Shown here: positions 1 to 64,000 of the stretch, piece after piece
Layout: each line of letters opens with the position of its first letter
How positions within the stretch are numbered: the stretch's first letter is position 1
From: Halorussus caseinilyticus
Lineage (GTDB): Archaea > Halobacteriota > Halobacteria > Halobacteriales > Haladaptataceae
DNA: 64,000 nucleotides
Direction: 5' to 3'
NCBI RefSeq assembly: GCF_029338395.1
Contig: NZ_CP119809.1
Coordinates: forward strand, 1,674,001-1,738,000
The notes under the pieces: model-generated
The model's input: only the letters and a program-made list of their open reading frames with translations
Told to the model about the DNA's origin: nothing
The model's database searches: none
Translations under genes and position numbers: made by a program

Positions 1-447
1 GCGCGGGAGGCCGCGACCCGCGAATACGACTACGACGACACCTTCCCGCTCGGCGTAGCGGACGACGGCGACGGAAAGCCCTCGGTCGGCGAGGTCCTGC
101 TCGAACCCACGCGCATCTACACGTACCTGTTGGACCACCTCCGAGAGCGCGAGGTCCACGCCGCGGCCCACGTCACCGGCGGCGGGTGGACCAACCTCGC
201 GCGGATGGGCGACCACCGGTACGAGATTACCGACCCGTTCGACGCCCAGTCGGTCTTCGAGTTCGTCCAGCGCGAGGGCAACGTGGGAGACGAGGAGATG
301 CACCGGACGTTCAACATGGGCACCGGATTCGTGGTCGCGCTTCCGGAGGACGACGCCGAGTCGCTCGCGGACGAGACCGACGGCCGAGTCGTCGGCGAGG
401 TCCGAGAGGGCGACTCAGTGGCGATTCGCGGTCTGGAACTCGACTGA
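1..447 (+). CDS. purM: Phosphoribosylformylglycinamidine cyclo-ligase (AIR synthetase), 3' part only
   Basis: The frame is open from the first base and encodes the C-terminal 148 residues of PurM, which closes FGAM to AIR with ATP in purine synthesis. The conserved C-terminal AIRS motifs are visible: HVTGGGWTNLARM near residues 57-69 and FNMGTGFVVAL near 104-114. The 5' part lies outside the window. An inverted repeat and T-rich tract follow the stop codon. The family assignment is secure from the motifs; nothing can be said about the start or promoter. Confidence 0.9.
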   Translation, partial: AREAATREYDYDDTFPLGVADDGDGKPSVGEVLLEPTRIYTYLLDHLREREVHAAAHVTGGGWTNLARMGDHRYEITDPFDAQSVFEFVQREGNVGDEEMHRTFNMGTGFVVALPEDDAESLADETDGRVVGEVREGDSVAIRGLELD

Positions 448-476
448 GCGGTCGGGTTCGGCACGCGACGAGTTCA

Positions 477-576
477 CCCCGTCCTCGGATTTAAATCCTC
501 GGGCGTTCCGTCGAGGACGGGAATATCGTTCTCTGAGGTTTCTTTATCAACCCTAGAAAATTATTTTTCTTTCTTT
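477..576 (+). terminator. Probable purM terminator: inverted repeat followed by T-rich tract
   Basis: Ten-base arms (CCCGTCCTCG at 478-487, CGAGGACGGG at 512-521) enclose the palindrome GGATTTAAATCC (487-498). A T-rich run follows at 561-576. Archaeal termination relies mainly on such oligo-T tracts. The inner TTTAAA could also act as a TATA box, so the role is inferred. Confidence 0.5.
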
Positions 577-668
577 GGGAACGGGATAGATGTCTCGTTC
601 CACGTCGCGGTCGGAGCGCGCGGGCCGCGGTCGCGGTGCGGAGCGGTGTCGTGACGAACGCAGTGAGT

Positions 669-703
669 CACGGCTCGTGGGAGCGTCGCTCCCACGAGCC
701 GTG
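669..703. repeat. 35-base near-perfect palindrome (17-base arms, 1-base spacer)
   Basis: Seventeen-base arms CACGGCTCGTGGGAGCG and its exact complement flank a single T. It lies about 220 bases before the MscS start with no T-run after it on either strand, so it is not an obvious terminator. It belongs to a set of long perfect GC-rich palindromes found between genes in this window. Confidence 0.7.
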
Positions 704-919
704 GGGCCTTCATCGGTTCCAGCCTGACGCTACTCTTCTAACTCGACTTGAGCAGGAGCTAGCTCCTTCGACTCGAACACGACCAGTCGCTCTTCCAACT
801 CGACTACCGGAGAGAAACCGCCGAACAGAGCGACTTCCGACCCCACGATAATCACCAACCCCCCGCGACCCGACGAACGAACCCCTAACGTTTTGCCAAC
901 CGCGGGAAAGGTTGCTTCC

Positions 920-1858
920 ATGGTCGGTGTCGCGGACGTACTCGACGGAGCAATCGAGACCTTCTGGAGTCTGCCGGGCGCGAGATACGTCGTGGTCACG
1001 CTGATACTCGTCGTCGCGTGGTACGGCAGTCGGTTTCTCATCCGGTTTCTCGGCCGTCCGGTCGCCCGGCGGTTCCAGCGGCCGAGTCTGACCAAGACCG
1101 TCCTCGGCGGGATTCGGGCCATCGTGATGGTGTTCGCGGCGTCGGTGGCCGCCAGTCAACTCGGGTTCAAGCCGGGAGACATCCTGCTGTCGGTGACGGT
1201 GTTCTCCGCGGTCCTCGGTCTGGTCCTCGCGCCCATCATCGGGAGCGTCATCAACGGCCTGTTCCTGCTGGCCGACCAGCCCTACGAAATCGGCGACATG
1301 ATAGAACTCGTGGACCGCGACACGCGGGGGTACGTAGAGGACATCACGCTCCGGTACACCAAGATATTCACGCTCGAAAACACCTTCCTCGTGATTCCGA
1401 ACTCCAACATGCGCGACCGGGACGTTATCAACTACTCCGCCGAGGACACCCGGTCGAGACTCTCGCTGGAACTGCTCGTGACCTACGAGGGGGACCTCGA
1501 CGCGGCCCGCGCCATCATGGAGCGTGCGGCTCGCGAGACCCAAGAAGTCGTGGAGGGCGGCCCGGACATCCGCATTGGGAGCGCGCGCTATCCCTCCGCG
1601 CCCGTCTCCTACATCAAGGAGTACGCCGACCACGGCGTCCTGTTGGACCTGCGCTACTGGGTGAAAGACCCCTACTACGTGCCCCGCGTCCGGTCGAAGA
1701 TTAACGAGCGCATCTGGAGCGAACTCGACGACGCCGACGTGGACATCGCCTACCCCCACCAGCACCTCGTGTTCGACGAGACCAGCGGCACCGCCCGCGT
1801 CGAAGTCGAAGAGAGCCAGCGCCAGCCACGACCCGAGGAGTTCGACCCGCCGGGCTGA
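920..1858 (+). CDS. Small-conductance mechanosensitive channel, MscS family
   Basis: A 312-residue membrane channel that opens under membrane tension and releases solutes on osmotic downshock. Three hydrophobic helices lie at about residues 23-42, 63-80 and 86-115. They are followed by the MscS pore/beta-domain signature (LAPIIGSVINGLFLLADQPYEIGDMIE) and a soluble C-terminal vestibule. The ATG at 920 is preferred over an upstream in-frame TTG because the protein then begins just before the first helix. It stands alone, convergent with the downstream universal stress gene. Confidence 0.9.
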   Translation: MVGVADVLDGAIETFWSLPGARYVVVTLILVVAWYGSRFLIRFLGRPVARRFQRPSLTKTVLGGIRAIVMVFAASVAASQLGFKPGDILLSVTVFSAVLGLVLAPIIGSVINGLFLLADQPYEIGDMIELVDRDTRGYVEDITLRYTKIFTLENTFLVIPNSNMRDRDVINYSAEDTRSRLSLELLVTYEGDLDAARAIMERAARETQEVVEGGPDIRIGSARYPSAPVSYIKEYADHGVLLDLRYWVKDPYYVPRVRSKINERIWSELDDADVDIAYPHQHLVFDETSGTARVEVEESQRQPRPEEFDPPG

Positions 1859-1924
1859 CCCCGACGGGACGGTCCCGTCCGGCAGACTGACCCGGCCGGA
1901 GTCGTCCGACCGGACGACTCCGGC

Positions 1925-2329
1925 CTACTTTTTCCCCACCGTGAGAACTTCGGCGTCGAGTTTCCCGCGGAGGTAGCCCTCGATGTCGGGGTCGGAGGTG
2001 AGTTTCCGGAGCATGCGCCGCCAGCGCCCGGCCTGTTTGTGGCCGATGACAACCACGTCGGCACCCTCGGCCGCGACTTCTTCGAGGATGGTCTCCTCGA
2101 CCAGAAACCCCTCCCGGACGACGTACCGGGCGTTCGACACCCGGCCGAACTCGGCTTCGACCGCGCGCTTGAGTTCCGCACGCGACACCTCTCGCCCCAT
2201 GTGGTAGAGGTTGACGTGCAGGACGGTCAGCGCCGCGTCGCGTTCCTCGGCGACGCGAATCGCCTCCGCGAGCGTCCGTTTGGAGTGGTCGGTCAGCGGG
2301 TAGCGTACCGGGACGACGACGCGAGTCAC
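1925..2329 (-). CDS. Universal stress protein (UspA) family
   Basis: A 134-residue single-domain protein with the UspA alpha/beta fold. It has an N-terminal strand MTRVVVPVRYPL, a central helix rich in charged residues, and the C-terminal strand ADVVVIGHKQAGR. The usual ATP-binding G-2x-G-9x-G-S/T loop is not clear: the region reads GHKQAGRWRRMLRK, so it may be a non-ATP-binding member. It starts 27 bases after the stop of the 5'-nucleotidase gene on the same strand and is probably co-transcribed with it. Confidence 0.8.
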   Translation of the reverse strand: MTRVVVPVRYPLTDHSKRTLAEAIRVAEERDAALTVLHVNLYHMGREVSRAELKRAVEAEFGRVSNARYVVREGFLVEETILEEVAAEGADVVVIGHKQAGRWRRMLRKLTSDPDIEGYLRGKLDAEVLTVGKK

Positions 2330-2356
2330 GTCTCGGCCGACGCCGCCCGGACCCTT

Positions 2357-3742
2357 TTACCTCTCGGTCGCTCGGGGGTCGACCCCGGTCTCGGCGACTC
2401 GCCCCTCGATTTCGGGGTCGACCCCGGTCTCTCGGGCGTACTCGACCAGCACCTCGTACTGGACTCCGGCCGTAGCGACTCGATGGGACTCCCGGAGGGA
2501 GGGAAACTCGTCGTCCGTGTGCAGGACGTAATCTGAAAGCGCGACCGAGTAGGTTCGGTCCGATTCGATGGGGTCGCCGCCGACCCGGACCGACTCGACG
2601 GCGTGGGTCTCGGGGTCCCACGCGATTTCTGCACCGCTGACCTGCGCGTGCCACCAGTCGGACTCCGCGAACCCGAGGTCCGGCCCGGCGGCCCACTCGA
2701 AGGCGTCCCGGAGGGCCACCCCCGGAACCTCCGCGACCACGATACGCTCTTCGAAGGGCGTGACGCTCACGAGGTCCGCGGCGGTAATCTCGCCCGCCAA
2801 GTCGTCGCCGGTCCGGACGCCGCCGCTGTTCTGGAGTCCCACGTCCGCGCCGGTCGTCCACCGGTATGCGTCGGCCACGAGGTTGCCGAGGCGACACTCG
2901 CCGCCGAAGAGGGTCTCCTCCCCGCGGTCGATGGGAGTTTCGACGGTCGCCACCACGTCGTTCAGACCCGTCTCGGCGAGTCGTTCGCGCATGGCCGCGG
3001 CCACGCCCTCGTGGACGGGCGCGTCCGCGACCCGGTGTCGCGTCACGTCGCCAGCGAGGTCCACCTCCAGCACCACCGACCCGCCGTCGCCCGGTCGGGT
3101 GAGCAAAGTGCCGTCGATTCGGTCCCGGCGCTCGGTCGGGACGTGTCCGCCGAGGATGGCGTCGGCCTCGACTTCGCGGGCGAGTTCCTCGTCGCCGCGT
3201 CCGAGGTGCGAGAGGACGACCGAGTAGTCGGCGTCGAGGGCCGCCAGCGCGTCCCGCGCGGCGGCGATGGGGTCCGTGAAGCCGAGCGCGGTCGCGTCGG
3301 GGTTGATGGAGGCGGTTCGCTCGGTCGTGACGCCGACGAACCCGACCGACCCCTCGTCGGTCTCCACGACGGTCGAAGGAACCACGCCCGAATCTCCGGC
3401 GAATCGCGCGCCGGTCTCGGCGTCCGCCCAGACGTTGGCGCTGACCCACGTCTGGGGCGAGTCGGCGACGAGTCGCCGGAGCGAGTCGATGCCGTGGTCG
3501 AACTCGTGGTTGCCGAACGTCTCCACGTCGGGTTCGACCGCCTCGAAGAAGTCCAGCGCCTGCGCGCCGTCCTCAACCAGCGAGAGGACGCCCGGCGAGG
3601 TGTTGTCGCCCGACCCGGCGAGAATAGCGTTTCCGTCGGCCTTCTCGCGCAACTCCCGGAGGAGTCCGGCGAGGCGACCGACGCGCTCGGGGGTGTCGTA
3701 GACGTTCTCCACGTCGGAGTAGTGGACGAGACGGGGAGCCAT
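2357..3742 (-). CDS. 5'-nucleotidase / UshA-like metallophosphoesterase
   Basis: A 461-residue two-domain protein. The N-terminal calcineurin-like metallophosphatase domain (about 1-240) shows SGDN, TFGNHEFDHG and VLSHLGRGD. The C-terminal 5'-nucleotidase specificity domain (about 255-430) has NLVADAYRW and the substrate loop NSGGVRTGD. The first metal motif is HYSDVEN instead of DxH, and the last is GGHVPTE instead of GHxH, so two normal metal ligands look replaced. There is no signal peptide, so it is probably cytoplasmic. It probably hydrolyses nucleotides or related phosphoesters; the exact substrate is unknown. Confidence 0.8.
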   Translation of the reverse strand: MAPRLVHYSDVENVYDTPERVGRLAGLLRELREKADGNAILAGSGDNTSPGVLSLVEDGAQALDFFEAVEPDVETFGNHEFDHGIDSLRRLVADSPQTWVSANVWADAETGARFAGDSGVVPSTVVETDEGSVGFVGVTTERTASINPDATALGFTDPIAAARDALAALDADYSVVLSHLGRGDEELAREVEADAILGGHVPTERRDRIDGTLLTRPGDGGSVVLEVDLAGDVTRHRVADAPVHEGVAAAMRERLAETGLNDVVATVETPIDRGEETLFGGECRLGNLVADAYRWTTGADVGLQNSGGVRTGDDLAGEITAADLVSVTPFEERIVVAEVPGVALRDAFEWAAGPDLGFAESDWWHAQVSGAEIAWDPETHAVESVRVGGDPIESDRTYSVALSDYVLHTDDEFPSLRESHRVATAGVQYEVLVEYARETGVDPEIEGRVAETGVDPRATER

Positions 3743-3833
3743 TTGTTCGGAGTTGCGAGGCGTCGGCTATGACTCCTTCGGCACGGACCGGGAGTCAGCA
3801 CGCCTAAACCCCTCGGGAGTCTACTCGGAGGTG

Positions 3834-4073
3834 ATGGACGCGACCACGACGACCGAGGGACGGACGGTGTACGTCTCGCGCGACGAGGGCGACCGCGGTT
3901 CGAAGGGTCCCTTCTTCGTCGTCTACGGCGACGAGGGCCGCCAGAACCGCTACGGCTACCTCTGTGGAAACTGCGAGCGCATCGACAACGCGATGGACCC
4001 GATGGGCCGCATCGAATGCAACGTCTGCGGGAACGTCCGAAAGCCGACCGAGTGGGACGCGGCCCACGAGTAG
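3834..4073 (+). CDS. Small haloarchaeal zinc-ribbon-like protein (DUF5816-like)
   Basis: A 79-residue protein. Two Cys pairs (CGNC near residue 46 and CNVC near 65) suggest a zinc ribbon. The ATG at 3834 follows a GTG one codon earlier; upstream frame extension lacks coding character. It is divergent from the 5'-nucleotidase gene and heads a run of three small plus-strand genes. The match to DUF5816 is from memory of the family; the function is unknown. Confidence 0.7.
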   Translation: MDATTTTEGRTVYVSRDEGDRGSKGPFFVVYGDEGRQNRYGYLCGNCERIDNAMDPMGRIECNVCGNVRKPTEWDAAHE

Positions 4074-4115
4074 GTCGGCCACTCGACTTTTCCACGCGAT
4101 TCCCGAAGGACTCCC

Positions 4116-4646
4116 ATGACCGACGTACGGGAACACGTGGTCGAGGAACTCGACAGTCACAGCGAGACGCTCACGCTCGAAGAGTTCGTCCAGACGATAG
4201 AGACCCACCACCGCGACGAGGGGAGGGGCATCGACCGGGAGTTGCTCGCGGAATACGCCGACGCCGTGTACTTCGACGTGGACCTCGACGCGGTGGACGA
4301 GCGACTGACAGACAGCGACGAGTGGGAGGCGGGCGGGCGGTTCTACGACCTCGGCGACCGAATCAGCGCCTATCCGCTCGACTGGCACGAGACCGTCTCG
4401 GACACCCACGACATCCGCGACGTTATCGAGGTAATTCAGGCCGAAGTCACCGAACCCGAGGGCGACCGGCAGGAAGCGGTCACGGAGGAACGGGGCGTGC
4501 CCCAACCGAAAGTGATTCGCGTGGCCGAGACCGTCGCGGGCATCGAGAAGTCCGACACCGAGAAGCGGATAAAGGAGCTACGGAAAAACGGCGAAATCGA
4601 AGCGTTCGCAACTCAACATCGAGACCCGACGCTCAGAGTTCCGTAA
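4116..4646 (+). CDS. Haloarchaeal conserved protein of unknown function
   Basis: A 176-residue acidic soluble protein that I do not recognise. The C-terminal third (about residues 130-170, VIRVAETVAGIEKSDTEKRI then KELRKNGEIEAF) resembles a winged-helix half and may contact nucleic acid or another protein; this is inference. The start ATG fits the expected codon pattern. It lies 42 bases after the small zinc-ribbon gene on the same strand. Confidence 0.7.
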   Translation: MTDVREHVVEELDSHSETLTLEEFVQTIETHHRDEGRGIDRELLAEYADAVYFDVDLDAVDERLTDSDEWEAGGRFYDLGDRISAYPLDWHETVSDTHDIRDVIEVIQAEVTEPEGDRQEAVTEERGVPQPKVIRVAETVAGIEKSDTEKRIKELRKNGEIEAFATQHRDPTLRVP

Positions 4647-4689
4647 TCGCAGGAAAGTTTATTACCTCTTGCGTGGTACCCTCACTCGG

Positions 4690-5010
4690 ATGGCCACTGT
4701 TAGCACACCGCCCATCGACCACGCCAAGACGATTTTTGCCGACTTGGGATACAACGTCTCCGGCGACGGCGAGGAGTTCCGGGCCGAACGAAAGTGGCGA
4801 GTCGTCCGCGTCACCGCCGTAACCGATTCCGACGACACGCCAGACGACGGCGACCTTCGATGTTTCGTCACGTGGGACGACGACGCGTCGGAACTCCGGA
4901 ATCGACTCCGACGGACCGACCCCGAGTACGAGTGGGCGATAATCGGCGTTCGAGACGGCGGCGACTACGAGGTCTTTCGCGCGCCACCGAGCGTACGGAC
5001 TGCGGTCTAA
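4690..5010 (+). CDS. Haloarchaeal conserved small protein of unknown function
   Basis: A 106-residue acidic protein. It begins MATVSTPPIDHAKTIFADLG and contains a compact alpha/beta stretch (RKWRVVRVTAV, DLRCFVTWDD, YEWAIIGVRD). Homologues are, as I recall, confined to haloarchaea (a DUF7116-type family). The ATG at 4690 is chosen over an in-frame TTG at 4669. The function is unknown. Confidence 0.7.
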   Translation: MATVSTPPIDHAKTIFADLGYNVSGDGEEFRAERKWRVVRVTAVTDSDDTPDDGDLRCFVTWDDDASELRNRLRRTDPEYEWAIIGVRDGGDYEVFRAPPSVRTAV

Positions 5011-5091
5011 CTTCGTTTCCACGCAGAATCGTCGGCGCGCCGGTTCCCGGCGCGCCGCTTCGCTCGACTTCCGATTTTTCGACTCTCTGTC

Positions 5092-6282
5092 CTACTGTTC
5101 GCCTAGGTTCCGAGCAGTCGCGGCGAGACCCGCCTCCACGTCCACGTCGGCACCTTGTTCGGAGAGTGCGTCACCGAGTGCGGCCATCAGGTACGAGACG
5201 GTCTCGGCGCGGGCCGAGTAGCCCATGCAACCGATGCGGAAGATTTCGCCGTCCAAGTCGCCCAGACCAGTGGCGATTTCGAGGTCGTACTGGTCTAAGA
5301 GGTAGTCGGTCACGTCGGTATCGGTCACGCCGTCGGGGACGCGGACGGCGTTGAGACTCGGCAACCAGTAGTCGTCGGGCGCGTTCATCTCGACGCCCAT
5401 CGCCTCGACGCCCGCCTTCAGCGCGCCCGCTACCTCGCGGTGGCGCTCCCACCGGTTCTCGATGCCCTCCTCGGCGACGAGGCGGAGGGCCTCCCGGAGC
5501 GCGTAGACGTTCGTGATGGGCGCGGTGTGGTGGTACGACCGGTCGTCGCCCCAGTAGCCTTCGAGCAGCGAGAGGTCGAGGTACCACGACCGGGCGTCCT
5601 CCTCGCGCGAGAGAACTTTCTCCATCGCGCGGTCGTTGAGCGTCAGCGGTGCCGCGCCGGGCGGACACGACAGGCACTTCTGCGGTCCGGCGTAGGCCAC
5701 GTCAATGGCCCAGTCGTCCACCTTCAACTCGACACCGCCGAGCGACGTGACGGTATCGGCAATCACGAGGGCGTCGTGGTCGTGGGCCGCGTCGGTGAGT
5801 TCGGCCACGTCGGGTTGGAGGACGCCGGTACTGGTCTCGGCGTGGACGAACCCGAACACGTCGGGTTGGTGTTCGGCCATCGCGTCGGCAACGTCGGCGG
5901 GGTCTAAGGGTTCGCCCCACGGCGCATCGACGTGGACGACTTCGCCGCCCGCGCGGGTCGCCATCTCCGCCATCCGGCCGCCGAAGTAGCCGTTGGTCGG
6001 GACCAGCATCGTGTCGCCCGGTTCCACGACGTTGCCGATTGCGGCCTCCATCGCGGCCGACCCGGTTCCGGAGACCGGAATCGTCCACTGGTTGTCGGTC
6101 CGGAACGTGTACCGCAGGAGGTCTTGGACCTCGTTCATGATTTCGATGAACGAGGGGTCGAGGTGGCCGACCAGCGGCGTACTCATCGCGCGAAGCACTC
6201 GCGGGTGGACCTCGCTCGGTCCGGGCCCCATGAGCGTTCTGTCCGGCGGTGTCAACTCGCCAACGTCCGGTTTCTCCACCAT
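5092..6282 (-). CDS. Class V aminotransferase (alanine-glyoxylate / serine-pyruvate type)
   Basis: A 396-residue PLP enzyme of aminotransferase class V, fold type I. Visible motifs are LMGPGPSEVHPRVLRAM near the start, GTGSAAMEAAIGN for cofactor phosphate binding, the PLP-binding aspartate in ADTVTSLGG, and the Schiff-base lysine in AGPQKCLSCPPG. It probably moves the amino group of serine or alanine to glyoxylate or pyruvate. The ATG at 6282 (MVEKPDVGEL) is preferred to an upstream one at 6342 because alignment to the family starts there. Monocistronic. Confidence 0.85.
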   Translation of the reverse strand: MVEKPDVGELTPPDRTLMGPGPSEVHPRVLRAMSTPLVGHLDPSFIEIMNEVQDLLRYTFRTDNQWTIPVSGTGSAAMEAAIGNVVEPGDTMLVPTNGYFGGRMAEMATRAGGEVVHVDAPWGEPLDPADVADAMAEHQPDVFGFVHAETSTGVLQPDVAELTDAAHDHDALVIADTVTSLGGVELKVDDWAIDVAYAGPQKCLSCPPGAAPLTLNDRAMEKVLSREEDARSWYLDLSLLEGYWGDDRSYHHTAPITNVYALREALRLVAEEGIENRWERHREVAGALKAGVEAMGVEMNAPDDYWLPSLNAVRVPDGVTDTDVTDYLLDQYDLEIATGLGDLDGEIFRIGCMGYSARAETVSYLMAALGDALSEQGADVDVEAGLAATARNLGEQ

Positions 6283-6955
6283 GTCGCGTGGTATCGGTCC
6301 CGGACGACTTAAAAAGTTCCACCCGATACCCGGCGTTATCACCGCGTTGTCGGGACGTGCCGCCGGACGTAACGCGGCGTTGACCTGCTCGGAGTCTCTG
6401 GGCGTCGGGGAAACACGTCGTTGGACGGACTGAACGGACGAAACGGTCGCACCGGTTTATTCGGCTGTCCGGCCTACGAGATAACGCCCCGACGGACGCG
6501 ACGGGGGCGCGTTCGGCGGGCGAGAATTTCGAAAACGGCACGACCGGACCTGCGGGGGACCGCTACGCGGGGGGACCGACGAACGGCCACGAGCGCGCGC
6601 ACGAGGGTCGGACTAAACGGGGGAGGTTGGTTCGACCCCGTGCGGGCACGACTGGAGGACGGCCGATTCGCGGCCCACACCCGCTCGCGCGGCGACCCGA
6701 GCCGTCTTTGGAGTGTTTCCGACCGACCCCGGCAGACGACGACACCACTGCCGGGGGCCGATTTTCACCGCTTTCGACGGCGACCGTTAGACAATCGTAG
6801 AGGATTCTTTCACATACATCTCGAAACGTCTAAGAACTATTATTGTTTGTCTAGGACTATCGAACGTTGCTCGAACGGGCGACGGTCCACCGACTCCGAG
6901 ACCGTGGTCTCGCCGGAAGGAAACCGTTTTTCGCCCGCGTTCCGAACCCTCTCCC
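6283..6955. other. Intergenic region between the aminotransferase and hisD genes
   Basis: This 673-base stretch has no gene I can support. The GC-rich part (6480-6780) has long open frames without haloarchaeal amino-acid bias. An AT-rich block at about 6806-6860 contains a TTATTGTTTGTCTAGG-like sequence and probably carries regulatory sites; a related sequence occurs near 15138 and 29159. Confidence 0.5.
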
Positions 6956-8230
6956 ATGAACGTTCGAAAGGTGGCGGACCTCCGGCCCGACGACCGGCGG
7001 GCGCTGTTCGACCGCGACGCGGGCATCGAGGCGGTACGCGACGACGTGCGCGACATCATCGGTCGCGTCCGCGAGGAGGGCGACGTGGCCGTCCGGGAGT
7101 TCTGCGAGGAGTTCGACGGCGTGTCGGTCGGCAACCTCGACGTGACCGACGAGGCCGAACGCGCCTACGACGAGATAGACGACGACGTGCGCGAGTCGAT
7201 AGAGTCCGCGGCCGAGAACGTCCGGGAGTTCCACGAGGCCCAACTCCCCGACGACTGGCGACGGGAGTTCTCCGAGGGCCGCGAGTTGGGGCGGCGCTTC
7301 CGACCCCTCGAACGCGTCGGCGTCTACGTCCCCGGCGGGGCCGCGGCCTACCCCTCCAGCGCGCTGATGGGCGTGATTCCCGCGAAGGTCGCTGGCGTCG
7401 AACAGGTCGCGGTGGCGACCCCGCCCGCCGAGGAGATGAACCCCGTGACGCTGGCCGCGATTCACGTCGCGGGCGCGGACCGCGTGTTCAACGTCGGCGG
7501 CGCGCAGGCCGTCGCCGCCCTCGCCTACGGTACCGAGCAAATCGACTGCGTGCAGAAAATCGTCGGTCCCGGAAACAAGTGGGTCACGGCCGCGAAAGCC
7601 GAGGTGCGTGGCGACGTGACTATCGACTTCCTCGCAGGACCGAGCGAAGTCCTCGTTCTCGCCGACGAGACGGCCAACCCCGCGTTCGTCGCTTCCGACC
7701 TCGTGGCGCAGGCCGAACACGACTCCGACGCCTCGGTGGTCGCCGTGACTCACCACGAAGAGACCGCCGAGGAAATCGCCGAGGAAGTCGAGACGCAGGT
7801 CGAGAACCGCGAACGCGCCGACATCGCACGCGAGGCGCTCGAAAGCGACGCCAGCGGCGTCCTGCTGGCCCGGTCGCCGAGCGAGGCGGTCCTGTTCGCC
7901 GAGGAGTACGCCGCCGAACACCTCTCGATTCAGGCCGACGACGACGAGGCGATTTTAGACCGCATCGACAGCGCCGGGAGCGTCTTCCTCGGCCCGTACA
8001 CTCCGGTCGCGGCGGGCGACTACGCCAGCGGAACGAACCACGTCCTGCCGACCACCGGACTGGCGAAGCTCACCGGCGGCCTGTCGGTCGATACCTTCCT
8101 GCGGGAGACCACGGTCCAGCGACTTGACCGGGAGGCCCTCTCGGACCTCGGCGACACCGTCACCACCCTCGCGGAGGCCGAGGGCTTGGAGGCCCACGCC
8201 GAGAGCGTCCGCAAGCGCTTCGAGGACTGA
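6956..8230 (+). CDS. hisD: Histidinol dehydrogenase
   Basis: A 424-residue enzyme that oxidises L-histidinol to L-histidine with two NAD+, the last step of histidine synthesis. Family motifs are present in order: ERVGVYVPGGAAAYPSS, NVGGAQAVAALAYGTE, KIVGPGNKWVTAAK, AGPSEVLVLADE and DLVAQAEHDSDA, the last carrying zinc and catalytic residues. Length is typical. It is not in a his operon here, which is usual for haloarchaea. The stop is 13 bases from the end of a convergent gene. Confidence 0.95.
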   Translation: MNVRKVADLRPDDRRALFDRDAGIEAVRDDVRDIIGRVREEGDVAVREFCEEFDGVSVGNLDVTDEAERAYDEIDDDVRESIESAAENVREFHEAQLPDDWRREFSEGRELGRRFRPLERVGVYVPGGAAAYPSSALMGVIPAKVAGVEQVAVATPPAEEMNPVTLAAIHVAGADRVFNVGGAQAVAALAYGTEQIDCVQKIVGPGNKWVTAAKAEVRGDVTIDFLAGPSEVLVLADETANPAFVASDLVAQAEHDSDASVVAVTHHEETAEEIAEEVETQVENRERADIAREALESDASGVLLARSPSEAVLFAEEYAAEHLSIQADDDEAILDRIDSAGSVFLGPYTPVAAGDYASGTNHVLPTTGLAKLTGGLSVDTFLRETTVQRLDREALSDLGDTVTTLAEAEGLEAHAESVRKRFED

Positions 8231-8243
8231 GGGCCGAACCGCC

Positions 8244-8993
8244 CTAGCCCCACCAGTCGTCGTCCCAGTCGTCCTCGTCACCGGTGTCCCAGTCGTCCTC
8301 GTCACCGGTGTCCCAGTCGTCCTCGTCGTCGCCCCACCAGTCGTCGGTCTCGTTTTCGTCTCCGTCGTCCCAGTCGTCGTCCCAATCGTCGTCGTCCCAC
8401 CAGTCGTGCCAGTCGTCCTCGTCGTCGGACCCACGGGCCTCGCACTCGCCGTCGCCGGGGACCACGAACACGGTCCCGGCCGTCTCGTCGGGGGTCGCAC
8501 CCTCGCAGTCGCCTTCGGTGAACACGCTGAACGCGGTCGAGATTCGCTCGCTGTCGGAGACGTGCATCCAGCGGTCGTCGTCGGCCGGGTGGACCTGTAA
8601 CTCGGCACCGTAGGTCGCGTTTCGGTCGAAAATCGGGTCGGGCGACCACTCGTACTCCCGGCGGACCGTCCCGTTCGCGGGGACGACTTCCTCACGGCCG
8701 CTTACGTCGCCGTTCCACCACGCGACCGGTTCGAAATCGACTTCGCCCGACTCGTCGGTCTCCCTCCGGAACGGCGTGAACGACGGGAAAATCGTCCGGT
8801 CGGAGTCGGCGGGGTTCCGGTAGGTCACGGAGACGGTCGCCGTCTCGTCGTCGGTCACGTCGATTCGGCCACTCTCGAACTCGAACTTCGCGATTTCGAC
8901 ACCTTCGTCCGCCGTCGCACTGGCGGCCGGGGCCGCCAGTGCGACGCTACCGAGCGCCGCGAGGAATCCGCGGCGCGTTCGCTTTCGTTTCAT
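8244..8993 (-). CDS. Tat-exported protein with Trp/Asp-rich C-terminal tail
   Basis: A 249-residue predicted secreted protein. It opens with a Tat-like signal (KRTRRGFLAALGSVALAAPAASA). The middle (about 35-185) looks like an immunoglobulin-type beta domain (GRIDVTDDETATVSVTYRN). The last 62 residues are nearly all Asp, Glu, Gly and Trp, with 12 Trp in units such as DDWDTGDE. Part of this tail is encoded by a 24-base tandem repeat (8264-8328). The ATG at 8993 is chosen because it places the twin arginine 7 residues in. Family and ligand are unknown; a surface binding tail is a guess. Confidence 0.75.
   Translation of the reverse strand: MKRKRTRRGFLAALGSVALAAPAASATADEGVEIAKFEFESGRIDVTDDETATVSVTYRNPADSDRTIFPSFTPFRRETDESGEVDFEPVAWWNGDVSGREEVVPANGTVRREYEWSPDPIFDRNATYGAELQVHPADDDRWMHVSDSERISTAFSVFTEGDCEGATPDETAGTVFVVPGDGECEARGSDDEDDWHDWWDDDDWDDDWDDGDENETDDWWGDDEDDWDTGDEDDWDTGDEDDWDDDWWG
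8264..8328. repeat. 24-base tandem repeat (about 2.7 copies) inside a coding region
   Basis: The unit CCCAGTCGTCCTCGTCACCG plus GTGT repeats exactly at 8264-8287 and 8288-8311, with a partial third copy to 8328. It encodes the DDWDTGDE units of the tail above and preserves frame, so it can expand or contract by 8 residues. Confidence 0.9.
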
Positions 8994-9073
8994 ACCGACA
9001 CATACCAAATCCAATACCAAAAATATTACTCACGTTTCGGGGAATGCGAGCGTTCGTCGGCGTCTCGGCCGGG

Positions 9074-9442
9074 TCACGTCCGGAAACTCTCGCCACACCC
9101 GCACTCGCTGACGACGTTCGGGTTGTCCACGTGGAACCCCGCGCCCTGCAAGCCGTCTTCGTAGTCCACGACGCTCCCCTCGATGTAGTTCATGCTCGCG
9201 GGGTCCACGAACACCCGGAGGTCGTGGTGTTCGTACACCGTGTCGTCGTCTTCCGGTTCCTCGTCGAAGCGCATCCCGTACGAGAGACCCGCACACCCGC
9301 CCTGCTGGACGAACAGGCGAAGACCGGCGATGTCGGTGTCCAACTCCTCGCCTTCGAGTAGCGCGAGGGCTTCGGCGGCGGCGTCTTCCGACACCTCGAT
9401 TTTCGGCGTCGGGTTCCCGTCGGGTGCGGTATCGGTACTCAT
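9074..9442 (-). CDS. A-type iron-sulfur carrier (HesB/IscA/ErpA family)
   Basis: A 122-residue A-type carrier that receives Fe-S clusters from a scaffold and passes them to target proteins. The three ligand cysteines are C50 (QQGGCAGLSYGMRF) and C114/C116 (SECGCGESF). The region before about residue 14 is a short acidic extension, as is common in haloarchaea. It stands alone, with one copy of intergenic repeat A upstream. Confidence 0.9.
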   Translation of the reverse strand: MSTDTAPDGNPTPKIEVSEDAAAEALALLEGEELDTDIAGLRLFVQQGGCAGLSYGMRFDEEPEDDDTVYEHHDLRVFVDPASMNYIEGSVVDYEDGLQGAGFHVDNPNVVSECGCGESFRT

Positions 9443-9523
9443 ATACAGGGAGATTAGGTGTCGGGGGTGTTAATCTTGACGCCGGTTCGGACGCGTCTCC
9501 GAGCGAAGGTTTATCCGCGAAGA

Positions 9524-9633
9524 CGGGACGAACTCCCCTCGGACGCCTCGCGCGGTTCCGGGCGCGGGCGGCGCGCGGGCACTGCCCGCGCGCCGCGGGA
9601 CCGCCAGTCCGACTACCCCGAGAGGGCTGAGCC
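9524..9633. repeat. Intergenic repeat A, copy 1 (with inserted palindrome)
   Basis: This segment matches the reverse complement of 37565-37647. A shared block of about 45 bases (CCGCCAGTCCGACTACCCCG and flanks) is identical, as is a second block containing CGGACGCCTCGCGCGGTTCC. Copy 1 carries about 24 extra bases that form a near-perfect palindrome (9570-9594, 12-base arms GGCGCGCGGGCA). No open frame runs through it. Confidence 0.85.
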
Positions 9634-9654
9634 TCCGGAAACCGGTCGGCGGCG

Positions 9655-9864
9655 TTAGCTTCGCGGTTCTTCCAACTCGAAGGCCACCGTGACTTCGGCC
9701 TGATACTCGCGGTCCGGTGCGCTCGCTATCTCGACGCCCAACTCGTCCACCTCTATCCACTTGACGTTCTCCAGCGTCCGTTCGGCCCGGTCGATGGCGT
9801 CGTCCGCGGCGGCGTCGAAACTCTCGTCGCTCGTCCCGATGAGCGTGATTTTCTTGAAAACCAT
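9655..9864 (-). CDS. Dodecin, flavin-storage protein
   Basis: A 69-residue dodecin, which assembles into a hollow dodecamer that binds riboflavin or related flavins. The haloarchaeal flavin-stacking tryptophan is W36 in [16 protein letters not shown]. The start [19 protein letters not shown] and the length are typical. The TATA box at 9891-9899 lies about 31 bases before the ATG, so the leader is very short or absent. Confidence 0.93.
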
Positions 9865-9890
9865 GGTGCGTCTCGGGTACCACGTAGAGA

Positions 9891-9899
9891 CGTATAAAG
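9891..9899 (-). promoter_or_regulatory. TATA box of the dodecin gene
   Basis: On the minus strand the sequence GCTTTATACG ends about 27 bases before the ATG at 9864, the standard archaeal TATA-to-start distance, and indicates an almost leaderless transcript. Confidence 0.65.
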
Positions 9900-9928
9900 C
9901 TACGCGGCCAGCGACCCCGGCGCGAGGG

Positions 9929-9995
9929 CCGGGACTGTCGAAGTGGTCGGCAGACAGTCAGTCCGCTCGCTGTCCGGGACTGTCGAAGTGGTCGG
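9929..9995. repeat. 45-base-period duplication at the 3' end of a membrane protein gene
   Basis: The 22-base sequence beginning CCGGGACTGTCGAAGTGGTC is repeated exactly at 9929-9950 and 9974-9995. The period of 45 bases keeps frame: the residues DHFDSPG end the downstream gene, and the same seven codons recur just past its stop codon. This looks like a recent tandem duplication of the gene end. Confidence 0.85.
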
Positions 9996-10611
9996 TGAGC
10001 GCACCCACCACGTCCGAGAGGTAGGCGGTGCCCCACGCCGCGACGAGGAGACCACCTACCGTGTCGAACAGGAGGTCTTTCATGGTGTCTTCGAGTCCGA
10101 ACTGGGTGAGTATCTTGTCGCTCCCCAGTAAGGTGGCGAATCCGCCGACGCCGAACTCGATGACCTCCCAGACCACGCCGAACGCAATCACGAACAGGAG
10201 GATGAACACGAACATGAACCGCGGCGGAAAGTGAACGTCGTCGGTGTGTTCGTCCAGCGCGCGGGTGGTCGCGTAGCCGATGGCCGCGACCAGCGACGAC
10301 GACAGGGCGTGGGTCACGTGGTCCCACCACCAGAGCGTCGGGTCACGGTAGGGTCCGATGGTTCCCAGCGCGTGGAGGAACACCGCGGTCGTAATCCAGA
10401 GCGTGAGTCCGGCGTCCATCGGGATGTCGTAGTCGCGTTCGAGCATCGCCGGGAGGAACGTGACCGCGAGCGCGATGCCCGAGTTGACCACGATACCGAC
10501 GTTTCCGCGGTCGAGACCGATGGCGAGGATGCCGACGAGTCCCAACTCCATCGCTCGGGTGAGTTGCTTCTGTCGTCGCTCGGTGATGCCGAGTCGGTCG
10601 CGGACTCTCAC
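9958..10611 (-). CDS. Multi-pass membrane protein of unknown function (DUF2238/YjdF-like)
   Basis: A 217-residue integral membrane protein with about six hydrophobic segments. It has the motif WWWDHVTHALSSSLVAA near residue 95, an acidic/His loop DEHTDDVHFPPRF, and VVWEVIEFGVG. This arrangement resembles the YjdF/DUF2238 family, of unknown function. It overlaps the upstream membrane-protein gene by 4 bases and is surely co-translated with it. The 3' end carries a short duplication (9929-9995). Confidence 0.8.
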   Translation of the reverse strand: MRVRDRLGITERRQKQLTRAMELGLVGILAIGLDRGNVGIVVNSGIALAVTFLPAMLERDYDIPMDAGLTLWITTAVFLHALGTIGPYRDPTLWWWDHVTHALSSSLVAAIGYATTRALDEHTDDVHFPPRFMFVFILLFVIAFGVVWEVIEFGVGGFATLLGSDKILTQFGLEDTMKDLLFDTVGGLLVAAWGTAYLSDVVGALTDHFDSPGQRAD

Positions 10612-11216
10612 AGATTCTCACCGAGTTCGTCGGGCAGGCGCGTTTCGACACGTGCGAACCGGCGGAAGTACCATTCGAAGACGACCCCGGCCACTCCGCC
10701 GACGACGGTGGCGGCCACGAAGTCCCACATCAGTCGGTGTTCGCTCTGGAGGAACGCCGTCCCGAGATAGAGGTCCGAGAGCCACTGGACCACGGCCCAG
10801 ACGCCAGCGGTCGCTATCGTAGCGACCACGACGAACAGCACCGCGAACCAGTGGGTCATCTCGACGGGCGTGAAGACGTGCAACTCGACGGCGACGATGA
10901 GCGCCAGCGCCGCCACCGAGAGGTAGGTCGTCACCCGCGAGGTGTACGAGAGTGTCGCCAGCGCCCGGCCGAGTATCGGGAGCGCCGCGAGGACCAACAC
11001 CTCCCACGGGAGCATGACGGTCCAGTCACGGTGGACGGCGGACGGAATCAGCGCCAGTGTCGCAACGAACGCCGTGAACCCGGCCCAGAGCAAGTGTTCG
11101 TCGAGTACCTCCTCGGCCGCGACGAGTGCGAGGAACGCGACGAGTGCCCACCCGAGTCCGGCGTTCACGCGCTCGTCTTCTACAACCCGGTCGAGCGTGC
11201 CCGCGCGACGTGCCAT
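10608..11216 (-). CDS. Membrane protein of unknown function, paired with the downstream DUF2238-like gene
   Basis: A 202-residue protein with about six hydrophobic segments (for example GLGWALVAFLALVAAEEVL and HWFAVLFVVVATIATAGVWAV) and short charged loops. I do not recognise a family. Its stop codon overlaps the start of the next gene by 4 bases, so the two probably work together. A TATA-like sequence (TTTCTTATC on the minus strand, 11241-11249) lies about 28 bases before the ATG. Confidence 0.75.
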   Translation of the reverse strand: MARRAGTLDRVVEDERVNAGLGWALVAFLALVAAEEVLDEHLLWAGFTAFVATLALIPSAVHRDWTVMLPWEVLVLAALPILGRALATLSYTSRVTTYLSVAALALIVAVELHVFTPVEMTHWFAVLFVVVATIATAGVWAVVQWLSDLYLGTAFLQSEHRLMWDFVAATVVGGVAGVVFEWYFRRFARVETRLPDELGENL

Positions 11217-11324
11217 GTCGTGGCGTAGACAACCGGGGATAAGAAAGGTTCGGGTGTCGAGACGAACTCTCTGCAGGTAGCGCCGGAGTCGTCGGCGTTT
11301 CGCGGATGGTCACCGACCCGAAAC

Positions 11325-12350
11325 TCACGGGAGCGGATACACCACGTAGACCAGCGTGTAGGTCAGCGCGGCCACGCTGACGGCTGTGAGACCGGTTATC
11401 ACCCACGTCACGGCCTCGTGAAAATCCGCCGACATCATCGGCCGCGAGGGAAGCAGGTTCGGTGCGACCCCGACCGCACCGACCGCCAAAATCGAGAACA
11501 CGAAGTGGTAGGACACCTCCATCGTCGGCGCGGGCATCGCCACCGCCGCGATAGCGTAGGCGACTCCGAACGCCGCGCGCGTGTCCACGTGCGAGAGGAC
11601 CCGGCGGTCGGTCGCGCGGAGGTAGACGTACCCCGCGAGCCAAATCGTCCCCAGTTCGACGCCGAACACCGCCAGCAGGTTGAGCGTCGGGTCCGACAGG
11701 AGGACGACGCGTTCGGTCAGGAGTCGGAAGTCCAGCGGGTAGAGGAACCGCGGCGGCGCGCCGGTGAACACGTCGCCGAACGGGTGAGTGAGCAGGCCGA
11801 CCAGCGCCGCGGCGAACACCGCCCGCGGTCCGAAGTCGGTCGCGCGCGAGGCGACGGCGGCGACGGCGAGACCCGCGACGAGGAACGCGAGCATGACCGC
11901 GCCACCGAGCAGGCCGCTCTCGACGTACGCGACGGCGGCGAGTCCGGTCACGAGCGAGACGGCGACGAGTCGTGACCAGTTGCCCGCCGTGGCGTCGGCG
12001 AGGCGGGGGTCGTCGGTCACGTTGCCGCCGTCGGTGGCGTAGGTACGATTACCGCCGCGGCCGACGACGCTCGCGGCGAAGGCTACCGCCGCGATGACAC
12101 CGACGACGAGCGAGTGGGTCACGGCCCGGTGGACGACGTGGGAACTCGACCAGAACGCGTCGGTCATGGTCCAGACGCTCGCGAGACCCACCTGCGCCAG
12201 TCCGAACACCGCGTAGAGCATGTCTACGTCGGGGACCGCCGCGAACGCGCCCGCGACCAGACCGAACGCCAGCGCGCGCTCTCGGGACCACCACCGCGCC
12301 GTCACCGCGGTAGCGACGGCGAACGCCAGCATCGCGTGGCCGACCATCAT
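11325..12350 (-). CDS. Membrane-bound metal-dependent hydrolase (YdjM family)
   Basis: A 341-residue membrane protein of the YdjM/metal-dependent hydrolase family. The family pattern of scattered His and Asp is seen: MMVGHAMLAF at the start, AVPDVDMLYAVFG, SSHVVHRAVTHSLVVG and LLTHPFGDVFTG. About ten hydrophobic segments follow. Two adjacent ATGs (12350, 12347) are possible; the TATA box at 12374-12381 favours 12350. The substrate is unknown. A shorter relative is encoded at 42833-43435. Confidence 0.8.
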   Translation of the reverse strand: MMVGHAMLAFAVATAVTARWWSRERALAFGLVAGAFAAVPDVDMLYAVFGLAQVGLASVWTMTDAFWSSSHVVHRAVTHSLVVGVIAAVAFAASVVGRGGNRTYATDGGNVTDDPRLADATAGNWSRLVAVSLVTGLAAVAYVESGLLGGAVMLAFLVAGLAVAAVASRATDFGPRAVFAAALVGLLTHPFGDVFTGAPPRFLYPLDFRLLTERVVLLSDPTLNLLAVFGVELGTIWLAGYVYLRATDRRVLSHVDTRAAFGVAYAIAAVAMPAPTMEVSYHFVFSILAVGAVGVAPNLLPSRPMMSADFHEAVTWVITGLTAVSVAALTYTLVYVVYPLP

Positions 12351-12373
12351 GGATACGACCGTTGACGCTCGGG

Positions 12374-12381
12374 AGATATAA
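12374..12381 (-). promoter_or_regulatory. TATA box of the YdjM-family gene
   Basis: CTTATATC on the minus strand lies about 27 bases before the ATG at 12350, predicting a leaderless transcript and supporting that start. Confidence 0.6.
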
Positions 12382-12540
12382 GCCTCTCCCCCCGTGAGAG
12401 TGATTCTCAGTGACGACGGGCGAGTGGGACAGCGTTTTCGTCTGGGTTGCGACGAGAGGCTGGGATAGGAATCCTCGAAAAATCTCGTTCCGTTCAAAGG
12501 AAATCAGAATATTGCTCGAAGTCCGAAGACGGTACCGTGC

Positions 12541-12576
12541 CGAGGACGGCCGCGGCACACGCCGCGGCCGTCTTCG
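12541..12576 (-). terminator. Hairpin downstream of the PHB-depolymerase-like pair
   Basis: Twelve-base arms GACGGCCGCGGC and GCCGCGGCCGTC with an ACAC loop sit 25 bases past the stop at 12602 on the minus strand. A T-rich stretch follows at about 12475-12515. It probably ends the two-gene transcript. Confidence 0.55.
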
Positions 12577-12601
12577 ACAGCGACCTACCGTCCGGCGCGC
12601 T

Positions 12602-14077
12602 TCAGCAACTGTCCACGATTTCGTAGTAGCCCTCCGAGGTCTCTTTCAGCGTCGTGGTCTCGAAGGTGTTGTACAGGCCCATGTTCTGGTCGGAGCCTTC
12701 GGCGTAGGCGTAGCTTCCGTCGGTCCACGCCCGACCGTTCTGGACGTGCGAGTAGTTGTCGTCGGTGCCGCAGTAGCCCTCGAAGCTCCCGCCGCCGACC
12801 GAAACCGTCACCGAGTCGGTGTCGGTCGCGCCCGCGTCGTCGGTCACGGTCAGCGTGACGGTGTAGTCTCCCGAGGAACTGTAACTGTGGCTGGCGGTCT
12901 GCCCGGTCGCGGTCGCATCGTCGCCGAAGTCCCACTCGTAGGAGGCGATGGACCCGTCGGAGTCCGACGAGTTCGACCCGTCGAACGAGACCGTCTCGTC
13001 CACCGCGGGGTCGGTCGGGTTGGCGCTCGCGGAAGCGGTCGGGGCCGCGTTGTCGTCGTCGCCGCCGCCCGAACTGCCGTCGAGGGTGAACCGACTGAAG
13101 AAGTCCCAGATGATTTGGCTGGCGTCGGGACCGCCCGGCGCGGTGTAGGACCCGCCGGAGGCACCGCCGGACCACGCGTGGCCCATGCCATCGACCTTGT
13201 ACTTCTCGACCCAGACGGTTCCGGCGTCGTCGGCGTACTTCTTCCGGGTGTAACTCAAACTGTCGCCCGACCCGTTTATCGTCTCGTCGGCGGTGTAGTC
13301 CAGATTGTCGTCGTCGGTGCCGTCGAGTGCGAGGTCGTTGGTGACGGTCGCTCGCTCGGTCTCCTCGTCGCCGTTACAGGGGTAGACCGTGTAGTCGTCG
13401 GTGCCGTGGAACACGATGGTCGGCACCGGCCGGGTGATACCGTGCTGTTCCATCCGGTCGTAGGCGTGTTGACCCTCCTCGGACGGGGACGGACCCGAAC
13501 TACAACTGGACATGTACATCGACCCGTCCGATTGGGTCTCGGCCACGTCGTACATCAGACCGGAGTGGACCCCGCCCGCGGCGAACACGTCGGCGTACTC
13601 CACGACGAGGTTCGGGACGAACGCCGCGCCCGCCGAGAATCCGGCGGCGTAGACCCGCGAATCGTCGATAGCGTGGTCGCCTTTCACTTGGTCCACCATG
13701 CCCTTGATGAGCGCGAGTTCGCCGTTGCCCCGCGTCGTGTTGGCGTCGTTGAACCACTGCCAGCACTCGTTGAAGTTGGCGCTGGTGGTCTGGTCGGGGT
13801 AGATGACTACGAAGCCCTCTTGCTCGGCGACCTGATTCATCTGGGTCTCGTCTTTGAACCCGTCGGGACTCTGGGTACACCCGTGGAGCATCACCACCAG
13901 CGGAAGTTGCGTCGAACCGTCGGCCACGGTCGGGACGTACTTGGTGTAGGTCCGACCGCTGTAGGTCTCGGAAGTGTAACTTCCGGCCGCGCCCGCGGCG
14001 ACTCCGGCGAACGCCGCCGCGCCCGCCGCGCTTCCGAGCGACTTCAGCAGGGTGCGTCGTTGCATCTCCATCGTCAC
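12602..14077 (-). CDS. Extracellular PHB-depolymerase-type esterase with PKD and substrate-binding domains
   Basis: A 491-residue Tat-exported hydrolase of the PHB depolymerase (type 2 / LpqC) family. In order: Tat signal QRRTLLKSLGSAAGAAAFAG; catalytic alpha/beta-hydrolase domain with oxyanion HGCTQS, nucleophile S148 (AGFSAGAAF), acid in VFHGTDDYTV and His in DGMGHAWSGG; a PKD domain (about 345-425); and a C-terminal Cys-bracketed domain (CGTDDNYSHV ... GSDQNMGLYN). The last domain matches the polymer-binding domain of bacterial secreted PHB depolymerases, suggesting transfer from bacteria. The GTG start overlaps the upstream stop as GTGA; an ATG at 14071 is an alternative. Confidence 0.88.
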   Translation of the reverse strand: MTMEMQRRTLLKSLGSAAGAAAFAGVAAGAAGSYTSETYSGRTYTKYVPTVADGSTQLPLVVMLHGCTQSPDGFKDETQMNQVAEQEGFVVIYPDQTTSANFNECWQWFNDANTTRGNGELALIKGMVDQVKGDHAIDDSRVYAAGFSAGAAFVPNLVVEYADVFAAGGVHSGLMYDVAETQSDGSMYMSSCSSGPSPSEEGQHAYDRMEQHGITRPVPTIVFHGTDDYTVYPCNGDEETERATVTNDLALDGTDDDNLDYTADETINGSGDSLSYTRKKYADDAGTVWVEKYKVDGMGHAWSGGASGGSYTAPGGPDASQIIWDFFSRFTLDGSSGGGDDDNAAPTASASANPTDPAVDETVSFDGSNSSDSDGSIASYEWDFGDDATATGQTASHSYSSSGDYTVTLTVTDDAGATDTDSVTVSVGGGSFEGYCGTDDNYSHVQNGRAWTDGSYAYAEGSDQNMGLYNTFETTTLKETSEGYYEIVDSC

Positions 14078-15066
14078 TCACTCCGCGTCCAGCCTTTGAA
14101 GAAGTCCCACATGATTTGGCTGGCGTTGGGACCGCCCGGCGCGGTGTACTCGCCGCCCGAGGCACCGCCGGACCATGCGTGGCCCATGCCGTCGACCATC
14201 CACTTCTCGACCATCGACCGGCCGTTCTCGTCGTGATACTCGTAGGAGGTGTAACTGTAGGAGTCCGAGTAGCCGTCGTTCACCGCGTCGGCGTCGTAGT
14301 CCATCCCGTCGTCGTCGGTGTCGTCGGTGGCGAGGTCGTTGGTCTGGGTCGCCTGTTCCGTGGCCTGATGGCCGTTGATAGGGTAGACCGTGGTGTCGTC
14401 GGTGCCGTGGAACACGATGGTCGGGAGGTTGCTCGTGATGCCGTAGTCCTCCATCGCTTCGTAGGCTTGCGTCCCTTGGTCCTGCGGGTCGGGACCGCCG
14501 TAGGTCATCGCCATCGTGCCGCCGTAGGAGGTTTCGGCCGCGTCGTACTCCAGTCCGGAGTGGATGCCGCCCGCGGCGTAGATGTCTGCGTACTCCGCGA
14601 GCATGTTGGGGACCATCGCCGCACCCGCCGAGAGACCCGCGATGTAGACCCGCTCGGGGTCCAACCCTTCGGCCTCGACGGTCTCTTGGGTCATCCCGGC
14701 GATGACCGCGGCCTCGCCGTCGCCGCGGGTGGTGTTCGCGTCGTAGTACCAGTTCCAGCACTGGTAGGTGTTTCTGGCGTTGTACTGGTCGGGGTAGATG
14801 ACGGCGAAGCCCTCGCGGTCGGCCACCGCGTTCATCTGGGTCTCCTCGCGGAACTGGTCTGCGGTCTGGGAACACCCGTGGAGCATCACCACGAGGGGGT
14901 CGCCAGCGCCGACCCCATCCGGAACGTACTTCCAGTAGTCGAAACCGCTGTAGTAGTGGTTCGTGTACGACCCAGAGGCCGCGGCAGTGCCAGCACTGCC
15001 GAGGACGGTTGCCGCACCGACTGCGCTTCCGGCCGATTTGAGGAACGTTCGTCTATCGTAGTTCAT
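14074..15066 (-). CDS. PHB-depolymerase-type esterase, catalytic domain only
   Basis: A 330-residue paralogue of the downstream gene. It has Tat signal YDRRTFLKSAGSAVGA, oxyanion HGCSQT, nucleophile S146 (AGLSAGAAM), acid in VFHGTDDTTV and His in DGMGHAWSGG. It ends right after the catalytic domain and lacks the PKD and binding domains. The pair may divide labour: an anchored enzyme that binds polymer and a soluble one that works on oligomers (inference). The ATG at 15066 is chosen because the twin arginine then lies at residues 5-6. The stop overlaps the next gene's start. Confidence 0.87.
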   Translation of the reverse strand: MNYDRRTFLKSAGSAVGAATVLGSAGTAAASGSYTNHYYSGFDYWKYVPDGVGAGDPLVVMLHGCSQTADQFREETQMNAVADREGFAVIYPDQYNARNTYQCWNWYYDANTTRGDGEAAVIAGMTQETVEAEGLDPERVYIAGLSAGAAMVPNMLAEYADIYAAGGIHSGLEYDAAETSYGGTMAMTYGGPDPQDQGTQAYEAMEDYGITSNLPTIVFHGTDDTTVYPINGHQATEQATQTNDLATDDTDDDGMDYDADAVNDGYSDSYSYTSYEYHDENGRSMVEKWMVDGMGHAWSGGASGGEYTAPGGPNASQIMWDFFKGWTRSE

Positions 15067-15226
15067 GACGTGACACGAGGTACCACGTATCGAACGATAA
15101 TCTAACCATAGGTTAATATGTAAATACAAACCAAATACCTAAAACAAATAATACGCTCGGCGCGATGCCGCGGAAACGGTCGCCCGACACCAGCGGATTT
15201 ATCCACCAGTTGGGGCAAGTGCGCCC

Positions 15227-16768
15227 GTGGCTTCCGATTCGAACCGGGCCGACGACCCCGCGGAGGCGCGCCTCGAAGACGCCCTAGAGCGAGTCGCCCA
15301 CGGCGCGACCGTCTCGGTACCGGCCATTCTGGTCCAGCGAGGGTTGACGCTGGCGTTCACCGCCATCCTGACCAACGGATTCGCGGCGAGTTCCTACGGG
15401 GCGTTCGCGCTGGCGCGACGACTCCAGCGGTTCCTCCTCCGACTCACGCTCGGATTCCGGAGCGGTTTGAGCCGATTTCTGCCCAACGCGGCGTCGGACG
15501 ACGAGCGTGACGCCCTCGCCACGTTTGCGAGTCTGCTGTTGGTCGGGGTCGCCACCGCGTTCGGGGTCGCGCTGTTCGCGGCCGCACCGCTCGTGACCGA
15601 GGCGGCCAACGAGGGACCGACGTTTCGACTCCTCCTGCGCGTGTTCGCGGTCGGACTCCCCGCGGGAGTGTGGCTGTTCACCGTCACCGAGGTTCTCCGA
15701 GGCATCGAAGCGGTCGGCCCGCTGAACCTCGCGCTCCGGGTCGGCTTTCCGACCGCGCAACTGGTCGTCGGTGCAATCGCTACCTACGTGTTCGAGGACC
15801 TCGCGGTGGCCGCGGTTGGCGTCTTGGCCGCCATGGGACTGGTCGGGGTCGCGGCCGCGATTTGGCTGGTCCGCGAACGCGGGTTCCGACCGCGACTCCG
15901 CGGGGCCGAGGCACGCCGACTCCGCCGGAAGTACCTGCGGTTCACGCTCCCGCTTTTCCTCGGCGGGTTCGCCACGACGACCCAGCGACTCGGCTTCTAC
16001 CCGCTCATCGCGGTGTTCCTGTCGAGCGTCGCCGGCGGGGTGTTCGCGGTCGGAGTCCTGTTGGGCACGCTGGTCCGACTGCCCCTGATGGGCATCAACC
16101 AGTTCATCCCGCCGGTCGCGGCGGCGCTCAACGAGGAGGACCACCGCGAGGCGCTGAAACGACTCTACCACGTCACGAGCAGACTCGTGCTAATCGGTGT
16201 CACCGCGCTCTCGATTCCGGTCGTGGTCTACCGGGAAGCGGTGATGGGACTGTTCGGCCCGACGTTCGTCAAGTACGCGCCGCTCCTGCCGGGGTTCATC
16301 GTCGCGCAGTACGCGGCCTGCGCCGCTGGAAGCGTCGGTATCCTGCTGACGATGACCGACAACCAGCGGGCGCTACTCGTGGTCAACGTCGTGATTACCG
16401 CGTTTCTAGCCGTGACCGCGATTCCGCTCACGAGGCGATTCGGGTTGGCGGGGTTGGTCGCGGGTTACGTCCTGATGCTCACGGTGAACAACGGGCTAGA
16501 GGTGGCGGTGCTGTACTATCTCGAAGGACTTCAACCGTTCACGCGACTCCACGCCAAACCCCTCGTCGCGGCGATACCGCTGGCGGCGGTCGCTCTCGGC
16601 GTCAAAGCCGCGGTTTCGGGGGCCGCCGCTCCGGTCGTCGGGAGCGTAGCGGGACTAGTCGCGTACGCCAAGTCGCTCCAACTGCTCGGGTTCACGCAAG
16701 TCGAGCGACGACTCGGCGCGACGCTGGTCAGTCGGTATCGAGAGGCGTTGGCCGACGCCCGAGGGTGA
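15227..16768 (+). CDS. Oligosaccharide flippase (MOP/PST superfamily)
   Basis: A 513-residue polytopic protein with about 14 hydrophobic segments. It has the N-terminal amphipathic segment and first helices typical of Wzx-like flippases (GATVSVPAILVQRGLTLAFT) and the central loop GFATTTQRLGFYPLIAVFLSS. It would move lipid-linked glycans across the membrane for N-glycosylation or exopolysaccharide assembly. The GTG at 15227 is the only plausible start. It stands apart from the glycan operon at 57-64 kb. The following gene is convergent, 2 bases away. Confidence 0.85.
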   Translation: MASDSNRADDPAEARLEDALERVAHGATVSVPAILVQRGLTLAFTAILTNGFAASSYGAFALARRLQRFLLRLTLGFRSGLSRFLPNAASDDERDALATFASLLLVGVATAFGVALFAAAPLVTEAANEGPTFRLLLRVFAVGLPAGVWLFTVTEVLRGIEAVGPLNLALRVGFPTAQLVVGAIATYVFEDLAVAAVGVLAAMGLVGVAAAIWLVRERGFRPRLRGAEARRLRRKYLRFTLPLFLGGFATTTQRLGFYPLIAVFLSSVAGGVFAVGVLLGTLVRLPLMGINQFIPPVAAALNEEDHREALKRLYHVTSRLVLIGVTALSIPVVVYREAVMGLFGPTFVKYAPLLPGFIVAQYAACAAGSVGILLTMTDNQRALLVVNVVITAFLAVTAIPLTRRFGLAGLVAGYVLMLTVNNGLEVAVLYYLEGLQPFTRLHAKPLVAAIPLAAVALGVKAAVSGAAAPVVGSVAGLVAYAKSLQLLGFTQVERRLGATLVSRYREALADARG

Positions 16769-16770
16769 GA

Positions 16771-18006
16771 CTACGACTCGTCCAGAATCTGGTCCGCGAG
16801 CGTCGGGACGAACGTTCCCACGTCCGTCACCATCCCAATCGCTTGGGCGCTCCCGCGGTCCAGCAGTTGGGTCACCGTCGCGGGGTTGATGTCCACGCAG
16901 ACGACGCGGGTGGTCGAGGGCAAGCAGTTACCGACCGCGACCGAGTGCAGGAGCGTCGAGAGCATCACCACGAGGTCGGCCTCATGTGCTTGTTCGCGGA
17001 TGGCGTTCTGGGCCTCCACCGAGTCGGTGATGGTGTCGGGGAGCGGACCGTCGTCCCGAATCGACCCCGCGAGGATGTAGGGCACGTCGTTCTCGACGCA
17101 CTCGTACATCACGCCCTCCTCGACGAGTCCCTGCTCGACCGCCTCCTCGATGCCGCCCGCACGGATTATCTCGCTGATTGTGTAGATGTGGTGTTTGTGG
17201 CCCTTTCGAGGGCTTTCGAGCGTTTCCACGTCCATACCGAGCGAGGTGCCGTACTGACCGCGTTCGAGGTCGTGGACCGCGAAGCCGTTGCCCGCAGAGA
17301 GCATGTCTACGTAGCCCTCACGGACGAGGCGCGCCAAGGCGTCGCCCGCGCCCGAGTGAACGACCGCAGGCCCGGCGACTGCCAGCACCGACCCGCCGTC
17401 GGCTTTGGTCTCCTCGATAGCGTCGGCGATTTCCCTGATGAGTGACTCGGAAGGTCGCTCGGCCGAGACGCCGCCCTGCATGAATCCGAACGGACTGTTC
17501 GAGTCCCGCGGTCGCTCGGGCGGGTCCACGCGGACGCCCGCCTCGTCGGTCACCACGAGGTCGCCTCCGTCGATAGCGTTCAGAACTTTCGTGTACGCCC
17601 GTGCGCCACCGTCGGCGTCGGGGTCCACGACGATTGCGCAGTCCATCTCGACGTTCTCGACGGGAAGCCACTCGCCGTCGTATCTGACCTGCGTCGGATG
17701 GTTCGTCGTGGAGTAGAAGCCGTGAGGGACGACTTGGTTCGCGGGCGCGGGTTCGAGCGTCGCGTCGGGTGGGTCCGGGAGGTGGGCACCGCTCTGGTGG
17801 AGTTCGTGAAGGATTTCCCGAAGCGACTCCTCGTCGTCGGCCGTCACCAACATCCGACAGTACGACTCCTCGTCTTTGTGCTTGCCCACGTCGAAGACTT
17901 CCACGTCGAAGTTGCCGCCGAGGTCCATCACCACGCCGAAACACCGCTGCATCATCCCCGAGTCGATGATGTGACCCTCGAGTTCGACTGTGCGTGCGAC
18001 TGTCAT
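16771..18006 (-). CDS. LOR/SDH-domain protein, probable ornithine cyclodeaminase
   Basis: A 411-residue protein of the TIGR00300 / LOR-SDH family. In methanogens a member converts ornithine to proline with NAD; a cyanobacterial relative uses this domain after arginine dihydrolysis. The N-terminal domain (about 1-95) reads TVELEGHIIDSGMMQRCFGVVMDLGG and the C-terminal Rossmann-like part (about 200-411) has VLAVAGPAVVHSGAG, LSAGNGFAVHD and VVCVDINPATVTQL. The long open frame upstream of 18006 lacks coding bias, so MTVARTVEL is taken as the start. It reads away from the rRNA operon terminator. Confidence 0.83.
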   Translation of the reverse strand: MTVARTVELEGHIIDSGMMQRCFGVVMDLGGNFDVEVFDVGKHKDEESYCRMLVTADDEESLREILHELHQSGAHLPDPPDATLEPAPANQVVPHGFYSTTNHPTQVRYDGEWLPVENVEMDCAIVVDPDADGGARAYTKVLNAIDGGDLVVTDEAGVRVDPPERPRDSNSPFGFMQGGVSAERPSESLIREIADAIEETKADGGSVLAVAGPAVVHSGAGDALARLVREGYVDMLSAGNGFAVHDLERGQYGTSLGMDVETLESPRKGHKHHIYTISEIIRAGGIEEAVEQGLVEEGVMYECVENDVPYILAGSIRDDGPLPDTITDSVEAQNAIREQAHEADLVVMLSTLLHSVAVGNCLPSTTRVVCVDINPATVTQLLDRGSAQAIGMVTDVGTFVPTLADQILDES

Positions 18007-18045
18007 CGTCTGGTGGACGGAAGGACGAGTCATGAACGTTGCGTT

Positions 18046-18076
18046 GGTCGGTGGCCGTCGCAGACGGCCACCGACC
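18046..18076. repeat. 31-base near-perfect palindrome between the rRNA operon and the LOR/SDH gene
   Basis: Fourteen-base arms GGTCGGTGGCCGTC and complement with a GCA loop lie 40 bases before the LOR/SDH start and 45 bases past the rRNA terminator hairpin. No T-run follows on the minus strand. It could be an operator, a second terminator element or a processing site; nothing decides this. Confidence 0.6.
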
Positions 18077-18121
18077 GGCCGACGATAGCCGTCGCTACGC
18101 GGGCGTGGTTCAGAATGAACA

Positions 18122-18151
18122 AACCCCGCGACGGCGGGATGCCGTCGCGGG
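18122..18151 (-). terminator. Terminator of the rRNA operon
   Basis: On the minus strand a 12-base perfect stem CCCCGCGACGGC / GCCGTCGCGGGG with a 5-base loop is followed at once by TTTGTTC. It begins about 15 bases past the 5S rRNA 3' end. A stem followed directly by T residues makes this the best terminator in the window. Confidence 0.75.
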
Positions 18152-18165
18152 GTCTGATATGAATG

Positions 18166-18287
18166 GGAGGCGGCGAATCGGGGTTTCCAGAGGCTCGCGC
18201 ACTCCAGTACTTGCCGAAACGCAGGCGGGCTTAACTTCCGTGTTCGGGATGGGTACGGGTGTCGCCCCGCCGCTCTGGCCGCCTTAA
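18166..18287 (-). rRNA. rrf: 5S ribosomal RNA
   Basis: About 122 bases that match haloarchaeal 5S rRNA: helix I strands TTAAGGCGGCC and CGCCGCCTCC, loop CCCGTACCCATCCCGAACAC, and GTACTGGAGTGCGCGAGCC. Ends are placed by comparison to the remembered Haloarcula sequence and may be off by one or two bases. Confidence 0.93.
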
Positions 18288-18348
18288 CGCCGACTCGCGG
18301 AATCGAACCGCGAACCATGTGTCCAACGTCGGTAGTTCGATGGTGTGA

Positions 18349-18384
18349 CCGTATGTACGTGCAATCCAGATAGCGCCTGGACCC
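18349..18384 (-). other. 3' strand of the pre-23S rRNA processing stem (bulge-helix-bulge)
   Basis: This segment pairs with 21368-21403. Twenty-one bases are perfectly complementary (CTGGATTGCACGTACATACG side). Then come two 3-base bulges (TAT and CCA) on opposite strands separated by a 4-base helix, then 8 more pairs. This is the canonical motif cut by the archaeal splicing endonuclease to free 23S rRNA. Confidence 0.85.
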
Positions 18385-18423
18385 GACTTTCCGGGTGCAG
18401 TGCGGCAATATGAGTGTGTGGCG

Positions 18424-21329
<2,906 letters not shown>

Positions 21330-21367
21330 CTGTTGGAATTGTTGGTCGCACTGTGACCCGGTCGGTC

Positions 21368-21403
21368 GGATCCAGTGGACGCCTGGATTGCACGTACATA
21401 CGG
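21368..21403 (-). other. 5' strand of the pre-23S rRNA processing stem (bulge-helix-bulge)
   Basis: This is the partner of 18349-18384, lying about 40 bases before the mature 23S 5' end. Leader side reads CCGTATGTACGTGCAATCCA then G, GCGT, bulge CCA, CTGGATCC. Confidence 0.85.
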
Positions 21404-21551
21404 TCGTCATTGCCACGTCCTATAGGTGGTATAGGAGCGTGCATCGAACCCTTCCCACCCGCGCTTTCACGGGGTGGTGCATCGGTCTTCCGGACCTGAA
21501 CGTTACGCCGTCTCCCACTTAAGGGACACGGTTTCACTCCAGTCCGGGGTA

Positions 21552-21623
21552 TGGACCCACTAGGAGTCGAACCTAGGGCTTCCTCCTTGCAAAGGAGGCG
21601 CTCTGCCACTGAGCTATGGGCCC
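21552..21623 (-). tRNA. tRNA-Ala (anticodon TGC) in the 16S-23S spacer
   Basis: Seventy-two bases fold as a cloverleaf: acceptor GGGCCCA/TGGGTCC plus discriminator A, D arm GCTCAGTGGCAGAGC, anticodon arm CTCCT-TTGCAAG-GAG with anticodon TGC, and T arm with GGTTCGACTCC. CCA is not encoded. A tRNA-Ala spacer gene is the usual haloarchaeal rRNA operon layout. Confidence 0.95.
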
Positions 21624-21651
21624 GTTCCCCTCGTCGGGGAAGGTGTGCGTC

Positions 21652-21687
21652 AGCCTTGGTAGTTCTAAGGTGCTCGGTTGGTCTCAC
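21652..21687 (-). other. 3' strand of the pre-16S rRNA processing stem (bulge-helix-bulge)
   Basis: This segment pairs with 23334-23369. On the minus strand it reads GACCAACCGAG, CACC, bulge TTA, GAACTACCAAGGCT. The two 3-base bulges (TTA here, ATA on the partner) are separated by the 4-base helix GGTG/CACC, the exact canonical motif. Confidence 0.87.
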
Positions 21688-21771
21688 AACAGTGTTGTCG
21701 AGGAACCCTCGTGTGTCCGTCGTAGTGACGGACGGGTGGTGGGCCAAGCGTGTCGCTTGGTCCCGTGCGTT

Positions 21772-23242
<1,471 letters not shown>

Positions 23243-23700
23243 GGTTGCCGAGCGCAGAGGCTCGGTGGGTTTCTGGCGGAGACACATGTATCGTGTCTAT
23301 CTTCTATGGTCCGTTAGTTCGACGACACCGGTCGTGTGACCAACCGAGTATCACCGAACTACCAAGGCTAACATCAGATTCCATCGTGTACGGCGGACCG
23401 CAGGGGTGGAATCCTCATCGGTGTGAGCGTCGGACGAATCGAACGTCCGACCATCACGTTGAGTCTTTCTTCGGATTCAGTAGTAGGGGACTACCCCACT
23501 TAAGCGTTCTGAATCTCGGGCGTCCCGTTTGCGTCGAACCACGGGACGCCGCCTACATCATTACGAATGCCCCGGACTAATTTAAGGCCATCGAATCGAA
23601 CGTCCATTGAGGGACCTTTACATAGAGGTACGTTCCCGTACGACTCAACGAGTAGTTACTGGTAGAATTTCGATACGAACCGGCGGCGGACGTTCATCCT
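23243..23700 (-). promoter_or_regulatory. Leader and probable tandem promoter region of the rRNA operon
   Basis: No gene lies in this stretch. It contains the 5' processing-stem strand (23334-23369) and two AT-rich TATA-like sites on the minus strand, CCTTAAATTAG (23577-23587) and GCTTAAG (23499-23505), about 80 bases apart. A 10-base-arm inverted repeat (23519-23550) lies between them. CGAATCGAACGTCC occurs twice, at 23435-23448 and 23592-23605. Haloarchaeal rRNA operons are known to use tandem promoters; which sites are active here is inferred. Confidence 0.6.
23334..23369 (-). other. 5' strand of the pre-16S rRNA processing stem (bulge-helix-bulge)
   Basis: This is the partner of 21652-21687. 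On the minus strand it reads AGCCTTGGTAGTTC, GGTG, bulge ATA, CTCGGTTGGTC. It lies about 92 bases before the mature 16S 5' end. Confidence 0.87.
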
Positions 23701-23916
23701 CTAGCGATTGTTGTTCGCGCTCGCGTACGCGAGCGCGCACGACCAAAGCAAAAATATATTTCCAGCGATAGCCGTGACCACCGTTGCGAGAATCGTCCGC
23801 CCCGTGGATAGATAGCCGTCCGGAAGTCCTCTGTCGGCGACGTTCGCACCGTCTCGTCGCCGGAGGACGGACGCAAGCGACGTGTCACGTCGCTCGCGGA
23901 GCGCGTACCCCACTCG

Positions 23917-24726
23917 TCAGTAGTCGCCGAGGACGCCGAGTCGCCGAGCGCGCCGGGTGGCGTAAGCGAACACGGCGTACCCGAACGCGACGTAGCCGAC
24001 TGCGGTCCCGACGAGAATCGCCACGTCTCCGGGCGGAAACTCCCAAAGGTGGGTCCCATCAACCATCGCGCGCTGGAGCAGGGCGCTCCCGAGCGCGAGC
24101 GGAAGGAACTTCGTCCACCCGAGACCGAACGCTGGCGCGGAGATGAGGACGACGAACCCGAACTGGAGCAGACCGAGCCAACTCCCGATGCGCTTGTAGA
24201 GAACCGTGACGCCGCCCGCCGCGAACCCCAACCCCAACACCGAGGCGACGCTGAGAACGGCGACCGGAACGACCGTCAGCACGTCGATTTGGAGGCTCGT
24301 CCCGGTCACGACCAGCATCGCGGCGAGGATGACCGCCGAGGTGACGAACGTCCGGACCAGTTTCGCCATCCCCTTCAGGAAGGCGACGGGCGCGAACCCG
24401 AACGGCGTCGTGACGTGGCGTTCGAGCGTTCCCCACTGCACTTCGGCCCCGATGTCGTTCGAGATGGCCGAGTACGCGCCCACCGAGAGCGTCCAGAGGA
24501 AGTACCCGACGACCAGACCCTCGATGGAGTCGTCTAACGCCTGCCCCGCAATCATCCGACCGCCGTAAAACAGCAGTCCGAAGAAGAAAAGCGAGACGAC
24601 GATGCCCCCGATTGCGTTCGCTGGGTAGCGCACGAAGACGAGGTACTCCCGGTAGAGAACCGCGCGCGCGAGGTGTCGATAGCCCGCAGGTCGCGGGTCG
24701 CTGGAGTTAGGAGGTGAGTCGCTCAT
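23917..24726 (-). CDS. ABC-2 type transporter permease
   Basis: A 269-residue permease with about six hydrophobic helices. It has the ABC-2 pattern, with a cytoplasmic N-terminus (LARAVLYREYLVFVRYPANA) and the first helix pair around NAIGGIVVSLFFFGLLFYGG. The C-terminal tail RRARRLGVLGDY is basic. It overlaps the ATPase gene by 4 bases and must form one exporter with it. The substrate is unknown; this class often exports drugs, lipids or polysaccharide. Confidence 0.88.
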   Translation of the reverse strand: MSDSPPNSSDPRPAGYRHLARAVLYREYLVFVRYPANAIGGIVVSLFFFGLLFYGGRMIAGQALDDSIEGLVVGYFLWTLSVGAYSAISNDIGAEVQWGTLERHVTTPFGFAPVAFLKGMAKLVRTFVTSAVILAAMLVVTGTSLQIDVLTVVPVAVLSVASVLGLGFAAGGVTVLYKRIGSWLGLLQFGFVVLISAPAFGLGWTKFLPLALGSALLQRAMVDGTHLWEFPPGDVAILVGTAVGYVAFGYAVFAYATRRARRLGVLGDY

Positions 24727-25739
24727 CGTGACTCACCGCCCGTCATCTCCACGAATACGTCCTCCAAGTCCGGTTCGACCGTGTTGACCGAATCGAGCGT
24801 CACATCGTTTGCGTGGAGGTACGCCGTCAGCGCGTAGAACCCGTCGCTGTCGGTCGCTACTTCGACGCGGGTCCGGTCGCCCAACTGCTCGACCGCGGTG
24901 ACCTCGAACCGGTCGCGGAGACCCCCGAGTACCGCCGCGCCGAAGTCGGGACTGGTGATTCGGTAGCCTCGCGTGTCGAAGTCGTGCAGAAGGTTCGCCA
25001 CGGTGTCGTCGGCGACGACTCGCCCGTCGTTGACGATGACCACCCGGTCACAGATGTCCTCGATAACGTCCATGTCGTGGCTACTCACCACCACTGTCAG
25101 GTCCCGTTCCGCGACGATTCGGCGGAGTTCCCGGCGGAGCGTCAGCGAACTCTCCACGTCGAGACCGAGCGTCGGTTCGTCGAGGAACACCACGTCCGAC
25201 TCGCTGGCGAGGACGCTCGCCAGCGAGACTTTCTGTTTCATACCGCGCGAGAGGGTCCGGACCGGTTCGTCGGCCTTCTCCGCGAGGTCGAGTTTCTCCA
25301 GCAGTCGGTCGTGGCGGTCGGCTATCGAGTCGGGGTCGATACCGCTGATGGTGGTGAAATATCGGAGGTTCTCCCGGACGGTCAACCGCCAGTAGTCGTT
25401 GCGGGCACCTTCGAGCATCGCGTCTACGTGGGCGTAGGCCGCCCGCGGGTCGTCGTACACGTCGATGCCGTGAATCCGGACGTTTCCCGCGTCGGGCAGG
25501 ACCATCCCCAGAATCGACTTGATGATGGTCGTCTTGCCCGCGCCGTTTGGTCCCAGCAGACCGACGACCGAGCCCTGTTCGACCGAGAACGACACTCCAT
25601 CGACCGCAGTCACCGCCTCGTCGCCGCTCCCGAACCGCTTGCGGAGTCCCTCGACCGCGATTGCGGTCTGGGACTCGCTCGTCTCGGCGCGCGCCGTCTC
25701 CGCGGACTGGCCGCGGTGTTTCCAGTTCTGCTGGACCAT
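24723..25739 (-). CDS. ABC transporter ATP-binding protein (ABC-2 / DrrA type)
   Basis: A 338-residue ATPase. Walker A GPNGAGKTT lies at residues 63-71, followed by the signature LSRGMKQKVSLA, Walker B VVFLDEPTLGLD and switch His in VVSSHDMD. A C-terminal extension of about 80 residues (FEVTAVEQLGDRTRVEV onward) resembles that of DrrA-type ATPases. The ATG at 25739 is preferred: the TATA-like TTTTACTC at 25761-25769 lies about 26 bases before it. The longer upstream frame is not coding-like. Confidence 0.9.
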   Translation of the reverse strand: MVQQNWKHRGQSAETARAETSESQTAIAVEGLRKRFGSGDEAVTAVDGVSFSVEQGSVVGLLGPNGAGKTTIIKSILGMVLPDAGNVRIHGIDVYDDPRAAYAHVDAMLEGARNDYWRLTVRENLRYFTTISGIDPDSIADRHDRLLEKLDLAEKADEPVRTLSRGMKQKVSLASVLASESDVVFLDEPTLGLDVESSLTLRRELRRIVAERDLTVVVSSHDMDVIEDICDRVVIVNDGRVVADDTVANLLHDFDTRGYRITSPDFGAAVLGGLRDRFEVTAVEQLGDRTRVEVATDSDGFYALTAYLHANDVTLDSVNTVEPDLEDVFVEMTGGESR

Positions 25740-25760
25740 CAACCACGGTAGGGGCCTGAA

Positions 25761-25769
25761 GAGTAAAAG
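25761..25769 (-). promoter_or_regulatory. TATA box of the ABC transporter operon
   Basis: CTTTTACTC on the minus strand is spaced about 26 bases from the ATG at 25739, consistent with a leaderless transcript. Confidence 0.5.
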
Positions 25770-25830
25770 CCCAGTCCTCGTTCGGGGAGGAGACGAAGTT
25801 CCTTTCTGCATCGCCCGGCCCAGTTCGGTT

Positions 25831-26880
25831 ATGAGCAACCGAATCCTCATTTACGGGTCGTACGGTTACACCGGCCGACTCGTGACCGAGCAGGCAGTCG
25901 CGGACGGACTCGACCCAATCGTCGCGGGTCGGACCGCCGCGAAGGTCGAACGGCAGGCCGTCGAGTACGGACTCGACCACAGGGTGTTCAGTCTCACTTC
26001 GCCGCAGGTCGTCGCGGAGGCGCTCGAAGACGTGAGCGTCGTCCTCAACTGTGCGGGACCGTTCGCGGAGACGAGCGGACCGCTCGTGGACGCCTGTCTC
26101 GAAACCGGAACCCACTACCTCGACATCACCGGGGAAATCGAGGTGTTCGAGACCATCGCCGCACGCGACGAGGAGGCCGAGAACGCGGGCGTGACACTCC
26201 TGCCGGGCGTCGGATTCGACGTGGTGCCGACCGACAGCCTCGCGGCCCACCTCGCCGACCGACTCCCCGACGCGACCCACCTCTCGCTTGGCTTTCAGGG
26301 ACTCGACGAGATGTCGCCGGGCACCGCCCACACCGCCGTCGATTCGCTCGGCGAGGGCGGGTCGGTCAGGCGCGACGGGACGATTCGGCAGGTTCCGGTG
26401 GCCCACGACGTGCGGACCATCGACTTCGGCGACGGTCCGACGACGGCCGCGGCGATTCCGTGGGGCGACGTTTCGACCGCGTACTACACGACCGGTATTC
26501 CGAACGTCACCGTCTACATCGCCCAACCGGAGCGGGCGGTCCAGTTTATGCGACTATCGAACGAACTCGGTTGGCTTCTCGGAACCCGGCCCGTCAAATC
26601 CGTCCTCCACGGTCTCGTAGACCGGTTCGTGGACGGCCCGGACAAGACGGCGCGCGCGGAAGCCACGACGTACGTCTGGGGAAGCGCGTCGAACGGCGAC
26701 GAGACCGTCGTCTCGCGGATGCGGACGCCCGAGTCCTACGAGTTCACCGCCCAGAGCGCGCTCCATCTGGTCGAACGGGTCCGGGACGGGGACGCTCCGA
26801 CCGGCTTTCAGACGCCCGCCGGAGCGTTCGGGAAGGACGTAGCACTCGCGGTCGATGGCGTCGAGAGAACCGACGAGTGA
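25831..26880 (+). CDS. Saccharopine dehydrogenase-like NAD(P)-binding protein
   Basis: A 349-residue protein with an N-terminal Rossmann fold (ILIYGSYGYTGRLVTEQAV, GxxGxxG type) and the saccharopine-dehydrogenase-like segment VVLNCAGPFAETSGPLVDACLETGTHYLDITGE. Proteins of this type often act as membrane-linked or trans-acting reductases instead of true saccharopine dehydrogenases. The true substrate is unknown. It is divergent from the ABC transporter operon, about 90 bases apart. Confidence 0.8.
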   Translation: MSNRILIYGSYGYTGRLVTEQAVADGLDPIVAGRTAAKVERQAVEYGLDHRVFSLTSPQVVAEALEDVSVVLNCAGPFAETSGPLVDACLETGTHYLDITGEIEVFETIAARDEEAENAGVTLLPGVGFDVVPTDSLAAHLADRLPDATHLSLGFQGLDEMSPGTAHTAVDSLGEGGSVRRDGTIRQVPVAHDVRTIDFGDGPTTAAAIPWGDVSTAYYTTGIPNVTVYIAQPERAVQFMRLSNELGWLLGTRPVKSVLHGLVDRFVDGPDKTARAEATTYVWGSASNGDETVVSRMRTPESYEFTAQSALHLVERVRDGDAPTGFQTPAGAFGKDVALAVDGVERTDE

Positions 26881-27388
26881 CGGAGAAGGCTCTGTCGTGC
26901 GTGAGTGTCGCCCGGAACACTAACCTCCAGCATCATCCGTGGCGGCGTGCCGAGTCTGCTGGCAAACCCTCGTGCCGGGCGTGCGTGGCGAGAGACGCCA
27001 CGACTTGGAAACCGGTATCGTCCGGCGAACGGGCGCTGTCACCAGCGCCGGGCGTCGTCCCGGCGAAACCGGTAGACGGTCACGTTCGGGTGTGACGAAC
27101 CACTGTGTCGCGTACCCGGGTTCTCCGCGCTGTCATCGCTCCCGAGTGGGATTGCTCGGGCGGGGACTTGAGGTACGCACGCACCGATTGGCGCTCGCGG
27201 CGGTTAAGCATTTCCGACGGTCCCCGGAGATGCTGGTCCGACGCCGAGACGACGCCGCGAGTAACGGCGAATTTCCGCGAATTAGTACCGCGTTCCCCGG
27301 AGAAAGTTTAGATTCTCTGATAATCTTCGACAGGACCTAATCGTTTAGGTACCGTGCTTTTTGTGCCGGAGTGTTCACTACTCATCGT
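26881..27388. other. Intergenic region with several stable hairpins
   Basis: These 508 bases lack a convincing gene. Between 26975 and 27085 there are several strong stems: CGTGGCG-AGAGA-CGCCACG (about 26984-27002), GGCGCT-GTCACC-AGCGCC, and two copies of GAAACCGGTA. I compared it by eye with RNase P and SRP RNA core motifs and saw neither. An AT-rich stretch at about 27335-27362 probably contains the promoter of the next gene. Confidence 0.45.
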
Positions 27389-27805
27389 ATGATGAATACG
27401 GATACTCCGGACGTGACCGACGGCCACGCGGGAGAGAACCGCGGCGTCTCCCCGACGCTCGACGCCACGCTGGACCTCCTCTCGAACCGCCGCCGACGGT
27501 ACGTCCTCTACTACCTCCGAGAACAGGGTGGCGCGGTCACGCTTGACGAACTCGCCGAACAGGTGGCTACGTGGGAACGCGAAGTAGACGACCACGCCTC
27601 GCCGAGCAGTCCGCCGTCAGTGAACGACGCGCCCGACTTCGAACGGGTCCTCGCCGACCTCTACCACAGCCAACTCCCCCGACTCGAAGACGCCGACGCC
27701 GTCACGTTCGACGCCGAGGACGAGTACGTGTCGCTCGCCAGTAGCGAGGACACGCCGCTCGTGGAGTACCTCGACCTCGCCGCCAGCGAGGAGAGCGTGG
27801 TCTGA
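27389..27805 (+). CDS. DUF7344-type winged-helix-like protein, soluble
   Basis: A 138-residue protein. Residues about 28-65 read LDLLSNRRRRYVLYYLREQG then AVTLDELAEQV. This is the haloarchaeal DUF7344 pattern, a short winged-helix-like module with an RRR-Y-LYYLR core. The second half (HSQLPRLEDADAVTFDAEDEYVSL) completes the wing. These proteins are thought to be regulators, but no target is known. A membrane-attached relative is encoded at 55873-56433. Two adjacent ATGs (27389, 27392) are possible. Confidence 0.78.
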   Translation: MMNTDTPDVTDGHAGENRGVSPTLDATLDLLSNRRRRYVLYYLREQGGAVTLDELAEQVATWEREVDDHASPSSPPSVNDAPDFERVLADLYHSQLPRLEDADAVTFDAEDEYVSLASSEDTPLVEYLDLAASEESVV

Positions 27806-28096
27806 GGCGGAGACCGTCGCCCGTCCCCCGCGACCCTTCGGCCCCGAGGTCCCCCGACGCTACGGACTCTCCGACCGCGCTCTGGCGGTTCGCCCTTCCC
27901 CGCTCGTTTCGATTCGCCGTCCTCGCGTACTGGTCCCCGCTTTCCCCCTCGCTCTCCGCTCTGGCGGCCTCCCTCTTGGCTCACTATTCTCCCCTTCGCT
28001 CTTTTCACTCTTCTTGTTTTTCGCTCTTCTTGCTCTTTTCACACTTTTCAGCCCTGTTCCGTCCCCGGCCGGTTGTGCCGGAGTCCTCCGGCGTTC

Positions 28097-28708
28097 CTAC
28101 AGCGTCGTCACTTCGCCGACGCTCTCGGTCACGTCTTCGTCTACCCGCCAGAGGTAGAGGCTGGCGTAACTCCGGTGGGGTGACCACCGCTCGGCGCGTT
28201 CGACCATCTCCGAGCGCGTCAGGTCGGCGTCGAACAGCGCGTCCATCCCCTTCCGGATGCCGAGGTCACCCACCGGGAACACGTCGGGGCGGCCCAGCGA
28301 GAACATGAGTTGCATCTTCGCGGTCCACGTCCCGACGCCCGTGATGGAGGTGAGTTCGGCCAGCACCTCCTCGTCGGGCGCGTCGGCGAAGTACGCCCGC
28401 GAGTAGCCTTCCTCCACGAACGCTTCGGCGACGTTCCGGACGTACTCGGTCTTCTGGCGCGAGAGTCCGGCGTCCCGGAGCGTCTGGGGGTCGGCGGCGA
28501 GGACGCCCTCGGGCGTCACCTCCACGGCGTCGAAGAGTCGCTCGCGGGTCGCCGCCGCCGACGCCATCGACACCTGTTGGCGCAGGATGGAGGTGACGAA
28601 CCGCGAGTAGAAGTTCTCGGCGGGGTCGATGGTGAGCGGGCCGTACTCGGCGACCAGCGGACCGATGTACCGGTCGTCTCGGAGCGCCGCGATTGCGTCG
28701 TCGGTCAT
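28097..28708 (-). CDS. DNA-3-methyladenine glycosylase, AlkA-like (HhH-GPD)
   Basis: A 203-residue DNA repair glycosylase that removes alkylated bases. The helix-hairpin-helix LTSITGVGTWTAKMQL (about 119-134) and the catalytic aspartate D148 (FPVGDLGIRKG) are present. FVTSILRQQVSMASA near residue 38 is the usual substrate-pocket helix. The N-terminal AlkA domain is missing, so it is the short archaeal or Mag1-like form. A longer open frame upstream lacks coding bias. Confidence 0.9.
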   Translation of the reverse strand: MTDDAIAALRDDRYIGPLVAEYGPLTIDPAENFYSRFVTSILRQQVSMASAAATRERLFDAVEVTPEGVLAADPQTLRDAGLSRQKTEYVRNVAEAFVEEGYSRAYFADAPDEEVLAELTSITGVGTWTAKMQLMFSLGRPDVFPVGDLGIRKGMDALFDADLTRSEMVERAERWSPHRSYASLYLWRVDEDVTESVGEVTTL

Positions 28709-29203
28709 TCGGCCGGGCGTAGGGTCCGGAGGTAGATGAGCGTGTGGCTTACGTGAAGAGAGATGCGCGCGGCACCGCGCCCTGCGTCTCGACGCCGGTG
28801 CCCGGCGTCGAGACGCCACAGGTCGGCAGACGCTCGGCCGACCAACCGCCGGTAGCGCGAAAGCGGACCAACTGCCGGAACGCGCTCGGCACGACCAACC
28901 ACGGTGTGGGTGGACGAAAGGGGCCGTCCGCTCGCGCAACGCTTGGTCGTCTCCGCGGGCCACTATTCGACGCGCCGAGCGAAGCGAGGCGCGAGAATAT
29001 CCCGCGGAGCGACCGCGAGCGGGCGGGGGCTTTCGAGGACTTCTTTCTAGCGGTTCCTGCGGTAGCGGTCGTCGTGGCGACTCCGACGGCGCGCGCCACG
29101 GCCGCGACGAGAGGTGACGCTGGACACAACTCCACTATTCTGAAGGTCGTTTATACACACCTAAGACAAACAAAAACATTTCTAAAGGACAACTAAAGAA
29201 ATT
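28709..29203. other. Intergenic region between the AlkA-like and membrane-protein genes
   Basis: Within these 495 bases lie a 14-base-arm perfect inverted repeat (28784-28816) and an AT-rich tail (29140-29203). On the minus strand the tail carries TTTCTTTAG and TTTTTGTTTGTC just past the stop at 29204, a likely terminator. No gene was found. Confidence 0.5.
28784..28816. repeat. 33-base inverted repeat upstream of the AlkA-like gene
   Basis: Arms GCGTCTCGACGCCG (28784-28797) and its exact complement (28803-28816) with a 5-base loop. It lies about 75 bases before the AlkA-like start codon and could be an operator or a hairpin in the 5' leader. Confidence 0.65.
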
Positions 29204-29755
29204 TCACTTCCCCACGACGCCGTAGAACGATTCGGCGACTCGCGGGAACAGCGCCACCGAGAGCGCGCCCGCGAGGAGCGCGAACGCACCGCCCGCGAGC
29301 GGCGACCCCGACCGTCCGAGCGCACGCCCGCCGTAGGCCGCGAGCGCCAGCGTCCCGTTGTAGTAGCCGAGTCGAAGCGCGACCAGCAACGGCGTCATCG
29401 CCACCCATCCGGGGGCGTCGGTGGCGGGCGGCGTGACCCACCCGCCCCGAATCAGCGCCGCACAGACGACCATCGTCGCCCACGCGACCAGCGCGAACGC
29501 CTTCAGGCCGAACCACTCGCTCGTCTCGGCCATCAGCAGGACGGACAGAACCGGGAGACTCAGGACGGAGATGTCGGCGAAGGCGTATGTCACGTCGTCT
29601 AAGAACACGCCCACGCCGTCCTTCTCGGTGACTCGGCCCTCGCCCCACCCGGACCACGATTGGCGACGGCGACTTTCGGCCGCGCGAGTCTGTCTGGCAG
29701 GGTGGGACTGGTCCCGGTCGGCGGAGTGAGTCGGTTCGACCCGACGGTCGGCCAT
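29204..29755 (-). CDS. Membrane protein of unknown function
   Basis: A 183-residue protein. The first 55 residues are polar and basic. Four hydrophobic segments follow: ISVLSLPVLSVLLMA, AFALVAWATMVVCAALI, a third near TPLLVALRLGYYNGTLALAA, and AGGAFALLAGALSVALF. I do not recognise the family. The ATG at 29755 (MADRRVEP) is preferred over an upstream one. A T-rich terminator follows the stop. Confidence 0.65.
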   Translation of the reverse strand: MADRRVEPTHSADRDQSHPARQTRAAESRRRQSWSGWGEGRVTEKDGVGVFLDDVTYAFADISVLSLPVLSVLLMAETSEWFGLKAFALVAWATMVVCAALIRGGWVTPPATDAPGWVAMTPLLVALRLGYYNGTLALAAYGGRALGRSGSPLAGGAFALLAGALSVALFPRVAESFYGVVGK

Positions 29756-30136
29756 CGTCCGGTAGAACACGGCTACCGGCAAAAAGATGGGGTGTCGGGG
29801 TTTCGGACAATCGGGAGGCGACGACGGTGGACGTGGAACGCGACGACGGTGGACGGAGAAGGGAGAGCGGCCGTGAGCGGAGAAGAACGGAGTCAGCTAC
29901 AGGCTTGAGCCGCTGAAAACCGAACCGCCACCGCACTGCCCCGCTACCGCACCGCCACTGCACTGCCACCGCGACGGCCTCACCCCGCCCCAACCGACTG
30001 GGCGTCTCGGTCGTCGCTCCCTCCGGTCGCTTCTGGCTTCGACGTTTGGGAATGACGGTCGCAAATCAGCGAGACGCGAAGAGCGAGGCGCGAGGTCAGC
30101 GTCCGTGACTCCCGAAACCGACGCCGAACCGCCGGT
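29756..30136. other. Intergenic region with repeat B copy 1
   Basis: These 381 bases have no gene. They contain a short direct repeat (GCGACGACGGTGGACG-like, about 29818-29855) and a degenerate CCGC/ACTG-rich tract that is one copy of intergenic repeat B (29903-30030). Confidence 0.5.
29903..30030. repeat. Intergenic repeat B, copy 1
   Basis: The order GGCTTGAGCC, AAAACCG, a tract of ACCGC/CACTGC units and CCCCAACCGA matches 45502-45600. The central tract is longer here, with several CCGCCACTGCACTG units. Similarity is clear by order and sequence but not perfect. Confidence 0.55.
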
Positions 30137-31492
30137 TTATTCGTTGGTCTCTTCTTCTTCCTCTTCGGCCTCTTCCTCGGCGTCCACGCGCTTCTGGACG
30201 TTCACCTGATAGTGCTTCAGGATGTCCCGGCCGAGCAGGACCGGGTAGTCCATGTGACCGCGGTCCTCGATGCTCGCCGTGACCGTGTGTCGGTTGCCGC
30301 CGACGCCGACCACCACGTCCACGACCGGCCGCGAGCGACTCGACTTACTGCTCCCGGACTTGACGCGAGCGATGCTCTTGATGGGACCGGCACCGATTTG
30401 GGCGGCGAGTTTGGTGTCGATGCTGGTCCGGGTCGCGCCCGTGTCGGACTTGGCGACCACGGTTTCTGAGCCACTCGTCCCGCTCAGGATGACCTCCTCG
30501 GTGTAGCCGATGACGATAGGTTCGCCCGACCCCGTTTCTTTCGGTCGGGGCTTGCACGCGGGCACCGAGTCGTCCAGCGTGGCGGTCAACTCCTTGACTC
30601 TCTGCTCGTCCACCGTGCCGCCCGCGCGTTCGATGGCGAGTTGGGCGATGTACGGCGCGGCGCTCTTGCCGGTCGCTTTGAACAGGCCCTTGAAGCCAGC
30701 GGTCGGGTTGACTTCGAGGACGTACCACCCGTCGTGACCCTCGATGAGGTCCACGCCTGCACAGTCGAGACCGATGGTGTCGGCCGCGTCTCGGGCGATG
30801 TCGGCCACTTCCCGCGGCAGGTTGTCGGTCGCGTCCTCCACGTCGCCGCCCAACGCGACGTTGGTCCGCCAGTCGTTTTCGGGCGCGTAGCGGTTCATCG
30901 CGCCGACGATGCGGTCGCCGACGACGTACACCCGGAGGTCCCGGTGACGGGTGTCGTCGCGTTCGATGAGTTCCTGCAGGAAGGCCTGACGGTCGCCTAC
31001 CCGCGGGTTGACGAGTTCGTCCGGGCCGACCTTCCACGTCCCGCCGCCGTGGGTCCCGATTGCCGTCTTGTAGACGGCTTCCTCGCCGAACTCTCCCCGG
31101 CCGTCGTTGAGTCGGTCGTTCGACAGCGCCAGCAGTGCGTCGGGAACCGGCAGGCCCTCGTTGGCCATCGCGGTGGCGGCCGAGAACTTGTGGATGGCCG
31201 TCATGACCGAACTCGGGTCGTTGAGGACCGGAAGAACCGAGTCGTAAATCTTGGCGAGACCGAGCGCCTCCGAGGGTTGCTCGGTGTTCGACAGCAACAG
31301 TCGATTCGTCACGATGTCAACGTCGGGTTCGAGGTGGACCTCTCCGTCCGCCACCCGAACCGCCGTGTTCTCCTCCCGAAGCCAGAAGGGTTCGTGACCG
31401 AGGTCGTCGATTGCGTTGAGAATCGCCTTAGTTTCTTTACTGTTGTGGAGACTGAGTACACCGACCCGCACACCTGAACCGTCTGCAGTCAT
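30137..31492 (-). CDS. RimK-type ATP-grasp ligase fused to a RimB-like retropepsin domain
   Basis: A 451-residue fusion. Residues about 95-290 form a RimK-type ATP-grasp ligase (YKTAIGTHGGGTWKV at 141-155, DLIEGHDGWYVLEVNPTAG at 248-265), which normally adds glutamate to a C-terminus or amino acid. Residues about 325-425 form a RimB-like domain (Pfam 'ATP-dependent zinc protease', PF05618, really retropepsin-like) with the aspartate motif D350-T-G and VLLGRDIL. An acidic tail ends the protein. The TATA-like TTTTTAAG at 31520-31527 lies about 27 bases before the ATG. The divergent neighbour is an AstE/aspartoacylase-like hydrolase, so tagging and untagging of a target is a plausible theme (inference). 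Confidence 0.85.
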   Translation of the reverse strand: MTADGSGVRVGVLSLHNSKETKAILNAIDDLGHEPFWLREENTAVRVADGEVHLEPDVDIVTNRLLLSNTEQPSEALGLAKIYDSVLPVLNDPSSVMTAIHKFSAATAMANEGLPVPDALLALSNDRLNDGRGEFGEEAVYKTAIGTHGGGTWKVGPDELVNPRVGDRQAFLQELIERDDTRHRDLRVYVVGDRIVGAMNRYAPENDWRTNVALGGDVEDATDNLPREVADIARDAADTIGLDCAGVDLIEGHDGWYVLEVNPTAGFKGLFKATGKSAAPYIAQLAIERAGGTVDEQRVKELTATLDDSVPACKPRPKETGSGEPIVIGYTEEVILSGTSGSETVVAKSDTGATRTSIDTKLAAQIGAGPIKSIARVKSGSSKSSRSRPVVDVVVGVGGNRHTVTASIEDRGHMDYPVLLGRDILKHYQVNVQKRVDAEEEAEEEEEETNE

Positions 31493-31519
31493 TGGTGGTT
31501 ATCTATTCTACGGCCTCCC

Positions 31520-31527
31520 TTAAAAAG
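31520..31527 (-). promoter_or_regulatory. TATA box of the RimK-RimB fusion gene
   Basis: TTTTTAAG on the minus strand is framed by the inverted repeat CCCTT/AAGGG. It is about 27 bases before the ATG at 31492. Confidence 0.55.
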
Positions 31528-31579
31528 GGAAAACATCGAACAACCCTCCGGTAATTGATACCGCGGCGACTGCCACGCC

Positions 31580-31587
31580 TTTATATA
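31580..31587 (+). promoter_or_regulatory. TATA box of the AstE-like gene (leaderless)
   Basis: TTTATATA is a near-consensus archaeal TATA box whose centre is 26-27 bases before the ATG at 31610. The divergent fusion gene's TATA is about 55 bases away, so both promoters share one short control region. Confidence 0.75.
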
Positions 31588-31609
31588 TGCCGGGGTCCGA
31601 GTGAGTGGT

Positions 31610-32680
31610 ATGACCGGTTCGGACGCAGACCCGGAGGCGTTTACTTACAACGGCGGAATCGTCGAACCGGGCGAGACCCAGAACATCCGATACGGCATCA
31701 GCGAGACGTATCTGGGTGACCCGGTTCGCATCCCCGTCACTATCGTCAACGGGACCGAACCCGGACCGACGGTGTTCCTCTCGGCGGCGGCCCACGGCGA
31801 CGAACTCAACGGCATCGAGGTGGTCCGCGAGGTGGCCCACGAGTGGAACCACGACGACCTCCGCGGAACGCTGGTTTGTCTCCCCGTACTCAACGTCCCC
31901 GGCTTTCTCGCCCAAGAGCGCTACCTCCCCATCTACGACCGGGACCTGAACCGGTCGTTCCCCGGCCGGGAGGGTTCGACCAGCGCCAAGCGGATGGCCT
32001 ACCAGATATTCCGGAACTTCCTCGCGCCCTGCGACGTTGGTCTGGACTTCCACACCTCCACGCGCGGGCGAACAAACATGTTACACGTCCGGGGAGACGT
32101 GAACAACCCCGACGTGGCCCGCCTCGCCAAGGCGTTCGGGTCGAACGTCATCATCTCCTCGGAGGGACCCACGGGGTCGCTCCGCCGGGAGGCCACCGAC
32201 TACGGCATCCCGACCATCACCATCGAGATGGGCGAGGCCCACCGCTTCCAGCGAGAATTCATCGACCGGGGTCTCGAAGGGGTAGAGAGCGTCCTCTCGG
32301 AGTACGGCGTCCACCGCACCGAGGCGGTGAAGTGGCCGGGATGGCGCACGGTAATCGACGACGCCAAGGAGAAGACGTGGATTCGGGCCGACGCGGGCGG
32401 ACTCGTAGACATGCACCACGACCGCGGGTCGCTGGTCTACGAGGGCGACACCATCTGTACCATCACCAACCCATTCAAGACCGACAGCGAACCCGTCGAA
32501 GCGCCGTTCACCGGTCTGCTCGTCGGGGTGCTTGAGAACCCCGTCGTCTACCCCGGCAACCCGTTGTGTCACATGGTCGAACTCTCGGCCAAGACCCGGA
32601 AGGCGCTCAAGCGCGACCGCGCCCGGAGCGAGACCAGAGAGACGCCGACCCCACCGCCCACGACTCCGAACGGCCTGTAG
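31610..32680 (+). CDS. Succinylglutamate desuccinylase / aspartoacylase-family zinc hydrolase
   Basis: A 356-residue zinc-dependent amidohydrolase of the AstE/AspA family (M14-like fold). Zinc ligands are H62 and E65 (AAAHGDELNGIE) and the His in VGLDFHTSTRGRTN; the catalytic Glu is in TITIEMGEAHRF. RDLNRSFPGREG carries the substrate-binding Arg/Asn. The C-terminal beta domain (about 245-330) begins AGGLVDMHHDRG. Such enzymes remove an acyl group or amino acid from an amide. Its place opposite the RimK-RimB gene suggests the substrate could be a glutamylated product (inference). Confidence 0.85.
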   Translation: MTGSDADPEAFTYNGGIVEPGETQNIRYGISETYLGDPVRIPVTIVNGTEPGPTVFLSAAAHGDELNGIEVVREVAHEWNHDDLRGTLVCLPVLNVPGFLAQERYLPIYDRDLNRSFPGREGSTSAKRMAYQIFRNFLAPCDVGLDFHTSTRGRTNMLHVRGDVNNPDVARLAKAFGSNVIISSEGPTGSLRREATDYGIPTITIEMGEAHRFQREFIDRGLEGVESVLSEYGVHRTEAVKWPGWRTVIDDAKEKTWIRADAGGLVDMHHDRGSLVYEGDTICTITNPFKTDSEPVEAPFTGLLVGVLENPVVYPGNPLCHMVELSAKTRKALKRDRARSETRETPTPPPTTPNGL

Positions 32681-32835
32681 CAGTTTCGTATCTATTCCGG
32701 GTCTTCTCCGACTATCGCTCGCCGAGAGAGCGGAGATAGAAAAAATCCTCTGCCGAAAAGGACAGAACGAACCGGACTGATTAGTTCCGAAGAGAAACGC
32801 GGTGTTCGGGTCCAATACGTATATTTCCGACGCTA

Positions 32836-33654
32836 GTGACGACTAGTTTTGGGGTGGAACTCGTGTGTTCACAGTATCGGCAAACGGCACTACGGGACGT
32901 TGTGGAGCGACGTATCGACGTTCTCGACCGGCTTTTGGACGACGGACGAGACAAGCGCGAACTCGTCGGGAGTCTCGACTGTTCGCGTTCGACGGTCGAT
33001 AGGGCGGTTCGGGAACTGGAGTCGTACGACCTCGTGGAGTACGCCGAGGGGGAGTACCGACCGACGACGTTCGGGCGACTCGCGGTCGAGGAGTACCGAC
33101 GGTTCGAGCGGCGCGTCGAAACGCTGGAGCGACTCAAGCCCGCGCTGGAGTGGCTTCCGGTCGAGGAGTTCGACCTCGACTTCGGAACGCTCACCGACTC
33201 GAAACTGGTGGTCTCGACGCCCGACGACCCCTACGCACCGGCCAACCACCACGCGGACGTGGCGTCGCAGGCCGAGAACTTTCGGGCGCTTCTCCCGGCG
33301 GTGGGCCTGAACCAACTGGAGGCCGGGCGGGAGGCCGCAGTCGAGGGCGACCAGCGCCAGCGCATCGTGGTCGAGCGAGACGTGGCGGAACGCCTCCGAG
33401 AACGACCGCACTACGCCGACCGAATCGCCGAGATGTTGCGGTCCGGGCGGGTCGAGATGTGGGTGTACGACGGGTCGATTCCGTACTTTCTGGGTCTCTA
33501 CGACGAGTTGGTCCACGTCGGCGTCGAGGACGAAGACGGGATGCCCCGCGCGCTCATCGAGACCGACGCCGAGGCGGTGCGCGAGTGGGCCGAGTCGGTG
33601 TACGACGAGTATCGACGGGCCGCCCGGAAGTTCGAGAGCGAGCGACTCGCCTGA
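32836..33654 (+). CDS. Helix-turn-helix transcriptional regulator (haloarchaeal FilR1/DUF1724-like)
   Basis: A 272-residue regulator. The winged HTH is at about residues 30-90 ([20 protein letters not shown] then [17 protein letters not shown]). The C-terminal half (about 110-260) is a sensor-like domain of the kind found in the methanogenesis regulatory protein FilR1 family. The GTG at 32836 follows a TATA-like TACGTATAT at 32816-32824, compatible with a very short leader; an internal start is possible. The target genes are unknown, but the AstE-like gene upstream and sdh genes downstream are candidates. Confidence 0.8.
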
Positions 33655-33763
33655 GCGTCTTTCGGGACGTGGCGTCGAAATCCGAACGTCGGTAGGGAGT
33701 TCGACTCCGGCAGTAGGTAGAAACTTCTATTTGCCCACAGTCCAACCTCCCGAACGGACAAGT

Positions 33764-34156
33764 ATGAGTCAATCGTACAATCGAGGCCTCGTCGAAGACT
33801 TCGGCCGGTGGCGGGAGTTCACGGCCGGGATGTGGGCCTGGATACTCCACAAGTTCACCGGGTGGGTACTCGTCGGCTACCTGTTCACCCACATCGCCGT
33901 GCTGAGTACCGCTATCTCCGGTGCGAACGCGTACACCGACACGATTCAGGGGCTCGAAAGCCTGCTTCTCGTTCGGGTCATGGAGGTCGGACTGCTGGCA
34001 GTCGCCGTCTTCCACATTCTGAACGGCGTCCGCCTGCTGTTCGTGGACCTCGGACTCGGACTGGAGTCGCAGGACAAGAGCTTCTACGCGTCGTTGGTCG
34101 TTACGGGCGTCATCGTGCTGGCAAGTATCCCGACGTTCCTCGAGGGGGCGTTCTAA
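33764..34156 (+). CDS. sdhC: Succinate dehydrogenase cytochrome b556 subunit
   Basis: A 130-residue membrane anchor of complex II. Three transmembrane helices are visible. Candidate heme-ligand histidines lie in [21 protein letters not shown] and [16 protein letters not shown]. The ATG at 33764 is chosen because it gives the usual short N-terminus. First gene of a tight sdhCDBA operon; the next start is 2 bases past this stop. Confidence 0.93.
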
Positions 34157-34157
34157 G

Positions 34158-34523
34158 ATGGCCGAGCGCTACTCCTCGTTCCAGAGCGGAAGCCTTTCGT
34201 GGCTTCTCCAGCGTGTCACGGCGGCGTTTCTCGTCGTGGTGCTGGCGTTCCACTTCTTCCTGCTCCACTTCGTGAACCACGCCTCCGAGGTGACGTTCGC
34301 CGGGACCACTGCCCGCATGGAGCAGTGGGGCTATCTCGCCACCATGGTTCTGTTCCTCCTGACCGCGACGTTCCACGGCGTCAACGGCGTCTACGCCGCG
34401 CTACTGAATCAGGGACTGACGGGAACGAAGAAGACCGCCGTGAAAGGTGTCCTCGCTATCGCCGGTCTCGCACTGGCGGCACAGGGCGTCTACCTCGCAC
34501 TCGTCATGTCCGGAGTGATGTAA
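34158..34523 (+). CDS. sdhD: Succinate dehydrogenase membrane anchor subunit
   Basis: A 121-residue three-helix anchor. SWLLQRVTAAFLVVVLAFHF then FLLHF carries the conserved Arg and His pair, and LTATFHGVNGVYAALL has the second His. It pairs with SdhC to hold heme b and the quinone site. The following gene starts 1 base after this stop. Confidence 0.92.
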   Translation: MAERYSSFQSGSLSWLLQRVTAAFLVVVLAFHFFLLHFVNHASEVTFAGTTARMEQWGYLATMVLFLLTATFHGVNGVYAALLNQGLTGTKKTAVKGVLAIAGLALAAQGVYLALVMSGVM

Positions 34524-34524
34524 C

Positions 34525-35421
34525 ATGAGTACACAAGTACCAGAAGAGCAAGACCAAGAGCAACCCGAGAGCGTAGAACAAGAGGCCGAGACCGCTGTCG
34601 AAGAGGAACCGGCGTCCCACGGCGACCGGCGGCGTGCCGAACGCGACGCCAAGCGCCAGCAGTCGGTGTCGGGCGCGCCCGCCGAAATCGAGGGCGACAC
34701 CTTCCAGTTGAAGGTGTTCCGCTACGACCCCGAAGTCGAGGGGAAGATGGAACCGCGCTTCGACGACTTCGCCATTCCCCGAGAGAAGGGGATGACGGTC
34801 CTCGACGCTCTCATCTACGCCCGCGACCGCTACGACACCACGCTGACGTTCCGCCACTCGTGCCGACAGGCCGTGTGCGGTTCCGACGCCCTGTTCATCA
34901 ACGGCCGACAGCGACTCGGCTGTCAGACCCAGATTTCGGACCTCGAAGGTCCCGTCCGGGTCGAACCGTTACCTCATCAGGACGTGGTGAAAGACCTCGT
35001 GGTGGACATGGAACACTTCTACGACCAGATGCACGCGGTCGAGCCGTTCTTCCAACCCGAAGAGGAGTCGGACGGCGACTTAGAAGAGTACCGACAGACC
35101 CGCGAGAACCGCGAGAAAATCAAGATGTCCACGCGGTGCATCTGGTGCGGTGCCTGTATGTCCTCGTGTAACGTCGCGGCCGGGGACAACCAGTACCTCG
35201 GCCCGGCGGCCATCAACAAGGCCTACCGGTTCGCCATGGACAAGCGCGAGGGCGAGAACATGAAGGAACACCGCCTGAACGTCATGGACCAAGAACACGG
35301 CGTCTGGCGGTGCCAGACCCAGTTCTCGTGTACGAACGTCTGTCCGAAGGACATCCCGCTGACCGAACACATTCAGGAACTCAAGCGCGAAGCGGTCAAG
35401 CAAAACCTGAAATTCTGGTAA
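34525..35421 (+). CDS. sdhB: Succinate dehydrogenase iron-sulfur subunit
   Basis: A 298-residue electron-transfer subunit. An acidic extension of about 50 residues comes first. The 2Fe-2S ferredoxin domain has CRQAVCGSDALFINGRQRLG and the cluster Cys of CQTQ. The C-terminal domain has CIWCGACMSSC and CQTQFSCTNVCPKD for the 4Fe-4S and 3Fe-4S clusters. The SdhB start is 1 base after the sdhD stop. Confidence 0.95.
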   Translation: MSTQVPEEQDQEQPESVEQEAETAVEEEPASHGDRRRAERDAKRQQSVSGAPAEIEGDTFQLKVFRYDPEVEGKMEPRFDDFAIPREKGMTVLDALIYARDRYDTTLTFRHSCRQAVCGSDALFINGRQRLGCQTQISDLEGPVRVEPLPHQDVVKDLVVDMEHFYDQMHAVEPFFQPEEESDGDLEEYRQTRENREKIKMSTRCIWCGACMSSCNVAAGDNQYLGPAAINKAYRFAMDKREGENMKEHRLNVMDQEHGVWRCQTQFSCTNVCPKDIPLTEHIQELKREAVKQNLKFW

Positions 35422-35425
35422 AACT

Positions 35426-37264
35426 ATGCACGAACACGACGTTTTGGTAATCGGCGGCGGCGGTGCCGGACTCCGTGCGGCTATCGCGGCCCACGAGGAG
35501 GGCGCGGACGTAGCCATCGTCACGAAACTCCATCCGGTTCGGAGTCACACCGGCGCGGCCGAAGGCGGTATCAACGCGGCGCTCCGCGAGGGAGACGACT
35601 GGGAACTCCACGCCTACGACACGATGAAGGGGTCGGACTACCTCGGTGACGCCCCCGCAATCGAGACCCTCGCACAGGACAGTCCCGAAGAGACCATCCA
35701 ACTCGAAAACTGGGGGATGCCGTTCTCCCGCGAGGACGACGGCCGAGTCTCCCAGCGACCGTTCGGCGGACTATCCTTCGCCCGGACGACCTACGCCGGG
35801 GCCGAGACCGGCCACCACATGCTCCACACGATGTACGAGCAGGTGGTCAAGCGAGGGATTCAGGTGTACGACGAGTGGTACGTCTCGAACCTCGCGGTCA
35901 CCGACCACGACGACCCCGCCGACCGCGAGTGTCACGGCGTCGTCGCCTACGACATCAAGACCGGTGCGGTCGAGGGATTCAAGGCCCGCAACGGGGTCAT
36001 CCTCGCTACGGGTGGCACCGGGCAGGTGTACGACCACACGACCAACGCGGTGGCTAACACCGGCGACGGTGCGGCGATGGCCTACCGTGCGGGCGTCCCG
36101 CTCGAAGACATGGAGTTCGTCCAGTTCCACCCGACCACGCTCCCCTCGACGGGGGTCCTCATCTCCGAGGGCGTCCGGGGTGAGGGCGGCATCCTCTACA
36201 ACGCCGAGGGCGAACGGTTCATGTTCGAGTACGGATACGCCAACAACGCCGGGGAACTGGCCTCCCGCGACGTGGTGTCGCGCGCCGAACTCACGGAGGT
36301 CAACGAGGGGCGGGGCGTCAACGACGAGTACGTCTACCTCGACATGCGTCACCTCGGCGAGGAGCGCATCACCGACCGACTGGAGAACATCCTCCACCTC
36401 GCGCGGGACTTCGAGGGTGTGGACGGTCTCGAAGAACCGATGCCGGTCAAGCCCGGCCAGCACTACGAGATGGGCGGCATCGAGACCGACGAGAACGGCG
36501 AGACCCTCATCGACGGACTCTACGCCGCGGGCGAGTGCGCCTGCGTCTCGGTCCACGGGTCGAACCGACTCGGCGGCAACGCCCTGCCGGAACTCATCGT
36601 CTTCGGCGCTCGCGCGGGCCGACACGCCGCGGGCGCGGACCTCGGCGAGGCAGAGATTACGAAGGGCAAGACGCCCGAAATCGAGCAGGAGGACGGTCTC
36701 GACACGCCCGTCGAACCCGGCGCGGTCGGCGCGAGCGACGAGGACGCCGTCGCCGACGGCGGGGCCGCAGTCGTCGAACCCGACGAGACGGTCCGGACTG
36801 CGGTCGAACGCGAGCGCACCCGCATCGAGGAACTGATGGAGAAAGACGACGGCATCCAGCACGCCGAACTCCGCGAGGACCTCCAGAAGTCGATGACGGC
36901 GAACGTCAACGTCTTCCGGAACGAGGAGGGCCTGAAGCAGGCCCTCGAAGACATCCGGGAGGTCCGCGAGGCGTATCAGGACGTGTACGTCAACGACCCG
37001 TCGCGCACGTTCAACACCGACCTCATCCACACTATCGAAACGCGGAACCTCATCGACCTCGCGGAAGCCATCACGCTCGGTGCGTTGGCCCGCGACGAGT
37101 TCCGCGGTGCCCACTGGCGACAAGCCCACCAAGAGCGCAAGGACGACGAGTGGCTCAAGCACACGATGCTCTCGTGGAACGACGGCAGTCCGGAACTCTG
37201 GTACAAGCCGGTCATCCTCGAAGGCGAAGCGAAGACCTACGAACCGAAAGAGCGTAGCTACTGA
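35426..37264 (+). CDS. sdhA: Succinate dehydrogenase flavoprotein subunit
   Basis: A 612-residue catalytic subunit that oxidises succinate to fumarate. The FAD dinucleotide fold is VIGGGGAGLRAAIAA (8-22). The covalent-flavin histidine is H41 (RSHTGAAEGGIN). The substrate motif is QFHPTTLPSTGVLISEGVRGEGG, and GSNRLGGNALPELIVFG is conserved near residue 374. A glutamate/aspartate-rich insertion of about 40 residues lies near 420-460, a haloarchaeal addition to the C-terminal domain. Last gene of the operon, 5 bases after sdhB. Confidence 0.96.
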   Translation: MHEHDVLVIGGGGAGLRAAIAAHEEGADVAIVTKLHPVRSHTGAAEGGINAALREGDDWELHAYDTMKGSDYLGDAPAIETLAQDSPEETIQLENWGMPFSREDDGRVSQRPFGGLSFARTTYAGAETGHHMLHTMYEQVVKRGIQVYDEWYVSNLAVTDHDDPADRECHGVVAYDIKTGAVEGFKARNGVILATGGTGQVYDHTTNAVANTGDGAAMAYRAGVPLEDMEFVQFHPTTLPSTGVLISEGVRGEGGILYNAEGERFMFEYGYANNAGELASRDVVSRAELTEVNEGRGVNDEYVYLDMRHLGEERITDRLENILHLARDFEGVDGLEEPMPVKPGQHYEMGGIETDENGETLIDGLYAAGECACVSVHGSNRLGGNALPELIVFGARAGRHAAGADLGEAEITKGKTPEIEQEDGLDTPVEPGAVGASDEDAVADGGAAVVEPDETVRTAVERERTRIEELMEKDDGIQHAELREDLQKSMTANVNVFRNEEGLKQALEDIREVREAYQDVYVNDPSRTFNTDLIHTIETRNLIDLAEAITLGALARDEFRGAHWRQAHQERKDDEWLKHTMLSWNDGSPELWYKPVILEGEAKTYEPKERSY

Positions 37265-37799
37265 CGGCCTCTCTCGTCTGTTTTCGGCCGTCGCGGTGCG
37301 GCGCTGTGGGGTCTTCCTCGATGCAAACCCGTAGTTTCCGCTCCCGCCGTCTGCGTGACTCGAACCGAGCGAGCGCTACCGTTTTCGGTCTGGCTACGCC
37401 CGTACTCGTTCGGGTCACGTGTCTTCGCACAACCGCTGGCGACGCGACTCGCTCACCGCCAGCAGTCGCTACCGGTGTTCCCGCGGTGGAATGCGGAGCG
37501 ACAGCGATGCCGCTCGCTCGACGGTCGCTCGCGGTACTGCTACCGATGCGCCCGAAGTCGTTCTGGCTCAGCCCTCTCGGGGTAGTCGGACTGGCGGTCC
37601 CGCGGCGCGCCCGGAACCGCGCGAGGCGTCCGGGCCGAGTTCGTCCCCTTCTCGTACTTGAACGTTCGGGCGTCTCGGGAACATTTTCACGTTGTAGGGA
37701 CATGTATGGGCGTCTTTAAGAATGGAAATTGTTGCTTTCAGGGCGAAGACGGCCGACTCGTCGGTGCGGGAGAATCGCCCGCGGAGAGACGCGGGTCGT
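37265..37799. other. Intergenic region with repeat A copy 2
   Basis: These 535 bases carry no gene I can support. Repeat A copy 2 (37565-37647) is inverted relative to copy 1 at 9524-9633. The open frames across it lack haloarchaeal amino-acid composition. Confidence 0.55.
37565..37647. repeat. Intergenic repeat A, copy 2 (without palindrome)
   Basis: This copy is the reverse complement of 9524-9633, starting GGCTCAGCCCTCTCGGGGTA and including CGGTCCCGCGGCGCG and CCGGAACCGCGCGAGGCGTC. It lacks the roughly 24-base palindromic block present in copy 1, so the two copies show an insertion or deletion. Confidence 0.85.
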
Positions 37800-38000
37800 T
37801 CACCCGGCGAGTCCGAGCATCGACAGGATGTCCACGCCCACGTCGAAGTGTTCGACGGCCTTGTACCCGAGATAGACGCCGAAGATGCCGACCACGCCGG
37901 GGAGTTCCGGTGGCGCGGGCATGGGAATCCCGAGGAGGGTGAACAGCGCGCCCGTGAGGAACCCCGTCAGGAGTGCCAGCAGAGTGAGTGTGACGTTCAT
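37800..38000 (-). CDS. XapX domain membrane protein
   Basis: A 66-residue protein with two hydrophobic helices. The XapX pattern TLLALLTGFLTGALFTLLG, IPMPAPPELPGVVGIFGVYLG is clear and the length is typical. The function is unknown; these proteins are small inner-membrane components. The ATG at 38000 is chosen because longer upstream frames are low in coding bias. Confidence 0.85.
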   Translation of the reverse strand: MNVTLTLLALLTGFLTGALFTLLGIPMPAPPELPGVVGIFGVYLGYKAVEHFDVGVDILSMLGLAG

Positions 38001-38180
38001 ACTGTCGGCGTTGCGCTCGGACTCAAAAGCCGTTTCTGGTTCGGTGGAGTCGGGGACGACGCTCGACGCGCGCGAGTCGGACGAGCCGAGCCACGCACCA
38101 GTTCTCATCACCGCAAAACAATAACTTATTTAACTATTTAGCGAGGACGAGAGGTTACACGAAGTCGGAAGACCGGAACT

Positions 38181-38768
38181 ATGGACGAGGAAGTTCGTCG
38201 TGACGAGTTCGACAGTACGATACGACGTGTCGTCGTGATAGCACTCGTTTTCAGTGCCACGACCGGCGGCGTACTCGTCGGCACGGGCGTTCTCCAGCAG
38301 TCCCCCGAACGGGACTTCGGGAGGGACGGCGACCACGCGGGGGTGGCCCACGCGAAAATCGTCGGCGGTTCCGCGAACGTCACGGCCAACGGGACGGTCG
38401 ATTACGTGAACCTGACAGTCGCGCACGGGACCACGGACGTAGACTTCTCCGCAGTCACGATTACGTGGCTCGGTCCCGACAGGAGAGTGACGCTCGTTTA
38501 CCGGGACGCGCCGACGGCAGACGCGGACGCCCCGAAGAGGGTGGACCGATTCACCGTCGTCCCGATTCGAGACCCGGACACGTCCGCCCCGCTTCTCACC
38601 GAGAGCGACAGGTTCGAACTCGTGATGGACGTGACTTCGATTCGGAAACGGCCACTCACGAGCGACCAAAGCGTAGAGTTACGCCTGCTGACCGGAGACG
38701 GAATCGTCCGCGTGTATCGACTCACCATCCCGTCTTCGCTCGGTGAACGAGGCGCTGTAGCGGTCTAA
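38181..38768 (+). CDS. Archaellin/type IV pilin-like protein, solitary
   Basis: A 195-residue protein with one N-terminal hydrophobic helix (about 16-40: RVVVIALVFSATTGGVLVG) and a beta-rich rest. The end (GDGIVRVYRLTIPSSLGERG) and middle resemble the archaellin C-terminal domain. The cleavage signal of a class III signal peptide is not clear: there is no K/R-G before the helix, only IRRVVVIAL. It is not in an arl operon. It may be a diverged pilin or a membrane-anchored relative. A TATA-like CTTATTTAAC lies at about 38123-38132. Confidence 0.6.
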   Translation: MDEEVRRDEFDSTIRRVVVIALVFSATTGGVLVGTGVLQQSPERDFGRDGDHAGVAHAKIVGGSANVTANGTVDYVNLTVAHGTTDVDFSAVTITWLGPDRRVTLVYRDAPTADADAPKRVDRFTVVPIRDPDTSAPLLTESDRFELVMDVTSIRKRPLTSDQSVELRLLTGDGIVRVYRLTIPSSLGERGAVAV

Positions 38769-38857
38769 CGCGTCGAGAATCGATTCGTCCGACAGCGCCG
38801 GTTCGCGCGGACGCTGATACCGACAGCGGAGACCGAAGCGACGAACCGGTCGCCGCG

Positions 38858-38977
38858 TTATCGCCACTGCGAGAGCGTGTTCGACTTCTCGAAGGGCATC
38901 GCTAGATACGCCTCGTCGTTCGACACGTCGGCGATGACAGTCGTGCGCTCGTCGTCGCTGTCGTCGACAGCGAACAT
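38858..38977 (-). CDS. Small haloarchaeal protein (39 residues), possibly longer or N-terminally damaged
   Basis: The frame from ATG at 38977 encodes MFAVDDSDDERTTVIADVSN and ends AYLAMPFEKSNTLSQWR. I recall a widespread small haloarchaeal family with the pattern V-M-A/F-x-V-D ... VIADV-x-x-D-x-AxLxMP ... W-R. The same frame stays coding-like for about 20 codons upstream (DLDESFEEGEV) but has no ATG, GTG or TTG before an in-frame TGA, so the real start is uncertain and the 5' end may be broken. A TATA-like GGTGTATAC lies at about 39092-39100 on the minus strand. Confidence 0.55.
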   Translation of the reverse strand: MFAVDDSDDERTTVIADVSNDEAYLAMPFEKSNTLSQWR

Positions 38978-39178
38978 GACTTCTCCCTCTTCGAACGATT
39001 CGTCGAGGTCCGTGGTGGGGATGGTCCAACTCAGGGTAAATCACCGTCGTTCGGTTCGACGTACTACCCACTGGTCGCGGTACGCCCTTTAGTATACACC
39101 ACCGTTCCGACCGTAACGGGAGGTTACGGCGTTCGTACCGTCGACAAAACGGTTCGAAACGAACCTTCCGGGGCCGTT

Positions 39179-41419
39179 TCACCCCCAGAGTCGGCCAGCG
39201 AGGAGTGCGGCCCCGACGAGTGAGACCAGTACCGCGCCGACGCCGAATCCGGGGACGCCGCCGTCGGCGTCCGTCTGCGTACCGGTCGTCGGTCCGTCGC
39301 CCTGCGCGCGCACTTCAACCTGCACGTCCTTGCTCACCGACGCGCCGTACTCGTCTTCGACGACCACCGTCACCGTCTTCGTCCCGGCCGACCCGAAACT
39401 GTGTTCGACCGACTGGCCCGTCACGCTCGCGTCACCGAACGTCCACGTCACGGTGACGTTGCCCACGTCGTCGCTCACGTCGGCCGAGAACTGCTCTGCT
39501 TTCCCGACCGTCGCGGTGTCGGGCGTCCGAACGCCGACTTCCGGCCGGTCGTTGACCACGAGGGTCGCCGTCGCGGTGTCGCGCAGTCCCGACTCGTCGG
39601 TGACTGTCAGGTTCACCGTGCGCTCGCCGGGACTCTCGAAGCTGAACCTCGCGCGCTCGCCGGTCGCCGACCGGTCGCCGACCGACCACTCGTAACTCGC
39701 TAGCGTCGCGTTCCCGGCCAGCGACCCGTCCGCCGACAGTTCGACCGACTCCCCGACCGGCACCGACTCGGCGGCGTCGATGCTCGCGGTCGGTGCGGGC
39801 ACGTCAGTCACGGCCAGCGTCCCCGCGCCGTCGGTCTCCGCCGCGAGAACCGCGGTCCCGTTCGTCTCCGAGACGACCGTCGTTCGGCGCACCGACCAGT
39901 TGTCGCCCTCGCCCGTCCGCTGGGCGACTCGCACGTCCGAGAGGTCGGCCTCGACCGCTTCGGTCCGAACCGTGAACTCAACGCGCGCCGACCCCTCGGG
40001 CGCGCCGGTGCCGTTCATCGTCACCGCGTAGAGGGGGTCGCCGGGCGGCGAGAGCGCCGAGAGGTCGGTCCGCTCGGCCACCGCGAGGACGCCCGAGACG
40101 TTCGCATCCGAGAGCGTGACCGCCCGGACCGGCGACCCGTCGAATCGCACTGTCGTCCCGGACTCGTCAGCGTCGGCGTCTTCGATGGCCGCGACTGCGG
40201 GGCCACCGACCCGGACGACCCACCCGTCGCGGTTGTCGCCGTAACTCGTGGACTCGCCGACCGCGAGGTAGCCTCCGCCGTGACCCTCCACGACCGGCCA
40301 GAGTTTGTCCCAGTAGTTCTCGCCGAAGGTTCGTTGCCAGTCGCGCTTACCTGCGGCGTCGGTCTTCATGACCCATCCGTCCGCGCCCGCGTCACCGAGG
40401 ACGTGTTTCGTGCCCGAGGCGACGTATCCGCCGTCGGGGTCGTCGTGAATCCCGAAGAAGGCGTCGGACTTGTCGGTGCCGTAGGTGCGCTCCCATCGCT
40501 TCTCGCCGTCGCCGCCAATCTTCAGCAACCAACCGTCTTCCCCGCCGTTGCCCCGACTCGCGGTCCGCCCGGCGAGGACGAACCCGCCGTCGGACGCCGC
40601 CGTCGCGTCGTGAACCCTGTCGAGTTCGGCCCCGCCGTAGGTCTCGCTCCACTCCACGTCGCCGTCGCCGTCGGCCCGAAGCACCCACGCGTCGGCCGGG
40701 TCCGCGGAACTCCCCTCGGTGGTTCCGGTCAGGAGTAGTTCGTCGTCGACCGTCACGAACACCGAGTTGACGTACTCGTCGGCACCCGAGCGACCAGTCT
40801 CGTAGGTCTCGCTCCACTGCTCGTTCCCGCTGGCGTCCACTTCCATCAGCCAACCTTCGGCGGACCCGCCGTCGTCCTGCCACCCGCCGACGTAGGTCTT
40901 GCCCTCGGAGCTCGCGACCGACCAGAACGCTCCGGCCTCGCGTTCGCCGTAGGTCCGTTCCCAGCGCTTCTCGCCGTCGGAACCGAGTTTCATCAGCCAC
41001 CCTCGCCACGGTTCCCCGGACTCTTCGGTCGCCATCCCGACGACGAGATAGCCGTCTTCGACGCGTTCTACGTCGTAGATTCGGTCGGTTCCCGGCCCGC
41101 CGTAGGTGTTCTCCCACGTGGTTCGTCCGGCCCGGTCGAGCATGGCGACGTAGCCGTCGTCGTGGCCGTCGTCCGCCGAACTGTTCGACCACCCGACCAC
41201 GAGGTAGCCGTCGTCCACTTTCAGACCGGTCGCCAGTTTGTCGTCGTCGCCGCCGCCGAGCGTCCGCGTCCATCGCTCGGACGGGGCGGACGACTCGCCG
41301 GGCGAGTCGTCCGCGGAGTTGCCCGCGTCGTCGGGTGCGCTCGCGGCCACGGCCGGTCCGGTAATCGGGGCCGCGACGACGAGCAAGGCGAACACGGTCG
41401 CCCAAACCGCTCGTTTCAC
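39179..41419 (-). CDS. Secreted beta-propeller protein with PKD domains and PGF-CTERM-like anchor
   Basis: A 746-residue cell-surface protein. A Sec-type signal (ATVFALLVVAAPITGPAVAA) comes first. A long domain (about 45-400) holds at least seven repeats of the kind WERTYGG...D..Y.V..TDDGGYLVVG..., like secreted beta-propellers. A middle beta domain and PKD-like domains follow (about 540-720, SYEWSVGDRS and TWTFGDASV). The protein ends in VPGFGVGAVLVSLVGAALLA, a PGF-CTERM-like signal used by archaeosortase for lipid anchoring. The function is probably binding or structural; ligand unknown. Confidence 0.8.
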   Translation of the reverse strand: MKRAVWATVFALLVVAAPITGPAVAASAPDDAGNSADDSPGESSAPSERWTRTLGGGDDDKLATGLKVDDGYLVVGWSNSSADDGHDDGYVAMLDRAGRTTWENTYGGPGTDRIYDVERVEDGYLVVGMATEESGEPWRGWLMKLGSDGEKRWERTYGEREAGAFWSVASSEGKTYVGGWQDDGGSAEGWLMEVDASGNEQWSETYETGRSGADEYVNSVFVTVDDELLLTGTTEGSSADPADAWVLRADGDGDVEWSETYGGAELDRVHDATAASDGGFVLAGRTASRGNGGEDGWLLKIGGDGEKRWERTYGTDKSDAFFGIHDDPDGGYVASGTKHVLGDAGADGWVMKTDAAGKRDWQRTFGENYWDKLWPVVEGHGGGYLAVGESTSYGDNRDGWVVRVGGPAVAAIEDADADESGTTVRFDGSPVRAVTLSDANVSGVLAVAERTDLSALSPPGDPLYAVTMNGTGAPEGSARVEFTVRTEAVEADLSDVRVAQRTGEGDNWSVRRTTVVSETNGTAVLAAETDGAGTLAVTDVPAPTASIDAAESVPVGESVELSADGSLAGNATLASYEWSVGDRSATGERARFSFESPGERTVNLTVTDESGLRDTATATLVVNDRPEVGVRTPDTATVGKAEQFSADVSDDVGNVTVTWTFGDASVTGQSVEHSFGSAGTKTVTVVVEDEYGASVSKDVQVEVRAQGDGPTTGTQTDADGGVPGFGVGAVLVSLVGAALLAGRLWG

Positions 41420-41808
41420 GCTTCCGTCCTCCGTTCGGGAGTCGCTCTATCGTCGTTCGAGAACATGGTATTGGATGGTTTCGGGGTTTTATTCCCCCGT
41501 TGTAGTCGCTCTCTCCGGTCAGAGAACGCCGGAGCGAACGTTAGTTCGTATGTGTCGCCGTCCGAGCCTTTGTTATACGTGCGTTGAAAGCGAGTAATCG
41601 CCACCTGACCGTCGTTTCGTCGGGTCTCGAACCCCCGAAGGCGGCGACGTTGAGAGCGTCGCAACTGTCTCCAAACGTCGGTAGCCCGGAGCTATACCCC
41701 CACAGTCGCCAGATAACAAAGTGGCAACCTCGCGTTTGCCGACGTAATGAGCCGTCGAACCGCCTTCGGTCGGTCTCGAACGAACGTCGTCGCCTCGCCG
41801 AACCACTC
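41420..41808. promoter_or_regulatory. Divergent intergenic region with two ATAACAAAG boxes
   Basis: These 389 bases separate the PGF-CTERM-like protein gene (minus) and the DUF1616 gene (plus). ATAACAAAG occurs on the minus strand at 41568-41576 and on the plus strand at 41713-41721. The boxes are 149 and 88 bases from the start codons, so they imply leaders, or the starts are further upstream than assigned. No other gene was found. Confidence 0.5.
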
Positions 41809-42825
41809 ATGAGTCACGAAACGCCCGACGGGACGCTGGTCGAGCGACTCGCGCGTCCGGCGCTCCCGGTAGACTTGCTGGCGGTCGTCGGTTACGCCGC
41901 AGTCGCGGTGGTCGTTCTGTCCCAACCCGGCGTGTACGGGTCTCCGCTGGCAGTTGCTGTCGGCCTGCCGTTGCTGTTGTTCGCGCCGGGGTACGCGCTC
42001 GTCTCGTTGCTATTCCCCGGCGCGGTCCCCGACGACGCCGCGAGCGGTCGGACCCTCACCGAGGTCCGCCAGCACGGACTGGTCGAGAGCGAACGCGCCG
42101 CGCTCGGGTTCGGTCTCAGCGTGGCGCTCCTGCCGCTCGTCGGGGTCGCACTCGCGCTCTCGCCGTGGACAATCGCGCCCGCGACTGTCCTGCTGTCGGT
42201 GGCGGGACTGGCGGCCGGACTCTCGGTCGCCGCGGCGGTTCGGCGACTCCGGCGTCCGGCCGACCGGCGATTCTCGCTTCCGATTCGAGCGTGGTCCGCG
42301 AGCGGTCGCCGGGCCGTCTCCACCGGGTCGCTGGCCGACCGCGCCGTCAACGTCGGACTCGCGGCGGCCGTCCTCGTCTCGTTCGCCGCGATGGGCTACG
42401 CCGTCGCCGCGCCGGGGGGCGGACAGGAGTTTACCGGCGTCTCCCTGCTCTCGCAGAACGAGACCGGCGAACTCGTCGCCGACGACTACCCGAAGGAATT
42501 CCAGCGAGGCGAGAGCAGGCCACTGGTAGTCGAACTGAACAACCGCGAGGGCGAGCGCACAGACTACTCGGTCGTGGTCGAACTTCAGCGAGTCAGGCAG
42601 TCGGGCGACGGGAGCGCGAAGGTGCTACAGGAGCGAACGCTGGCGACGTTCACGCCGACGGTCGGCGCGGGCCAGCAGTGGCGGACCACCCACGAGGTGA
42701 CGCCGACGATGACCGGCCGGAACCTCCGGTTGGTCTACCTCGTCTACGAGGGCGAACCCCCGGCGGAACCGACCACCGACAACGCCTACCGACGCGTCCA
42801 CGTCTGGGTGAACGTGACCGCGTAG
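41809..42825 (+). CDS. DUF1616 membrane protein
   Basis: A 338-residue protein of the DUF1616 family. Four hydrophobic helices lie within about residues 18-200 (VDLLAVVGYAAVAVVVLSQ, GVYGSPLAVAVGLPLLLFAPG, and others), followed by an exported beta domain (GGGQEFTGVSLLSQNE to the end). DUF1616 proteins often sit near glycan or surface-protein genes in archaea. The following gene starts 7 bases after this stop, so the two are probably co-transcribed. Confidence 0.85.
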   Translation: MSHETPDGTLVERLARPALPVDLLAVVGYAAVAVVVLSQPGVYGSPLAVAVGLPLLLFAPGYALVSLLFPGAVPDDAASGRTLTEVRQHGLVESERAALGFGLSVALLPLVGVALALSPWTIAPATVLLSVAGLAAGLSVAAAVRRLRRPADRRFSLPIRAWSASGRRAVSTGSLADRAVNVGLAAAVLVSFAAMGYAVAAPGGGQEFTGVSLLSQNETGELVADDYPKEFQRGESRPLVVELNNREGERTDYSVVVELQRVRQSGDGSAKVLQERTLATFTPTVGAGQQWRTTHEVTPTMTGRNLRLVYLVYEGEPPAEPTTDNAYRRVHVWVNVTA

Positions 42826-42832
42826 CTCTCTC

Positions 42833-43435
42833 ATGTGGCCGTGGGAACACCTCGCAGTCGGCTATCTCTGCTACTCGCTTTCGGTCCGCGCGCTCGGACG
42901 CACCGCGCCGCGCGCGTGGCCGGTCGTCGCAGTAGCCCTCGGCACGCAGTTCCCCGACCTCGTGGACAAGCCGCTGGCGTGGACGTTCGGCGTCCTGCCG
43001 TCGGGTCACTCGCTGGCCCACTCGCTGTTCGCGGCACTCCCGGCCGCGGCGCTCGCGGTCACGCTCGCGTGGGCGCTCGGGCGGCCGAGGGTCGGCGCGG
43101 CGTTCGCATTCGGCTATCTCAGCCACCTGCCGGGCGACGTGTTCTATCCGGTTCTCGTCGGCGGCGTCCCGAACTACGACTTCCTGTTCTGGCCGGTGGT
43201 TCCGGCGTCGGCGTCCGAGACGAGCGTCGGGTTCGCCGAGATGGTCCGGACGCTGTTCGCCCGATACGTCTCGGAGTTGGCGGGCGGGGAGGTGTCGGCG
43301 TACGTCGCGGTCGAACTCGGCCTGCTGGCGTCGGTCGTCCTGCTGTGGGTGGCCGACGGCGCACCGCCGTTCGGGTCGCTGTGGTCGTGGCTCCGTCGCC
43401 GAGGCAGGCCGACCGAGACCGAAGCCTCCCCGTAG
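42833..43435 (+). CDS. Membrane-bound metal-dependent hydrolase (YdjM family), short form
   Basis: A 200-residue polytopic protein of the same family as 11325-12350. The His/Asp pattern is MWPWEHLAVGY at the start, TQFPDLVDKPLAWTFG, PSGHSLAHSLF and GYLSHLPGDVFYP. It starts 7 bases after the DUF1616 stop. Function and substrate are unknown; an enzyme acting on surface lipids or glycans is conceivable from context only. Confidence 0.82.
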   Translation: MWPWEHLAVGYLCYSLSVRALGRTAPRAWPVVAVALGTQFPDLVDKPLAWTFGVLPSGHSLAHSLFAALPAAALAVTLAWALGRPRVGAAFAFGYLSHLPGDVFYPVLVGGVPNYDFLFWPVVPASASETSVGFAEMVRTLFARYVSELAGGEVSAYVAVELGLLASVVLLWVADGAPPFGSLWSWLRRRGRPTETEASP

Positions 43436-43452
43436 CGGGCCACAGGCCGACC

Positions 43453-43461
43453 ATAACAAAG
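43453..43461 (+). promoter_or_regulatory. ATAACAAAG box before the beta-helix lipoprotein gene
   Basis: The centre of this element lies 29 bases before the GTG start at 43486, where a TATA box of a leaderless haloarchaeal gene would be. The same nonamer precedes the genes at 50621 (minus) and 63913. Confidence 0.6.
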
Positions 43462-43485
43462 GTATCGACTATCGGAGAGGAAGGC

Positions 43486-44916
43486 GTGAACGGTGACGAG
43501 CGTTCGGCGACGAGGCGCGCGTATCTCCGCGCCGTCGGAGCGACGGCGACGGCCGGATTGCTGGCGGGGTGCGGCGAGTTCGGGACCGAGACCACGCGGG
43601 AGACGACCGAGACGACGGCGCGCGAGACGCCGCGTGAAGTCGGGACCGCGGAGACGACTTCCCGCGGCGACCCCGAGCGACGGGAGACGACCACCGCCGA
43701 ACTGGTCGAGGCCGCGGACTACGGAACCGTAGTGAACGTCGCCGACGCGGGCGCGGACCCGACGGGCGGGAAGCCAATCGACTCGATTCTCGACGGGCGA
43801 ACCGGCGACGACACCCTGCTGTACTTCCCGCCGGGACGGTACCGACTCACCGAGTGGCGAGCGACCGGCTATCGGAACCTCGGCGTCGTGGGCGAGGACG
43901 CCGCGCTCGTTCCCCCCGAGGGCGAGCAGAACTACTGGCTGATGTGGGGCGACCTCCGGGACTTTCTGTTCGCGGGGTTCACCATCGACTGTCGCGGCGA
44001 GAACGTCGCGCCCATCACCCACCTATCGGTGTCGGGCGGCACCAACGTCGTCCGGGACGTGACGGTCCGGGGCCACCGTCCCGCGGCGACGACGGCCCTC
44101 GAAGTCGAGGCGGTGGCCCCGGACGCGACCCTCCGGTTCGAGAACCTCTCGATGCCCGACGGGTCGGCGAACGGCCACGCGATTTACGTCTACCCCGAGA
44201 GCGTCGGCCGGTTGACCTTCCGGAACTGCCGGGTCGAACACTGGAAGGAGGGCCTGTACGCCGCGTACCACTCCGGACCGCTCCGGGTGATTGGAGGCTA
44301 CTACGCCAACAACGGCATCGAGCAAGTCCGCGTCGGCGGCGGGACGGCGGGCGCACTCGTCCGGGGCGTGACCGTGCGCGTGGACAACCCGAGACGGCCC
44401 CGGAACAAGCCGAACATGCGTGGTATCTGGGCCGAAGAGGGCGGATTCGTCCGCGTCGAGAACTGCGACATCGCCGTCACCGACCTCACGGGCACCTACA
44501 GTTCGGGTGGCATCGTCGTGGGACGGCAGTTCGGCGAGGCGGTGGTGGAGAACACCCGGATTCGGACCGACACCGACGCCTACGCCCTCCACGTCCGGAA
44601 CCCCATCGAGAGCATGCGCGGCCAGCGCATCCCGAGCATGGAGTCGCTCCCGTCGCGGACGCGCTTCACGGCCCGAAACGTCCGGATAGTCGGCACTGCG
44701 AGCGACGGCACCGCGGTCCGGGCCAACCGCCGGGACGACTGTCGCTTCGAGAACGTCTGCGTCCGCCACCCCCGCGGGTCGCGCCACGGCGTCTCGGTGG
44801 CCCACTCTGAGGGGTGTTCGGTCCGGAACTCGACCATCGACGTGACCGGCGAGGCGATTCGGAGCGAGGACGCGACGGTGACGACCAGCGGCGTCCGAAC
44901 CGACGGGTCGTGCTAG
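43486..44916 (+). CDS. Tat-exported lipoprotein with right-handed beta-helix domain
   Basis: A 476-residue surface protein. The signal RRAYLRAVGATATAGLLAGC has a twin-arginine motif and a lipobox, so Cys becomes lipid-anchored. A Thr/Glu-rich linker follows (TTRETTETTARETPRE). The rest (about 85-470) is a pectate-lyase-like beta helix, beginning VVNVADAGADPTGGKPI and with ladders such as VRDVTVRGHRP, VENCDIAVTD. Such folds usually bind or cut polysaccharides. The GTG start gives a short n-region; the ATAACAAAG element agrees with it. Confidence 0.83.
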   Translation: MNGDERSATRRAYLRAVGATATAGLLAGCGEFGTETTRETTETTARETPREVGTAETTSRGDPERRETTTAELVEAADYGTVVNVADAGADPTGGKPIDSILDGRTGDDTLLYFPPGRYRLTEWRATGYRNLGVVGEDAALVPPEGEQNYWLMWGDLRDFLFAGFTIDCRGENVAPITHLSVSGGTNVVRDVTVRGHRPAATTALEVEAVAPDATLRFENLSMPDGSANGHAIYVYPESVGRLTFRNCRVEHWKEGLYAAYHSGPLRVIGGYYANNGIEQVRVGGGTAGALVRGVTVRVDNPRRPRNKPNMRGIWAEEGGFVRVENCDIAVTDLTGTYSSGGIVVGRQFGEAVVENTRIRTDTDAYALHVRNPIESMRGQRIPSMESLPSRTRFTARNVRIVGTASDGTAVRANRRDDCRFENVCVRHPRGSRHGVSVAHSEGCSVRNSTIDVTGEAIRSEDATVTTSGVRTDGSC

Positions 44917-45027
44917 CCGAGGTAGAGGACTATTTTTTCGTTGCGAAAGAAATCATTTTGTTTCTCAAAGCACGCCAGAAGTTTCTCTATAGCGTACGCT
45001 TTTGTCCCTGCACACAGACGAACGGGT

Positions 45028-45414
45028 ATGCCCCGAGTCGCACTCATCGCGCACGACGACGAAAAACCGGTCGTGGTCTCGCTGGCCCGCGAGTACGAGT
45101 CGGTCCTCTCGACGTTCGACCTCGTGGGAACCGGCACGACCGGCGAGCGAATCACCGAGGAGACCGGTCTCGCGGTCGAACGCAAGGAGTCGGGACCAAT
45201 CGGCGGCGACACCCAAATCGGCGCGGAGGTCGTGGAGGGCGACATCGACGGCATCGTCTTCCTGCGCGACCCGCTGACCGCCCAACCCCACGAACCGGAC
45301 ATCACCGCGCTGTTGCGCCTCTGTGACGTTCACGACGTGCCGATGGCGACGACCCGCACCTCGGCAGAGTACCTGTTAGACGGACTGGCCGACGACGCCG
45401 GGCACGAGGGGTAG
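45028..45414 (+). CDS. mgsA: Methylglyoxal synthase
   Basis: A 128-residue enzyme that turns dihydroxyacetone phosphate into methylglyoxal and phosphate, a bypass of lower glycolysis. Motifs are [21 protein letters not shown] (phosphate site), [11 protein letters not shown] with the catalytic Asp, and [20 protein letters not shown]. The length is typical. It stands alone; a T-rich tract lies just upstream. Confidence 0.93.
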
Positions 45415-45501
45415 GGACTAGAGCATAGCTTCGGACTCGAATATGGCGGTGGGAACCGGTTCGGAGAACAGTACGAGAACTCCGACGAGAGAACTAGCGT
45501 C

Positions 45502-45600
45502 GGGCTTGAACCAATCAAAACCGCCCAGCACCGCACCGCAACCGCGGGCCACGCCCTCCCCAACCGATTCCTTCACTCGCTTCGCTCGTTCAGTCATCCC
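45502..45600. repeat. Intergenic repeat B, copy 2
   Basis: The segment reads GGGCTTGAACCAATCAAAAC, then GCACCGCACCGCAACCGC, CCTCCCCAACCGATT and a CTTCACTCGCTTCGCTCG end. The same blocks in the same order, but longer in the middle, are at 29903-30030. A 9-base-arm hairpin (45611-45633) follows. Confidence 0.6.
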
Positions 45601-45677
45601 TCGCACGAGTTGGCGGACCACGAGGGTCCGCCAGCGCGCGCCGGTGAAAACGGGAAAATCCGCCCTCGGCGGACCCC

Positions 45678-47339
45678 TCAGATGTAGCCGAGGTCGCTGA
45701 GTCGCTCCTCGACCGACCCGTCGTCGGTCGGGTCCTCGGCCGCGTCGGTTCCGAACGGGACTTCGCCGTAGTCGGCCCGCGAGACCGACGCCGAGAGCAG
45801 GCCAGCGGGCACCTCGCCGGTCATCCGGGCGGGCACGTCGAGACCCGCGGACGCCATCGCAATCGGGGCTACGTCGGTCAGCGAGAAGCGGTCGGGGACG
45901 GCGGCGGGGTCGGCGTCCTCGAACGCCGGACCCGCGGCGACGAACACCCCGTCTCGCTGGTGGTCGTGGTCGTCTACCGGCACGAACCGCTGGCCGATGA
46001 GGTTCGTGCTGAGGACGTGGTTCATCTCCGCGGGCATGAACAGCACGTCGCAGGCGTACTCGGCGTACGGCCCGTCGTACACGTCTTCGCGCCGCCGGAC
46101 CCACTCGAAAACCGGGTCGTCGTCGGGCGTCCGAAGGTTCGAGAGCGTCCGAATCAACTCGTCGCGGACCCCCTCGTACTCCTCGGGCGTGACGACGCCC
46201 GCGGGTTCCCGGCCCGCCAGATTCACCCGGACGCCGAGTTCGACGCTCCGGCAGTAGGCCGTCGAGTTCGCCCAATCGACGCCCTCGCTGGCGGCCGACA
46301 CCGCCTCGTAGGGCAGGACCTCCGAGAGGAAGTCGCCGACGCCGAGGCGCGTCGCCAGCGCGTAGGCGTCGCCCGGCGAAATCCCGACCCGGCCGAGGGT
46401 GGCCGTCGCCGCCGAGACGACCTGTCCGGTGACGGAGCGAGTGCCGGTCGCGCCGCCCCCGGCAACGTCGTCCGCCGCTTTTCCGGTCAGCGTGGCCTTC
46501 TCGGTCATCAGACTCGGCCCCGACGAGTCGGTCGTGGTCTCGACGAACCCGGCGTCACGCAGAATCTCGTTGATGTAGACGGTGTAGCCATCGACCCGGC
46601 CCATGCCGTGGTCCGAACAGACCACGACGTTGGCCTCGCTCGCGGCCTCGCGCACGCGCCCGAGTACGTCGTCCGCACGCTCGTACGCCCGCCTGAACGT
46701 CGCGCGGTCGTCGAACTCGTGGAACACCGTGTCGGTCTTCTGGACCTGTACGATTGCGACCCGCCAGTCGTACTCGGTCAGCAGGTACTCGGCGGCCGCC
46801 CCGCGCATCCGAATCAGGTCGAGCGAACTCCCGCGCTCGTCCTCGCACTCCTCGCTGGTCTCGGCCGCCGAGTAGATGCGGTACTCCTCGCCGAGAGCGT
46901 TCGACAACTCGTCGCGGACGCCCTCCGGGTATCCGGCGTCCTCTTCGTGAGCGAGATACCCCGGCACGAGGACGCCTTCGACCGGTTCGGCGGGGTGCGT
47001 GACCGGGACGTTCAACACGACCACTGGCTCTTCGAGCGCGGTCAGGTAGTTCCAGACGGCGGGTTTCCGAACGTGGTCGCGCGTGACCAACACGTCTTCG
47101 TCGGGGTAGTCGTCGGTGTGGTGGAAGAAGCCGTAGACCCCGTGGTGACTCGGGTCGGTGCCGGTGTACATCGACGGCCACGCGCTCCCGGTCCACGGCG
47201 GAAACGTAGACTCGAGCGGTGCCTCGACGCCGGACTCCCGAAGCGCCGCGAAGTTGGGGAGCGACGACTCGAAGCGGTCGAGGTAGTCGAAATCTAATGC
47301 GTCGAATCCGAGAACGACCGTGTTGTGTTCGTTCGACAT
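45678..47339 (-). CDS. Alkaline-phosphatase-superfamily phosphodiesterase, copy 1
   Basis: A 553-residue enzyme of the type I phosphodiesterase / nucleotide pyrophosphatase family. Metal ligands are in VVLGFDALDFD, the nucleophile is T50 (FPPWTGSAWPSM), and VVCSDHGMGRVDGYTVYINE supplies further ligands. No signal peptide or membrane helix is seen, so it is probably cytoplasmic. A paralogue is encoded at 48987-50621; the genes between are a small membrane protein and a FemAB-like transferase, all on the same strand. The substrate could be a phosphodiester of a glycolipid or nucleotide sugar (inference). Confidence 0.85.
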   Translation of the reverse strand: MSNEHNTVVLGFDALDFDYLDRFESSLPNFAALRESGVEAPLESTFPPWTGSAWPSMYTGTDPSHHGVYGFFHHTDDYPDEDVLVTRDHVRKPAVWNYLTALEEPVVVLNVPVTHPAEPVEGVLVPGYLAHEEDAGYPEGVRDELSNALGEEYRIYSAAETSEECEDERGSSLDLIRMRGAAAEYLLTEYDWRVAIVQVQKTDTVFHEFDDRATFRRAYERADDVLGRVREAASEANVVVCSDHGMGRVDGYTVYINEILRDAGFVETTTDSSGPSLMTEKATLTGKAADDVAGGGATGTRSVTGQVVSAATATLGRVGISPGDAYALATRLGVGDFLSEVLPYEAVSAASEGVDWANSTAYCRSVELGVRVNLAGREPAGVVTPEEYEGVRDELIRTLSNLRTPDDDPVFEWVRRREDVYDGPYAEYACDVLFMPAEMNHVLSTNLIGQRFVPVDDHDHQRDGVFVAAGPAFEDADPAAVPDRFSLTDVAPIAMASAGLDVPARMTGEVPAGLLSASVSRADYGEVPFGTDAAEDPTDDGSVEERLSDLGYI

Positions 47340-47581
47340 CGGTGTCTCGCGGCCGGTGTTTTCGCGACCGCTGTCGGAGACGACTACGACGCCGCGCGGT
47401 ATTGTTGTCGGGCGCTTAGCCCCCACACATTGGACGTTTAACAACTTCTGTTGCAGTTGATTGCGGCGGCTGGTCGGGCCGAACGGACGCGCGACCCGCG
47501 CCGACCGCAGACCGACGAGCGAAGTGGCTGACGCCACCTGCGGCCGATTACGGCCGACCTGAACGCGCCGACAGTCCGGGA

Positions 47582-47809
47582 TTACCACGGCACCGGAACG
47601 ATTCCGAAGTACGCGAGAGCGAGGACGAACAGGACGACGAGTACCACCTTGGCGAGGCGGCCGCCGGAGTTGGTCTCGACGACGAGTTTGACGCCTTCGA
47701 GTTCGCCCAGCGTCGGAACGCTCGCGCGTTCGACGCGCAGACGCAGTTTCGCCCACACGAGGCTGGTCGGGTCGGTCTCGGGTTTCGAGTCGGAGTCTTT
47801 GGAGGTCAT
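47582..47809 (-). CDS. Small single-helix membrane protein
   Basis: A 75-residue protein with a polar N-terminus and one C-terminal transmembrane helix (AKVVLVVLFVLALAYFGIVPV). The ATG at 47809 (MTSKDSDSK) is preferred; a longer frame starts at 47923. It lies between the phosphodiesterase and the FemAB-like gene on the same strand. Function unknown. Confidence 0.6.
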   Translation of the reverse strand: MTSKDSDSKPETDPTSLVWAKLRLRVERASVPTLGELEGVKLVVETNSGGRLAKVVLVVLFVLALAYFGIVPVPW

Positions 47810-47965
47810 TGGTTCGGGGACCGGAGTCGTTTCCCTCTCGGTACCCACCCCGTCACGGCGAGACGCCGCGAGAGCAACGAACCAATCGAGGACGGAGCGG
47901 TCGCTTCCGTCGATAGTTAACATACCTCGTGGAAGAAAATAAAACCTTCGTCGGTTGCGGACAGT

Positions 47966-48985
47966 TCAACGAATCTTCTTGTAGACGCTCGACAGGGCGT
48001 TAGTGACCCGAGAGCCGTTCTCCATGCTGTAGTACGACCGGAGTTCGGGACCGAACTTGGCCTTGTAGCCACAGAGTCGCTCCTCGTTCGCGCCCACGAG
48101 GTCGTAGTTCTCGACGCCGCGGTCCATCGCGTCGGTCATGATGGCCCAGTCCACGAGGTCGTTGACCGGCAGGTCGTGGTCGTGTTTCGCGCCGCCCTGC
48201 CACCGATACACGGTGTCGCCGAACTCCAGCCCAATCATCCCGCCCGCGACTTCGCCGTCGATTTCGCAGGCGTAAGGCCGGACCGCGCCCTCGGGCAGTC
48301 GCTCGTAGAGGTCGGTGACGAACGCGGACGTGACGCCGTAGCTCTCGTCCTGTTCGTCGTGGCGCGCCCGGACCTGCGAGACGATAGCCTCGATTTCGTC
48401 GGGACCGCCCTCGTAGATGCGGTAGTCGCCCTCGGTCCGGATGTTGTTCCGGGCGTCACTCGAGAACGACATCAGCACGTCGTCTTCGCCCGGCGTGAGG
48501 TCAACCGAGTAGGTGTGACGCACGTCGATGTCGAAGTCGGCCCACTCGAAGGGTCGCACGTCACGATAGTCCGGACCGGGCCGAACCAGCGTGAACTTGG
48601 GGTTCAGTCGCTGGTCTATCCAGTCGAGACACCCCTGCACGAACCGCTTGTTCCGGCGCTCGCGCTTGCGGCGCTTGAGTTTCCGGTGGTTCAACAGCGC
48701 CGGTCCCGCGTACGTGACCCAGAGACCCGGCGCGGGCGAGAACGCCATCGTCATCCCGCCCTTTCGAGTCTCGAAGACGGGAAACACCCCCACGGGTTCC
48801 TGTCCCTTGTAGCCGACGAGCGGGTGGACCCGAGCGTTCGCGTGGTCGGCCTGCACCGCGAGCGACTCCCGATAATGGAAGACGCTGGCCTGTGGCGACC
48901 GGTCCACGAGGTCGTTCCAATCGTGGTGTTCGAATTCCGTTACACGTCCGATAGTGATACCCTTCTGCTCTACTGTCACACTCAT
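47966..48985 (-). CDS. FemAB-like GNAT-fold transferase
   Basis: A 339-residue protein with the doubled GNAT fold of FemAB/lipid II aminoacyl transferases. EWNDLVDRSPQASVFHYRES-type residues near 25-45 (WNDLVDRSPQASVFHYRESL) and the C-terminal motif VAGGMIGLEFGDTVYRWQGG, DYDLVGANEERLCGYKAKFG are typical, the latter with small variations. In archaea these proteins are linked to surface glycan or exopolysaccharide loci and may acylate sugars. Starts 1 base after the stop of the phosphodiesterase gene 48987-50621, so they are one operon. Confidence 0.83.
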   Translation of the reverse strand: MSVTVEQKGITIGRVTEFEHHDWNDLVDRSPQASVFHYRESLAVQADHANARVHPLVGYKGQEPVGVFPVFETRKGGMTMAFSPAPGLWVTYAGPALLNHRKLKRRKRERRNKRFVQGCLDWIDQRLNPKFTLVRPGPDYRDVRPFEWADFDIDVRHTYSVDLTPGEDDVLMSFSSDARNNIRTEGDYRIYEGGPDEIEAIVSQVRARHDEQDESYGVTSAFVTDLYERLPEGAVRPYACEIDGEVAGGMIGLEFGDTVYRWQGGAKHDHDLPVNDLVDWAIMTDAMDRGVENYDLVGANEERLCGYKAKFGPELRSYYSMENGSRVTNALSSVYKKIR

Positions 48986-48986
48986 G

Positions 48987-50621
48987 TTATTCGAGATAAC
49001 CGAGGTCCGCGAGTCGCGCTTCGACGTTTCCGTCGTCGGTCGCTTCCTGTTCGCCCGCGTCGAACGCGGGGTACGATTCCGTGCCGACCGCCTCCACCGC
49101 CGGGAGAACCGACCCGTCCATCCGGTCGGCCGCCGGAACCCCCATCGTCGCCAGCACCGTCGGGGCCACGTCGAAGAGGTGGGCCTCCGAGAGGTCCGCG
49201 CTCGTCGTTACACCCTCGCCCGAGAGCGCCACGATGCCCTCACGCTTGTGGTTGTACGGTTCGCTCGGCGGCGCGAACCGGCCGTCGCCCACGCGCGTCG
49301 AGAGGAACTCGTCGTACTCGCGCGGGACGGTAATCACGTCGGGGGCCTCCTCGACGTACGGCCCGGAGAACACCTCCTCGCGGTGGGCGACTCGTTCGAA
49401 CACCGGCTTTCCGTCGGGCGTCTCGACGCCCGACAGCAGGTCCACGAGGTCCGCACAGAGTCGGTCGTACTCGCTCTCGGGCACGACCCCCTCGGGTTCC
49501 CGGCCCGCAAGGTTCACCCGGACGCCGAGTTCGATTCGGTCGCGCATGTACGCGCGCGAGGCCGGGAAGTCCACCTGCTCGGACCCGGCGCGGGCCACCT
49601 CGGTCGGGACGCGCGCGGCCACGAAGTCCGCGAGACCCACCGCGTCGAGGGCCGCCCGGATGCGTTGACTCGTCACGCCGACGCTAGCGAGGGCCGCTAC
49701 GCCGCGTTCGAGGAGCGCCGGGTCGTCGTCGGACTCGACTTTCCCCTCCTCGCCGTCCTGCAACTGGTTGTCGGCGATGGTGGACCACGTTGGCATCCCC
49801 TCGCCCTCGGTGGTCGTCTCGACCAGTCCGCGCTCGCGGAGGAACTCGTTGGGTCGGAACTCGCGGCCGGTGTACTCGCCCATGCCGTGGTCGCTGGCAA
49901 CGACCACGGTATCGGGATTGCACTCGTCGAGGATGGTGCCGACCTGCCGGTCCACCGCCTCGTAGACGGTCCGGACCTTCCGGTGGTCGCCGGGGAACTC
50001 GTGGAAGACGGTATCGGTCTGCTGGAACTGGACGAAACCGAACTCGGGGTCGAAGCGGTCGGCGAGATACCGGAACGCCCGGCCCCGCATCTCGACCAGT
50101 CGCTCGTACCACTCGACTTTCTCGCGGCCGTCGGCGTCCCGCGGGGCGTACACCCGATAGTCGCCGACTTCCTCCCGAATCTCGTCCAACAGTCCCGGCG
50201 GGTGGCAGTCGGGGTCCTCGGGCGCGGTGTAGCCCGGAACGACCGCGCCGTCGATTTCCCGCGGCGGGTGGGTCACCGGCGCGTTGACCACGACGCTGGA
50301 TTTGCCGTGGTGGTCGAGGTGTTCCCAGAGAGTTCGCTCCCGGACGTGGGTCGCGTTCACCACGTCCCAGTCGTAGCCGTCGAACGTGAGGAAGCCGAAT
50401 ACGCCGTGCTTACCGGGGTTGACCCCGGTGTAGAGAGAGGGCCACGCGCTCGGAGTCCACGGCGGAATCTGGGACTCCAGCGCATCGGACGCCCCCGTCT
50501 CGACTACCGACTCCAGATTCGGGACCGCATCGGCCTCGAACAGCGGACCAAGCACGGACCGACACCCGGCGTCCAACCCGACCAACAGCGTCTGCATGCT
50601 CGTCTGCGGGTAGTCAGCCAT
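48987..50621 (-). CDS. Alkaline-phosphatase-superfamily phosphodiesterase, copy 2
   Basis: A 544-residue paralogue of the 45678-47339 protein. It has VGLDAGCRSVL, nucleophile T56 (IPPWTPSAWPSL), VVASDHGMGEYTGREFRPNE and the closing region VARLADLGYL. The two share the same layout, including the ending ADLGY(I/L). It heads an operon: the FemAB-like gene begins 1 base after its stop. The ATAACAAAG box at 50648-50656 is 27-31 bases before the ATG. Confidence 0.86.
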   Translation of the reverse strand: MADYPQTSMQTLLVGLDAGCRSVLGPLFEADAVPNLESVVETGASDALESQIPPWTPSAWPSLYTGVNPGKHGVFGFLTFDGYDWDVVNATHVRERTLWEHLDHHGKSSVVVNAPVTHPPREIDGAVVPGYTAPEDPDCHPPGLLDEIREEVGDYRVYAPRDADGREKVEWYERLVEMRGRAFRYLADRFDPEFGFVQFQQTDTVFHEFPGDHRKVRTVYEAVDRQVGTILDECNPDTVVVASDHGMGEYTGREFRPNEFLRERGLVETTTEGEGMPTWSTIADNQLQDGEEGKVESDDDPALLERGVAALASVGVTSQRIRAALDAVGLADFVAARVPTEVARAGSEQVDFPASRAYMRDRIELGVRVNLAGREPEGVVPESEYDRLCADLVDLLSGVETPDGKPVFERVAHREEVFSGPYVEEAPDVITVPREYDEFLSTRVGDGRFAPPSEPYNHKREGIVALSGEGVTTSADLSEAHLFDVAPTVLATMGVPAADRMDGSVLPAVEAVGTESYPAFDAGEQEATDDGNVEARLADLGYLE

Positions 50622-50647
50622 GTACCGTCTACCACCGTTCGTTCGGT

Positions 50648-50656
50648 CTTTGTTAT
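50648..50656 (-). promoter_or_regulatory. ATAACAAAG box before the phosphodiesterase/FemAB operon
   Basis: On the minus strand the nonamer has its centre about 31 bases before the ATG at 50621, at the TATA position for a leaderless gene. Confidence 0.6.
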
Positions 50657-50782
50657 GGGCCGTCTGTCACCCGACAAACAAGACCTATCGGTGGAACGGT
50701 GGATTAAGTCCGTGTTACCCGTGGGAAAGCAACAGTTTCCGACGCTTCGTTACGACCGTTTCACAGACGGCCGTTACACTTA

Positions 50783-50850
50783 AATCAGTAATGTAGCATT
50801 GAACGGAAGTCGGAACCTTTAAGAATAGATAGGCTCGCATTGAAAATCAC
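50783..50850 (+). promoter_or_regulatory. Conserved upstream control region, beta-helix gene 1
   Basis: It contains TTAAATCAGTAA, then two copies of GCATTGAA (50798-50805 and 50837-50844) and the TATA-like ACCTTTAAG at 50817-50825, about 29 bases before the ATG at 50851. The same order recurs before the paralogue at 52959-53028. Confidence 0.65.
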
Positions 50851-52389
50851 ATGGCACGCGACGAGACGGCACGCGAACGCAGTTCGGAAGAATCGCTCCT
50901 CAACCGACGCTCGTACCTCAAGCTTGCGGGTGCGGCGGCCGCGTCGGTCGCCGCGGCAGGCGCATCGAGCAGTTCCGCGAAGGCGGCGTCCTACGACACC
51001 ATCAAGGTGCCCGCCAACTCGAAGAAGACCATCAAGGTCGGTCCCGGCGAGACGTTCGAGAACAAACTCATCGACATCACGGCCGACGGCGCGCACGTGA
51101 AGCTTCTGACCGAAGGAAGCGGCTGGACGGTCCGAAACGTCGGCGTGAAGGGCCAGAACAACAACATGAGCGGGACGTACGGCACGTTCTACCTCCGATG
51201 CACCGAGGAGGGCGAAGGGTTGGCCGAGAACATCTACCTTGGCGACGGCGCGGTGGACCGATGCGGTCACGCCGCGATGTCCGACTGGGACAACCACGGG
51301 ACGGTCACGATTCGCAACATTCACGTTCAGGGCTGGGCGGCCGACGGGATGTACATGTCCCACGCGGGCGTCTCGAAGAGTCACGGCATGGGCGAAACTC
51401 ACGTCGAGAACGCCTTCCTCAAGAACAACAACATCGAGAACTGTCGGCTCGGCACGCCCGGCAGTTACATCAAAGACAGCGTAATCCACGTCGAGAGCCA
51501 AGACGCCGTCTCCTCGAACCAGTCCGGACAGGTCAACGCCCGCGGTCTCTGGTTCAAAGAGCAGTCGGGCATGAAGGCCATCAACTGCGACATCTCGGTT
51601 ACAGGCTCCCACGCGGTGTTCGCCAGCGACAGCGGGTCGGGCACGCTGGAGAACTGCCGCGTGGAGGGTCCCGTCACCGGGCCGGTCGAACAGGTGAACG
51701 TTTCGGGCAGTCCCGACACCTCGCCGCCCGCCAGCGTCCCGATGTCGGCCGAGGAAGCCGCCTCCGGCAAAATCGACTCGTCGGACGGCACGACTTCGCC
51801 CTCCTCGGGCGACGGCCAGCAGTCCGGCGACCAGCAGTCCGGCGACTCGACCGACGGACAGGGCGACCTGCTCGAACTCGTCGCCGCCGACGACGCCTCG
51901 AAGGTCAAGTATGAGTTCACGGTCGAGGGAAGCGCCCGGAAGAAGACTTCCGGCGACCCCACCGCGGAGGCGGGCGACAGCGTGACCGACAACGGCGACG
52001 GCACGGTGACAGTCTCCGGCGTCGCGGGCAACGGCTACGGCGACGCCTTCTTTGTGGACGGGGCCATCACGTCGATGAATCTGGACGAGAGCGTCTGGAC
52101 CCTCCGCTACGCCGGTAGCGAGGTCAACGCGGACGACCTGACCCTCCCGAACAAACTGGTCGTAGACGGCGGCAACCGGCCCCGGCAGGCCTGTGACTAC
52201 TCCTTCGAGGTCAGCGGCGCGGTCCGCAAGAGTACCGACCTCGGGTCGGTCCAGAAGAGCGACACCGTTTCGGACGGCACGGTTACCGGTACCGTGTTCG
52301 GCGGTAAGGACGGCTACCGGTTCTCCGGCGAAGTCACCGGTTTCGACCTCGACGGTCCCGCCAACATCAGCGTCGAAGACGGGTCCTAA
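50851..52389 (+). CDS. Tat-exported right-handed beta-helix protein with repeated C-terminal domain, paralogue 1
   Basis: A 512-residue secreted protein. The Tat signal is LNRRSYLKLAGAAAASVAAA (residues 18-37). A beta-helix domain of about 250 residues begins YDTIKVPANSKKTIKV, with ladders such as VRNVGVKGQNNN and VENAFLKNNNIEN. A Ser/Asp/Gln linker follows near 320-340. The last 170 residues hold two related units, each with [YF]xFxVxGxxRK, then DTVxDGTV...G. Membership in a polysaccharide-binding class is inferred. A close paralogue follows at 53029. Confidence 0.82.
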   Translation: MARDETARERSSEESLLNRRSYLKLAGAAAASVAAAGASSSSAKAASYDTIKVPANSKKTIKVGPGETFENKLIDITADGAHVKLLTEGSGWTVRNVGVKGQNNNMSGTYGTFYLRCTEEGEGLAENIYLGDGAVDRCGHAAMSDWDNHGTVTIRNIHVQGWAADGMYMSHAGVSKSHGMGETHVENAFLKNNNIENCRLGTPGSYIKDSVIHVESQDAVSSNQSGQVNARGLWFKEQSGMKAINCDISVTGSHAVFASDSGSGTLENCRVEGPVTGPVEQVNVSGSPDTSPPASVPMSAEEAASGKIDSSDGTTSPSSGDGQQSGDQQSGDSTDGQGDLLELVAADDASKVKYEFTVEGSARKKTSGDPTAEAGDSVTDNGDGTVTVSGVAGNGYGDAFFVDGAITSMNLDESVWTLRYAGSEVNADDLTLPNKLVVDGGNRPRQACDYSFEVSGAVRKSTDLGSVQKSDTVSDGTVTGTVFGGKDGYRFSGEVTGFDLDGPANISVEDGS

Positions 52390-52660
52390 CCCGCGTTCGG
52401 CGCGTCCCCCGACTGACGCTCGGCGTCCTCCCTCGTTCGGCACTCCCCCACGCGACTCCCGTTCGACACGCCTGCGACACCCCGCTTCGCGCCCGCCCTC
52501 CGCGACTCCCCCTCGCTTGCGACGACGGGTCTCGGTGCCCTTCTTCCGAGACCTGACCCTTCGAAATTCGTTTCTTGAGATACTTTTACAGTTCTTTGAG
52601 ACATATTTCTATTTTCTAGAGAACGGTAGAGACGTGTCTATCGAAGTTCCACCGCGCGCC

Positions 52661-52692
52661 GTCCGCGACGAATCGACCGATTCGTCGCGGAC
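52661..52692. repeat. 32-base inverted repeat (15-base arms)
   Basis: GTCCGCGACGAATCG and its exact complement are separated by AC. It is about 270 bases after the first beta-helix stop; no T-run follows, so it is not a clear terminator. Confidence 0.7.
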
Positions 52693-52958
52693 GACCGACC
52701 CCGGTCGGTCGCGTCGGTTCGCGTATACCAACTGGACCCGTCGCGCACCGCCGCCGACCGACTAGCGGTTAGCGCGCCGAACAGAGGACGAACCTGTCAC
52801 TTCAGTCACCGTTGCGCGACGTTTCACGCGGACCGGCGGCCGGAAATGAGGGCTTACCGCCGAGCGTCGGCAGGGGAGAACTTACCTCGGAGCGGTCCGT
52901 CGGGACGAACGGACGGGAACGAGAACCGGTCGGTCCTCCCACCGGGGAAATTGGAACT

Positions 52959-53028
52959 TAAATCAGTAAGCTAGCATTGAATGGAAGTCGGTACCTTTTT
53001 CAACCGGTAATGATGCATTGAAGACTGC
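52959..53028 (+). promoter_or_regulatory. Conserved upstream control region, beta-helix gene 2
   Basis: It contains TTAAATCAGTAA, GCATTGAA at 52974-52981 and again at 53015-53022, and a TTTTTC TATA-like stretch near 52994-53000 that is about 30 bases before the ATG. Order and spacing match 50783-50850. Confidence 0.65.
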
Positions 53029-54318
53029 ATGGCACGCGACGAGACGGCACGCGACTCCGAATCCGAAACGGCCCCCCTCGACCGGCGTTCGTACCTCAAG
53101 CTGGCGGGCGCGGCCGCGGCGACAGTCGTCGGGGCCAGAACCGCGGCGGCCGCCAGTGGGTCGTCCTACGACACGATTACGGTTTCCGCTGGCGAGACCC
53201 GACGCATCTCCGTCGGTGACGGCGAGGCGTTCGAGAACGAACTCGTCGACATCACCGCCGACGGCGCGAGCGTCGTCCTCACGGCGTTCGCCGACGACTT
53301 CACCGTCCGCAACGTCGGCATCGAGGGCGTCCACCCCGGCGAAGAGAACTTCCTGAAGGTGTGCGTCCCGAGCGCGGGAGCGACCGGTCTCGTGGAGAAC
53401 GTCTACCTCGGCGACGGCGCAGTGGCAGGTTCGAAAGGCGGTATCTACGTCCACTACGACCCCGGACACGAGGGCGAACTCACGTTCCGGCGGGTCAACG
53501 TGGCTCACTCCTCGAACAACGGACTCTACGGGTCGGCCCCCGGCCACCGCGGTCAGTCCGGACTCGTCCACGTTGAGGACTCGTACTTCAACTCCAACAA
53601 CATCGCGAACGTCCGACTCGGCTCCTCCGCTGGCACGAGCCACGTCCGGAACACGACCATCCACGTGGACGATTCGGTCAACGGTTGCGAGACGAACTGC
53701 TCGTCGCCCGGCGCGGTCAACGCCCGCGGCGTCTGGGCGTGGGACGGACCGGTCGAACTCCACGACTGGGACGTGAAGACCGGGAGTTACGGCTCCGCGC
53801 TCGCCACCCGCGACGGCGGTTCCATCGAGCAAAACGACTCGCGCATCGGGAGCGCCGCCGACACCTCCCCGCCCGAGGGCGTCCCCACCTCCGCCGAGGA
53901 AGCCGCCAGCGCGTCCTCGACTTCCTCCAGCGACTCCGGTGGCGACGGGTCGTCTTCCTCCGGTGACTCGTCTTCCTCCGGCACACTCCTCGAATTCGTC
54001 TCGGCCGACGACGCCGCCGACCTCCGGTACGAGTTCACCGTCGAGGGCAACGTCCGCAAGCGCACCTCGGGCACGGACTCGGGCTACGTCGCCGAGAGCG
54101 GCGACAGCGTGACCGACAACGGCGACGGCACGGTGACAGTCTCCGGCGACGCGGCCAAGAGCGCCGACCTCGGGTCGGTGCAGGGCGGGGACGCCGCGGA
54201 CGGAGGCGACGCATCCGGCGAGGTGTGGAACGGTCGGGACGGCTTCCGGTTCTCGGGCGAAATCACGCAGTTCAGTCTCGAAGGCTCGACCGTCGTGGAG
54301 GTGCAGGATGGCTCCTAA
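53029..54318 (+). CDS. Tat-exported right-handed beta-helix protein, paralogue 2 with shortened C-terminus
   Basis: A 429-residue paralogue of the 50851 gene. The Tat signal DRRSYLKLAGAAAATVVGA, the beta helix and a Ser/Gly-rich linker are shared. The C-terminal part is about 75 residues shorter: after GDSVTDNGDGTVTVSG it jumps to the second unit (KSADLGSVQGGD), as if one unit had been lost between repeats. The next gene starts 11 bases before this stop, in another frame. It was probably exported to the same place as paralogue 1. Confidence 0.82.
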   Translation: MARDETARDSESETAPLDRRSYLKLAGAAAATVVGARTAAAASGSSYDTITVSAGETRRISVGDGEAFENELVDITADGASVVLTAFADDFTVRNVGIEGVHPGEENFLKVCVPSAGATGLVENVYLGDGAVAGSKGGIYVHYDPGHEGELTFRRVNVAHSSNNGLYGSAPGHRGQSGLVHVEDSYFNSNNIANVRLGSSAGTSHVRNTTIHVDDSVNGCETNCSSPGAVNARGVWAWDGPVELHDWDVKTGSYGSALATRDGGSIEQNDSRIGSAADTSPPEGVPTSAEEAASASSTSSSDSGGDGSSSSGDSSSSGTLLEFVSADDAADLRYEFTVEGNVRKRTSGTDSGYVAESGDSVTDNGDGTVTVSGDAAKSADLGSVQGGDAADGGDASGEVWNGRDGFRFSGEITQFSLEGSTVVEVQDGS

Positions 54319-54535
54319 GAACGCCCAAGACGCGACCGAGGGCTGGCAGGAGGTCCCCCGCGACCCGGAACCGTCGGACCTCGGCTACGAGATGGACGAC
54401 TGGGAGGTCATCCGCGCCCGGAAGAACGACCGGGGCCACCTGATGTTTCTCCCCGAACAAGAGGACATGCTCCGCGAGGAGGCGTTCATCGTCGCCGACG
54501 CCTGTTCGGTGTGCGACGTGATAGACCGCATCTGA
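54308..54535 (+). CDS. Small haloarchaeal protein with C-terminal CxxC
   Basis: A 75-residue acidic protein, MAPKNAQDATEGWQEVPRDP onward, with a CSVC pair at residues 69-72. The start overlaps the end of the beta-helix gene by 11 bases, so the two may be translationally coupled, yet the protein has no export signal. I recognise the general type from haloarchaeal genomes but no function. Confidence 0.72.
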   Translation: MAPKNAQDATEGWQEVPRDPEPSDLGYEMDDWEVIRARKNDRGHLMFLPEQEDMLREEAFIVADACSVCDVIDRI

Positions 54536-54557
54536 GAGTCAGCGACCCCCGCCGACG

Positions 54558-55871
54558 CTACCGACTCGCGTCTTCTACCAGCGCCCGGGCTTCCGCGAAC
54601 AGTTCGTCGGTCCGCGCTTCGCTTCTGGCCTCCGCCGTCACCCTGACCAGCGGTTGGGTCCCGCTGGCGCGCACGAGGAACCACCCGTCGTCGGTCCCGA
54701 CGCGCACGCCGTCCATCGTGGCCACGTCGTCGTAGGCCGCCGTAACCTGCTCGCGGACGCGCTCTACGACCGCCTCTTTCTGCCCGGTCTCGACGCTCCC
54801 GCGCCGGAGCGGGTAGCTCTCGACTTCCCCGACCAGCGCGTCGAGCGACCCCTGACGGGAGACCAGTCCCGCGAGCCGACACGCCGCCAGCGGACCGTCG
54901 GGACAGAGCGTCTCGTCGGGCCAAATCCACGCGCCGCTGGGTTCGCCGCCGAAGGCGACCCCGGCGTCGGTCGCGCGCTCGGCCACGTACACGTCGCCGA
55001 CGCGCGTTCGCGAGACCGAGACGCCCTGCGATTCGAGCAGGTCCGCGACGGTCAGACTCGTGTCCACCGGGACCGCTACCTCGTCGCCCGGACTCGCGGC
55101 TTCGCGGGCGAACAGCGCGAGCAGGAGGTCGCCCGAGACGAACTCGCCGCGACCCGTTACCGCCCGCATCCGGTCGGCGTCCCCGTCGTGGGCGATGCCG
55201 AGGTCCGCGTCCGTCGCTCCGACGAACTCCGAGAGCGCCCGGCAGTTCTCGGCGGTGGGTTCGCTCGGTCGGGCGGGAAACGACCCGTCGGGCCGGTCGT
55301 CGAGCGTCCGGACCTCGTGGCCGAGTCGCCGGAGCGCCTCGGCGGTGACGCCGCCCACGCCGTTTCCCACGTCCACGGCGATAGAGAGGTCGCCGGGCGC
55401 GGCCCCGCGAACAAGCGCCCTCGCGTGGCGCTCGGTCGCCTCGTTCCACTCGCCGACCTCGCCGAGTTCGTTCCACGCTCGTAATTCAAAGTTCTCTGCG
55501 CGCACGCGCGAGGCGATTGCCTCGCGCTGGCGCTCGCCGAACGCCTGTCCCGAGGGGTTCCAGAGCTTCAGGCCGTTGTCCGGGGCCGGGTTGTGGCTCG
55601 CAGTCACCATCAGTCCGGCGTCCGCGTCCACCCACCCGACGCTCCGGGACACCGTCGGGGTCGCCACCTCGCCGAGGCGAACCGCGTCCGCGCCGCACTC
55701 CCGGAGACCCGAAACCGCGGCGTCGGCCAGCATCTCGCCGCTCTCGCGGGCGTCTCGTCCCACGACCACCCGGTCGTAGCCCTCGCTGGCCACGGCCCGG
55801 CCGACCGACAGCGAGAGGTCGCAGGTCACTTCGTCGCCGATTCGTCCGCGGATGCCACTGGTTCCGAACAT
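54558..55871 (-). CDS. glmM: Phosphoglucosamine mutase
   Basis: A 437-residue alpha-D-phosphohexomutase that converts glucosamine-6-phosphate to glucosamine-1-phosphate, the route to UDP-GlcNAc. Motifs are MFGTSGIRGRIGDEVT, active Ser S92 (VTASHNPAPDNG), metal-binding DGDADRM and the sugar-binding FGGEPSGAWIW. GlmM is the best guess over phosphomannomutase from the SGIRGR start and the GEPSGAW region. It lies next to the UDP-GlcNAc-using operon, giving precursor supply. Confidence 0.87.
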   Translation of the reverse strand: MFGTSGIRGRIGDEVTCDLSLSVGRAVASEGYDRVVVGRDARESGEMLADAAVSGLRECGADAVRLGEVATPTVSRSVGWVDADAGLMVTASHNPAPDNGLKLWNPSGQAFGERQREAIASRVRAENFELRAWNELGEVGEWNEATERHARALVRGAAPGDLSIAVDVGNGVGGVTAEALRRLGHEVRTLDDRPDGSFPARPSEPTAENCRALSEFVGATDADLGIAHDGDADRMRAVTGRGEFVSGDLLLALFAREAASPGDEVAVPVDTSLTVADLLESQGVSVSRTRVGDVYVAERATDAGVAFGGEPSGAWIWPDETLCPDGPLAACRLAGLVSRQGSLDALVGEVESYPLRRGSVETGQKEAVVERVREQVTAAYDDVATMDGVRVGTDDGWFLVRASGTQPLVRVTAEARSEARTDELFAEARALVEDASR

Positions 55872-55872
55872 C

Positions 55873-56433
55873 TTAATTTTCCTGTCCGTTCGCGCGATGG
55901 AGTTCAGGCGGCGTCCCCACGTCGCCGCCGCGTCTGTACGCCACGTAGTGGACGACCGCCGAGACGCCGAACACCACGAGGATGAGAGTCGCCAGTATCA
56001 GCCCCGGAATCAGACTGAAGGGGTAGACGTTCAGCCACACCGCCGCCACCAGCACCGAACTGGCCCCCACCAGTCCGAGGTAGTACCGGTCCCACGGGAA
56101 CTCCTCGCGGGACACGTCGCCCAGATAGATGTCGAGGTCAGACGCCCGGTCGCCGAGGCGCACGATGCCCTCGTCGCGGTCGTACTCCACGATGTTCGCC
56201 TCGTCGAGTTTCGGCAGGTGGGTCTGGTAGAGCGAGATGTAGACTCGCTTTCGCTGTTCGGTAGAGAGCGCGGTGGGCGTGGTCTCGTTCTCCCACGCCG
56301 CCACCTGTTCGGTCAAGTCCGAGAGTTCGGTCTCGCCGCCCTCCCGTCGGAGGTAGTACAGGGCGTATCGCCGTCGTGGACTCTTCAGGACCTCGAACAC
56401 CTCGTCCTGAGAGAGTTCGTCAGCGCGAGACAT
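55873..56433 (-). CDS. DUF7344-type winged-helix-like protein with two membrane helices
   Basis: A 186-residue protein. The N-terminal module (about 8-95) has VFEVLKSPRRRYALYYLRRE, ELSDLTEQVAAWENE and YISLYQTHLPKLDEANIVEYD, as in 27389-27805. Two transmembrane helices follow (about 118-165: YLGLVGASSVLVAAVWLNVYP, LILATLILVVFGVSAVVHYV). A membrane-bound regulator of the adjacent glycan genes is plausible. glmM starts 2 bases after this stop, so these two genes are one transcript. Confidence 0.78.
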   Translation of the reverse strand: MSRADELSQDEVFEVLKSPRRRYALYYLRREGGETELSDLTEQVAAWENETTPTALSTEQRKRVYISLYQTHLPKLDEANIVEYDRDEGIVRLGDRASDLDIYLGDVSREEFPWDRYYLGLVGASSVLVAAVWLNVYPFSLIPGLILATLILVVFGVSAVVHYVAYRRGGDVGTPPELHRANGQEN

Positions 56434-56885
56434 GCTCCCGTGGTATTCGGCAGGTCGTCGGAGGCGATGCACGTTCGGAGCCACCGGAGTGGGAGGATGT
56501 CCGCAGGTGAGACCGCCGCATACCCTCGAAATTGGCGTGTTGTCACTTTGTTACCCAGTTGCTGTTCGGGGGTAACGGCACGGTACGGCCGCTTCGCCAC
56601 ACGGTACCCGCCAGTTACCCGAGTCGGCCGGAGGACGCGGGACGCCCGCCGTTCCCGGTCTCCGACCCCGACCCGTACGACCGTATTCGCCCGGCTATGC
56701 CCCGATAGGCGGCCTGTACCCTCGACCCAAGCGGCGTATAACAAAGAGGTGCGCAAGGCATTGAGACGATAACGCCCGGCCCGCGGTCCGGCGATTGGCC
56801 GGGCAAATCGACTGACCTACTATGATTCCGTTATCGACTGCAATCGCTCGACCGGTCCCCCGTTCCGACGCGGAGGTGCGTCCGC
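56434..56885. other. Intergenic region before the nucleotide-sugar operon
   Basis: These 452 bases have no gene. They hold the ATAACAAAG box at 56738-56746, a GCCCGGCC/GGCCGGGC inverted repeat (56774-56804) and a short frame MIPLSTAIARPVPRSDAEVR (56822-56893) that overlaps the next GTG. The frame could be a leader peptide, but evidence is weak. Confidence 0.5.
56738..56746 (+). promoter_or_regulatory. ATAACAAAG box upstream of the nucleotide-sugar operon
   Basis: This copy, preceded by GCGT, is 140 bases before the GTG at 56886, so the transcript would have a long leader with the hairpin at 56774-56804. Confidence 0.45.
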
Positions 56886-57506
56886 GTGGCTAAAGCCGAT
56901 ACCCGGTCGGACACCGACGACCGAATCGACCCCCGACTCGGCGACGACTGCGAGGTCTCCCCCGGTGCAACGGTCGGCCACCGCCACCGCGACGACGCTT
57001 CGCCGCCGGTTCTGGGCGACAACGCCACGATTCGCTCCGGGAGCATCGTTTACGCCGACGTTGAAATCGGTGACGACTTCACGACCGGCCACCGCGTTCT
57101 CGTGCGCGAGAACACCACCATCGGCGACGACGTGGTAGTCGGCACCGACACCGTAATCGACGGGACGACCACCATCGGGTCGCACGTCAGCCTCCAGACG
57201 GGCGTCTACGTCCCGACCGACACCACCATCGGGAGCGAGGTGTTCGTCGGACCCCGCGCGGTCCTGACCAACGACCCCTACCCGATTCGGAAGGACGTGG
57301 AACTCGAAGGTCCGACGCTCGAAAATCACGTCTCGGTCGGTGCGAACGCGACCATCCTGCCCGGCGTGACCGTCGGCGAGGGGTCGTTCGTCGCGGCCGG
57401 GGCAGTCGTGACCGACGACGTACCGCCGGAGACGCTGGCGCTGGGTGCGCCCGCCGAGCATCGGCCGCTTCCCGACGTGCTGGAAGGGGGGAACGACATC
57501 GCATGA
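56886..57506 (+). CDS. Hexapeptide-repeat N-acetyltransferase, WbpD-like
   Basis: A 206-residue left-handed beta-helix acetyltransferase. Hexapeptide runs start near residue 12 (RIDPRLGDDCEVSPGATVG) and continue through VVVGTDTVIDGTTTIG, ANATILPGVTVGEGSFVAAG and VVTDDVPPETLALGAPA. The conserved NDPYP segment is the substrate loop of the WbpD/WlbB class, which acetylates the 3-amino group of UDP-GlcNAc(3N)A. The start codon is GTG. Its stop overlaps the aminotransferase start as ATGA. Motif-based assignment to the Wbp pathway rests on the neighbours. Confidence 0.82.
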   Translation: MAKADTRSDTDDRIDPRLGDDCEVSPGATVGHRHRDDASPPVLGDNATIRSGSIVYADVEIGDDFTTGHRVLVRENTTIGDDVVVGTDTVIDGTTTIGSHVSLQTGVYVPTDTTIGSEVFVGPRAVLTNDPYPIRKDVELEGPTLENHVSVGANATILPGVTVGEGSFVAAGAVVTDDVPPETLALGAPAEHRPLPDVLEGGNDIA

Positions 57507-58591
57507 CCGACGTTCCCATCGCCGACCCCGAACTGGGCGAGCGCGAAGTCGAGCGCGTCCGGGAGGTCATCGAGTCGGGCCGAATCGCCGACGGTCCCCG
57601 AGTCCGGGAGTTCGAGTCGGAGTTCGCCGCGTTCTGCGAGGCCGACCACGGCGTCGCTACGAGTAACGGGACGACGGCGCTCCACGCCGCCTTCGAAGCG
57701 CTCGGAATCGGACCGGGCGACAAGGTGGTGACGACGCCGTTCTCGTTCATCGCCAGTGCAAACGCCATTCGACTCGCGGGCGCAGAGCCGGTGTTCGCGG
57801 ACATCGACCCGGACACCTTCAACCTCGACCCGACGGCAGTCGAGGAAGTCGCCCGGCGCGAGGACGGCGTGGCCGCCGTCCTGCCGGTCCACCTCTACGG
57901 TCTCCCCGCGGAGATGGACCACCTCCTCGACGTGGCCGACGACTACGGACTCGCCGTGGTCGAGGACGCCGCCCAAGCCCACGGCGCGGAGTACCGAGGT
58001 CGGCGCGTCGGGTCGTTCGGCGACGCCGCCTGCTTCTCGATGTACCCGACCAAGAACATGACCACGGGCGAGGGCGGGATGATAACGACCGACCGCGACG
58101 ACGTGGCCGAGCGAGCGAGTAGCTTCGTCAACCACGGGCGACCGCCCGAGGGTGGCTACGAACACGTCCGGGTCGGCCACAACTTCCGGATGACCTCGAT
58201 AGCCGCGGCCATCGGTCGGGTCCAACTCGACCGACTACCCGACTACAACGAGACCCGCCGGTCGAACGCGGCGTATCTGACCGACTCGCTGGCAGACGCC
58301 GACGTGGTGACGCCGACCGTCCCCGACGACTGCGAACACGTCTACCACCAGTACACGGTCCGGACCGACGACAGGGACGGACTCGCGGCGTACCTCGACG
58401 AGGCGGGCGTGGGCACGGGCGTCTACTACCCGACGCCAATCCACGACCAACCTGCCTACGACGGCGTGGCCCACGCCGCACCGGTCGCCGAGCGAACCGC
58501 CGAACAGGTACTCTCGCTTCCGGTCCACCCGAACGTCTCCGAACAGGACCTCCGAACCATCGCCTCCGCCATCCAAGAGTATGAACGCTGA
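57503..58591 (+). CDS. DegT/DnrJ/EryC1 aminotransferase, WbpE-like
   Basis: A 362-residue PLP-dependent sugar aminotransferase. The Schiff-base lysine is K184 in MYPTKNMTTGEGG. VATSNGTTALHAAFEALG binds PLP phosphate, and VVEDAAQAHGA carries the ring-contact Asp. It would aminate C3 of a UDP-3-keto-sugar to give UDP-GlcNAc(3N)A. It overlaps the acetyltransferase gene by 4 bases and the dehydrogenase gene by 11. Confidence 0.9.
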   Translation: MTDVPIADPELGEREVERVREVIESGRIADGPRVREFESEFAAFCEADHGVATSNGTTALHAAFEALGIGPGDKVVTTPFSFIASANAIRLAGAEPVFADIDPDTFNLDPTAVEEVARREDGVAAVLPVHLYGLPAEMDHLLDVADDYGLAVVEDAAQAHGAEYRGRRVGSFGDAACFSMYPTKNMTTGEGGMITTDRDDVAERASSFVNHGRPPEGGYEHVRVGHNFRMTSIAAAIGRVQLDRLPDYNETRRSNAAYLTDSLADADVVTPTVPDDCEHVYHQYTVRTDDRDGLAAYLDEAGVGTGVYYPTPIHDQPAYDGVAHAAPVAERTAEQVLSLPVHPNVSEQDLRTIASAIQEYER

Positions 58592-59570
58592 TTCCCCGGA
58601 CGCGACGAACGCCGCCGTCGTCGGCGTCGGCAACATGGGTCGTCACCACGCGCGAGTGTACAGCGAACTCCCGAACGTGAACCTCGTCGGCGTCTTCGAC
58701 GTGGACGACCAACAGGCCCGCGAGGTCGCCGCCGACCACGGGACTCGCGCGATGAACATGGAAGCGCTCGTCCGCGCCGCGGACGTGGCGTCCATCGCGG
58801 TCCCCAACCAGTTCCACGCCGAGATAGCGTCCCAGTGCATCGAACACGGGGTTGACGTGCTGGTCGAGAAGCCCTTCGTGGACGACCCCGAGACCGGCAG
58901 GGAACTGCTCGACCGGGCCGAAAAAGCGGGGGTGACGGTTCAGGTCGGCCACGTCGAGCGGTTCAATCCGGCGATTCGGACGCTCGCGGACATCGTGGCC
59001 GACCTCGACGTAATCGCCGTGGACGCCCAGCGACTCGGCCCGCCGCCGGGCGACCGACAGGTGGACGAGAGCGCGGTACTCGACCTGATGATTCACGACA
59101 TCGACGTGGTGTTGGCGATTCTCGACGGCGAACCCGACGAGGTGAACGCCCGCGGCGTCAGGAACAACCAGTACGCCACGGCGAGCCTCGAATTTCCGGA
59201 CGCGGTGGCGACGCTGACCGCGAGTCGGGTAACTCAGCAACGAATCCGAAAGCTCTCGATTACCGCCGAGGAGTGTCGGGTCAACGTGGACTACATCGAC
59301 CGCTCGGTCGAGATTCACCGCCACTCGCTCCCCGAGTACATCGAGGACAACGGCGACGTGCGCTACCGTCACGAGAGCATCGTGGAGCGACCCACCGTCG
59401 AGACGGGCGAACCGCTCAAAAACCAGTTGCAGTCGTTCGTCGCCGCCGCCACCTCGGAGGCCGACCCGGTGGTCTCGGGCGAGGACGGCCTGCGCGTCCT
59501 CGAAGTCGCGCGCGAAATCGACGGCATCGCGGCCGACGAGAGACCGGAGGCGGAGGTGAGCGTCCGGTGA
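58581..59570 (+). CDS. Gfo/Idh/MocA oxidoreductase, WbpB-like 3-dehydrogenase
   Basis: A 329-residue NAD(P)-dependent sugar dehydrogenase. Rossmann motif VVGVGNMGRHHARVYSEL (residues 11-28), EKP motif in VLVEKPFVDDPETG, and DLMIHDIDVVLAIL around the catalytic His. In the Wbp set this protein oxidises C3 of UDP-GlcNAcA. The start codon lies within the end of the aminotransferase gene; the stop overlaps the next GTG as GTGA. Confidence 0.87.
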   Translation: MNADSPDATNAAVVGVGNMGRHHARVYSELPNVNLVGVFDVDDQQAREVAADHGTRAMNMEALVRAADVASIAVPNQFHAEIASQCIEHGVDVLVEKPFVDDPETGRELLDRAEKAGVTVQVGHVERFNPAIRTLADIVADLDVIAVDAQRLGPPPGDRQVDESAVLDLMIHDIDVVLAILDGEPDEVNARGVRNNQYATASLEFPDAVATLTASRVTQQRIRKLSITAEECRVNVDYIDRSVEIHRHSLPEYIEDNGDVRYRHESIVERPTVETGEPLKNQLQSFVAAATSEADPVVSGEDGLRVLEVAREIDGIAADERPEAEVSVR

Positions 59571-60916
59571 GTCTACAGGAGGTCGTCCACCTGTACGGCA
59601 GTGACGCGCCCGAGTCCGACCAGCGAGAGGCGTTCCGGTCGGGCCGGGTCCCGGTCGGGGTGTACGGTCTCGGCAAGATGGGGCTTCCGCTCGCGGCGGT
59701 GTACGCCGACGTGTCGGGCAACGTCGTGGGCGCGGACGTGGACCGCGAGGTGGTCGCGTCGGTCAACGACGGCGAGTGCCACGTCGAGCGCGAACCCGGT
59801 CTGCCGGAGTTGGTCGCCGAAACCGTCGCGGACGGCGCGTTCGAGGCGACCGACGACCCGGCGGCGGCCGCGAGTCGGGCCGCGATTCACGTCGTCATCG
59901 TGCCCACGCCCATCACCGACGACCGGGAGGCCGACCTCTCCATCCTCCGGTCTGTCGCAGAGGACATCGGGTCGGGCTTGGACCCCGGCGACCTCGTAAT
60001 CGTGGAGTGTACGGTGCCGCCCCGGACCTGCGAGGACCTGCTGGAACCGATGCTCGCGGACGCGGCCGGACACGACGAGTTCGGACTCGCGTTCTGCCCC
60101 GAGCGAACCGCCAGCGGGCGGGCGCTCGAAGACATCCGCGGGGCGTACCCGAAAGTCGTCGGCGGCGCGGACGACGAGAGTACGCGGGTCGCCGAGTTGG
60201 TCTACGGCGAACTCACCGACAACGACGTGCTGGCGGTTTCGGACGCCACCACCGCGGAGGCGGTGAAGGTGTTCGAGGGTCTCTATCGGGACGTGAACAT
60301 CGCGCTGGCGAACGAACTCGCCACGCTGACCGACGAGTTGGGCATCGACGTGAACGAGGCCATCGAGACGGCCAACACCCAACCGTTCTGCGAGATTCAC
60401 TCTCCGGGTCCCGGCGTCGGGGGCCACTGCATCCCCTACTACCCCTACTTCGTCATCAACGGCTTCGACGCCGACTCGCCGCTACTCGAAACCGCCCGCG
60501 AGGTCAACGACTCGATGCCCCGGTTCACCGTCGAGACGCTGACCCGCGAACTCGACGCCGAAGGGAAGTCGCCGGAGGACGCCACGATTGCGGTTCTCGG
60601 GTTGACCTACCGGCCGGGCGTAGAGGAGACCCGCGCCACGCCCGCCGAACCAATCGCAGAGCGACTCTCGGACCTCGGCGCGGAAGTCCTCGCGGTGGAC
60701 CCCATGCTGGACGACGCCGAGGGGTTCGCCGCCGAAAAGGTATCGCAGGATAGGCTTTACGAACGGGACTTGGACGCGGTGGTGCTGGTGACGCCCCACG
60801 AGGAGTTCGAGAGCGTCTCGTGGGACCGATTCGACCCGCTGGTGGTCGTGGACGGCCGCCAGAGCCTCGCGCTCGACGACACCGACCACCGCGTCTACAC
60901 CATCGGGAGCGGCTAA
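59567..60916 (+). CDS. Nucleotide-sugar 6-dehydrogenase, WbpA-like
   Basis: A 449-residue UDP-sugar dehydrogenase. NAD fold GVYGLGKMGLPLAAVYADV near residue 30, IVVECTVPPRT-type region (VIVECTVPPRTCEDLLEPM), the catalytic Cys C288 in GVGGHCIPYYPYF, and a C-terminal NAD-binding domain with VLGLTYRPGVEETRATPA. It makes the uronic acid by two-step oxidation of C6. WbpA (UDP-GlcNAc) and WecC (UDP-ManNAc) are hard to separate by eye; the neighbours favour WbpA. It starts with GTG, overlapping the previous stop. Confidence 0.87.
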   Translation: MSLQEVVHLYGSDAPESDQREAFRSGRVPVGVYGLGKMGLPLAAVYADVSGNVVGADVDREVVASVNDGECHVEREPGLPELVAETVADGAFEATDDPAAAASRAAIHVVIVPTPITDDREADLSILRSVAEDIGSGLDPGDLVIVECTVPPRTCEDLLEPMLADAAGHDEFGLAFCPERTASGRALEDIRGAYPKVVGGADDESTRVAELVYGELTDNDVLAVSDATTAEAVKVFEGLYRDVNIALANELATLTDELGIDVNEAIETANTQPFCEIHSPGPGVGGHCIPYYPYFVINGFDADSPLLETAREVNDSMPRFTVETLTRELDAEGKSPEDATIAVLGLTYRPGVEETRATPAEPIAERLSDLGAEVLAVDPMLDDAEGFAAEKVSQDRLYERDLDAVVLVTPHEEFESVSWDRFDPLVVVDGRQSLALDDTDHRVYTIGSG

Positions 60917-60919
60917 CGG

Positions 60920-61563
60920 ATGTACCGGGAGAAGACCGTCACCGTCGTCGTCCCCGCGCACGACGAAGCGGGGTTCGTCGGCGAGGTAATCGACACGATT
61001 CCGGCGTTCGTGGACCGAGTGTACCCGGTAGACGACGCCTCGACGGACGCGACGTGGGCCGCGATTCGGTCCGCGGCGCGGCGGACGAACGGGCGCGGCG
61101 ACAGAGTGGCCGACGGCGCGGGGAGTTCCGCGCGTCCGGTCCGGACGAGTCCGGACCGGACGCCGCCGGGGGCGGTTCGGGCGCGAGCGCGACGGAGACG
61201 AGCAATTCCGGCGCGAGAGCGGACGAGACCGTCGATTCGGTGTTCGACGACTACGGGTTCGCCAACGCGATGCTGGTCCACCTCAACGTGGCCGACGCGC
61301 GGGTCGCCGACGTGCCGATGCCCGCCGAGTACGGCGACGAAGAGAGCGGCATCCGGTACTCGACGTTCGTCCCGCAGTTGTCGGCGCTGTTGGCCAAGGG
61401 GTTCGGGTGGCGACTCGCCGAGAAGCACGTCCGACGGGAGTCCCACCCGCTCGTCGCCTTCTACGGACTCGGCGTCGTCGGGACGCTGGCCGGAACCTAC
61501 GCGACGGTTCGGGACGCCCTCGACGGAAGCGAGCCGAGCGACAGAGTGAGACGATGCTATTAG
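60920..61563 (+). pseudogene. Glycosyltransferase family 2 remnant with internal deletion and frameshift
   Basis: The first 45 residues (MYREKTVTVVVPAHDEAGFV, then VYPVDDASTDATWAAI) are a normal GT2 N-terminus. The C-terminal part, VFDDYGFANAMLVHLNVADA onward, is in a different frame (+2) and ends at 61563. Between them lies a degenerate linker, and the GT2 catalytic core, including the DxD region, is missing. Without the deletion the protein would be some 150-180 residues longer. The catalytic core has been lost, so this cannot be an active enzyme. Confidence 0.85.
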
Positions 61564-61655
61564 AAACCAAAACAATGCTAAAGAAAATGAAAATCATGCT
61601 AAGAGACGGACGGACGATTGTCAAAGCGAAGCGACGAACGGAGGGAGCCTCGTGA
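61554..61655 (+). CDS. Lysine-rich 33-residue open frame in an A-rich patch
   Basis: The frame MLLETKTMLKKMKIMLRDGR then TIVKAKRRTEGAS starts at 61554 and ends TGA (61653-61655), overlapping the next small frame's GTG. The first 60 bases are A-rich, unlike any neighbouring gene, with ATGCTA three times. It may be the decayed end of the glycosyltransferase or an arrived fragment. A real protein is doubtful. Confidence 0.3.
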   Translation: MLLETKTMLKKMKIMLRDGRTIVKAKRRTEGAS

Positions 61656-61804
61656 CGACGCTGGCGGGTCTCGCCGCGATTGGCGTCGGGATGGCGTTCG
61701 ACGCCGCCGAGAACGAGGACCTGCACGTCACCGTGGACGCCGACGAGGACGAATTCCGGCCGGATGGCGCGGACCGACCCGACGACGGGGAGGGCCAGCG
61801 ATGA
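61652..61804 (+). CDS. Small 50-residue protein upstream of wecB
   Basis: GTG at 61652 begins VTTLAGLAAIGVGMAFDAAE and the protein ends GADRPDDGEGQR. A hydrophobic segment (3-17) is followed by an acidic tail. The stop overlaps the wecB start by 4 bases (ATGA), as for real operon genes, and codon use is haloarchaeal. The function is unknown. Confidence 0.5.
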   Translation: MTTLAGLAAIGVGMAFDAAENEDLHVTVDADEDEFRPDGADRPDDGEGQR

Positions 61805-62862
61805 AGGTCCTGACCGTCGTCGGCGCGCGCCCGCAGTTCGTCAAGGCCGCCGCGGTGTCCCGGGAACTCCGGCGACGCCACGACGAGGTGCTGGTCCACA
61901 CCGGCCAGCACTACGACGAGGAGATGTCGGACGTGTTCTTCGAGGAGTTAGGGATGCCGGAACCCGACGACAATCTCGGCGTCGGGTCGGACAGCCACGG
62001 CGCTCAGACCGCCGAGATGATAGCCGGACTCGAAGCGCGCATCGACTCGGAGGACCCCGACGCGGTGCTGGTCTACGGCGACACCAACTCGACGCTGGCG
62101 GCGGCGGTGGCCGCCTCGAAGATGGACACCCGCCTCGCCCACGTCGAGGCCGGACTCCGGAGTTACAACCGCCAGATGCCAGAGGAGGTCAACCGAGTGT
62201 TGACCGACCACGCCGCGGACCTGCTGTTTGCACCCTCCCGGCGCGCGGTCGAAAATCTCCGCGAGGAGTCGGTCCCCGGCGCGGTCCACGACACCGGCGA
62301 CGTGATGCACGACGCGGTGCTGTGGGCGCGCGAACGGGCCGAGGAACACTCCGAGATACTCGACGAGTTCGGCGTCGAACCCGACGAGTACGTGCTAGCG
62401 ACGGTCCACCGCGCGGCCAACACCGACGACCCCGAGAGCCTCGCGGCCATCCTCGACGCGCTGGCGGGCGACTCGCGGGAAGTCGTCCTGCCCGCACACC
62501 CCCGGACGATAAACCGTATGCGGGAATACGGAATGTACGAGGACGCCCGCGAGCGACTGACGCTGACCGACCCCGCGGGCTACCTCGACTTCGTGCGCTT
62601 GCAGGACTGCGCCGACGTGGTGGCGACCGACTCGGGCGGCGTCCAGAAGGAGGCGTTCTTCCTCGACACCCCCTGCGTGACGATGCGCGAGGAGACCGAG
62701 TGGCGCGAGACGGTCGAAGCGGGGTGGAACACGCTCGTCGGCGCGAACGAGAAAGCAATCCGGCGCGCGCTGGCAAACGCCGAACCGCCCGCCGACAAGC
62801 CCCGGCCCTACGGCGACGGAGATGCCGCGGCGACGATTACCAACTTGCTAGACGATGCCTGA
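61801..62862 (+). CDS. wecB: UDP-N-acetylglucosamine 2-epimerase (WecB/WbpI type)
   Basis: A 353-residue non-hydrolysing epimerase. Motifs: VVGARPQFVKAAAVSREL, HTGQHYDEEM, VYGDTNSTLAAAVAAS, HVEAGLRSYNRQMPEEVNR, and TDSGGVQKEAFFL. It interconverts gluco and manno configurations at C2 of a UDP-sugar. Given the other genes, UDP-GlcNAc3NAcA to UDP-ManNAc3NAcA (WbpI role) is the likely step. The next gene overlaps by 8 bases. Confidence 0.92.
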   Translation: MKVLTVVGARPQFVKAAAVSRELRRRHDEVLVHTGQHYDEEMSDVFFEELGMPEPDDNLGVGSDSHGAQTAEMIAGLEARIDSEDPDAVLVYGDTNSTLAAAVAASKMDTRLAHVEAGLRSYNRQMPEEVNRVLTDHAADLLFAPSRRAVENLREESVPGAVHDTGDVMHDAVLWARERAEEHSEILDEFGVEPDEYVLATVHRAANTDDPESLAAILDALAGDSREVVLPAHPRTINRMREYGMYEDARERLTLTDPAGYLDFVRLQDCADVVATDSGGVQKEAFFLDTPCVTMREETEWRETVEAGWNTLVGANEKAIRRALANAEPPADKPRPYGDGDAAATITNLLDDA

Positions 62863-63916
62863 GATTTCCGACCCCCGAATCGCCGGGTCACCCTCGGCAG
62901 TCGCGGACGCCGAGTTCGCGCTGTTGCTGACCCACGACGTGGACCGGCCCTACAAGACGGTCCAGTCGCTCTACCACGCAATCGAGCGCCGCGACCCCCG
63001 CCAACTGAGGGCGCTGTTGCCCGGCGAGAACCCGTGGTGGCAGTTCGAGACCATCGCAAGTCTCGAAGCGTCGCTGGGCGTCCGGTCGGCGTTCTACTTC
63101 CTGCGCGAGCGACATCTGCTCGAACGCCCGCCGAGCGACTGGTTCGACCCCTTCTACTGGATAGAACACTTCGGTCGCTACGACCCCGAGACCCCCGAGA
63201 TAGCCGACCTGCTCGAACGACTCCACGAAGGCGGATGGGAAGTCGGTCTCCACGGGTCCTACGACGCCTACGACGACCGGAACCGCCTCCGGGTCGAGAA
63301 GGAGACGCTGGAGTCGGCCCTCGGCGACGAGGTGAGAGGCGGCCGACAGCACCACCTCAACCGCGGTCCCCGGACGTGGGAACACCACCGCTCGATTGGT
63401 CTCCGGTACGACGCCAGTCCGGGGTCGAGCGAGACGTTCGGCTTCGACCACGGCCACCTCCCGCTTCGACCCTTCGACGACGAGTTCGTCGTCTTCCCGC
63501 TGACCGTGATGGAGGCGGCGCTGACCGACCCCGGCGAGGACTTCGAGACGGCGTGGGCCGAGTGCGAGGGGTTGCTGGACGAGGCGGCGGCCAACGACGC
63601 GGTGATGTCGGCGCTGTGGCACCCCCGGTTGTTCACCGAGACCGACTTTCCGGGGTATCGGCGACTCTACCGGCGGCTAATCGAACGCGCGCTAGAGATG
63701 GGTGCGTGGGTCGGCTCGCCCGGCGACTACTACGACCTCATGGACCACCCCGGCGGCGAGACGGAGGCGAGCGAGGCGACCGAAACCGAAGGAACCGCCG
63801 ACGAGGCGCGAGCGAACAGAACCGCGGCCGAGAGCGACTACAGGAGTCGCCTACGCTCGCCGCAGGTGGAGGATAACAAAGTGAAAACCGGCGCGAACAC
63901 CGAGTCAACAGGATGA
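62855..63916 (+). CDS. Polysaccharide-deacetylase-family protein
   Basis: A 353-residue protein of the NodB-like polysaccharide deacetylase superfamily (YbaN-type). The metal motif LLLTHDVDRPYKTV is at residues 24-37, with WEVGLHGSYDAYDDRNRLRV providing further His/Asp residues. A 60-residue disordered acidic tail ends the protein. It could deacetylate an N-acetyl sugar of the surface polymer; no signal peptide is present. It overlaps wecB by 8 bases and the next gene by 4. Confidence 0.82.
   Translation: MPEISDPRIAGSPSAVADAEFALLLTHDVDRPYKTVQSLYHAIERRDPRQLRALLPGENPWWQFETIASLEASLGVRSAFYFLRERHLLERPPSDWFDPFYWIEHFGRYDPETPEIADLLERLHEGGWEVGLHGSYDAYDDRNRLRVEKETLESALGDEVRGGRQHHLNRGPRTWEHHRSIGLRYDASPGSSETFGFDHGHLPLRPFDDEFVVFPLTVMEAALTDPGEDFETAWAECEGLLDEAAANDAVMSALWHPRLFTETDFPGYRRLYRRLIERALEMGAWVGSPGDYYDLMDHPGGETEASEATETEGTADEARANRTAAESDYRSRLRSPQVEDNKVKTGANTESTG
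63873..63881 (+). promoter_or_regulatory. ATAACAAAG box within the 3' end of the deacetylase gene
   Basis: The nonamer centre is about 36 bases before the ATG at 63913, at nearly the TATA position. It may allow separate transcription of the last gene. Confidence 0.5.
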
Positions 63917-64000
63917 GAGTCGAGCAACTCGAACTGTCGGAGTGGGAGTCTGCACTGCCGAGCGACGGCTTCGAAGTGTTTCACCGGCCGGGGGCGCTGG
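63913..64000 (+). CDS. Probable GNAT/FemAB-like transferase, 5' part only
   Basis: The gene starts at the ATGA overlap with the deacetylase gene and is cut by the window end. The 29 visible residues (MRVEQLELSEWESALPSDGF onward) resemble the start of the FemAB-like GNAT proteins found in haloarchaeal glycan loci. With so little sequence the call is tentative. Confidence 0.5.
   Translation, partial: MRVEQLELSEWESALPSDGFEVFHRPGAL

Follow-up and report, generated by a model that had tools for sequence, protein, structure and literature searches.

A RimK-like ligase–retropepsin fusion and its facing zinc hydrolase as a candidate poly-alpha-glutamylation unit of haloarchaea

What would a glutamate ligase joined to a protease of the kind that processes glutamate chains be doing in a cell that lacks the only protein on which such chains are known? 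In bacteria, RimK adds glutamates to the C-terminal glutamate of ribosomal protein S6, and RimB trims the resulting chain to about four residues (PMC7343187). C-terminal poly-alpha-glutamylation is so far known on S6 only, and where S6 is absent or does not end in glutamate, RimK may have another target (PMC11957791). In Halorussus caseinilyticus, a gene that joins a RimK-type ATP-grasp domain to a retropepsin-like domain (P0001) faces a gene for a zinc hydrolase (P0002) within the 64,000-nucleotide stretch of DNA analysed here, which we call the window (Table 1). The first-pass annotation had considered S6 an unlikely target of this locus on the grounds that archaea do not have it, and the genomes agree: the S6 family (PF01250) was found in 0 of 39 Halobacteria and is absent as well from the archaeal control genomes, and S6 is therefore rejected as the target of the module. 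From the comparisons of sequence and gene order presented below, we lean, on balance, towards reading the fusion and the facing hydrolase as a reversible poly-alpha-glutamylation unit, with the fusion's own tail as the most likely acceptor.

Table 1. Features of the fusion and hydrolase locus, in window positions
Feature	Position	Strand	Basis
Ligase-retropepsin fusion CDS P0001, 451 aa	30137..31492	-	ORF; Pfam matches; orthologues in 132/145 Halobacteria genomes
RimK-type ATP-grasp domain, residues 102-282	30647..31189	-	PF08443, E 7.6e-22
Retropepsin-like domain, about residues 329-432	30197..30508	-	PF05618, PF13650, PDB 9g59; limits judged from alignment
Catalytic aspartate motif D350-T351-G352	30437..30445	-	Conserved in fusions; aligns with RimB DTG/DSG
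C-terminal acidic tail, residues 433-451, QKRVDAEEEAEEEEEETNE; candidate acceptor	30140..30196	-	Terminal-Glu counts; permutation test
AstE/AspA-family zinc hydrolase CDS P0002, 356 aa	31610..32680	+	PF24827, E 5.8e-49
Divergent intergenic region, 117 bp	31493..31609	.	Sequence

The architecture of the fusion is straightforward: a pre-ATP-grasp part (residues 1-101) precedes the ATP-grasp domain, the retropepsin-like domain and a short acidic tail. That one protein of 451 residues carries both an ATP-grasp and a retropepsin domain, the latter with a D-T-G motif, had been noticed from the sequence at first pass, and the open reading frame, the Pfam matches and the motif at D350-T351-G352 all bear this out. 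The gene is no artefact of open reading frame calling, because near full-length matches occur in 132 of 145 Halobacteria genomes. Haloferax volcanii, too, has matches to PF05618 and PF08443. RimB-RimK hybrids are already known in bacteria, with the opposite domain order; in P0001 Pfam places both domains in one chain, and the RimB-type domain follows the RimK-type domain instead of standing N-terminal to it. By its domain matches, the haloarchaeal protein is a relative of the bacterial RimBK hybrid that has its domains in reverse order, and hence a new form of such fusions. Our literature search returned no paper on the haloarchaeal fusion, and an earlier mention of the gene association is conceivable; the 2009 amidoligase survey of Iyer and colleagues reportedly discusses RimK neighbourhoods. 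Structure predictions of low confidence, with a mean pLDDT of 43.7 for the fusion (12 sequences) and 47.6 for the hydrolase (10 sequences), were set aside.

The two genes are rarely found apart. Among the 145 Halobacteria genomes, 132 have both, 12 have neither, and one has the hydrolase alone, so that an orthologue of the hydrolase is present in 133, a count that leaves out weaker paralogue matches near E 1e-45. The pair is divergent within 5 kb in 122 of the 132 genomes with both (87 within 300 bp, with a median gap of 142, and 35 more); two more genomes have them in a different orientation, again within 5 kb, and in eight they are unlinked. The linkage proposed at first pass, which was to be checked by surveying haloarchaeal neighbourhoods, is thus conserved in relatives. 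The single genome with the hydrolase alone (G110) has next to it a stub of 65 residues that matches the N-terminal part of the fusion (residues 7-71; locus L060, 5819-6013), which by its sequence is a decayed fusion gene beside an intact hydrolase. Both genes are missing together from members of genera g5, g9, g23 and g30, and since other members of the same genera keep both, the joint loss happened several times; nevertheless, the bare counts overstate the weight of these joint absences, because a single deletion can remove adjacent genes. Extra copies, too, are side-by-side pairs (on contigs C10 and C13 of genome G063 and on C2 of G023).

In genomes of family f4, the fusion and the hydrolase are separated by genes for a polysaccharide flippase and a GNAT-DUF5816 protein (locus L061, 7822-10358). 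Downstream of the hydrolase in the window lie sdhCDBA-type succinate dehydrogenase genes (33731-37264), and sdh genes adjoin the pair in 18 of 26 other loci; that the two genes are linked only by a chance position beside sdhCDBA is rejected, the pair occurring also without sdh and in moved copies. Between the hydrolase and sdh is a transcription regulator of the FilR1/HVO_A0261 type (32836-33654), with no counterpart in the compared loci, and near the fusion is a DNA-3-methyladenine glycosylase-like gene (28097-28963) that is conserved in 17 compared loci.

As the first-pass annotation had it, the partner across the 117-base divergent region belongs to the AstE family, and its catalytic domain exceeds the gathering score of PF24827 (AstE_AspA_cat) (166.7 bits, cut-off 25). 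The zinc ligands of the HxxE...H type, H62, E65 and H148, and E206 are invariant in 10 orthologues. The equivalog cut-offs for AstE (23.2 against 305.65) and DoeB (100.5 against 402.7) are both missed, and judged by these scores P0002 is a member of the AstE/AspA family in the broad sense, not AstE or DoeB proper. A TATA-like box, TTTATATATG at 31580-31589, was picked out by eye; it precedes the ATG of the hydrolase by about 21-30 bp. A GTG at 31601 is an alternative start, and the intergenic region has no match to a bacterial-type promoter. Haloarchaeal plasmids carry relatives of P0002 with about 50-57% identity and without a fusion (L191, L192 and L193), near genes for cation:proton antiporters, copper ATPases or K+ transport.

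The family of this hydrolase recurs beside separate ligase and protease genes. Within the phylum but outside Halobacteria, PF05618 is found on short stand-alone proteins, and at six Methanosarcinaceae loci one tight operon runs from the retropepsin gene through rimK to astE, the neighbours overlapping by 4 nt at one junction and lying 3 nt apart at the other; the RimK there exceeds its equivalog cut-off (479.5 bits against 331). The same rimB, rimK, astE set, or trio, is present in Salinivibrio, Phaeobacter and Acaryochloris replicons and, in the order rimK-astE-rimB, in Vibrio nigripulchritudo, so that the earlier remark that AstE-like genes occur near bacterial rimB and rimK holds in the replicons examined. 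In a maximum-likelihood tree, P0002 and its orthologues group with the trio hydrolases, apart from other haloarchaeal AstE paralogues (92/92), and the haloarchaeal pair accordingly has the linked retropepsin, RimK-type ligase and trio-clade hydrolase that define the set. Methanosarcina also has a second retropepsin-rimK pair, without the hydrolase (L118, 6292-7703).

What the ligase half acts on is harder to read from its family. It meets the gathering score of PF08443, the RimK-like ATP-grasp superfamily (78.3 bits, cut-off 21), and falls far below every equivalog cut-off that we compared: MptN (119.1 against 350), LysX (107.3 against 275.6), RimK (65.9 against 331) and CofF (51.4 against 300). 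The label "RimK ligase" given at first pass does not hold in its strict sense; by these profile scores P0001 is a member of the broad RimK-like and retropepsin families and not a curated-equivalog RimK, RimB, LysX or MptN. In a tree of RimK domains, those of the fusions form one clade (100/99) outside RimK, which joins LysX weakly and on long branches, and because long branches meet there the tree gives no clear verdict on a descent of the haloarchaeal ligase from the RimK of the trios. The fusion is not the LysX of this genome, which has a separate LysX over the cut-off. A third RimK-family ATP-grasp protein of the genome, with 288 aa (L004, 1252-2118), is over no equivalog cut-off and is widespread in Halobacteria.

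The residues of the ligase core give a mixed picture. R64, R187, R201, R209, D248, E260 and N262 are invariant in 124 fusions and align with R64, R189, R203, R211, D248, E260 and N262 of RimK, while S14 (kept in 121 of 124) and S68 (119 of 124) align with S7 and S68 in RimK numbering. In Pseudomonas RimK, S7, R64, S68, R189 and N262 contact bound poly-Glu or ATP (PMC10092738), and all five align with conserved residues of the fusions. In the same alignment, the RimK Glu-contact residues R8 and S14 are not conserved in the fusions, nor are H215 and R216.

The profile scores leave room for a different chemistry, in which the ligase half glutamylates a small molecule (F420, a pterin or a furan) or makes an oligo-Glu osmolyte or store, with both hydrolases trimming or recycling the product. 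The domain does score nearer to MptN and LysX than to RimK, RimK homologues of methanogens and methylotrophs act on coenzymes (PMC11957791, PMC8141765), E. coli RimK produces poly-alpha-Glu in free form, a synthesis that RimB stimulates in Pseudomonas (PMC11957791), and enzymes of the AstE/DoeB family have small N-acyl amino acids as their substrates. However, each small-molecule equivalog cut-off is missed by a wide margin, LysX is supplied separately, and neither a fused poly-Glu endoprotease nor a conserved C-terminal glutamate would be expected of an enzyme that edits a coenzyme by one residue. We consider a small-molecule substrate unlikely.

The protease half is recognisable as a retropepsin in the broad sense. 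PF05618 (Zn_protease/RimB-type) matches residues 371-435 (E 1.6e-9, 38.2 bits against a cut-off of 27), a match that spans the C-terminal half of the model only; Asp_protease_2 (PF13650) passes its cut-off on residues 341-423, PDB 9g59 matches the domain with E 7.8e-5, and the RimB equivalog model NF052261 is not among the matches at E<=0.1. D350-T351-G352 aligns with the DTG or DSG of RimB proteins, the catalytic aspartate being kept in 122 of 124 fusions, the threonine in 118 (T or S in 121) and the glycine in 120; about 25 residues that RimB has after the DTG strand are missing from the fusion domain. In the poly-Glu-specific protease RloA, the contacts to poly-Glu are made by K46, R114 and R137 (PMC12239564). 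Judged by spacing (2 residues to the catalytic aspartate and 23 residues to each other), these would correspond to K348, R388 and R411 of the fusion, which are kept in 119, 119 and 122 of 124 fusions, respectively. Five divergent paralogues (L181-L185) have lost the DTG motif (EPV, DPT, NPA, DTA) or the basic residues and have an intact ligase core; no hydrolase of the trio type was found at their loci.

The end of the fusion had gone unremarked at first pass. The retropepsin domain is followed by a tail that is 2-24 residues long (median 18) and poorly conserved in sequence except at the very end, which is Glu in 117 of 125 distinct copies and Glu-Glu in 94 of them; the tail of P0001 itself ends EEEEEETNE, that is, with Glu and not Glu-Glu. 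Haloarchaeal proteins are acidic, and the terminal glutamate might reflect this acidity only, the pair being linked for another reason. Indeed, 50 of 367 acidic haloarchaeal open reading frames from the same DNA (14%) end in Glu and 5 (1.4%) in Glu-Glu, in a comparison that is limited by its set having been picked by composition rather than annotation. Yet 14% is far from the 94% of the fusions, and of the 80 hydrolases from these loci, 7 have Glu as the last residue and one has Glu-Glu. The excess also holds against each tail's own composition, in a permutation test that is independent of the comparison set: among 41 representatives chosen at 80% identity, 38 end in E against 11.8 expected and 31 in EE against 3.4 expected when residues are shuffled within the tail, values that were reached in 0 of 10,000 permutations. 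Among 42 representatives below 80% identity, E occupies position -1 in 90% and position -2 in 74%, and no position from -3 to -12 has it in more than 51%. Nor is the tail an artefact of a codon run, a candidate that we rejected, as 61 of the 65 fusions that contain no EEEE run have a terminal E nonetheless; the very short tails of paralogues likewise keep the EE end (SRTVEE, TRASEE, SRRAGEE). Acidity as the whole explanation thus seems very improbable to us.

Since its C-terminus is so consistently Glu or Glu-Glu, the fusion is itself a candidate target, and from these counts its tail looks like a built-in acceptor. The divergent paralogues are instructive here: three of the five lack the Glu end, against 5 of 119 other fusions, a contrast that is only indicative because the paralogues are related. 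L184 and L185 keep the ligase core and do not end in Glu, which speaks against the tail as acceptor. L182 and L183 keep the -EE end with dead protease motifs, and this ties the tail to the ligase rather than to the protease. The tail could instead be a pseudosubstrate, which mimics the true substrate and restrains the enzyme while the unit glutamylates a separate, Glu-ended haloarchaeal protein, a target of the sort proposed at first pass. A mimic would need the terminal glutamate just as much, bacterial S6 is modified in trans by RimK (PMC7343187), and the trio proteins of bacteria and methanogens have no such tail and therefore must act in trans. Against this, no candidate target came up in comparisons that were aimed at the fusion and the hydrolase, and a tail that varies freely except at its end is more easily read as an acceptor than as a docking element. 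A separate target is, in our estimate, improbable.

Under the favoured reading, that of a reversible unit acting on the tail of the fusion, the ATP-grasp half would activate a C-terminal carboxylate with ATP and add L-glutamate to it, the retropepsin half would pair with a second subunit and cut back the chains once they are long enough, and the AstE-type zinc hydrolase would strip the remaining glutamates singly from the chain end. This last role, that of an exo-deglutamylase, is suggested by the resemblance of the peptidyl-Glu bond to the acyl-Glu bond that AstE cleaves. The glutamates would be added to the tail of the fusion itself, either in cis or from one subunit to another; with S6 missing from archaea and Glu or Glu-Glu at the end of nearly every fusion, this tail is the most likely acceptor. 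We infer these catalytic steps, as well as the identity of the substrate, the oligomeric state and the self-modification, and by analogy the module would most likely work like RimK and RimB with an added exo-hydrolase. Several observations weigh against this reading: the RimK residues that the fusions do not keep, the low RimK score of the ligase domain and its place outside RimK in the tree, the stretch of about 25 residues missing from the retropepsin domain, and, in the characterised bacterial hybrid, protease activity without S6 glutamylation (PMC11957791).

It is conceivable, though we regard it as possible rather than probable, that self-modification is the main function, one polypeptide being writer, eraser and substrate at once. 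The fusion would then grow poly-alpha-glutamate on its own C-terminal glutamate, much as glycogenin primes glycogen; the chain would be cut by the fusion's own retropepsin domain and reset by the facing hydrolase. For another ATP-grasp enzyme, CDC123, automodification has already been suggested (PMC4431377). In Pseudomonas, the enzyme that takes the final four glutamates off S6 was reported as unknown (PMC7343187), which makes the conserved partner hydrolase a candidate enzyme of this type. If self-modification is true, archaea would have a C-terminal protein glutamylation system that is independent of S6, and the near-universal, Glu-ended ligase-protease of haloarchaea would offer a second case of C-terminal poly-alpha-glutamylation.

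Several known systems share parts of this design. On tubulin, the ATP-grasp TTLL ligases are opposed by the CCP deglutamylases, erasers of glutamate chains of the zinc carboxypeptidase type; this is an analogy only, tubulin being glutamylated on side chains and in eukaryotes. LysX and ArgX are RimK-type ligases that act on the C-terminal glutamate of a carrier protein, LysW, which, unlike the tail proposed here, is a separate molecule; the fusion misses the LysX cut-off, and the genome has its own LysX. Pseudomonas RimK and RimB (with RimA) likewise combine a glutamate ligase with a retropepsin and share the conserved catalytic core residues, but they are encoded by separate genes, their target is S6 (RpsF), and the published descriptions of their operon cited here include no AstE-like gene. 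RloABC of Pseudomonas aeruginosa also places a poly-Glu-specific retropepsin beside an ATP-grasp gene, but its protease is secreted, and it has an inactive membrane transglutaminase and no hydrolase of the AstE type (PMC12239564). In the RimBK hybrid of Desulfotalea psychrophila (DP2392), poly-Glu protease activity was shown, and no S6 glutamylation (PMC11957791). This protein and its relatives resemble the fusion in having a retropepsin and a RimK-type ligase in one chain, whereas the haloarchaeal ligase lies outside the RimK equivalog and the order of the domains is reversed; no Glu-ended tail is reported for the hybrids, and Halobacteria have no S6. In the rimB-rimK-astE sets of Methanosarcinaceae, Vibrionaceae, Phaeobacter and Acaryochloris, the same three families adjoin and the hydrolases group with P0002, although there the genes are three and separate, the ligase is RimK proper, and the proteins have no tail that ends in glutamate.
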